A stretch of DNA of 32,455 bases, from positions 1-32,455 of the IMG/VR virus record IMGVR_UViG_3300008952_000178. One strand, given 5' to 3'. This DNA is from a virus. Below the pieces are notes generated by a model. It did not search any database. It had not been told where the DNA came from and saw nothing but the letters and a program-made list of their open reading frames with translations. A program made the position numbers and the translations under genes. Position 1 is the first letter of the stretch. Each line of letters begins with the position of its first letter. Below are positions 1 through 32,455 of the stretch, piece after piece.

Positions 1-246
1 GACTTGACACTTGATACGATGCGAGATAAAATGCTCCGTGTAAAGCAAATTGTTAAAGATGGAATGCTTAAGAAGTATAACTTTAGCAAAGACGAAGAAG
101 TTGGACTTATTAATTACATGGAAGAGAATAAAGAAAAGTTACGTGAGGTGAGCTTGAGAATGGTAACTAAGATTGCAGATCTTAAAAAGATGTCACCGAC
201 ACGTTGGCAGAGACTAGCAGAAAATACTTGCATAAAACGTAAGTAA
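1..246 (+). CDS. C-terminal part of an unrecognised phage protein (5' end outside window)
   Basis: The reading frame is open from the first base of the window, so this is probably the 3' end of a longer gene. The visible 81 or so residues are charged and helical, with the segment SLRMVTKIADLKKMSPTRW near the C-terminus. That pattern resembles the C-terminal helical lid of some phage ATPases, but this is only an impression and no catalytic motif is in view. A strong intrinsic terminator follows 17 bases after the stop, so this gene ends its transcription unit. In-frame TTG (4) and ATG (19, 31) codons exist, but none has a clear ribosome binding site. Confidence 0.6.
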   Translation, partial: DLTLDTMRDKMLRVKQIVKDGMLKKYNFSKDEEVGLINYMEENKEKLREVSLRMVTKIADLKKMSPTRWQRLAENTCIKRK

Positions 247-262
247 TTATTAACCCTTAAAC

Positions 263-291
263 AAAAAGGAGTTCTTTGAACTCCTTTTTTT
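263..291 (+). terminator. Intrinsic terminator upstream of uvsW
   Basis: A 12-bp perfect stem (263-274 with 278-289) with core AGGAGTTC / GAACTCCT closes a TTT loop and runs into seven T. It lies between the end of the first gene and the UvsW start codon at 300, only about 9 bases before that start. Confidence 0.85.
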
Positions 292-299
292 ATGACCTG

Positions 300-1751
300 A
301 TGCCAGAATGTATAATTGAAATAAAAGATGAAGTTAATGTTAAAATCCATGACCTTGATCTGGTTACACGACGGCAATTAGAAAAAAAGTTTAAGTATTT
401 TTTACCACATGCATACCATGTACCTGCATATAAATTAGGTAGATGGGATGGTTGTGTTTCTTTCTTTAGTATGGGCGGTGTTACTTATCTTAATTTATTA
501 GATGATATTATCCCTATACTTAATGAAAAATATGATATTAAACTTAAAGACAAACGAAAAAATCAAACATTTAATTTTAATGAAGTTACTAGTACAATAC
601 ATAATAAATTAGCATGGCCTAAAGGACATACACATGAAGGACAAAATATTGTACTTAGAGATTATCAAGTTGATGTTATAAATCAGTTTTTAGCAGAACC
701 ACAATGCCTGCAGGAGATTGCTACAGGAGCAGGTAAAACGTTAATTACGGCTACTTTAAGTTATTCTGTAGAGCAATATGGACGAAGTATAGTCATTGTA
801 CCTAATAAAGATCTTGTTACACAAACGGAAGATGACTATAAGAATTTAGGGCTCGATTGCGGGGTATATTTTGGGGATAGAAAGGATATTGGTAAGAGCC
901 ACACTATATGCACCTGGCAGAGCCTTAATTCTATGGACAAGCGATTTAAAGATGGAGAGATTGATATAGGTCTTAAAACATTTGTCAAAGGCGTAGTATG
1001 CCTTATAGTAGACGAAGTACACATGGCTAAGGCAGATGTACTCCGTAAATTATTAACAGGGCCTTTTGCTACAATACCTATACGTTGGGGGCTTACTGGT
1101 ACTATACCAAAAGAAGATTGGCAATATGCTAGTTTAAAAGTGTCATTAGGCGATGTAATAAACAGATTAAGTGCATCAGATTTACAAGAGCAAGAAGTCT
1201 TAGCAAACTGCGAAATAAATATAATACAAGTACAGGATATAGTTGCATATCCAAATTATCAATCCGAACTTACCTACTTAACAACCAACGAAGATAGGAT
1301 GGACTATCTTTCAGGTTTATTTAAAAATATAGTAAAAGATGGAAATACCTTAATTTTAGTAGACCGTATTAAAGCAGGACAAATGCTACAAGAAAGGTTA
1401 GGAGATGAGAGCGTATTTATATCTGGATCGGTTAAATCCTCAGACAGACGAGAACAATATAGCGAAGTTCAAGACTCTGACAACAAAATCATTATTGCTA
1501 CTTATGGGGTTGCATCTATTGGTATCAATATTCCTCGGATATTCAATTTGGTCCTCGTCGAACCAGGCAAAAGTTTTGTCAGGGTCATTCAATCAATCGG
1601 GCGTGGAATTAGAAAAGCCCAAGATAAAGACTTTGTAAGGGTGTGGGATATTACATCTTCAGCAAAGTTTAGTAAGCGACATCTAACCAAACGTAAAAAG
1701 TTTTACACGGATGCTAAGTATCCTTTTACAATAGAAAAAGTTACAATATGA
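300..1751 (+). CDS. uvsW: UvsW-type superfamily 2 DNA/RNA helicase
   Basis: A 483-residue SF2 helicase matching T4 UvsW in layout. T4 UvsW unwinds branched DNA and R-loops and helps switch replication from origin-dependent to recombination-dependent initiation. The N-terminal substrate-binding region carries KLGRWDG, equivalent to T4 RYGNWDG. Walker A ATGAGKT lies near residues 141-147, the DEAH-type box is DEVH near 237, motif III is TGT, and motif VI is QSIGRGIRK near the C-terminus. ATG 300 was chosen because the family N-terminus begins close to IKDEV. An upstream in-frame TTG (276) lies inside the terminator stem. The stop overlaps the next start as ATGA. Confidence 0.93.
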   Translation: MPECIIEIKDEVNVKIHDLDLVTRRQLEKKFKYFLPHAYHVPAYKLGRWDGCVSFFSMGGVTYLNLLDDIIPILNEKYDIKLKDKRKNQTFNFNEVTSTIHNKLAWPKGHTHEGQNIVLRDYQVDVINQFLAEPQCLQEIATGAGKTLITATLSYSVEQYGRSIVIVPNKDLVTQTEDDYKNLGLDCGVYFGDRKDIGKSHTICTWQSLNSMDKRFKDGEIDIGLKTFVKGVVCLIVDEVHMAKADVLRKLLTGPFATIPIRWGLTGTIPKEDWQYASLKVSLGDVINRLSASDLQEQEVLANCEINIIQVQDIVAYPNYQSELTYLTTNEDRMDYLSGLFKNIVKDGNTLILVDRIKAGQMLQERLGDESVFISGSVKSSDRREQYSEVQDSDNKIIIATYGVASIGINIPRIFNLVLVEPGKSFVRVIQSIGRGIRKAQDKDFVRVWDITSSAKFSKRHLTKRKKFYTDAKYPFTIEKVTI

Positions 1752-2251
1752 AAATATTAACATTAGATAACCTACCATATGAATTAGATACAGTACCTGA
1801 AGAAATAGATGATATACGATATAGTGTTTTGGATTATTCAACTCCTGAGGATGTGGATTATATTTTTATGCCTTTGGTTTTTTTAGAATCGTTTAATGCA
1901 CCTGCGGCGGCTATTCGAATTGGCCCACACCAACTTAATATTCCGTTAGATTGGAGTTTAATTATTAGTGAACCTGATGTAGGTGATGCAGAAATAATGC
2001 CTTTGATGACATTAAATGATCGAGATTTTAAAGCATTTTGTTTAAATCCGCTGTCAGATGTTATGCCAGAATTTTTACCAATTACTATTGAAAATGTTTT
2101 TTCTGAAACTAAATGGTTTTTTCCTAAATTAAAACCAGGACATATTTTAACAATTCCGATAGAAAATAAACCAAAACCACGATGTGCATATTTTGTAAAA
2201 GAAATTAATAAAGTGCCTGATGTATTACGTATAGAGCAAATATGGATTTAA
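1748..2251 (+). CDS. Conserved phage protein of unknown function
   Basis: A 167-residue soluble acidic protein, translationally coupled to uvsW by an ATGA overlap and followed immediately (ATTTAAATG) by the gp62-like gene. Proline-rich blocks such as PLDWS and KLKPGHILTIP look like a compact beta-rich fold, with no recognised catalytic motif. I recall similar sequences in marine T4-like phages that have no assigned function. Its place between uvsW and a clamp-loader-like gene suggests a DNA-metabolism role, which is inference only. Confidence 0.8.
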   Translation: MKILTLDNLPYELDTVPEEIDDIRYSVLDYSTPEDVDYIFMPLVFLESFNAPAAAIRIGPHQLNIPLDWSLIISEPDVGDAEIMPLMTLNDRDFKAFCLNPLSDVMPEFLPITIENVFSETKWFFPKLKPGHILTIPIENKPKPRCAYFVKEINKVPDVLRIEQIWI

Positions 2252-2704
2252 ATGTCTAGTGTACCGCTAAAAGATGTTTGTTTGGCTATTGACAAACGGA
2301 ATAAAAAATTTTATAATAATTTAGATCCAGAACAACAAAAGAAGTTTAGTACGTGGCTTTATATGCGATATGCTTCTAGTGTTGATAGTCCTATATTTCG
2401 CGATCATTATTTACAAATGGTTAACGATCTTGTTAATGTTAATTTTAGTGATTTAAAAAATCATGTAGAATTACAATGGTTGCTCATGTCATTATGTGGT
2501 ATAGGTAAAAAACAATTTCATCCTTGGATTAAGCCGGGTAAACGTAAAGAAAAACCTAAGGTAAAAACATGGCTTGCAAAAGCATTTCCAGAATTAAAAG
2601 ATAGTGAACTAGATACATTAATAGAATTAAATACAATTGATGAACTCAAAGACTATGCTAACCAGCAAGGACTCACAGACAAAGAAATTAACCGAATCTT
2701 TTAA
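2252..2704 (+). CDS. Probable clamp-loader small subunit (gp62-like)
   Basis: A 150-residue helical protein. Its layout matches the T4 gp62 family: an N-terminal helical region, a central block (HVELQWLLMSLCGIGKK) followed by basic FHPWIKPGKRK, then a helical tail rich in Leu and Asp/Glu. T4 gp62 joins four gp44 ATPase subunits to load the sliding clamp gp45 onto primer-template DNA. T4 gp62 is 187 residues, so this one is somewhat short. No gp44 or gp45 gene is in the window. The call rests on pattern and neighbours (uvsW, zinc-finger protein), not on a decisive motif. Confidence 0.5.
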   Translation: MSSVPLKDVCLAIDKRNKKFYNNLDPEQQKKFSTWLYMRYASSVDSPIFRDHYLQMVNDLVNVNFSDLKNHVELQWLLMSLCGIGKKQFHPWIKPGKRKEKPKVKTWLAKAFPELKDSELDTLIELNTIDELKDYANQQGLTDKEINRIF

Positions 2705-3386
2705 ATGTAAGTATTGCCATAAATCATTTAAACGTGAACGAACTCTTGCCGTTCATATGTGTCAACAAAAACATAGATGGAATGCAAAAGACGAATTGCC
2801 TAGTAGAATGGCCTTTGAAGCATTTTGTGTATTTCATAAAACTTGTATGCCTGGTAATGTATATGGAAGTACACCACCATTAGAAAAATTTATTAATTCA
2901 CCTGAATACAACGGATTTTATACATTTGGCAAATATCTTTCAGAACTCAAGTTGCCATTGGATCAGCAACAAGAATTTATGAAATTTGTTATGCAACAAG
3001 GTGTTAAAATAAAAGATTGGACAAAAAGTTTTGTATTAGAAGAATTTATTAAATTGTATTCATTAAAAGAAGATCCTAAGAGGGCAGTCGAATCTGTCAT
3101 ATTATTAGCAGAGGAATGGGGCAATGAAAATAACGGACATTGGACAGAATTTTTTGACAAAGTATCCGCGAGTATGGCAACTCACTTTATTATCACCGGA
3201 CGTATTAGTCCTTGGATTATTTATGGTACTGATGCTGGTCAGCGGATGGTGGATAGATTAAATGAACGGGAATTAGAATTAGTAGTTAACCATATTAACG
3301 TTAATACATGGAAGCATAAATTAAAGAAATATCCTGCATCTTTAAATGAATTAGAAATTATAGATGAAACTTGTATCACAAGATAA
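2655..3386 (+). CDS. Phage protein with N-terminal C2H2 zinc finger
   Basis: A 243-residue protein that starts inside the gp62-like gene. Residues about 17-40 form a C2H2 finger (C-x2-C-x12-H-x5-H; CKYCHKSFKRERTLAVHMC), so nucleic-acid binding is likely. The remaining roughly 200 residues are helical with no enzyme motif; ISPWIIY and similar blocks recur in proteins I recall from marine T4-like phages with unknown function. ATG 2655 is preferred because the upstream ATG at 2640 would lengthen the overlap and adds only a polar stretch. The 3' end overlaps the next gene by 23 bases. A role in replication or late transcription is possible but unproven. Confidence 0.78.
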   Translation: MLTSKDSQTKKLTESFKCKYCHKSFKRERTLAVHMCQQKHRWNAKDELPSRMAFEAFCVFHKTCMPGNVYGSTPPLEKFINSPEYNGFYTFGKYLSELKLPLDQQQEFMKFVMQQGVKIKDWTKSFVLEEFIKLYSLKEDPKRAVESVILLAEEWGNENNGHWTEFFDKVSASMATHFIITGRISPWIIYGTDAGQRMVDRLNERELELVVNHINVNTWKHKLKKYPASLNELEIIDETCITR

Positions 3387-4026
3387 CGTATTATTATTTC
3401 CTATAAATGTATATAAATTTAATATAGAAAATTTTGATCAACAAAAATTTGCAAAATTTGCTATTAGAGTACAAGATTTATGTCCATCTGAACTACGAAC
3501 CGGTACTGGTTGGCAAAGCCCCCAGGATATACATAATATAAACAAATATTTTAAAGAAAAAGAAGATATTGATTGTATAACAGAAATATTAGAAATGTTA
3601 TCTGATGGTATTGATAAAATAGCAGAAGATTATGAATTTAACAAATTAAATCTTAATTTAGAGGCTAGAATATTATCTTTATGGTTTAATATAAATCATT
3701 CAGGAGCATTTAATAGAAGTCATAATCACGGACCAACAGGGTATTCGGGAGCGTTTTATATACAAAAAAATGAAAATCAAGGTGATATTATTTTTGACGA
3801 TATTAGACGGGAATCAAAATTATGGATGGTACCGAACGCTTTTTTTAAAAATGATAAATGGGTAAGAGAAAAAATATTTGGATCTAGAGAAATTAATACA
3901 AGAACAGGAGATGTATTGATGTTTCCTTCGTGGGCAGATCATTTGGTAGACGTAAATCAAACACCAAATCTTAGGATATCCGTTTCTTTTAATTTTAATT
4001 GGTGTGAAAAAAATGACAGATATTGA
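3364..4026 (+). CDS. 2OG-Fe(II) oxygenase-like protein
   Basis: A 220-residue protein of the phage 2-oxoglutarate/Fe(II) dioxygenase type, a double-stranded beta-helix hydroxylase. The visible landmarks are HNHGPTGYSGAFYI (first iron ligands), the hydrophobic strand GDVLMFPSWADHLVDVN (distal His) and RISVSFNFNW (Arg that would bind 2-oxoglutarate). The substrate is unknown; it could be a protein, nucleic acid or small molecule. It overlaps both neighbours, so it belongs to the same operon as the zinc-finger gene. It is one of four oxygenase-fold genes in the window and the most divergent of the three PF13759-like ones. Confidence 0.75.
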   Translation: MKLVSQDNVLLFPINVYKFNIENFDQQKFAKFAIRVQDLCPSELRTGTGWQSPQDIHNINKYFKEKEDIDCITEILEMLSDGIDKIAEDYEFNKLNLNLEARILSLWFNINHSGAFNRSHNHGPTGYSGAFYIQKNENQGDIIFDDIRRESKLWMVPNAFFKNDKWVREKIFGSREINTRTGDVLMFPSWADHLVDVNQTPNLRISVSFNFNWCEKNDRY

Positions 4027-4588
4027 TATTGACTTAAAAAATAGAGATGATGTGTTAACTAAATTAAAACACATACCAGCAAGTATTATAACAGATTCAG
4101 TAAAAAAGCATAATACAGGTGTATATTTTCATGATATGCCGTATGATCCTAGCACTAATTTAAGTACAATAAATTATAAAGAAGCAGAAGATTTAGGTTA
4201 TTTTAAAATAGATTTGCTTAATGTAAACATATATGAATATGTAAGTAACGAAGCACATTTAAATAGATTATTAGAAAGAGAACCAGACTGGGATTTATTA
4301 CTTCATAAAGAAATAGTCGAACAATTATTTCATATTCATGATCATTATGATATTGTTGCTCAAATGCAACCTAAATCTATAGATCAACTTGCTATGGTGC
4401 TTGCGATTATACGACCAGCAAAGAGACAATTGTTGGGAGAATCGTGGCAAACAATACAAGAGCAAGTATGGTCCAAACCAAAAGATAATTCATATTATTT
4501 TAAAAAATCCCATGCTGTGAGTTATGCTTATGCGATTATAGTTCAACTTAATTCGCTTTGCGAATTAACTGAATCTGGCGTCGTTTAA
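4013..4588 (+). CDS. Miniature DnaE/PolC-like protein (C-family polymerase fragment)
   Basis: A 191-residue protein resembling pieces of the bacterial DNA polymerase III alpha subunit. The N-terminus TDIDIDLKNRDDVL matches the palm motif PDxDxDF...R..V that carries two catalytic aspartates. GYFKIDLLN matches the family's K.DFLGL block, QLFHI...IDQLAMVLAIIRP matches the FQLES...ALYRPG region, and FKKSHAVSYAYAIIVQ matches FNKSHAAAYALISYQ. Full DnaE exceeds 1,000 residues, so PHP, thumb, third Asp and tail parts are absent. It probably cannot polymerise alone; a regulatory or structural role is inference. The start is ATG 4013, overlapping the oxygenase stop. The gene runs convergently into the minus-strand gene with a 41-base overlap. 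Confidence 0.65.
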   Translation: MTDIDIDLKNRDDVLTKLKHIPASIITDSVKKHNTGVYFHDMPYDPSTNLSTINYKEAEDLGYFKIDLLNVNIYEYVSNEAHLNRLLEREPDWDLLLHKEIVEQLFHIHDHYDIVAQMQPKSIDQLAMVLAIIRPAKRQLLGESWQTIQEQVWSKPKDNSYYFKKSHAVSYAYAIIVQLNSLCELTESGVV

Positions 4589-4928
4589 CTCGTTTTTGTA
4601 TTACATTTTGTAATGAAATGGTAGGCCCGTATAATATTTCAAAATCTTTAATAGTAAATGTAGTTAAAATAGGTTTAAACGGTGCCCATCGTTGACCTAA
4701 TATAATGTTAATGGGAATTGTTCTATTTGATTCCCACCACCATTCTTCGCCTAGGTCTAAGAATAATTTCTTTTCGTCTTTTTCTTTTAATTTATTATAT
4801 ACGTATACAGAGGCTATATTATTGCTAACATTTTGTACTATTCCAATGTACTCGTTCGTTCCATATCTACATAAACTGAGAAATGGGAACTTATCTAAAA
4901 ACTCTTTAATTTCTGTTTCTAATTCCAT
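4548..4928 (-). CDS. Conserved phage protein of unknown function (minus strand)
   Basis: A 126-residue protein on the minus strand. ATG at 4928 gives an N-terminus of METEIKEFLDKFPFL type; a longer frame to 4985 would add a stretch overlapping the promoter of the next gene. The central WWWESNRTIPINIILG and the basic end QKRVKRRQIQLIRK match a small conserved protein I recall from marine T4-like phages with no assigned function. It is one of only two credible minus-strand genes here and overlaps the 3' end of the DnaE-like gene tail to tail. Confidence 0.8.
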   Translation of the reverse strand: MELETEIKEFLDKFPFLSLCRYGTNEYIGIVQNVSNNIASVYVYNKLKEKDEKKLFLDLGEEWWWESNRTIPINIILGQRWAPFKPILTTFTIKDFEILYGPTISLQNVIQKRVKRRQIQLIRKAN

Positions 4929-4939
4929 AATTAATTTGC

Positions 4940-4947
4940 GATAAATA
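4940..4947 (+). promoter_or_regulatory. T4-late-like promoter GATAAATA
   Basis: GATAAATA resembles the T4 late box TATAAATA and lies 20 bases before the start of the structural gene at 4967. By T4 spacing, transcription would begin near 4953, leaving a short leader with GTGAGA as a weak ribosome binding site. Confidence 0.6.
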
Positions 4948-4966
4948 TATTTAAGTGAGATAACGC

Positions 4967-5758
4967 ATGGCAGAAACGCTAACACTATTTAAGTATGATG
5001 CTGACATCCATTTTATGTTGGCCGACGATATTAACAAAACGGTGAATCCTCCTATGAATAATAAAATTATTAAAATCTATAAAGGCGTCGACAGCGTCTT
5101 AAATTTCTATGTCAAAGACAAAGATCGAAAACCTGTTAGTTTAGCATCTGGTACACTTACAGCATATTTAGTAAATCACACAACGGGCAATTTACTATTT
5201 TCTAGACTAGTGGAAGAAATAGATAATACTACAGGTCAAGCAAAACTAACAATTAGAAATAAAGATTTAATAGGTAACGAATCAGGGTTTTATGATTTAT
5301 CATTAACATTTGAAAATGTTGATGGTGAAACATTAACATTATTTGCAGATAGAGCAAACAATGTCAAAGTAGCAGTTGAAGTTAAAGATGGTCCGATTCC
5401 GGCATTTTCAGAATCGGCAATAATAACATTTACAACTCCTGGAGGAACAGGATCTAAAGAATACAGTTCAGCAATAGAAGTTGCATCTATTTCTCCTGAT
5501 ACTAAAGGTCTTCATACATTTGTTGCATACCTAACAAATTATATTGGTAATCTTCATGTTGAAGGATCAATTGAACAAACAGCCACAGGGTGGTTTCCTA
5601 TTACAATAGGTTCTGGTACCGAACATAAACCATATGATGAGGCTACTACAAAACTTGAACCTATTAACTTTACAGCAAATTTAAATTGGGTTCGATTTGC
5701 ACACGATCCCGATTCAACTAATACAGGAACGGTTGACAAAATTCTTTATAGAAGTTAA
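4967..5758 (+). CDS. Putative virion structural protein
   Basis: A 263-residue beta-rich protein with two regions. Residues about 30-145 look like an immunoglobulin-like or baseplate-upper-protein-type fold (KGVDSVLNFYVKDKDRKP...GFYDLSLTF). Residues about 160-260 are a second beta domain rich in Gly, Thr and Ser ending NWVRFAHDPDS. There is no signal peptide or enzyme motif. It stands alone behind a late-type promoter and before the primase gene, as virion genes often do in marine T4-like phages. Baseplate, neck or fibre location cannot be decided. Confidence 0.7.
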   Translation: MAETLTLFKYDADIHFMLADDINKTVNPPMNNKIIKIYKGVDSVLNFYVKDKDRKPVSLASGTLTAYLVNHTTGNLLFSRLVEEIDNTTGQAKLTIRNKDLIGNESGFYDLSLTFENVDGETLTLFADRANNVKVAVEVKDGPIPAFSESAIITFTTPGGTGSKEYSSAIEVASISPDTKGLHTFVAYLTNYIGNLHVEGSIEQTATGWFPITIGSGTEHKPYDEATTKLEPINFTANLNWVRFAHDPDSTNTGTVDKILYRS

Positions 5759-5767
5759 ACTATATGT

Positions 5768-6760
5768 ATGAGTATAGTTCTGGATGTAGTTAGATCAAAC
5801 TTACCTATAGATACAAAACAAACCCCATCTGGTTGGTTAACAATAAATTGTCCATGTTGTATACATTTTGGACAAGCAAGACCTGATAGACGACACAGAG
5901 GAGGGGTCATGTTTACTCCTGACGGAGGCATCGTTTATCATTGTTTTAATTGTAATTACAAGACTGGTTGGAAACATCCAGATAGATTTTCTGATAAATT
6001 TAAAAAATTATTAAAATATTTAGGCATACCTAGATCTGATATACAACGTCTTACATTGGAAACAATGCGAGAAGCAGATTTGGTTCAACCAGTAAAAGAA
6101 GAAACACCCGAATACAAAATAAATTGGCCAGAAACAAATTTACCTACTGGTTCTAAACCACTAGATCAATGGGAATTTAATCCATTGTTTAATAAAGCAT
6201 TAGAATATATTAGCGAAAGAGGGTTAATAGACTTAGCAGATTGGCATTATAGTAATACAGTAATAGGCCAAATGCAAAATAGAATTATATTACCATATAA
6301 GTACAAAAGTAAAGTAGTCGGTTTTACTGCAAGATGGGTAGGCGAAAAACAATATAAATATCCTAAGTACTATCAACAACAGCCTAAAGATTTTGTATTT
6401 AATTTAGATGCCCAAAAAAATAATAGAAAATATGTATTAGTTACAGAAGGACCGTTTGATGCAATTGCAATTGATGGTGTAGCGATAGGTGGTAGTAATA
6501 TAAATTATCAACAAGCACAAATAATAAATCAATTAGGTAAAGAAGTTATTTTTGTTCCAGACCAAGACAAAGCAGGTATAGATGTAGTAAGGCAAGCAGT
6601 ATATTATAATTGGCCTGTGAGCTTTCCTCCATGGTATGAAGCAAAAGATTGTGCTGATGCAGTAAACAAATTTGGAAGACCATTTACTCTTAAAAGTATA
6701 TTAGATTTTGTAGAGACAAATAAAACAAAAATAAAAGTAAAAAGTCAATTATGGAAATAG
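5768..6760 (+). CDS. 61: DNA primase, T4 gp61 type
   Basis: A 330-residue DnaG-like primase, close to the 342 residues of T4 gp61. The N-terminal zinc site has CPCC near residues 28-31 and HCFNC near 58-62. The TOPRIM core shows VTEGPFDAIAIDG near 224-236 (catalytic Glu) and PDQDKAGID near 267 (metal-binding DxD). It synthesises short RNA primers on the lagging strand and works with the gp41 helicase encoded at 8749. Two SGNH-like genes now separate primase and helicase, with overlaps between each pair, so all four are probably co-transcribed. Confidence 0.92.
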   Translation: MSIVLDVVRSNLPIDTKQTPSGWLTINCPCCIHFGQARPDRRHRGGVMFTPDGGIVYHCFNCNYKTGWKHPDRFSDKFKKLLKYLGIPRSDIQRLTLETMREADLVQPVKEETPEYKINWPETNLPTGSKPLDQWEFNPLFNKALEYISERGLIDLADWHYSNTVIGQMQNRIILPYKYKSKVVGFTARWVGEKQYKYPKYYQQQPKDFVFNLDAQKNNRKYVLVTEGPFDAIAIDGVAIGGSNINYQQAQIINQLGKEVIFVPDQDKAGIDVVRQAVYYNWPVSFPPWYEAKDCADAVNKFGRPFTLKSILDFVETNKTKIKVKSQLWK

Positions 6761-7686
6761 GTATTTTTGGTTGTTCGCATTCATTTGGCACAGGCAAAAC
6801 ATTAGCAGATACCTTATATGAATTAAATGAAAACAAAACTGATAACCTTAATAAAGGATATGGTGCTATATTAGCAGAATTATACCCTCAACATAATTTT
6901 ACATTATTTCCAGTATTAGGAGGCGGTAATAAAGATATATTAGAAAATTTAACATATGCAATAGAGAATAATCCTTGTGATATGTATATTGTACAAACTA
7001 CACAATGGCATAGATTTACCTTTGGTGTATTACAATATGTAAAAAAATTATTTAATGTTAATAAAAATATACAAGTATATACATATGATACTAAAACATA
7101 TCACGGGCAACGAACAGATATAGATAAAAAATATCTACCAAATTATTGTGCATCTTTTCTTCCATGTCAACCAATTCATATTGATACACCTGGGACAGGA
7201 CATAGTCAATTTATTTGGGGCAAAGATTGGTGTGCCGAAGGTGCTGATGAAATGAAGGAAGTATATGGCCAAGCAATTACGACAATTATAATGGATCATT
7301 TTGCTTCTGTTTATTTTTTAGATGAAAATTATATGATGTTTAATATATTAAATATGTTATCTCTACAACATAACATATGGTATTTTTATTGGAATCCTCC
7401 TTTTGGAACAATTAAAGATTTACAATATGTAGATCCTGAAACTAGGAAAGATGTTTTATCATTAGAAATAGATATATTAAACGAAAAATGGAAAACAAAA
7501 ACACGTGATAAAGAAATACAGTCGCAAGATATTGAAACATTTTTAAATAAAAAAATTGGTGCAAAAAAAGTAGTTACAGATTATGTAACTGATCGCGGTA
7601 CACATTTAAATAATGAGGCACATAAAATGGTAGTAGAATATCTATTATCAAATAAAGATTTTAAAAAGGAACTCGAATGGAAGTAG
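6751..7686 (+). CDS. SGNH-hydrolase-like protein, first of a tandem pair
   Basis: A 311-residue protein starting with GIFGCSHSFGTG, which fits the SGNH/GDSL block I pattern (Ser nucleophile). TDRGTHLNNEAHKMV near the C-terminus fits block V (Asp/His), and GGGNKDIL with IVQTTQWHR fit the Gly and Asn/Thr blocks. The fold would be an alpha/beta hydrolase-like esterase or acyltransferase; the substrate is unknown. There is no signal peptide. It overlaps the primase by 10 bases and the paralogue that follows by 10. I infer a role in modifying a surface sugar or a nucleotide-linked acyl group only weakly. Confidence 0.6.
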   Translation: MEIGIFGCSHSFGTGKTLADTLYELNENKTDNLNKGYGAILAELYPQHNFTLFPVLGGGNKDILENLTYAIENNPCDMYIVQTTQWHRFTFGVLQYVKKLFNVNKNIQVYTYDTKTYHGQRTDIDKKYLPNYCASFLPCQPIHIDTPGTGHSQFIWGKDWCAEGADEMKEVYGQAITTIIMDHFASVYFLDENYMMFNILNMLSLQHNIWYFYWNPPFGTIKDLQYVDPETRKDVLSLEIDILNEKWKTKTRDKEIQSQDIETFLNKKIGAKKVVTDYVTDRGTHLNNEAHKMVVEYLLSNKDFKKELEWK

Positions 7687-8756
7687 GAATATTTGGAGAT
7701 TATCATTCTTTTTGTACAGGTTACGAAGCAATGAAATTAATGTGGGATGTAACCATGCATTCAGAAAATACTAAAGTAGTAAATGATACTATTATAAAAG
7801 ATGACGACGAAGACGATAAAGGTTGGGAAAGATTATTAGCAGAAAAATTTGAATTAATAAATTTTGAAGTTACACCTTGTTCTAGTAATAAAGATATTTT
7901 AGATAAACTAGTTTTATCATTGCAAAGTAATAAACCAAAAGATTTATATATCGTCCAAACTACAACTTGGTATATGACACGATTTGGTATTGTTGATCAT
8001 GAGACTTTTAAATATAAAACTAGACATAATATTACATATAATTTACCTGATGCTCGTAGTTTTCTTGGAAAACGATATCAGACAGCAACGGTCCCATGGT
8101 ATCCTGATTATGTTTTTAATAAAATACCATTTACTCCCGGTGGACCAGAAGGAGATATATCAACACCTAGATGGATTCATCAAACAGATGCTGATTTTTC
8201 TATAGATCAATCTGGTTTATTTGAATCATGTTTTAGTAGTTGTATTGATCATATCGAAATTCCAGCATTAATAGAAGGACTAGACGATGCTCATAGAATG
8301 AGAGCAATTTATGGTGAGTTAGGCAAAGTACTTTTGCATGATCATTTAGGTTCACAAGCAAGGCAAGAAGAAGCATTTGCAGAAATGATTTTATTAAATC
8401 TATTAAGTCAACTATATAATGTTTGGTATTTTCATTGGTTTCCGCCATTAGGTAGAGTTGAAGATTTTAATTATATGGAAGATCCCCATCCAACAGGTAA
8501 TCCTATTGCAGATTTTAGACGGCAAAATAGAAAAGATACTATAGGATTAAATTATGCAAAATTAGAAACAAAAAATACTGATAAAAGAATTCATCCATTT
8601 AGTGCAATGGATTGGATGATAATGACATATAGAGATAAAATACATAATGAATTGAATTGGCAAACAGAAGAAGTGCATCATTTAATTTTTAATGAATATA
8701 TTTCTTCAAATGATACATTAATGGACATATTAAAAAAAGGAAAGGTAAATGGCTGA
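7677..8756 (+). CDS. Diverged paralogue of the SGNH-like protein, probably inactive
   Basis: A 359-residue protein homologous to the preceding gene. GIFGDYHSFCTG matches GIFGCSHSFGTG, SNKDIL matches NKDIL, DLYIVQTTTWY matches DMYIVQTTQWH, and NVWYFHWFPPLG matches NIWYFYWNPPFG. The presumed nucleophile position (Cys-Ser-His) has become Asp-Tyr-His, and the C-terminal Asp-x-x-His block is replaced by WQTEEVHHLI. Hydrolase chemistry is therefore likely lost or changed. It overlaps the helicase gene by 8 bases. The best reading is tandem duplication and divergence within the primase-helicase operon. Confidence 0.6.
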   Translation: MEVGIFGDYHSFCTGYEAMKLMWDVTMHSENTKVVNDTIIKDDDEDDKGWERLLAEKFELINFEVTPCSSNKDILDKLVLSLQSNKPKDLYIVQTTTWYMTRFGIVDHETFKYKTRHNITYNLPDARSFLGKRYQTATVPWYPDYVFNKIPFTPGGPEGDISTPRWIHQTDADFSIDQSGLFESCFSSCIDHIEIPALIEGLDDAHRMRAIYGELGKVLLHDHLGSQARQEEAFAEMILLNLLSQLYNVWYFHWFPPLGRVEDFNYMEDPHPTGNPIADFRRQNRKDTIGLNYAKLETKNTDKRIHPFSAMDWMIMTYRDKIHNELNWQTEEVHHLIFNEYISSNDTLMDILKKGKVNG

Positions 8757-10140
8757 AGAAGTAAAAGAATATACAGAAGATATGCAAAAACTTTATGTAG
8801 AGTTTTTATTATCAGATTCTGAATTGTATGCTAGATGCCAAGCAATTTTAGATGCAGAATACTTTGATAGAAAATTTAGAAAAAGTGTAAAATTTATACA
8901 AGAACATGTGTCGGGGTATTCTGCATTACCTACACCAGAACAAATTAAAGCAGAAGCAGGAATAGAATTTACATTAGTTAAAGATGTCGACGAACGACAT
9001 CAAGATTGGTTTTTAGATGATTTTGAACAATTTTGTAAACATAAAGCATTAGCAAATGCAATTCTTGGTTCAACGGATTTATTGGAAGAAAATCAATTTG
9101 GAGCAGTAGAAAAAATAATTAAAGATGCTGTCCAAGTTAGTTTAGCAAAAAATTTAGGTACAGATTATTATGTTGATCCTGGCGATAGATTGCGTAATTT
9201 AAAAACATTAAATGGCGGAACAAGTACTGGTTGGGAATCAATGGATGCTAAATTATTTGGCGGATTTAATAAGGGCGAACTTAATATATTTGCAGGAGGT
9301 AGTGGCGCAGGTAAAAGTATATTCTTACAAAATCTTGCAGTTAATTGGTCGTTAATGAAATTAAATGTTGTGTATGTTAGTTTGGAACTAAGTGAAAATT
9401 TGACTGCTATGCGAATGGATGCAATGAACACTGGTTATTCTACAAAGGAATTATATAAAAATTTAGATGATGTAGATTTACGTGTTAAAATGCAAAAGAA
9501 AAAAGCAGGAGCAATTCAAATAGTACAATTAGTAAGTGGATGTACAGTGAACGATATACGAGCATATTTAAAAGAATATACAGTACAAACTGGTATACGA
9601 CCTGATGCTATAGTAATAGATTATTTAGATTTAATGATGCCTGCACAAAAGAAAGTACCTCCGAGTGATTTGTTTATTAAAGATAAGTTTGTTAGTGAGG
9701 AACTTAGAAATTTAGCAGTAGAATTAGATTTATTATTTGCAACCGCATCTCAATTAAACAGAGGAGCAGTAGATGAAATAGAATTTGATCATTCGCATAT
9801 TGCAGGTGGACTTAGTAAGATACAAACAGCAGATAATGTTATTGGTATATTCAGTTCTCGAGCAATGCGAGAGCGTGGACGAATACAAATACAATTTATG
9901 AAAACTAGATCTAGTAGTGGTGTAGGACAAAAAATAGATTTAGAATTTGATGGTAGTACATTACGAATATCAGATTTACCTGAAGGAGAAGAAGTAAGCC
10001 CAACAGAAGATATATATGCTACACTTAAAAAGAAATCAACTCTTTCAAAAGTTAAATCTGGATTAACAGAAAATCAGGTAGTCGAAGATACTGTAGATCA
10101 TAGTGATAGACTAAGAAATATGTTAAAAGGCATGGAATGA
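8749..10140 (+). CDS. 41: Replicative DNA helicase, T4 gp41 / DnaB type
   Basis: A 463-residue RecA-fold hexameric helicase, close to the 475 residues of T4 gp41. The N-terminal helical domain covers roughly residues 1-130. Walker A GGSGAGKS is near 183-190, the following block VVYVSLELSENLTAMRMDA is typical of DnaB/gp41, and Walker B IVIDYLDLM is near 287. ATASQLNR lies near 330 and a basic loop RIQIQFMKTRSSSG near 382. It unwinds duplex DNA 5' to 3' at the fork and activates the primase. The acidic, flexible C-terminus may contact partner proteins. The stop overlaps the next start as ATGA. Confidence 0.92.
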   Translation: MAEEVKEYTEDMQKLYVEFLLSDSELYARCQAILDAEYFDRKFRKSVKFIQEHVSGYSALPTPEQIKAEAGIEFTLVKDVDERHQDWFLDDFEQFCKHKALANAILGSTDLLEENQFGAVEKIIKDAVQVSLAKNLGTDYYVDPGDRLRNLKTLNGGTSTGWESMDAKLFGGFNKGELNIFAGGSGAGKSIFLQNLAVNWSLMKLNVVYVSLELSENLTAMRMDAMNTGYSTKELYKNLDDVDLRVKMQKKKAGAIQIVQLVSGCTVNDIRAYLKEYTVQTGIRPDAIVIDYLDLMMPAQKKVPPSDLFIKDKFVSEELRNLAVELDLLFATASQLNRGAVDEIEFDHSHIAGGLSKIQTADNVIGIFSSRAMRERGRIQIQFMKTRSSSGVGQKIDLEFDGSTLRISDLPEGEEVSPTEDIYATLKKKSTLSKVKSGLTENQVVEDTVDHSDRLRNMLKGME

Positions 10141-11159
10141 AACAAGAAGAACAATTAAAACATGCTAATTATTTTACAACAAATGTAGAATGTGATCAAT
10201 TGAATACTGCAAATTCTGAAGCAAATCGAATATTACTTAAAATATTTGGTGGTATAGGTGATGTATTAATGTGTTTGCCTATATTACGTAAATTATCTGA
10301 ATTGCACATAGTAGATATAGCACTACGAAATGCCGATAATTCAGATATTGGCGAATGGACAGAAGAAATAATACAACATAATCCTTATATTAATAATGTC
10401 TATACATGGAATTATTGGACAACACATTTAAAGGAGTTGCGAGTATACAAAAAGGTTGTTGTTTATAATCCTTTTCCGTATGATCAAGAAATGTTTTATG
10501 CAACACCAATGCATAGAATAGATTTAGCCGCCGAGTTAATGGGAGTCTCTGATTGCAATTATCATGATATAAATATCCATTTAACAAATGATGAAAATGT
10601 ATGGGCGTATAATAAATTAGAACTTATTAAAAATCCTGTAATTATTCAACCAACAGTATTACGAGATCCTTGGCCAAATAACCAAGGTAAGCAAATTCCA
10701 ATAGAAATTTATCCTAGACTTTTTAAAGATTTTCCTGAACTAACATTTATAGGTATCGGTACAACAAAAGGTAATAATGGTGATGGAATGGATTTAGGAG
10801 AATGGGATAATTATGTATCTTTTATGGACAAAACAACAATTAGACAGGCAATTTCATTATTAAAATGGTCAAAATTTCATATTATTCCTGATAGTTTTTT
10901 AGGACATGCAAGTGCAGGATATAACAAAAAGGGTATAGTTATATTTGGTTGTACTTCTCCACAAGTATTTGGATACAAAAATAACTATAATCTTTGGTAT
11001 GCACCTCCATGTGCTCCATGTAGGATACAATCAGAACCATCAGAATGGCATAAAGAATGTTGTATTAAAGATGGAGTACCAGTAGAGTATGATAATTTAA
11101 AACGAAATATTAAGAAATTAATAGCTGAAGAGCTTTCAGGAGTGCTTGACCCTGAGTAG
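10137..11159 (+). CDS. Glycosyltransferase family 9-like (heptosyltransferase-type) protein
   Basis: A 340-residue GT-B-fold protein. FGGIGDVLMCLPILRKL near residues 37-53 matches the N-terminal GDVL..LP..R.L signature of ADP-heptose:LPS heptosyltransferases. PDSFLGHASAGYNKKGIVIFG near 260-280 matches the family's D.G..H.AA....V..FG nucleotide-sugar site, with Ser-Phe in place of the usual T/S-G. A Cys cluster (CAPC, ECC) near the end may bind metal. The acceptor could be phage DNA, a virion protein or host surface glycan. It is coupled to the helicase and converges with the minus-strand gene, overlapping it by 50 bases. Confidence 0.7.
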   Translation: MKQEEQLKHANYFTTNVECDQLNTANSEANRILLKIFGGIGDVLMCLPILRKLSELHIVDIALRNADNSDIGEWTEEIIQHNPYINNVYTWNYWTTHLKELRVYKKVVVYNPFPYDQEMFYATPMHRIDLAAELMGVSDCNYHDINIHLTNDENVWAYNKLELIKNPVIIQPTVLRDPWPNNQGKQIPIEIYPRLFKDFPELTFIGIGTTKGNNGDGMDLGEWDNYVSFMDKTTIRQAISLLKWSKFHIIPDSFLGHASAGYNKKGIVIFGCTSPQVFGYKNNYNLWYAPPCAPCRIQSEPSEWHKECCIKDGVPVEYDNLKRNIKKLIAEELSGVLDPE

Positions 11160-11391
11160 GATGTACATCTCTACCACTTGCCATTAAATTAATAGCGGCA
11201 GTAGCATTGTCTTTTAGTTGAGGACCCATTTGGGGATCAGGATGTAATGCTGACGGATCTAAGCCTTGTATAGCACCAATTACACCAGACGGATCAGCAG
11301 GTTCTTCGGCTTGTGCCATTGCTTCTTGATCAGGTGGTGCTTGCCACCCTGCTTGGTATGGACTTAGTTCATTTAAATCGAGAGCTTTCAT
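11110..11391 (-). CDS. Small unrecognised phage protein (minus strand)
   Basis: A 93-residue protein rich in Ala, Pro, Gln and Asp, with an N-terminus MKALDLNEL. It fills an otherwise empty 276-base interval, which is the main reason for accepting it. No function is recognised. The N-terminus resembles those of the small genes at 14113 and 16265 and could be a capsid-targeting sequence with an L-x-E cleavage site. A palindromic late-type box lies directly upstream, and its predicted start of transcription coincides with the ATG. The 3' end overlaps the glycosyltransferase gene. Confidence 0.55.
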   Translation of the reverse strand: MKALDLNELSPYQAGWQAPPDQEAMAQAEEPADPSGVIGAIQGLDPSALHPDPQMGPQLKDNATAAINLMASGRDVHPTQGQALLKALQLLIS

Positions 11392-11394
11392 AAC

Positions 11395-11412
11395 AATATT
11401 TAGCTAAATATT
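11395..11412. promoter_or_regulatory. Palindromic, divergent late-type promoter
   Basis: The 18-base perfect palindrome AATATTTAGCTAAATATT holds GCTAAATA on each strand. On the + strand it is placed for the gene at 11436, with AAGAGGAT as ribosome binding site. On the minus strand T4 spacing puts +1 at 11391, the A of the start codon. Confidence 0.55.
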
Positions 11413-11435
11413 ATATAGTTTTAAGAGGATTGTAA

Positions 11436-11693
11436 ATGACATCCACAAAGAGTTTATTTGAAGAGATTAGTTCTATTGCAACTAAACGTGATAATTCATT
11501 ATTAGTTGAATCTAGAGCAGAACATATTATTGCAAGTGTTATTAATTTAATACATTTGATACAAGAATCATATTCGCAAGATCAAGCGGCCGATTTAAAT
11601 AAAAGATTAATTAATGCAATACGAACCGAAGATGTACGCAAATTTACTAGAGGTATGCGTAAAGTAAAAGAGCAGGATGAAAATGAAAATTAA
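11436..11693 (+). CDS. Small helical phage protein of unknown function
   Basis: An 85-residue, mostly alpha-helical protein (SLLVESRAEHIIASVINLIHLI and RLINAIRTEDVRKFTRGMRKV) with a charged tail. AAGAGGAT is spaced correctly before ATG 11436. The N-terminus MTSTKSLFEEI has an L-x-E site at residues 7-9 that could be a prohead-protease cleavage site. Similar small proteins occur near head genes in marine T4-like phages as I recall them, but no function is known to me. It overlaps the next gene by 17 bases. Confidence 0.75.
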   Translation: MTSTKSLFEEISSIATKRDNSLLVESRAEHIIASVINLIHLIQESYSQDQAADLNKRLINAIRTEDVRKFTRGMRKVKEQDENEN

Positions 11694-11877
11694 AGATATT
11701 TTAAATGATATAAGTCCGCGAATAAAGGCAAAAAAAGATATTAATAAACGATTTAAACGGCGTAAAGGAAAAGCATTTCATTCTAAGCCAGATTTTAATC
11801 ATAAATTTAAAGTTTCTAATATTACAAAGCGAATAAAAGGCGCATTGTGCGATGACATTAACAACGATACAGAATGA
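11677..11877 (+). CDS. Small, very basic phage protein
   Basis: A 66-residue protein dominated by Lys and Arg between residues 15 and 55 (KRFKRRKGKAF, SNITKRIKGAL). DNA binding or packaging inside the head is a reasonable guess but unproven. The start may be ATG 11677 or ATG 11683 two codons later; the Lys codons make these hard to separate. It overlaps both neighbours, so it is part of a short operon beginning at 11436. Confidence 0.65.
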   Translation: MKMKIKDILNDISPRIKAKKDINKRFKRRKGKAFHSKPDFNHKFKVSNITKRIKGALCDDINNDTE

Positions 11878-12439
11878 ATTAGATCTTCTAGCAGAAGAAA
11901 AACAAAGTGGCTTTCAAATTATTAATACTTTAACTGAAAGTCGATTATTTAGGCAACCCCAAGTATTAAACAATTTAGGCAAGCAAGGTCTTAAAGATTT
12001 AACTTTTTTATATCTACTATTATTATACATATTTTATAACGAACCAGAAACACACAAAAAGGCAGTACATTACGCAAAACGAACAAAATCATATCGAGAC
12101 TTTGACACATTTTATATAGGTGGTACAGATCTGTATTTGCTTATCAACGCTAATTTAGGCTCGATCAATAAACCTCTATTGCTTATGTTTCTTGATCGCC
12201 TGGTCAATACAAATGTAGAAAGAGAATTTGTTCAACGATTTTTATTAAATGCACAAAATACTTTACGGGTAAACAATAGTGTTTTGAGATCTGCTAGAAG
12301 ATACGTTCAAGATTGGCATGTAATGGGGCAACAACGTAAATATCAAACATTAACACAAATATTATCATTTGTACGAACAAAAGCAAGATACATAGAAGTA
12401 TATGATGATATAACCGAAATTCAACGAAAATACTCATAA
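11852..12439 (+). CDS. Unrecognised helical phage protein
   Basis: A 195-residue, mainly helical protein. A hydrophobic run TFLYLLLLYIFY near residues 50-61 could be a buried helix or a short membrane segment. The C-terminal half is basic and helical (NTLRVNNSVLRSARRYVQDW). There is no enzyme motif. It is the last gene of the 11436-12439 operon, overlapping its predecessor by 26 bases. A late-type box follows the stop and starts the next unit. Its genomic position suggests a head or packaging accessory role. Confidence 0.72.
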   Translation: MTLTTIQNELDLLAEEKQSGFQIINTLTESRLFRQPQVLNNLGKQGLKDLTFLYLLLLYIFYNEPETHKKAVHYAKRTKSYRDFDTFYIGGTDLYLLINANLGSINKPLLLMFLDRLVNTNVEREFVQRFLLNAQNTLRVNNSVLRSARRYVQDWHVMGQQRKYQTLTQILSFVRTKARYIEVYDDITEIQRKYS

Positions 12440-12442
12440 TCT

Positions 12443-12450
12443 GATAAATA
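12443..12450 (+). promoter_or_regulatory. T4-late-like promoter GATAAATA
   Basis: GATAAATA lies 33 bases before the ATG at 12484. A strong ribosome binding site AAGGAGATT follows at 12471-12479, so this unit appears set for high late expression. Confidence 0.6.
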
Positions 12451-12483
12451 AAATAAAGAGTAAAGTTATTAAGGAGATTAATT

Positions 12484-12819
12484 ATGGCTTTAGACGACAA
12501 CGCAAGAAGTGTACCTACGAATGCTACATATGGCGCACCTATGTTTGTGTACAAATTAGCATCAACCGGAATTCATACATCACATACAGATTCTGATTCA
12601 AACTTTCAGAAGATCCTTTCCTACATTGGACAGCGGACTACAGTATTAGCATGGGAAACCCCAGCAAGTGATGTCGCATATGTTTTATGTGAAGGTGGTA
12701 TTGATTTATCAACCTGGCCATTAGGTGCAGGCGCAACAACAACCGCTGGAACCATTGATGATGGTGACACTGGTGCAAGTGCAGATTGTGTAATTACCAA
12801 ATATTTAACATTTGAGTAA
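12484..12819 (+). CDS. Small virion-type structural protein, likely highly expressed
   Basis: A 111-residue beta-rich protein with high Thr, Ser, Gly and Ala content (TYGAPMFVYKLAS, GGIDLSTWPLGAGATT, DDGDTGASADC). It has its own late-type promoter, the strongest ribosome binding site in the region and its own terminator. This monocistronic layout is typical of an abundant virion protein such as a head-decoration or tail component. No family was recognised from sequence alone. Confidence 0.72.
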   Translation: MALDDNARSVPTNATYGAPMFVYKLASTGIHTSHTDSDSNFQKILSYIGQRTTVLAWETPASDVAYVLCEGGIDLSTWPLGAGATTTAGTIDDGDTGASADCVITKYLTFE

Positions 12820-12833
12820 TAGCATATAGAATT

Positions 12834-12862
12834 AAGGCGTCTATTTTTAGGCGCCTTTTTTT
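12834..12862 (+). terminator. Intrinsic terminator
   Basis: AAGGCGTCTA (12834-12843) pairs with TAGGCGCCTT (12848-12857) through ten pairs including one G-U, closing a TTTT loop and ending in a T run. It isolates the small structural gene at 12484 from the next one. Confidence 0.88.
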
Positions 12863-12868
12863 ATGACC

Positions 12869-12876
12869 GCTAAATA
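12869..12876 (+). promoter_or_regulatory. T4-late-like promoter GCTAAATA
   Basis: GCTAAATA sits directly after the terminator and 14 bases before ATG 12891. T4 spacing places +1 near 12882, leaving a leader of about 9 bases with only a weak AAAGG site. Confidence 0.6.
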
Positions 12877-12890
12877 CGAATAAAGGTTAC

Positions 12891-13409
12891 ATGGCAACAT
12901 TTCATGACGCCGGAGAGTTTATCGGCGCAAATATTGAATTCTTTTCAATATTCAGTTTAATAGATTTTTCAGATTCAGATATGGGTGCTAATGCATCGCC
13001 CTATAAAGGCGATGGCACTAAATTAGATTTAACAAATGTAGAATCTAAATCATATCATCAAGCTCAAAATTTAAATATTTTAATTCAGTCTATTGGTTTT
13101 AGATGCCAACCAGTAATGATATCCGTTAATTCACAATCAGTTACTGTTTCATCTTTTAATAATGCTCATAGTGTAAATTTAGGCTCTGCGTATACTGGTA
13201 CAAAAGAACTTTGGACCGTAAAATTTGCTTCAGAAAACCCAGGTGCATGGAATATTACATTATTACAAACTGAATTATTCGGTATGCCTATAGAAGGATC
13301 GTCCAATTTAACCGACTCAACAAGCAATATTGTCGGAAATATAATAAATACTAATGTTGATGATAATGTCAATAGAAACACAATCATCGAAATGGCTGAA
13401 ATACTTTAG
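12891..13409 (+). CDS. Putative virion structural protein
   Basis: A 172-residue protein with an N-terminal amphipathic stretch (GEFIGANIEFFSIFSLIDFS) followed by a beta-rich body (VMISVNSQSVTVSSFNNAHS, LWTVKFASENPGAWNITLL) and an Asn/Asp-rich tail. It has its own late-type promoter after a terminator, which fits a separately regulated virion protein. No family is recognised. A structured RNA region follows before the next gene. Confidence 0.68.
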   Translation: MATFHDAGEFIGANIEFFSIFSLIDFSDSDMGANASPYKGDGTKLDLTNVESKSYHQAQNLNILIQSIGFRCQPVMISVNSQSVTVSSFNNAHSVNLGSAYTGTKELWTVKFASENPGAWNITLLQTELFGMPIEGSSNLTDSTSNIVGNIINTNVDDNVNRNTIIEMAEIL

Positions 13410-13422
13410 GCGAATACTGGCT

Positions 13423-13481
13423 CCAAATCGATATTACTATATCGTGTAATTAGTGTAAAAGCACTAGTAAAAGTGATTTGG
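13423..13481 (+). promoter_or_regulatory. Three-helix RNA element covering a ribosome binding site
   Basis: CCAAATC (13423-13429) can pair with GATTTGG (13475-13481), enclosing two hairpins: CGATAT-TACT-ATATCG (13429-13444) and TAGTG-TAAAAG-CACTA (13451-13466). The outer strand TTTGGA is the only ribosome-binding-site-like sequence before ATG 13489, so closing the junction would hide it. Base pairing is seen directly; a regulatory role is inference. Confidence 0.45.
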
Positions 13482-13488
13482 AAAATAA

Positions 13489-13803
13489 ATGTCTGATATA
13501 GAAAAAGCGAGTTTAGAAGCTCATGTAGAACTTTGTGGTGAGAGATACACTCGCTTAGAAGATAAATTAGATGAAGTTGTTAGACGTATAGAACGTAGTT
13601 ATGTACGATTTGATAAGATGGAGCAATCTATAAATGTTATCAAAGAATTTGCAACAAATCATCATACAGATAGATTTCAAGCTATTGAAACAAGGCAAAG
13701 TGCCTTGGAATCTCGTATATCAAATTTAATGAAATTAATTTTATCCGGTGCAGTTGTAATTATAGGTACATTAGTTACAGGCATCTTTACACTTCTTCCC
13801 TAA
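13489..13803 (+). CDS. Coiled-coil protein with C-terminal membrane anchor (XhlA-like)
   Basis: A 104-residue protein. Residues about 5-75 form a charged coiled coil (YTRLEDKLDEVVRRIE, FDKMEQSINVIKEF, RQSALESRISNL). Residues about 80-102 form one membrane helix ending at the C-terminus (LILSGAVVIIGTLVTGIFTLL). This layout resembles XhlA/hemolysin-type phage proteins associated with holins, so a lysis or membrane-tethering role is plausible. The gene lies behind a folded RNA leader that could control its timing. It is distant from the endolysin gene at 26555. Confidence 0.68.
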   Translation: MSDIEKASLEAHVELCGERYTRLEDKLDEVVRRIERSYVRFDKMEQSINVIKEFATNHHTDRFQAIETRQSALESRISNLMKLILSGAVVIIGTLVTGIFTLLP

Positions 13804-13807
13804 TAAC

Positions 13808-13815
13808 AATAAATA
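13808..13815 (+). promoter_or_regulatory. T4-late-like promoter AATAAATA
   Basis: AATAAATA lies 19 bases before ATG 13835, with ACAGGAAT as ribosome binding site between them. Confidence 0.5.
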
Positions 13816-13834
13816 CAATAACAGGAATTAATAA

Positions 13835-14116
13835 ATGCATATTATCGAAGTAGCAGAGCCTCTTATTGAAACAAAAATTGTTTGGGCGAAAAAAGGCAAA
13901 AACAATATTACACGAAAATATAGATGTTCTTTTGGTAAACGAAAGGGCAGAGTTGTTGCAACTCCAATGCAATGTTCCGCTCCAATTGATATGAAAAAAC
14001 GATTCCAACTTAAAAAAACAAAAGCAAGATTAGGTTCGAAAATGGCACGAAAAGCAAAGAAAACTAAACGATTTAATCCTGCAAGTAAACGGGTAAGGGC
14101 GTTAAATAAACAATGA
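13835..14116 (+). CDS. Small, highly basic phage protein (putative internal head protein)
   Basis: A 93-residue protein with an acidic N-terminus MHIIEVAEPLIE followed by about 75 residues dense in Lys and Arg (KYRCSFGKRKGR, KKRFQLKKTKARLGSKMARK, KKTKRFNPASKRVRALNK). Two Cys are present. The composition resembles DNA-condensing or internal head proteins. The V-A-E at residues 6-8 could act as a prohead-protease site that removes the acidic leader. I recall similar unassigned proteins in marine T4-like phages. It overlaps the next gene at its stop (ATGA). Confidence 0.75.
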   Translation: MHIIEVAEPLIETKIVWAKKGKNNITRKYRCSFGKRKGRVVATPMQCSAPIDMKKRFQLKKTKARLGSKMARKAKKTKRFNPASKRVRALNKQ

Positions 14117-14571
14117 AAGCATTATTAGCATTAAATGAAAGCACTACAGCAGAAATAATTGCTGATTTATTACAGATACCACCTGAACAAGCACAAGCAA
14201 TGGCAGGACAAATGAGGCTTAGTGAAATATTAAGTCTTGTTCAAGAACTTAAAGCAAATAATATGTGGGAAGCAAGCGAAATTGTTAAACCTTATCTTGC
14301 AGAACTTACAGGTCCTTCAGGTACAGGAACAGCCGCAGTTAATCAATCAAAATCTACTGTAAAACCTACTAGGCCAACAGTAAAAGGTCAAACTGCTGAT
14401 GCTGAAGAAGAACAACAAACAGGCGAACCTGCAGGAGGAATTAATATATCTATGACAGATCCAAATGGTAATGAAGTTTATTCAGGAGATGTTAAAAAGT
14501 CAGGTGCAATGCGGGCTGTTAGGCAGTTACCCAAATCTGCAAAGGGCTCAGCAATAAGGAACATAGCATGA
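14113..14571 (+). CDS. Unrecognised acidic phage protein with helical N-terminus
   Basis: A 152-residue protein. Residues about 10-70 are helical with UBA/CUE-like spacing (TAEIIADLLQIPPEQAQAMA). The middle is a low-complexity Gln/Glu/Thr/Pro linker and the end is a small beta-type patch (NGNEVYSGDVKKSGAMRA). The N-terminus MKALLALNEST carries an L-N-E at residues 7-9. The gene is coupled to both neighbours through ATGA overlaps, so it shares expression with the basic protein upstream. A scaffold or internal head role is inference. Confidence 0.72.
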   Translation: MKALLALNESTTAEIIADLLQIPPEQAQAMAGQMRLSEILSLVQELKANNMWEASEIVKPYLAELTGPSGTGTAAVNQSKSTVKPTRPTVKGQTADAEEEQQTGEPAGGINISMTDPNGNEVYSGDVKKSGAMRAVRQLPKSAKGSAIRNIA

Positions 14572-14765
14572 AAGTGGTAGAGGTGGCAGGGCCATGTCCT
14601 GTAATGATTTCAAATAAAGAAGCATCTGTTTATGACAAAATATGTGGTAAACAAGGTTGCACAAAGGAAGACTTGTCAGAACGAGAAAAGATGGTAGCAA
14701 AAAATCTTATTACTAAAGGGGTTGTTGATAGGATTAATGGTCGTCTTTATCCAAGTTTTCGATAA
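14568..14765 (+). CDS. Small phage protein, winged-helix-like
   Basis: A 65-residue protein. After a short N-terminal strand with Cys-Pro (VVEVAGPCPVMI), the remainder looks like a small helix-turn-helix (KEDLSEREKMVAKNLITKGVVDRINGRLYPSF), a pattern seen in winged-helix domains. Three Cys are present. It overlaps the preceding gene by four bases and is followed by a late-type box. No function is recognised. Confidence 0.68.
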   Translation: MKVVEVAGPCPVMISNKEASVYDKICGKQGCTKEDLSEREKMVAKNLITKGVVDRINGRLYPSFR

Positions 14766-14768
14766 ATA
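14761..14768 (+). promoter_or_regulatory. T4-late-like promoter GATAAATA
   Basis: GATAAATA overlaps the stop of the previous gene and lies 28 bases before ATG 14797. ACGGGGA at 14783-14789 is the ribosome binding site that favours ATG 14797 over the in-frame TTG at 14776. Confidence 0.55.
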
Positions 14769-14796
14769 ATATAAATTGAGTAACGGGGATTTAATT

Positions 14797-15852
14797 ATGA
14801 ATATTTCAGACTTTGACCATGGTAAAACCAAATTAGATAAAATTAATAATTATCTACAAGAAACATTTGGATTTTCTATTAAAAAAGAGGATGTAACACA
14901 CGAAGCAATAAGAAATATATTGCAAAAAGTTAGAGACAAACAATCGGAGATTGTTAATGAATCTAATGTTAAAGATTTCCATCAGCATCCTGATTATGCA
15001 AAAACTATTATGGTTGCAGAAGCATTGGCAATTATGTTAAAAGAAGTTTCCCCGACACAACGAAAGATCAAAGCAAAAGTTAAGGAATCCAAAATGGCCA
15101 AAGAAACACAAGAAAAAAAAGTACAAGAACACGACGCCAAAGAACCTCATCGCCACCTGACAAAGGGTGATGTAGAAGCGAGAAAGAATGAACATGATCG
15201 GTGGCTGAAGAAAAAACAAAAGAATCGGAAGCCGAAAGAGCCACATTTGAATAAACCGCTAAAAGATTCAGTAAATCCACGTTCAGTAACACTAGCAAAT
15301 CTTCGTACATTAATGGAACAAGATTTAGATCAAGCAGAATTAGTTCTTGCCGCTAAAGATATGGTAGACAGATTGCAAAAAATGGCCGAAGATTTAGCAT
15401 CTATGCAAGTAGAAGATTTAATGCCACTTACAGATGCTATGCGTGAATCATTTGGTACAGAGCAAGCAAATGCATTTAGTGCATCAGCAGATGCAACACT
15501 AGCCGCGGCGTTAGAAACAATCAAAGCAACTCGCGAACAAATGGATCAAGCAGTTCTAGTTCTTACAGGTGAAGGAGCTCCTATGAATGACATGATGGGA
15601 GGCGAAATGCCACCTGCAGGCGATATGGGCGAACCAATGCCAGGTGATGAAATGGCTGTACCAACTGAAGACGAATTTGCCGGTGAAGAAGCCGCCGCAG
15701 GTGTAGAAGGTGAACCATTAGGACGTATTCCTAAAGAATCGGTGCAACAGGCTAAAAAATTATTACTTCAACATGCAAAAAATGGCAAGTTAACAAAAGT
15801 ATCTATTAAAGAAGCCGCCCAAATTTTAGCTCAAAAAAAAAATTCAAAATAA
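14797..15852 (+). CDS. Conserved phage head/structural-type protein, zero-frame product
   Basis: A 351-residue protein. Residues about 1-95 are helical; about 96-160 are very charged (KVKESKMAKETQEKKVQEHD, then His/Lys/Arg repeats). About 165-260 form a helical domain starting SVTLANLRTLMEQDLDQAELVLAAKDMVD, which I recall in an unassigned protein of marine T4-like phages. A Met/Gly/Pro/Glu-rich linker leads to a basic helical end. Codon 346 onward passes through ten A (15833-15842), after which this frame stops at once, while the -1 frame stays open to 16265. The start is set by ACGGGGA. A scaffold or internal head role is inference. Confidence 0.8.
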   Translation: MNISDFDHGKTKLDKINNYLQETFGFSIKKEDVTHEAIRNILQKVRDKQSEIVNESNVKDFHQHPDYAKTIMVAEALAIMLKEVSPTQRKIKAKVKESKMAKETQEKKVQEHDAKEPHRHLTKGDVEARKNEHDRWLKKKQKNRKPKEPHLNKPLKDSVNPRSVTLANLRTLMEQDLDQAELVLAAKDMVDRLQKMAEDLASMQVEDLMPLTDAMRESFGTEQANAFSASADATLAAALETIKATREQMDQAVLVLTGEGAPMNDMMGGEMPPAGDMGEPMPGDEMAVPTEDEFAGEEAAAGVEGEPLGRIPKESVQQAKKLLLQHAKNGKLTKVSIKEAAQILAQKKNSK

Positions 15853-16265
15853 CTGAAGCCGACAAATATGGTAATGACGAATTAGTTGCCGATCTAAAAG
15901 GTCTATATAATAAATATGGACCATCGGTCACAAATTTTTTAAGCCAAGTCAGAGACTCGGCCATACAACAGGCTAGCCAAGGATATGATGCATATCAAAA
16001 GCATGTAGGTCAACCTTTTGCTAAAGGTGCATATAAAACAGGTCGTGCATTAAATAAAGGTGCAGATGAATTTTCTAAAAAATTAGGTAATACTGATTGG
16101 AACATAACACAAATGGGTCCTGACAATAAATATGGTAATGAAGACTTTTTTGCTGACCTTCAAAAGTTTGGATCTGCCGCTAGTAGTGGTACAGATGAAT
16201 TTGTAGCAGATTTAAATAGACCTAACCCTAAAGCCATAGCAGGAAGTGGAATGAAGGTAAAATAG
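15840..16265 (+). CDS. Frameshifted 3' extension of the preceding gene
   Basis: From the A10 run the -1 frame encodes about 141 further residues without a stop, although it has no ATG, GTG or TTG near its start; the first ATG is at about 16112. It begins KFKITEADKYGNDELVADL and contains a second copy of the same pattern, NKYGNEDFFADLQKF, about 90 residues later. Its TAG shares one base with the GTG of the next gene (TAGTG), as translationally coupled genes do. It is probably made as a fusion by slippage on A10. It could also be a separate gene that lost its start, or a homopolymer sequencing error. Confidence 0.7.
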   Translation, partial: KFKITEADKYGNDELVADLKGLYNKYGPSVTNFLSQVRDSAIQQASQGYDAYQKHVGQPFAKGAYKTGRALNKGADEFSKKLGNTDWNITQMGPDNKYGNEDFFADLQKFGSAASSGTDEFVADLNRPNPKAIAGSGMKVK

Positions 16266-16603
16266 TGCGAGCTAACGAAATAATTCAGGAAAATAGATTT
16301 GACCCCGAATCTATGAAACACGAAGTACTTACATTATTAACCTCGGCGGCAGCCGAAGGTATTACACAGATATCTCCAATTAATTTATTGCAAGATCTTA
16401 AAGCAATGGGGTATTCTATGACAATGAGTGGTTTATACGAATTATTAAATGGAGAACAACTTATTAAAAATATCAGTAATGATGTAATTGAACTTGCAAT
16501 TACTGATGCAGATGCATTTACTAATCCTGAAAAAAGCGAAGCAGATGTAAATAAAATACATAAAACAGCAGTTAAACAAGCAAATAAGGAAATAGGAATA
16601 TAG
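16265..16603 (+). CDS. Small phage protein with capsid-targeting-like N-terminus
   Basis: A 112-residue helical, acidic protein. GTG at 16265 overlaps the stop of the frameshifted region. The N-terminus MRANEIIQENRF is close in pattern to the T4 capsid-targeting sequence MKTYQEFIAE, with I-Q-E at residues 7-9. The remainder looks like a small helical winged-helix-type domain (INLLQDLKAMGYSMTMSGLYELL). No specific function is recognised. It is followed one base later by the next gene. Confidence 0.72.
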   Translation: MRANEIIQENRFDPESMKHEVLTLLTSAAAEGITQISPINLLQDLKAMGYSMTMSGLYELLNGEQLIKNISNDVIELAITDADAFTNPEKSEADVNKIHKTAVKQANKEIGI

Positions 16604-16604
16604 A

Positions 16605-16952
16605 ATGGCTTATTTTATTAGTGCAAAACAAGCAAGAGATAAAGCAAGAAAAGATTCTGTTATTAATACAGAAACAGCAAGCATCGAAGCGGCAATTTTA
16701 ACAGCAGTAGAATCTAATTTACTTACAGCAACTATTGATGACGGTACTACAATGACAGAATCTAATAGCGGTGATGCGGCACAAGTTCTTGCTGAAAGTT
16801 ATCATTCTGTTTGGCAAGGTGGTACTACTGATGCAACAAAAACAGATCAAATGGCACAAGTAATTAAGTATTTTGTTGATTTAGGATACAGTATCCATCG
16901 ACAAATAAATACTGCCTCAAATACCACATTCAAGTGGGTAGTTAGTTGGTAA
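16605..16952 (+). CDS. Small conserved phage protein, possibly structural
   Basis: A 115-residue protein. The N-terminal half is helical (MAYFISAKQARDKARKDSVINTE splits into a short strand and a helix). The C-terminal part is a helix and strand with YFVDLGYSIHRQIN. The many Thr and Asp residues in the middle suggest a surface loop. There is no membrane segment or catalytic motif. It is the last of the small-gene cluster and is one base from the hydroxylase-like gene that follows. Confidence 0.7.
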   Translation: MAYFISAKQARDKARKDSVINTETASIEAAILTAVESNLLTATIDDGTTMTESNSGDAAQVLAESYHSVWQGGTTDATKTDQMAQVIKYFVDLGYSIHRQINTASNTTFKWVVSW

Positions 16953-16953
16953 T

Positions 16954-17535
16954 ATGAATATTGTAACATATAACGAATTATTTATAAAACTCCCTTTAGC
17001 ATTTAATATTGCAGAATTACGAAAAGCAACTCATACAGTTAGGAATCTTGCTAAAGCATTAATTGGTAAAGACTTTAACGAAACATATACGTTAGCATTA
17101 AATCATAAAAAGAATGGCGATCCTTGGGAAGGCCAAAAAGTTCGAGGATATTACTGGACACGCCCTGATGATACTTATGAAGAAGTAGAACGATGTGAGC
17201 CAATTAAAGAAGATGCATATACAGAATTTAATGAACATTTTAAACATACATATTTTGCCGAAGTATATAACACATTAACAGAAAAATATAAAACAGGTAG
17301 AATGCGATTAATGTTGCTTCCACCTAGGTCAACAATTAGTTGGCACAGAGATCCTGAAAAACGTATACACATTCCTATTACATCAAATGCGGGATGTAGG
17401 CACATTATAGAAGATGAAGTAATACATATTCCTGCTGATGGACAAGCATGGATACATGATGATACTAAGTATCATACAGTCACCAATGGTGGTGAGACAC
17501 CTAGAATATCTTTAGTAACAACTCTTTTAAACTAA
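16954..17535 (+). CDS. Aspartyl/asparaginyl beta-hydroxylase-like oxygenase
   Basis: A 193-residue protein of the 2OG-Fe(II) superfamily, aspartyl/asparaginyl hydroxylase type. SWHRDPEKRIHIPI supplies the H-x-D iron ligands, KYHTVTNGGETPRISLV supplies the distal His and the Arg that binds 2-oxoglutarate, and the beta-helix spacing between them is normal. All core residues are present, so it is probably active. The target could be Asp, Asn or Arg side chains of a virion or host protein; this is not determinable here. It starts the oxygenase pair that runs to 18255. Confidence 0.82.
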   Translation: MNIVTYNELFIKLPLAFNIAELRKATHTVRNLAKALIGKDFNETYTLALNHKKNGDPWEGQKVRGYYWTRPDDTYEEVERCEPIKEDAYTEFNEHFKHTYFAEVYNTLTEKYKTGRMRLMLLPPRSTISWHRDPEKRIHIPITSNAGCRHIIEDEVIHIPADGQAWIHDDTKYHTVTNGGETPRISLVTTLLN

Positions 17536-17538
17536 TAT

Positions 17539-18255
17539 ATGATAAGAAAAATATTTGGTGAAAGTATAGGTGTATATACCTTACCTAATGCAGAATCATA
17601 TAATGATGATTTCATTAAGTTTGCATATTACTCTAAAAATTTAGTTGAGAATACAGATATTTTTAAACTAATGAAAGAGTCGGATGCTCCTCAAGATATG
17701 AAAGATCATATAGAACCTTTTATACATAGATCACATTACATACCAGGTTATCCTTTAAAATTTTTAGATGATGTGATGTGGGCATTAAATGAGTATACAC
17801 GAGAATTAGGACCAGAATTTAATCAACATAATTTTCCTTATTTGGTACCATATGTATCTCGAGCATGGACTAACATAACTATGCAAGGCGATTATATAGG
17901 ATCACACGATCATGCACGATTTGATGCTAAGTTTAGTGTATCGTATTATCCTAAATTTTTACCAGAGCAAGGAGATTTACATATGGAAAACACTGGTTTA
18001 AAAGCAACTAAGAGAACATACCCTTGTAATGAAGTTCCTGTTAGAGAAAGAATTGAAGGTAAACAAGGACAAATAATAATATTTCCAGGGTACCTAAAGC
18101 ATCACACAGAAATTAATAAATCGCCAGAAGATAGAATATCTACTTCATGTGATATTAAATACATAGGAATTAATAGTGATCTTCCGCCGCCTAAAGTAGT
18201 AGAAGATATAACTTCTGCATTTCAAAAAGAACTAACAAAAAATTTTAAATTATGA
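17539..18255 (+). CDS. 2OG-Fe(II) oxygenase, paralogue of the gene at 28971
   Basis: A 238-residue double-stranded beta-helix oxygenase. HDHARFDAKFSVSYYP gives the H-x-H type iron ligands, GQIIIFPGYLKHHTEIN gives the distal His, and DRISTSCDIKY gives the Arg. The N-terminus (GESIGVYTLP) and the C-terminus (DLPPPKVVEDITSAF) match those of the protein encoded at 28971, so the two are paralogues. The substrate is unknown. The stop overlaps the DUF454 gene start (ATGA). Confidence 0.8.
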   Translation: MIRKIFGESIGVYTLPNAESYNDDFIKFAYYSKNLVENTDIFKLMKESDAPQDMKDHIEPFIHRSHYIPGYPLKFLDDVMWALNEYTRELGPEFNQHNFPYLVPYVSRAWTNITMQGDYIGSHDHARFDAKFSVSYYPKFLPEQGDLHMENTGLKATKRTYPCNEVPVRERIEGKQGQIIIFPGYLKHHTEINKSPEDRISTSCDIKYIGINSDLPPPKVVEDITSAFQKELTKNFKL

Positions 18256-18680
18256 AAGAAAAATGGACAATTAAAAGAGCCTTATGGTTTTCATTAGGCA
18301 TGATTAGTTTAGGTATGGCATATATAGGTGTAGTTACACCTGGTATACCTTTTAGTATATTTTTAGTAATAGCCGCATATAGTTTTGCTAAATCTAGCAA
18401 AAAATGGCACGACTGGATTTACAATCACAAATACTTTGGACCTTTTTTAACTAATTGGACAGAATATAGAGTGTTTCCGATGTATGCTAAATGGTCTATG
18501 CTTATTGTTATGGCAAGTACATTAATAATAACATATTATGCAATAGATAATATAAAAGCAGTATTATGGTCAGGAGGTTTTATGGCTTTAGTTGCAATAT
18601 GGGCATGGCGTTATCCAAGCAGTAAAGACGAACATACTAGAAGAATAGAAGCAGGCGAAAAAGTCGGCTGGATTCGTTGA
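18252..18680 (+). CDS. DUF454 / YbaN-family inner-membrane protein
   Basis: A 142-residue membrane protein matching the bacterial YbaN (DUF454) family. It has an N-terminal membrane segment with GVVTPGIPFSIFLVIAAYSFAKSS (family: GVVLP.LPTTPFLLLAA.CFARSS), then WIYNHKYFGPFLTNW (family: WLL.....G..L..W), then two membrane helices near residues 78-98 and 103-122. The biochemical function of the family is not established. It overlaps the oxygenase gene, and its 3' end contains the -35 box of the next promoter. It was probably acquired from a bacterial host. Confidence 0.85.
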   Translation: MKEKWTIKRALWFSLGMISLGMAYIGVVTPGIPFSIFLVIAAYSFAKSSKKWHDWIYNHKYFGPFLTNWTEYRVFPMYAKWSMLIVMASTLIITYYAIDNIKAVLWSGGFMALVAIWAWRYPSSKDEHTRRIEAGEKVGWIR

Positions 18681-18705
18681 CAAAAACTTATTAATATGTT
18701 ATACT
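18677..18705 (+). promoter_or_regulatory. Strong sigma70-type promoter for the nuclease/RNR block
   Basis: TTGACA (18677-18682), a 17-base spacer and TATACT (18700-18705) match the bacterial housekeeping consensus in 11 of 12 positions. The predicted +1 is 18712, exactly the A of the following ATG, so the transcript may be leaderless. Host sigma factor use suggests early expression of the downstream nucleotide-metabolism genes. Confidence 0.85.
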
Positions 18706-18711
18706 TTATAT

Positions 18712-19374
18712 ATGAATCTTATAGAGAAGTACGACTATCCGTCTCTAAAACGGATCAATAATTCAGGCAAAAGGTTATATAATACCCCATCTGGTAATCT
18801 CCCCTCTGTTACAACAATCTTAGATAAAACCAAAGATAAAACATTTCTTATAGAATGGAAAAAACGAGTTGGTGAAGAAGAAGCAAATCGTATAACAAAA
18901 GAAGCCTCGGGGTTAGGTACTATATTTCATAAACATTTAGAAAATTATATATTAGGTGAAGAACGACCTAATGGTAATAATTTTGTTTATAAATTAGCCA
19001 AAGACATGAGTGAAGTTGTTATAGAAAAAGGATTGGTTAATATAAATGAAATATGGGGCTCAGAAATAAGTCTTTATTATCCCGATTTATATGCAGGTAC
19101 TACAGATTTAGTTGGAGTACATGATGGTACACCAGCAATAATGGACTATAAAAGTACAACTAAACCTAAAAAAGAAGAATGGATCGAAGATTATTATTTG
19201 CAATGTTGTGCATATGCATTGGCCCATAATGAATTATATGGAACTAAGATTAATAAAATCGTTATAATAATGTGTTCACGAGAAAAGCAATATCAAGAAT
19301 TTATTTGCGAAGGGAAAAAATTTGAAGATAAATGTGAAAAATGGACAGAACGATTGGAAGAATATTATAAATAA
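18712..19374 (+). CDS. PD-(D/E)XK (RecB/Cas4-like) exonuclease
   Basis: A 220-residue nuclease. LGTIFHKHLENYI near residue 72 supplies the His/Glu of motif I; AGTTDLVG near 134 and AIMDYKST near 145 are the D...(D/E)xK core; DYYLQCCAYALAH near 160 is motif IV (Q-x3-Y). Such nucleases degrade DNA ends, and related genes in marine T4-like phages are thought to break down host DNA or process ends. ATG 18712 directly follows the promoter with no ribosome binding site, and the family N-terminus fits this start. The 3' end is 40 bases before the RNR gene. Confidence 0.85.
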   Translation: MNLIEKYDYPSLKRINNSGKRLYNTPSGNLPSVTTILDKTKDKTFLIEWKKRVGEEEANRITKEASGLGTIFHKHLENYILGEERPNGNNFVYKLAKDMSEVVIEKGLVNINEIWGSEISLYYPDLYAGTTDLVGVHDGTPAIMDYKSTTKPKKEEWIEDYYLQCCAYALAHNELYGTKINKIVIIMCSREKQYQEFICEGKKFEDKCEKWTERLEEYYK

Positions 19375-19414
19375 AAAACTAACCAATAAGAGGAAACTCG
19401 AGGAGAACAAAATA

Positions 19415-21754
19415 ATGAAGAAACCAACCTTTTTTCCGAATGTCAGGTCATTTCATCCTGGTATGGGACAAGCCGTTGCCGAACGAACAGTATTAAGAAA
19501 AAAACCAAACGGAGAATGGGAAACATGGCATGATGTTGCTAATAGAGTAGCAATGGGTAATAGTTTGTTATGCCCTAAAGAAGAAGATAAAGATAGAGAA
19601 TTTAGATTATTAAAAAAACATATAGCAAAAGCAAGTCTGTTAATGAGTGGCAGACACTTACAACATGGTGATGAAAAACAGCCAGAACGAAATATGGAAG
19701 TGTTTACAAATTGTGCTACATCAAGCACAAGTTTTATACTTTTTTATTTACTGTTAAACGGATCAGGGGTTGGACGATGTTATGATGATGACATGATGTT
19801 GGTTGATTGGAATAATGCACCCCAATTACGATGTGTATTAGACGAAAGTCATCCAGATTTTGATTATTCAGCACATACATCATTGCGAGATGGAAAACAC
19901 AAATACGGTCAAGGAGAAAATACTCTTTGGTATGAAATTCCAGATAGTAGAGAAGGATGGGCCCAGGCATTAGAAATTTGGGAAAATGCCGCTTTTGAAA
20001 AAATTCATAAAGATAAAATGCTTGTATTAGATTTTAGTAAAGTACGAGCAAAAGGAACACCCATTGGGGGGATGCAGAATAGACCAGCAAGTGGTCCTGT
20101 ATCTTTATTAAATGCCTTTGAAAAATGTGCAACTATTAAAGATGCTGGCATGGAGCCATGGCGACAGTCGATGTATGTAGATCATTACATGGCTGAATGT
20201 GTACTTGTAGGAGGCGCTCGACGGGCCGCTAGGATGAGTACTAAAACATGGAAGGATAAAACTGTATTGAATTTTATTACAGTTAAAAGACCTATTGAAT
20301 ATATTGGATTAAACATGGAAGATATAGTTCAATATAATAAAGATTCTGCGTATCCTCCAATGGGCTTTTTATGGTCAAGTAATAATTCTGTTACTACAGA
20401 TAAAGATTTTTGGAATAGGCTTAATGTAAAACGTGGTGATGCCAAATATAATGATGACTTAACAAAACATGCTAGAGCTGTGTTTAAACTGCTTACAGAA
20501 GCCGCTTATGCTGATGGTACAGGCGAACCAGGCATACTTAACTCTGATATGTTAGTACAAAACGACGAAGGATGGGATGACTTAAATCGTGGTGATTATG
20601 TCGGTAGTCCTAAGTACCAACTTAGAGAAGATACACAAATATTAATGAGTCGTCTTGCGAAACGTGCAAAGAAAAAGAAGTTTCATACAATTACAAATCC
20701 GTGTGGAGAAATTGCATTAAATGTATTAGGCGGATTTTGTGTTATTGCAGACGTAGTACCTTATCATGCAGACACATTAGATGAAGCAGAGGAGGCTTTC
20801 CGTGTTGCTACGAGGGCTTTATTGCGTGTAAACGGCATGAATAGCATATATGGTAAAGAAGTAGAACGTACAAATAGGATAGGAGTAGGATTAACAGGTG
20901 TGCAAGAGTTTGCCTGGAAATTTTTTAAATTAGGATTTAGAGATTTAATAAATGAAGAAAAATCTAAAGATTTTTGGATGGCAATGGCACGTTTTAATAG
21001 AGCTGTCAAAGACGAAGCAAAAAAATATTCTGCTTATTTAGGACAAACAATTCCTCATACAATGACTACCATTAAACCTGCCGGAACTACAAGTAAATTA
21101 TTTGGTCTTACTGAAGGTTGGCATTTACCAGCATTAGCATGGTATATGCGATGGGTACAGTTTAGAAATGACGATCCATTGGTAGAGCAATATAAGAAAA
21201 ATGGTTATCCTACAAAAGAATTAGTACAGTATAGTGGAACTACTATTGTAGGGTTTCCGACAGAACCAGTTATTGCTGGATTAGGTTTGGAAGAAAATCT
21301 TGTTACAGCAGGTGAAGCAACACCGCAAGAACAATATCAATGGTTAAAGTTAGGGGAAAAATATTGGATTCAAGGTGTCAATGAAGATGGGACTTTAGCA
21401 GAAGATGTTGGCAATCAAATTAGTTATACTCTTAAGTATGTACCTGAAATTGTAGATTATAAGCATTTTAAAGATATGATTAAACAGCACCAATCTACTG
21501 TAAGAGCATGTTCTGTAATGCCACAAGCAGATATTTCTGCATATGAATATCAACCAGAAGAAGCAGTTTCTAAATTTAAATATGAAGAAATTAGCAGAGC
21601 AATTGCAGTTGCAATGACAGAAGATATAGGTAGAGAACATGTTGATTGTGGTGTAGCACCAGGTGGATGTCCTATTGATTTTGATGAAGAACAAAAAGAA
21701 TGGGCATTAGAAGAAGAAGATCCTAAGACAACATTATTAAAAGAAGTTGCATGA
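19415..21754 (+). CDS. nrdJ: Adenosylcobalamin-dependent (class II) ribonucleotide reductase
   Basis: A 779-residue monomer-type class II ribonucleotide reductase, similar in length to the Lactobacillus leichmannii enzyme (739). It reduces ribonucleotides to deoxyribonucleotides using a radical formed from coenzyme B12. Landmarks are FTNCATSS near residue 100 (redox Cys), NPCGEIAL near 428 (thiyl-radical Cys and catalytic Glu), FC 12 residues later (second redox Cys), TTIKPAGTTSKLFG near 550 and a C-terminal DCGVAPGGCPID, the Cys pair that shuttles electrons. ATG 19415 is chosen for AGGAG at 19401. The glutaredoxin that follows is its likely reductant. Confidence 0.92.
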   Translation: MKKPTFFPNVRSFHPGMGQAVAERTVLRKKPNGEWETWHDVANRVAMGNSLLCPKEEDKDREFRLLKKHIAKASLLMSGRHLQHGDEKQPERNMEVFTNCATSSTSFILFYLLLNGSGVGRCYDDDMMLVDWNNAPQLRCVLDESHPDFDYSAHTSLRDGKHKYGQGENTLWYEIPDSREGWAQALEIWENAAFEKIHKDKMLVLDFSKVRAKGTPIGGMQNRPASGPVSLLNAFEKCATIKDAGMEPWRQSMYVDHYMAECVLVGGARRAARMSTKTWKDKTVLNFITVKRPIEYIGLNMEDIVQYNKDSAYPPMGFLWSSNNSVTTDKDFWNRLNVKRGDAKYNDDLTKHARAVFKLLTEAAYADGTGEPGILNSDMLVQNDEGWDDLNRGDYVGSPKYQLREDTQILMSRLAKRAKKKKFHTITNPCGEIALNVLGGFCVIADVVPYHADTLDEAEEAFRVATRALLRVNGMNSIYGKEVERTNRIGVGLTGVQEFAWKFFKLGFRDLINEEKSKDFWMAMARFNRAVKDEAKKYSAYLGQTIPHTMTTIKPAGTTSKLFGLTEGWHLPALAWYMRWVQFRNDDPLVEQYKKNGYPTKELVQYSGTTIVGFPTEPVIAGLGLEENLVTAGEATPQEQYQWLKLGEKYWIQGVNEDGTLAEDVGNQISYTLKYVPEIVDYKHFKDMIKQHQSTVRACSVMPQADISAYEYQPEEAVSKFKYEEISRAIAVAMTEDIGREHVDCGVAPGGCPIDFDEEQKEWALEEEDPKTTLLKEVA

Positions 21755-22026
21755 ATGTAACAATTTACACTATTGATAATTGTAAATTATGTGACCATGC
21801 AAAAATAATAATGGAAGAACGAGGAGTCGAATATGATGAAATTCGTATTGGCATAGATATACCAAAAAAAGAATTTAAAGAAAAACACAATGCAGATAAG
21901 GCTCCGCTTGTTTATTATGGTAATTGGCGGGTAGGCGGAGCCAATGAATTATGGAAAGCAATTTATAGAACAAATTTAATTCCTGTAAAAATATCCGCTG
22001 TCGATCAACTCCTAAAAAACAAATAA
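21751..22026 (+). CDS. Glutaredoxin / NrdC-like thioredoxin
   Basis: A 91-residue thioredoxin-fold protein. The active site is CKLC near residues 11-14 after the first beta strand (VTIYTIDN); KAPLVYYGNWRVGGANEL carries the Pro loop and the glutathione-binding GG. It overlaps the RNR stop (ATGA), so the pair is co-expressed and this protein probably reduces the RNR C-terminal Cys pair, as T4 NrdC does for the T4 enzyme. Confidence 0.88.
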   Translation: MNVTIYTIDNCKLCDHAKIIMEERGVEYDEIRIGIDIPKKEFKEKHNADKAPLVYYGNWRVGGANELWKAIYRTNLIPVKISAVDQLLKNK

Positions 22027-22028
22027 AT

Positions 22029-22322
22029 ATGTTAGTAGAAACAAATAAAAAAGGAGATGTTGTTACATTAAAATTAACAACATCCGAAGAGTTAATATGC
22101 TCTTACGTAGAAGATGATGCTGATTCATATACTGTAGATAGACCATTTATGGTAGGAATAACACAACAAGGCATAGCATTAATGCCTTGGTTACAAGCCG
22201 TAGATATGAAATCAGGTAAGGCAGTAAAAATTAGTAAAAAACATATCGTTGCAATTGCTGAACCTGTAGAAAGTATAGCAAAAGAATACAGTTCACAAAT
22301 GAGCGGTATAACATTAGTATAA
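22029..22322 (+). CDS. Sm-like (Lsm/Hfq-fold) phage protein
   Basis: A 97-residue protein whose pattern fits an Sm fold: GDVVTLKLTTSEELICSYVEDD (Sm1-like strands beta1-beta3), then VDRPFMVGITQQGIALMPWL and ISKKHIVAIAEPV (Sm2-like). The C-terminal tail IAKEYSSQMSGI is shared with a small family I recall in marine T4-like phages. RNA binding is plausible but not proven. It starts two bases after the glutaredoxin stop, with AATAAAT and no clear ribosome binding site, so expression probably depends on coupling. Confidence 0.65.
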   Translation: MLVETNKKGDVVTLKLTTSEELICSYVEDDADSYTVDRPFMVGITQQGIALMPWLQAVDMKSGKAVKISKKHIVAIAEPVESIAKEYSSQMSGITLV

Positions 22323-22333
22323 AGGAAATATGA

Positions 22334-22912
22334 ATGCCCGCGGCAATGACAGAATTAACAAAACCTTCAAGCAAGGTTTGTGTAGCAAACGGTTTGGAAA
22401 TGATGGATTACAGTCGAATAAATTTCATTCCAAATCCTACAGTAAAATGTAATGATAAACCTATATCGTTGCACCAAACGGCTCCTGATACATCTTATAC
22501 AGATGCAATAAAAACACGGGATTCACTTCAGCCCTCACATAGAGTTAATACCCCAAAAACATGTTTTATAGACGGTAATAGTGCCGCCAATGAATCCGAT
22601 ATGGAAATGTGGCATAATTTACGTCAAAAATATGGTAGTGGCGGGTCTACTCCTCCTAGTAATGCATGTGCCGGAGCAGGTCCAGGTAATACTTCAAATG
22701 GAGTTCCACCAGATTATCAATGGTATTTGCCTTCAGTTGAAGCAAGTCCTGGCGATGCAGATTGGGACAAATGTAATAAAACTGGATTAGATTTAACTAA
22801 AACACCGCCTAGTAATCCTAATCCGAAACAAAGTTATTACGGCATTTATGATAAAGCAATTAAGAAAAAATTGGAAAAAATGATTTCTCCTAATGTTAAG
22901 ATAGGTGGATAA
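22334..22912 (+). CDS. Putative virion protein, unrecognised
   Basis: A 192-residue protein rich in Pro, Asn, Ser and Gly with six Cys. The N-terminal block SSKVCVANGLEMMDYSRINF is followed by a long, probably extended region, and the end is helical and basic (AIKKKLEKMISP). AAGGAAAT precedes ATG 22334. Its last base starts the next gene (TAATGG), so the two are coupled, and a tail or baseplate accessory role alongside the large virion protein is the best inference. Confidence 0.68.
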   Translation: MPAAMTELTKPSSKVCVANGLEMMDYSRINFIPNPTVKCNDKPISLHQTAPDTSYTDAIKTRDSLQPSHRVNTPKTCFIDGNSAANESDMEMWHNLRQKYGSGGSTPPSNACAGAGPGNTSNGVPPDYQWYLPSVEASPGDADWDKCNKTGLDLTKTPPSNPNPKQSYYGIYDKAIKKKLEKMISPNVKIGG

Positions 22913-25332
22913 TGGCATACAGCGAATTTAGAGACAATTTACAAACATTTAATAATTATATTTCAGCTGAAAAGCACTCGGTAGGTCTTGAAGGTACATA
23001 TGGAGATTCTACAGTAGTACGGGCAGAAATAGGCGGAAATATGAAAACTATGATTTGTAATTTACTTGCAGGCAATGGTTTAAAACCTATGCCTCAAATA
23101 CAAATTTGTTTAGATATGAACCTAAATGAATTATTAGGTCTTGCAAGTGCAAATGCGGCATTAATGGGTGCATTAGGGGCATGCCGATCGGCTCTTCAAG
23201 CATTTAATACCCATACAGGTTTATCTGCTACATTAATGAGACTTAATGCAGTTATTGGTGAAGCCGCGGCAATAGCAAGTATGATTAACTTTTGTGCCAC
23301 ACCGATAAATCCCAAACCTATTCCAAATTTATTGGAAACAGTTATGGGAGCATTTTTAGGTAAAGGCGAAGCAATTCTTAATAAATTAGGTAGAGTAATA
23401 CCAGATAGAGCAAGTGTCTGTTTTGATTTTTCTACAGGAAAGCTCAATACAGATGCTTATATAAATGGTGGATTGTTACAAGAAATTCGTGATGCATTAG
23501 AAGCAGGTATAGATATTAGTGGTATGGTTGATGATTGGATTGCACAATTAATGTCTATTGCTGATGATTTTAAAAGAATTATACAATTTGAAAATGACAT
23601 AGCAAATGCGGCAATGGAGCAAAATGGATTGGGCGGAGGCACAGGAGATAGCCTTGCACCTGTAACATTACCTGATAGTAATCCCGAAGTACAAATATTT
23701 CAATCAGGATATAGTACTGTACAATTTGCCGCAGATGGGACAGAAGTAGCACCAATAATAGTTACAAAAATAAACAATGCAACAGCAACAACATCGACAA
23801 AAGTTACATTAGATGTTGTTGTTAAATTTACAGAAAAAATGGATCCAGCATCACTTACTTGTAGGTTACCTGATTCTACGGCACCTAGTTCGGGATATTA
23901 CGGAACTATAAGAATACTTGGCGGACCAGATATCAATGGTAGTAATGAACGAATTTGGAACTCAACAGGAGTACAAGCAATTAATCCTAAGCCAGAAGGT
24001 GACGGAGATACAATATTTGGTGGGACAGTTGTTTTAGATACTTCAACCTATCAAAGTTCAACATTTACATTTGCAGTTGGTTCGACTAACCATGATACTT
24101 CTCCACTTAAACCTACCTCAATTTCTGGCAAAGAAATGCTTTCTATACAAGCAATTCAATTTACATGTAAAGAGGCAGTAGCAGGAGAAGGTGCAACAAA
24201 TTATGTAGGAACATCATTACCTGATCAAACTCCAGAACAACAACAAAAAGCAATAGCAAATTATCAAGATATGCCTACTGCAATTAATAACGCTCAAAAT
24301 ATATTAACAATATGGAATCAATTGGCAGGATATCCTGTTCAACGAACAGATGGTACAATTTTAACTAATATATTTGATGCATTTTTAGACGAAGATTCAA
24401 TTGCATTAGCATCTGCAGGAGAATCTTATATTGCACCTGTTTATACCCAAGTTGCAGAAAAAGATTATTGTGGTAATGTAATTGGTTACAAATATGAATT
24501 TACCCAAGGATCATTAGAAACACCAGATGCAATTGCCGCAGGTACAGTCACAACATTGGCATCTGAGCGACCTAGAATTCTTGAAATTACACCTAGTTCG
24601 GGCGATACAACCGTTGTAATTGACGGAATAGTTCAAGTACGATTTAATCAAGATATGGATTTTAGTACGTTTACATTAGGTGATACTCAAACTACATGGT
24701 CGGCTACTAAAGTATATTCAATAGGTGATTTGGTAGAATATAATGGAGCAGAATATTCTTCAGCAGTAGCCAATAACACAAACCAAGTACCACCAACTAG
24801 TTCGTCATATTGGACAGCAACAGGTAATGTTGCAGTATTAACAGCAGGTAGTGGTTCAGTAAAATTTAAAAATTCTACAACAAATACATTTGAAACAGGC
24901 GGAACTATTACATATAGTAATAAGTTATTAACATACACACCAGTAGAAAACATGATTGCAAGCAATGTATATCAATTAACTATAGTTGGTCAAAATACAT
25001 CAGCAATGTATCCTACAATAGGTTCATCTGATGATCATGTTTCTCCTGTAGAAAATACTTCAGGTATTGCAATGGCAAGTACATTTCAATCTACATTTAC
25101 AATTAATTCAGCAGGAAATTCAACTGCTTCATTAACAGTATCTTCGGCGGCAGGCACAATTAAAACACCTAGTTATACAGTTGCTGAACTAAATGCATTA
25201 GCGGCATTTTATAGTGCTAATGATCAAGGTTCACAAGCATGGTGTTCAAATGAAACAGGTGGTGCTTGCATGGTTGTATATAACGGTGCTAATTGGATAA
25301 GAATTGATAATAGTAATGTAATAAGTGCATAA
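22912..25332 (+). CDS. Large virion protein with Ig-like and chitin-binding-like modules
   Basis: An 806-residue protein. Residues about 1-240 are helical and hydrophobic (LLGLASANAALMGALGACRS, ATLMRLNAVIGEAAAIASMI) and may be an assembly domain. Residues about 255-430 are a beta-rich domain with KFTEKMDPASLTC. Residues about 555-600 begin an SbsA/Big_5-like domain (ITPSSGDTTVVIDG, VRFNQDMDFSTFT). Residues about 598-640 match the carbohydrate-binding module 5/12 pattern (YSIGDLVEYNGAEYSS...YWTATG), inserted within that Ig-like domain. The layout suggests a tail or fibre-linked protein that touches a surface glycan. It ends 9 bases before the tmRNA promoter. Confidence 0.82.
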   Translation: MAYSEFRDNLQTFNNYISAEKHSVGLEGTYGDSTVVRAEIGGNMKTMICNLLAGNGLKPMPQIQICLDMNLNELLGLASANAALMGALGACRSALQAFNTHTGLSATLMRLNAVIGEAAAIASMINFCATPINPKPIPNLLETVMGAFLGKGEAILNKLGRVIPDRASVCFDFSTGKLNTDAYINGGLLQEIRDALEAGIDISGMVDDWIAQLMSIADDFKRIIQFENDIANAAMEQNGLGGGTGDSLAPVTLPDSNPEVQIFQSGYSTVQFAADGTEVAPIIVTKINNATATTSTKVTLDVVVKFTEKMDPASLTCRLPDSTAPSSGYYGTIRILGGPDINGSNERIWNSTGVQAINPKPEGDGDTIFGGTVVLDTSTYQSSTFTFAVGSTNHDTSPLKPTSISGKEMLSIQAIQFTCKEAVAGEGATNYVGTSLPDQTPEQQQKAIANYQDMPTAINNAQNILTIWNQLAGYPVQRTDGTILTNIFDAFLDEDSIALASAGESYIAPVYTQVAEKDYCGNVIGYKYEFTQGSLETPDAIAAGTVTTLASERPRILEITPSSGDTTVVIDGIVQVRFNQDMDFSTFTLGDTQTTWSATKVYSIGDLVEYNGAEYSSAVANNTNQVPPTSSSYWTATGNVAVLTAGSGSVKFKNSTTNTFETGGTITYSNKLLTYTPVENMIASNVYQLTIVGQNTSAMYPTIGSSDDHVSPVENTSGIAMASTFQSTFTINSAGNSTASLTVSSAAGTIKTPSYTVAELNALAAFYSANDQGSQAWCSNETGGACMVVYNGANWIRIDNSNVISA

Positions 25333-25341
25333 AATAGACGG

Positions 25342-25370
25342 TTGACACACAATTTTAATTATGTTATAAT
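25342..25370 (+). promoter_or_regulatory. Consensus sigma70 promoter of the tmRNA gene
   Basis: TTGACA (25342-25347), a 17-base spacer and TATAAT (25365-25370) match the consensus at all 12 positions. The predicted +1 near 25377-25378 falls directly before the first paired bases of the tmRNA acceptor piece. Confidence 0.93.
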
Positions 25371-25502
25371 AAATATTAATGTTGTTAAAGACTCTTTGTT
25401 GAAAACGACTGGACGGCGGTGCGATTCCGCCCACCTCCACCAAATAAAAATTAGAAGCATTTAATGGAATAAATGAAACTCGTACTTCCGGGGAGAATCG
25501 GT

Positions 25503-25604
25503 ATGGACGGGGAATTTGCTACAATCGTTATTATTAGTCTTATAATAGGTATTGTTTTGTTTGGAATAAATTTTTTAGAAAATAACAGTATTTGGCTCTT
25601 TTAG
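25503..25604 (+). CDS. Small membrane-peptide ORF inside the tmRNA spacer
   Basis: A 33-residue ORF lies in the 174-base spacer (25443-25616) between the tmRNA pieces. GGGGAGA at 25490-25496 is a strong ribosome binding site six bases before ATG 25503. The peptide starts MDGEF, then has one membrane helix (ATIVIISLIIGIVLFGI) and a short tail NFLENNSIWLF. An upstream in-frame ATG at 25473 would add ten residues. Such a gene could only be translated from the unprocessed precursor or the excised spacer. It may be chance, but ribosome site, start and membrane helix together argue for a real gene. Confidence 0.5.
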   Translation: MDGEFATIVIISLIIGIVLFGINFLENNSIWLF

Positions 25605-25676
25605 TTTTTAGTTGATGGGGGTGAAATAGATATCGACACCGTGGGATGCAACGACGAGACAACAAAAAACATAATC

Positions 25677-25724
25677 GCAAATAATAACGATTATTCACCT
25701 GCACAGGTTATGCTTGCCGCATAA
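25677..25724 (+). other. tmRNA tag-peptide reading frame
   Basis: The resume codon GCA (25677) opens the tag ANNNDYSPAQVMLAA and ends in TAA (25722-25724). Ala-Asn-x-x-Asp/Glu-Tyr resembles the SspB-binding part of the E. coli tag AANDENYALAA, and the terminal Leu-Ala-Ala is the ClpX degron. The tag is 15 residues, longer than the typical 11-12 including the first Ala. Confidence 0.88.
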
Positions 25725-25816
25725 TCAGTAGCCGAGTTAGAGGATTGTCCTCCGGGGGGTCACTTGGGAACAGAAGAATTCCCCCATTACACACAGACAC
25801 ACACAAGGAGAAAATT

Positions 25817-26047
25817 ATGTCTAGTAATCCATTTGAACTTAGATTCAAATTACTTGAAATGGCCCAAGGCTATCTTCAAGAACAAACAGCAAGGCAAGAG
25901 CAATTTGTTACGGATGCTTGGAATCTAGCAATAGAGAACGGTACCGCAACTATGGAGTTTTGGAAAGAACTTCAGCCAAAGTCATATAGCATTGATGATA
26001 TTAAGACTAAGGCCACTGAGCTCTACGAATTTGTTGAAAACAAATAA
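25817..26047 (+). CDS. Small conserved phage protein of unknown function
   Basis: A 76-residue helical protein (SNPFELRFKLLEMAQGYLQEQ, then IDDIKTKATELYEFVENK). AAGGAGAAAATT precedes ATG 25817, and an upstream in-frame TTG at 25745 lies inside the tmRNA and is rejected. Similar short proteins starting with N-P-F-E-L-R-F occur in marine T4-like phages as I recall them, with no function assigned. It has no promoter of its own between it and the tmRNA, so it is probably made by read-through from the tmRNA promoter. A terminator follows. Confidence 0.82.
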   Translation: MSSNPFELRFKLLEMAQGYLQEQTARQEQFVTDAWNLAIENGTATMEFWKELQPKSYSIDDIKTKATELYEFVENK

Positions 26048-26055
26048 TTTAAATT

Positions 26056-26080
26056 AGGGGGACTAAGTCCCCCTTATTAT
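26056..26080 (+). terminator. Intrinsic terminator after the tmRNA / small-gene unit
   Basis: AGGGGGAC (26056-26063) pairs with GTCCCCCT (26067-26074) around a TAA loop. The following TTATTAT is only moderately T-rich. Confidence 0.75.
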
Positions 26081-26145
26081 AGTAATAGTTAACCACCAAA
26101 AAACACTGAAAAGTGGTCAAAACAACCAAATATACTAAAAAACCA

Positions 26146-26178
26146 GGTAAATATACTAGTGATTATAGATAATCACTA
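26146..26178 (+). promoter_or_regulatory. Late-type promoter followed by a 5'-end hairpin
   Basis: GGTAAATA (26146-26153) is a late-type box with predicted +1 near 26159. TAGTGATTAT (26157-26166) and ATAATCACTA (26169-26178) form a perfect 10-bp inverted repeat with a 2-base gap, so the hairpin would sit at the very 5' end of the mRNA. AACAGGAG (26179-26186) then serves ATG 26195. The 5' hairpin may stabilise the transcript. Confidence 0.55.
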
Positions 26179-26194
26179 ACAGGAGTAAAAAACT

Positions 26195-26422
26195 ATGGAC
26201 ATTATTAAAAATGTATCTGCTTGGATTAGAGGACTTACAGAAATTGGTCTTTCGGTCATAGCATTAGGCGTTGTATTCCAAATCATTTTTGGTACAAACG
26301 TAGTATTCCTTCCTATCGACATCCTAGGTAATGTAATCAGTTTCGTGAAAGCATTAGGTGGAGAAGGACTTGTTGGCTTAATCGCGTTATGGATCCTTTG
26401 GGGAATCTACAACAAGAAGTAA
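26195..26422 (+). CDS. Small two-helix membrane protein, holin candidate
   Basis: A 75-residue protein with two hydrophobic segments, about residues 17-40 (GLSVIALGVVFQIIFGTNVV) and 55-71 (GEGLVGLIALWILWGIY), and a basic end NKK. Size, two membrane helices and the endolysin gene 130 bases downstream fit a class II holin, which would form membrane lesions that time lysis. Similar small proteins in marine T4-like phages are usually left unassigned. It has its own late-type promoter, 5' hairpin and a terminator-like hairpin after the stop. Confidence 0.72.
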   Translation: MDIIKNVSAWIRGLTEIGLSVIALGVVFQIIFGTNVVFLPIDILGNVISFVKALGGEGLVGLIALWILWGIYNKK

Positions 26423-26440
26423 CGAGGAATTCTAAACTAG

Positions 26441-26484
26441 TCCCTGTCTTATTTCACGAATGATCCTAGGCAGGGATTCCTTTT
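26441..26484 (+). terminator. Possible intrinsic terminator
   Basis: TCCCTGTC (26441-26448) pairs with GGCAGGGA (26469-26476), eight pairs including one G-U, with a long 20-base loop and then TTCCTTTT. The long loop makes it less certain than the others. Confidence 0.5.
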
Positions 26485-26554
26485 ACGAATTTGAGGTTTA
26501 CACCAATGACAAAAAAAATAATTTAATATTTAAAATTTAGTGAGGAATAATAGT

Positions 26555-27163
26555 ATGAAAAAAATTATACTAACCGCCTTGTCATATCTTTTTTTAGGTG
26601 GAATGGCGTTAGGAATCCAGGGCGAGATATCAAAAGCCACAAAGCAAATTGAACAACATACAGAACCAAAATTTAGAAATACGTTTATGGTGTTCTCAAA
26701 AGAACAAGTAGAATGTCTTGCTATGAACATTTATCATGAAGCAAGGAATGAAAGTTTATCAGGAAAGATTGCGGTAATATTGGTTACAATGAATAGAGTT
26801 GCAGATAAAAGATTTCCTGCTTCTATTTGTAAAGTAGTTCATGAAGGAAAACATTATTACAATGAGAAAAAGAAAAAATATTATCCTTTTAGAGACCGCT
26901 GTCAATTTAGTTGGTATTGCGATGGAAAATTAGATGAACCAAAAAATAAAAAAGCCTGGGCATATTCATTGGCCTTATCAGAATATTTTCTTAAACGCTC
27001 GATGATGATTATTGATTTTACCGAAGGAGCAACTCATTATCATGCAGGTTGGATGGAGAAGTTTCCTCGATGGTCAAAACGTAAAAATTTTGTTAAAACG
27101 GTAACAATAGATACACATTTATTCTATAGATGGGAGAATCCTAAACTACTCGCATCACGATAA
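26555..27163 (+). CDS. SleB-family cell-wall hydrolase (endolysin) with signal sequence
   Basis: A 202-residue lysin. Residues 1-23 (KKIILTALSYLFLGGMALGIQ) form a signal peptide or signal-anchor. From about residue 48 there is a SleB/Hydrolase_2 domain: ECLAMNIYHEARNE (catalytic Glu), VILVTMNRVADKRFP, CQFSWYCDG and GATHYHAGWMEKFP, the conserved order of the family. It cuts peptidoglycan, probably as a lytic transglycosylase or amidase. ATG 26555 follows GAGGAATAAT and lies after an upstream in-frame GTG (26540). The signal sequence suggests export or signal-anchor-release control of lysis. Confidence 0.88.
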   Translation: MKKIILTALSYLFLGGMALGIQGEISKATKQIEQHTEPKFRNTFMVFSKEQVECLAMNIYHEARNESLSGKIAVILVTMNRVADKRFPASICKVVHEGKHYYNEKKKKYYPFRDRCQFSWYCDGKLDEPKNKKAWAYSLALSEYFLKRSMMIIDFTEGATHYHAGWMEKFPRWSKRKNFVKTVTIDTHLFYRWENPKLLASR

Positions 27164-27166
27164 ATA
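27159..27166 (+). promoter_or_regulatory. T4-late-like promoter GATAAATA
   Basis: GATAAATA overlaps the stop of the endolysin gene. With T4 spacing +1 is 27172, the A of the next ATG, and there is no ribosome binding site, so a leaderless mRNA is predicted. Confidence 0.5.
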
Positions 27167-27171
27167 TTTGT

Positions 27172-27849
27172 ATGTTTATATATGAAGTAACAAAACCGTA
27201 TGCACATAAAAAATTACTGGCTTCATTAAAAAGTATGGAGCCAGAAATAGTAGGGCAACGATTAGACAAATATAAATTAACTAGTATTGTCCAAGATGCG
27301 TTAGAACCATATAGAGTTGAGGTTGAATTTACAAACACATCTAACGTACCTAAGGATGAAATAAATATGAATGCTGGTTATTCCCAAAGTGTTGATAAAT
27401 GGAATGATCCAGATCATTATGCAACAAATTTAGATTTGTTGTTTAATAATAGACAGAGAACTTATAGTTTCTCTAAAGAAGGTTTTGATGAATTGGTTGT
27501 TAGAATTAATGATGCAATAGGACACGAAAGAATTCATCAAAGACAGGCAAGAAAAAGAAAATTACGCCATCCAGGCTCTGAATATACAGGACCTGAAAAA
27601 GGCAAGGCAGAAAGAGATTATTTAGGAAAACCCGACGAAGTAGAAGCTTTTTCGTACAATATAGCAAGTGAATTGTTACGTCGGCATGATAAAGAAACTA
27701 TCATAAATGCATTTAGAACGGGTGATTTAAGTATTCTAAAAGATAGCATAAATTTCGTTGCGTATCTTTCTAGTTTTGAAGATACAGATAATAAAACTAT
27801 GCGAAATTTAATTAATAAAATTTTAAAGTATATAGAAAATTTAGATTAA
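27172..27849 (+). CDS. HExxH putative zinc metallopeptidase-like protein
   Basis: A 225-residue protein. HERIH at residues 118-122 is an HExxH zinc site preceded by a helix (FDELVVRINDAIG). DEVEAFSYNIASELL has Glu about residue 158, placed where a third ligand of a gluzincin could be. The N-terminal 110 residues are an unrecognised alpha/beta region and the C-terminus is helical. It has no signal sequence and sits between endolysin and SNase-like genes. A processing protease for virion or host proteins is a reasonable guess. Expression may be leaderless. Confidence 0.65.
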   Translation: MFIYEVTKPYAHKKLLASLKSMEPEIVGQRLDKYKLTSIVQDALEPYRVEVEFTNTSNVPKDEINMNAGYSQSVDKWNDPDHYATNLDLLFNNRQRTYSFSKEGFDELVVRINDAIGHERIHQRQARKRKLRHPGSEYTGPEKGKAERDYLGKPDEVEAFSYNIASELLRRHDKETIINAFRTGDLSILKDSINFVAYLSSFEDTDNKTMRNLINKILKYIENLD

Positions 27850-27862
27850 AAGAGGATTATGC

Positions 27863-28222
27863 ATGTACGAATACAAAGCACGACTTGTAAGAGTTATAGA
27901 TGGGGGTACTATTGATGCCGATATTGATATGGGATTTCAAGTCCATATTGGCCAACGTATCAAACTATTTGGTGTTAATGCTCCCGATCCTAAATCACAT
28001 GATAGTGTAGAACGAGAAAAGGGATTAGCATCAAAGAATAGATTAATAGAAATTTTACCTAAGGAAATTGTAGTACGAACAATGTTAAATAAACGAGGTA
28101 AAGTTGGAAGAATATTAGGAACTATTTTTGTTAAAGAAGAACATGGCGAACTTACAAACATAAATGACTTAATTATAAAAGAAGGATTTGCTACCCCTTA
28201 TCCAACAAATGAAGATAAATAA
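27863..28222 (+). CDS. SNase-domain protein with altered active site
   Basis: A 119-residue protein of the staphylococcal nuclease (thermonuclease) fold: YKARLVRVIDGGTIDADID, then QRIKLFGVNAPDPK, then LASKNRLIEILP and GKVGRILGTIFV. Arg residues equivalent to R35 and R87 are kept. The metal ligand Asp of DGDT is Gly here, D40 is Asn, and E43 is Asp. Activity may be reduced or changed. AGAGGATTATGC precedes ATG 27863. Location beside late genes hints at DNA processing at the end of infection, but this is inference. Confidence 0.82.
   Translation: MYEYKARLVRVIDGGTIDADIDMGFQVHIGQRIKLFGVNAPDPKSHDSVEREKGLASKNRLIEILPKEIVVRTMLNKRGKVGRILGTIFVKEEHGELTNINDLIIKEGFATPYPTNEDK
28214..28221 (+). promoter_or_regulatory. 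T4-late-like promoter GATAAATA
   Basis: GATAAATA overlaps the SNase stop codon and lies 24 bases before the structural gene at 28245. TTAGGAG (28232-28238) is the ribosome binding site. Confidence 0.6.
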
Positions 28223-28244
28223 TTAAAACACTTAGGAGTTATAA

Positions 28245-28967
28245 ATGTCACAAGAACGATTTACAATAACAAGCCCAGCATACGGATCAGATGGATCTTC
28301 TACCCAAGGTAAAACAAATGGGTCCGGAGAAAACCATGCAGGTGCAACTTTTTTAAATGATCCGCTAACAGTTAATAGTACTACAAATATTTCTAATTCA
28401 AATGCTGATGGTGCCGCTACTCCTAAATTATATGAATATGCTATTACTACTGGATCTATGACTGCCTCCAGCACAAATGGAACAGTTGCAAGTGCAGATA
28501 GTTCTGCATATACTTCAGCTAATATTAGCACAGATGCTAAAGCAGAAGCAATAGAACGAAGTAATATGCGTTTTCATAATATGCTTGCTAGACTAGGAGA
28601 AACAGAAGAAATTGTACGTTTTGAAATCGATAGTGAAACATTACCTGCAGGCACAGGTGTTCCTACAGCATCAAGTACATTTACAGTAACATATGCAAAA
28701 CAACCAACACACCCAGATTCAACATATACTGCCGGAGCATTAGCAGTAAAAAGATTAGCCGCCGAAGGAATATCGTTCAATGGCGTTTCAACTTCCCAAC
28801 TTAGACATGTTTATTATCCTAAAAAAATAACAGCAGGTACTGAAAATAAACTTTATTACCAACGAAAAGAAATTACATGTCCTGTTTTAGATACGGATGT
28901 AGCCACATTATATGGAAAAATGGGCTGTACCGAGACTATTCAAAATGCGACACATAGTCATCCATAA
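28245..28967 (+). CDS. Putative virion structural protein
   Basis: A 240-residue protein. Residues about 1-100 are low-complexity Ser/Thr/Gly/Ala/Asn (NGSGENHAGATF, TNISNSNADGAATPK). About 100-240 form a compact alpha/beta domain with FHNMLARLGETEEIVRFEID and QLRHVYYPKKITAG, ending with two His. There is no enzyme motif. A late-type promoter and strong ribosome binding site suit an abundant virion protein. Fibre, neck or head assignment is not possible from sequence alone. Confidence 0.72.
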   Translation: MSQERFTITSPAYGSDGSSTQGKTNGSGENHAGATFLNDPLTVNSTTNISNSNADGAATPKLYEYAITTGSMTASSTNGTVASADSSAYTSANISTDAKAEAIERSNMRFHNMLARLGETEEIVRFEIDSETLPAGTGVPTASSTFTVTYAKQPTHPDSTYTAGALAVKRLAAEGISFNGVSTSQLRHVYYPKKITAGTENKLYYQRKEITCPVLDTDVATLYGKMGCTETIQNATHSHP

Positions 28968-28970
28968 TAT

Positions 28971-29756
28971 ATGGCCAAACCCGATAAGCAAATTATAAAA
29001 AGACAAATATATGAACCCTTTGGGTTTAGAATAGGTGTATATGACCTTGACTGCCATCACTCAATAAACCAATGGTTGGTGGAACGGGCATATACTCTTG
29101 ATAAATTTTCACAAGAACACGCTGATACTTTTTGGGAAATACCTGGTGCCGAAATGGGTGTCCGTACAAAATATAATGATAATAAAGAATCGTTTATTGG
29201 TGCCCATACATGGATTATGAATAGGTGTCATAATTTTCCTGGATTTCCTCAGGAACTTTTAGGTAAAATTATGACATGTGCATATGATTATGCAAAGTAT
29301 GTAGGTGCATCTTTAAAAGCACCAGAAAATTGTATGTTATACATAGAACGATGCTGGTCGACAATAACAAAACCAGGTGATGTAATTAGAGGACACAATC
29401 ATTCTCGTCATATGTTTGCCTCAGCATATTATCCATCTCATAGTCCTGACCAAGGAGATCTTTGGTTTGACAGGGGCGATCCATATGGACATTTTTTATT
29501 ATACGAACCTAACAAAGGGCCTGCTGAAAGATCTCATATAAAAGTAAAGCCGGGGCAGTTCGTAATATTTCCTTCTGTTGCATTACACGGAACAGATGTA
29601 AACAAATCTTCAAAAGACAGAATTTCATATTCTTTTGATATAGACCCAGTTGGATTAGATTATAAATTACCACCTACTAAAATAGTAGAAGATGCATGGC
29701 ATGATTTTAATACAACTATAACAAAAATTGGACTAACGGAGGCATTATCGGAATGA
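28971..29756 (+). CDS. 2OG-Fe(II) oxygenase, paralogue of the gene at 17539
   Basis: A 261-residue oxygenase. HNHSRHMFASAYYPSHS gives the first iron ligands, GQFVIFPSVALHGTDVN the distal His and DRISYSFDIDP the Arg. FRIGVYDLD near the N-terminus and LPPTKIVEDAWHDF near the C-terminus match the protein encoded at 17539, so both come from one ancestor and share the extra C-terminal element. The target is unknown. It starts three bases after the structural gene, without a ribosome binding site, and overlaps the next gene by four bases. Confidence 0.8.
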   Translation: MAKPDKQIIKRQIYEPFGFRIGVYDLDCHHSINQWLVERAYTLDKFSQEHADTFWEIPGAEMGVRTKYNDNKESFIGAHTWIMNRCHNFPGFPQELLGKIMTCAYDYAKYVGASLKAPENCMLYIERCWSTITKPGDVIRGHNHSRHMFASAYYPSHSPDQGDLWFDRGDPYGHFLLYEPNKGPAERSHIKVKPGQFVIFPSVALHGTDVNKSSKDRISYSFDIDPVGLDYKLPPTKIVEDAWHDFNTTITKIGLTEALSE

Positions 29757-31366
29757 TATTTGGTTTATTTGTGCTATTTACGGCATTATTAATATCAGGA
29801 GTAGCCGCCTGGTATTCTATTGTTGGACTAATGGCTATTTTTAGTGGAGCCGCTTTGGCAATTGCTATTATGGGCGGAGTATTAGAAGTAGGTAAATTAG
29901 TTACAGCAAGTTGGCTTTATAATTATTGGAAGGTAGTACCTAGATTTCTTAAAATATATCTTACAGGTGCAGTAGTAGGTTTAATGTTTATTACATCTAT
30001 GGGTATCTTTGGGTTTTTATCTAAAGCACACTTAGAACAAACTGCAATGTCTGAAGAGCAAGTTGCCCAAATAACAGTTTATGAAGGCAAGTTAGTTAGA
30101 GCAAATGCAAAAATAACACGCTGGACAGATGAAATAGATCGGTTAAACAAAGGCGAAAACGTTAGAGTAGATAATATAGTTGCTAGTGAAGAAGAGCAAC
30201 TACAACGATTATACAGTCGTATTGATACAGAAAAAGAAGCATTAAGATTAACTGCCAAAGGCGCAATTGATATACAACAAGAAAAATTAAAAGATTCAGA
30301 TCAAAGAACAAAAGATGATATAGCACTTATTAGTAAACGTGAAGGTGACAATCAAGAAGAAATAGATAAAATACGACAACGTGAAAGAGGCATTGCATGG
30401 ATTGCTCGTAGAGATATTGGTAAAATACAAGATCAACTAAAATTAGATTTATTAGAAATAGATAAAAGATATGCACCTGATGTAGATGCAGTTAATAAAC
30501 GTATTGCTACACTTAAAGAACAATCTAATTTAAAAACAGAAGATATAGATAAACGTGTAAACGAATTAGAAGGATTTATTGAAGCAGAACAAGTAATAGT
30601 CGATAGCGTTAGGGATGATAAATTGGTTTTAGAAAAAACATACAGAGCATTAGAAGTAGAAGTTGGTCCGGTAAAATATATTGCAGAATTTATATATGGT
30701 GATAATGCATCGGGTATGTTAGATAGTGCAGTTAGAGGAGTTATTTTATTATTAATATTTGTTTTTGATCCTCTTGCAGTATTATTAGTTATTGCAGGAA
30801 ATATGACTATACGGCAATATATTGATTTAAAACCTTTAAATATGCGAAAGGAAGACGATAATGATGTTAGAATTGAACAGGAAGATATACCAGAAAGACC
30901 AATTCCTGAAACAGAACCAGAGCCTGAGCCGGAACCGCCTGAACCTGAGCGAGAAGTTAGAGTTGATGAAGATGTTGTTGAACATAAAGAGGAAGAAGAG
31001 GTTGGCGTTTCAGAAGCAAGTGAGGAAGTTCAGCGGGACGATATTAGACCTGCAATAGGAAAAGCAACACGATCACCTGAACCAGGAATTGCTGGAATTA
31101 TTCATCCAGAAAAAGATGAAGAAACAGAACAGAATATAAATGAAATAAAAGAAATATTAGAGAAAGCAGATCCTGAAGTAAGAGAAAAAGTAGCAAAAGA
31201 ATTAGAAAAAGAAGACGACGAAGTAGTACCAGTATTAGTTGATAAAACAAATAAAACAGTTTTAGAACCATTAGTTAGTAAAGGAAGGTCATTATTAAAA
31301 TCTTTAGCATCCGGCAAGAGCAAGAAAGTGAGTTGGATTAATACACCACATGAACCCGAACACTAA
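29753..31366 (+). CDS. Membrane protein with long coiled coil and acidic tail
   Basis: A 537-residue protein. Three membrane helices lie near residues 2-25, 28-52 and 66-90. A long coiled coil runs from about residue 100 to 310 ([35 protein letters not shown]). A further membrane helix is near 322-345 ([19 protein letters not shown]). The C-terminal 180 residues are acidic with Glu-Pro repeats ([17 protein letters not shown]) and a final basic patch. Both ends probably face the cytoplasm. I recall unassigned homologues in marine T4-like phages. It could act on the host envelope, in superinfection exclusion or as a ClpX-linked scaffold, but none of these is shown. Confidence 0.82.
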
Positions 31367-32455
31367 AAACTTTATCTGTAGTTTTTGTAATAAAACTCGA
31401 GAAGAAGTTAAAAAATTAATTCAAGGTCCTGACAACGGCGCTTTTATATGCGACGAATGTATTAAACTTTCCTTTGATATTATTAGTGAAGAAGAAAGTG
31501 AAATTAATGAACATTATGTTTACACCCCACAAGCAATTTACGACCATTTAAATGAATTTGTCATTGGTCAACACGAAGCAAAAAAAGTCTTATCAGTAGC
31601 AGTATATAATCATTATAAACGAATTAATCATATAGCATCAGACATAGAATTGGATAAATCTAATGTACTGTTATTAGGTCCGTCTGGCTGTGGTAAAACA
31701 TTAATGGCAAGTACAGTAGCAAAAATATTAGATGTGCCATTTGCAATAGCCGATGCAACTACAGTAACAGAAGCAGGATATGTAGGCGATGATGTAGAAA
31801 ATTTAATAACTAAACTATTGCATAATGCAGAATATGATATTGATAGGGCAGAAAAAGGTATTGTATATGTTGATGAAATAGATAAAAAAGGACGAAAATC
31901 TGAATCTGCAAGTATTACGAGAGATGTAAGCGGCGAAGGAGTCCAACAAGCATTGTTAAAAATGATAGAAGGCACCGAAGTTCGTGTACCCCCAGCAGGT
32001 GGAAGAAAGCATCCTCAATCTGAAATAGTAGAAGTTGATACTAAAAACATATTGTTTATATTAGGAGGAGCATTTATAGATTTAGAAAAGCATATTAAAA
32101 AACGATTAAACAAAACAAAATCGATAGGATTTGGAGCAATAATAGATGAACAACAAGATGACACAAATTATTTTAATCGAGTAGAACCAGACGATTTAGT
32201 TGAGTATGGCATGATACCTGAATTAGTAGGTAGAGTACCTGTACGTGTAGGTTTAAAAGAACTTACAAAAAAACAGTTAATACAAGTATTACAAGAACCT
32301 AAAAATAGCATTATTAAACAATTTAAACGAATATTTGAAATGGATAATGTTAAATTAGAATTTACAGATAAAGCATGTGAAGAAATAGTTAAAATTTGTA
32401 ATGATACAAAAGTCGGCGCAAGAGGATTGCGATCAGTTATAGAAAATGCATTATT
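31350..32455 (+). CDS. clpX: ClpX, ATPase subunit of the ClpXP protease (3' end outside window)
   Basis: At least 368 residues, open to the window end. The N-terminal zinc domain has C-S-F-C and [12 protein letters not shown] is Walker A near residue 112; [10 protein letters not shown] holds pore loop 1; IVYVDEID is Walker [18 protein letters not shown] and GGRKHP (pore loop 2) follow. KSIGFGA is the IGF loop that docks Clp[10 protein letters not shown] and GARGLRS are sensor motifs. ClpX unfolds tagged proteins and feeds them to ClpP. It overlaps the previous gene by 17 bases. No ClpP is visible here, so host ClpP is the likely partner. Confidence 0.95.

Follow-up and report, generated by a model that had tools for sequence, protein, structure and literature searches.

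In many marine phages, the permuted tmRNA gene is quite probably a composite, serving both as the source of a tmRNA and as the mRNA for a small, exchangeable protein encoded in its intervening segment (IVS). A permuted tmRNA gene of this kind lies in the window, by which we mean the whole 32,455-base IMG/VR fragment IMGVR_UViG_3300008952_000178 analyzed here, which is AT-rich and carries nearly all of its large ORFs on the plus strand.

The case for a composite gene comes from 143 distinct permuted tmRNA genes of viral loci, parsed via the pairing of both acceptor strands. Their IVSs are 12-383 nt long; host IVSs are short (24 alphaproteobacterial genomes, when parsed, gave 11-43 nt), which rules out IVS ORFs in those hosts. 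The test set consisted of the 53 phage clusters whose IVS is 90 nt or longer; 27 of them contain an ATG-initiated ORF that follows a Shine-Dalgarno sequence and fills at least 60% of the IVS, against 0.88 expected from dinucleotide shuffles. When GTG starts are allowed, such ORFs are found in 28/53 clusters in the sense direction and in 1/53 in the antisense control. Many of the long phage IVSs are filled by such an ORF, which starts mostly 9-23 nt past the CCA, behind the Shine-Dalgarno sequence, and ends either 1-18 nt short of the start of the mRNA-like piece or 13 nt beyond it. Four homologous pairs of IVS ORFs from phages other than that of the window have dN/dS values of about 0.09-0.13 (dN about 0.09-0.16, dS about 1.0-1.6), and this sequence comparison shows coding (purifying) selection on several IVS genes of other phages.

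Several of the IVS proteins have homologs in other phages, encoded there by free-standing genes that immediately flank the tmRNA on one side or the other. The 62-aa protein in the IVS of L280, for example, is encoded in L345 by the gene that immediately precedes the tmRNA, and the IVS of L345 itself carries a different ORF. The IVS thus looks like a slot that exchanges content with neighboring genes. No homolog of the 114-aa protein encoded in the 383-nt IVS of L033 (G017) was found in isolate phages, and ten IVS proteins compared with the PHROGs families gave nothing convincing. As separate observations, the tmRNA matches of G017, G022, G023, and G029 are split in two pieces, suggesting large inserts, and the tmRNAs of the roseophages Bacteriophage DSS3_MAL1 (L457, 835-925) and Phaeobacter phage MD18 (L458, same region) have a long, GC-rich IVS that looks tRNA-like (GGTTCGAAACC) but in which ARAGORN called no tRNA.

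In fold predictions, the acceptor stem is maintained across the phage IVSs (median pairing probability 0.97), and the ends of the IVS lengthen it into a longer helix. In 16 of 29 predicted folds, although not in that of the window, the Shine-Dalgarno sequence is paired to the 3' end of the IVS, which hints at a competition between cargo translation and tmRNA folding. If the IVS is a slot for small protein genes, as we propose, the tmRNA precursor would also be an mRNA. RNase P is expected to cut where the mRNA-like piece begins, and the IVS stops lie at or just past that point. Since the Shine-Dalgarno sequence often falls within the acceptor-extending helix and the stops lie near this cut, a given precursor may be able either to have its cargo translated or to mature into tmRNA, but not both, a model that we regard as doubtful and put forward only tentatively.

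The tmRNA gene of the window

The window encodes an alpha-type permuted tmRNA on its plus strand. The Rfam model RF04321 (tmRNA_permuted) matches positions 25380-25724 with 83 bits against a cut-off of 47 (E 1.1e-14), and RF01849 (alpha tmRNA) matches 25338-25785 in permuted order with 56.8 bits against a cut-off of 50; ARAGORN did not detect the gene. The acceptor (3' tRNA-like) half occupies 25380-25442 and ends in CACCTCCACCA. It is followed by the IVS (25443-25616), which separates the CCA from the initial G of the mRNA-like piece and is expected to be excised from the mature two-piece tmRNA. The alignments to both Rfam models place the mRNA-like (5') piece at 25617-25785, and direct reading places the tag frame, ANNNDYSPAQVMLAA-TAA, at 25677-25724. 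The 7-bp acceptor stem is formed by GGGGGTG at 25617-25623 and CACCTCC-ACCA ending at 25442; it includes a G3-U70 wobble, which is the alanine determinant, its CCA is encoded, and its predicted pairing probability is 0.99. The T arm, resume codon, tag, and stop are likewise retained. Upstream, at 25342-25370 on the same strand, is a sigma-70 promoter, TTGACA-17-TATAAT, which agrees with the consensus at 12/12 positions and is retained in the related contigs L003 and L004. The only similarity of the window tmRNA to isolate-phage DNA is a 34-nt match in the T arm.

The LAA terminus of the tag is recognised by ClpX in E. coli, and it is present in 114 of the 129 phage tmRNA tags that were read. 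Unusually long tags, of about 29-37 aa with a common insert (e.g., NVTFVDFSAPVTAVNEDFALAA), occur in L227, L236, L241, L240, and their relatives. Downstream of the tmRNA, at 26195-26422, the window encodes a hydrophobic 75-aa protein that is 93% conserved in relatives, adjoins the endolysin gene, and is possibly a holin.

ClpX and the surrounding island

The second component lies at the end of the window, where the first 368 codons of clpX occupy 31350-32453 on the plus strand (Pfam zf-C4_ClpX and AAA_2). The gene is truncated only by the contig end, which removes its 3' end and leaves the motifs complete. The same species is represented in the 66-kb contig L007 by a complete ClpX of 410 aa (L007:10001-11233), which passes the NCBIfam clpX equivalogs TIGR00382 (542 vs 371 bits) and NF003745 (580 vs 359 bits). 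Alignment to PDB 8e91 shows that the four zinc cysteines, Walker A/B, GYVG, RKH, IGF, and the sensor-2 GARGLR are all kept. The original prediction that the window encodes both an LAA-tag tmRNA and a ClpX with its zinc domain, GYVG and RKH loops, and IGF loop is therefore borne out by the Rfam covariance matches, by the equivalog hits of the L007 copy, and by this alignment. From these motifs, it is likely that the phage ClpX recognizes the tag and docks ClpP.

In a ClpX tree, 23 phage sequences form one group apart from 80 bacterial ClpX (SH-aLRT 97), although the tree was built by a quick method with midpoint rooting only and contains some long branches. Because of this separation, the phage ClpX appears to represent a phage lineage of long standing; for a recent capture from a host the tree, within the same limits of method and rooting, gives no support.

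Directly upstream of clpX, and overlapping its start, is a gene at 29753-31366 (plus strand) for a conserved membrane and coiled-coil protein of unassigned function, which we used as an anchor. Its relatives occur in at least 80 viral loci, with Pelagibacter phage Mosig as the closest isolate match. Four other window ORFs (3364-4026, 16954-17535, 17539-18255, and 28971-29756) resemble 2OG-Fe(II) oxygenases, of which the Pfam check covered 28971-29756 only. In L007, clpX is followed by infC, hsp20, and clpS, that is, past the contig end of the window; neither these three genes nor the ORF in the IVS figured in the original prediction. The order tmRNA-anchor-clpX-infC-hsp20-clpS is kept in L003, L004, L007, and L018, and wider relatives show the recurring order tmRNA-anchor gene-clpX-(infC)-hsp20-clpS. 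The clpX-hsp20 order, mostly followed by clpS, persists down to about 45-57% ClpX identity, and clpX is accompanied by hsp20 and clpS in almost all loci examined. The gene infC (IF-3) directly follows clpX in 14 records, and in the ClpX tree these 14 are the clade of the window together with the sister clade. Farther along L007, downstream of clpS (16171-17748), lies a gene for a flavin-dependent halogenase-like protein with weak NCBIfam similarity to CmlS.

Co-occurrence of the tmRNA and clpX depends on how far from the window one looks. Six related viral contigs encode ClpX with 84-100% identity, and all five that extend far enough upstream have the tmRNA. Within the window's clade, the tmRNA and clpX occur with the same order and spacing in 7/7 testable records (including the window and L018), several of which are near-identical and hence represent some three or four lineages. 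The wider survey comprised 50 related records gathered via the anchor gene; 38 have the tmRNA and 21 have ClpX (two of these cut by contig ends), with both in 11, only the tmRNA in 27, only ClpX in 10, and neither in 2. Many of these records are fragments, and no positive association was found among them. All 50 were treated as fragments, and absences are therefore weak. In the clpX-positive, tmRNA-negative records, no standard one-piece tmRNA exceeded the cut-off. The tmRNA is thus the commoner element of the wider group and clpX is patchy; as each occurs without the other, they are not an obligate pair. The co-occurrence in relatives that the original prediction named as its test holds for the window's clade but is not matched by a positive association across the wider group.

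Matches to ClpP of more than 215 bits were found in 9 of the 50 records, and G009, G032, G037, and G038 combine tmRNA, ClpX, and ClpS with a strong, full-length clpP; some of these phages could therefore do without the ClpP of the host. No clpP was found in the clade of the window, which is represented by fragments only, including the 66-kb L007 contig. A ClpP-like gene with one in-frame TAG (G037:C1:56264-56788) adjoins a second, intact clpP. The gene clpS is present in 42 of the 50 records. No SmpB or SspB was found in the 50, which is as expected for SmpB if, as originally proposed, the phage uses that of the host.

It is possible, although we consider it unlikely, that the tmRNA and ClpX are independent genes that merely share a region, with the tmRNA recycling ribosomes only and ClpX lending its unfoldase activity to replication or to assembly of the virion. 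The 27 tmRNA-only and 10 clpX-only records are what this account would lead one to expect, and independent roles for ClpX have been suggested for jumbo phages, namely in translocation or virion assembly (PMC7824862) and in replication control (PMC11242549). It accommodates less readily the company that clpX keeps, with hsp20 and clpS nearly everywhere and with infC in its own clade, the retention of both the ClpP-docking IGF and the substrate-binding RKH loops, and the presence of clpP in relatives. We therefore prefer to see the two genes as parts of a translation-rescue and proteolysis island. The phage-owned tag-and-degrade module of the original prediction is plausible as a broad idea and gains from its ClpS and ClpP neighbors, but a strict two-part module is unsupported across the group.

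The intervening segment of the window

The IVS of the window is 174 nt long and is predicted to fold as an extended acceptor helix (z -2.8). It contains a putative gene for a hydrophobic, 33-aa membrane microprotein at 25503-25604 (plus strand), preceded by the Shine-Dalgarno sequence GGGGAG. Four lineages of the same clade (L243, L244, L247, and L250) have hydrophobic ORFs of 27-30 aa in the same place, starting 9-14 nt past the CCA, and in these four the Shine-Dalgarno-led ORF fills 82-90% of the IVS.

The window ORF could also be an accident, an AT-rich spacer that is open and hydrophobic by chance. It spans just under 60% of its IVS, an extent of 60% is reached by about 2.5% of shuffles, and the IVS ORFs of the window's clade, which are short and near saturation, lack a signal of purifying selection (pN/pS 0.84-1.2). 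Against such an accident stand the four further lineages of the clade and the selection acting on IVS ORFs of other phages, and we hold it to be rather improbable. The window ORF is accordingly a probable gene, its grade being lowered because the divergence within the clade is too high for a selection test, and the microprotein would be translated from the tmRNA precursor.

Discussion

The explanation that we favor, with a moderate degree of confidence attached to it as a whole, is that the window is a piece of a marine T4-like myophage genome carrying a translation-rescue and proteolysis island together with an IVS that acts as a slot for small genes. The gene structures, motifs, and gene order described above, as read from the DNA, would fit the following functional steps, which we infer. 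A host-like permuted tmRNA would be driven by a consensus host promoter, and the RNA would probably be cut to a two-piece tmRNA, charged with alanine, and loaded by host SmpB. It could then free ribosomes stalled on broken mRNA and append the LAA-ending tag. The phage ClpX, with host ClpP or, in relatives, phage ClpP, may unfold and degrade proteins that bear the tag as well as selected others. In parallel, the IVS of the phage tmRNA gene would offer a place for a small-protein gene, and the precursor would double as its mRNA.

Two further readings fare much worse. A decoy role like that proposed for the phage DS6A fragment would have the phage tmRNA titrate the SmpB of the host or block trans-translation there. 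It has a precedent in a phage form that consists of the TLD only and inhibits the endogenous tmRNA (PMC4131195; PMC11915505), but in the window tmRNA the mRNA-like piece, resume codon, tag, and stop are all intact, and most phage tags keep the LAA end, making such a role very improbable. Misassembly of host DNA into a viral contig would suit two bacterial housekeeping genes such as tmRNA and clpX, but it is already contradicted by the relatives and is next to negligible, given that the same phage genes flank them in several independent contigs, that the ClpX is unlike all 80 bacterial ClpX sampled, that the sampled host IVSs are so short, and that clpP was not found beside clpX in L007, the 66-kb contig from this species.

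If our explanation is true, a phage lineage owns a ribosome-rescue RNA, an unfoldase, an adaptor, a small heat-shock chaperone, and an initiation factor, with a protease in some members, and phage takeover of translation quality control becomes directly testable. The nested genes would be of wider import, as they would place a conserved protein gene inside a structural RNA gene, in a stretch regarded by databases as discarded spacer. Such genes likely escape annotation, because several of these tmRNAs go undetected by ARAGORN and gene calls for small ORFs within RNA genes are rare. A regulatory question also follows, namely how a single transcript can double as an mRNA and as the precursor of the tmRNA.

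Phage tmRNAs are known mostly in one-piece form, with two-piece forms in marine phages as well (PMC9004378). Methylophilales phage Melnitz and Pelagibacter phage Mosig, both T4-like marine myophages, likewise have a permuted alpha-type ssrA, and selective tagging of host proteins was already proposed in that report; it differs from our analysis in that it does not mention ClpX and, in its accessible part, describes no ORF in the intervening segment. The IVS of Mosig itself is a short hairpin, unlike the ORF-bearing IVSs described here.

The combination of tmRNA and ClpX, which had been called striking, is less unique than this wording suggested. The genome of Bacillus phage G encodes both a tmRNA (PMC4131195) and a ClpX (gp258), as pieced together from separate sources. 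Sinorhizobium jumbo phage AP-J-162 (PMC11242549) also has a tmRNA, along with Hsp20, other Clp genes, and a clpX that directly adjoins IF-3; it differs in being a 471-kb soil jumbo phage, and the accessible text does not tie its tmRNA to clpX or proteolysis and describes no IVS gene. Since both phages are on record with tmRNA and ClpX, the pairing alone is not new. Jumbo phages are known to carry ClpX, ClpP, ClpS, or IF3 of the same protein families (PMC7824862), but there the Clp and IF3 genes are treated as separate, patchy genes and tmRNA is unmentioned.

For protein genes within the IVS of permuted tmRNAs, no report was found in the accessible open-access literature. The largest tmRNA survey (PMC11915505), in its available portion, reports that one permuted IVS contains a tRNA gene and that another contains a repetitive element, and describes no protein genes. 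A parallel is found in the group I introns with homing endonuclease genes that the same survey describes in tmRNA, in that a protein gene likewise lies within a tmRNA gene; here, in contrast, the host site is the IVS of the permuted form, and the proteins compared fall in no convincing PHROGs family. The nested IVS protein genes are thus the newest result of this work, the pairing of tmRNA with ClpX being already on record.
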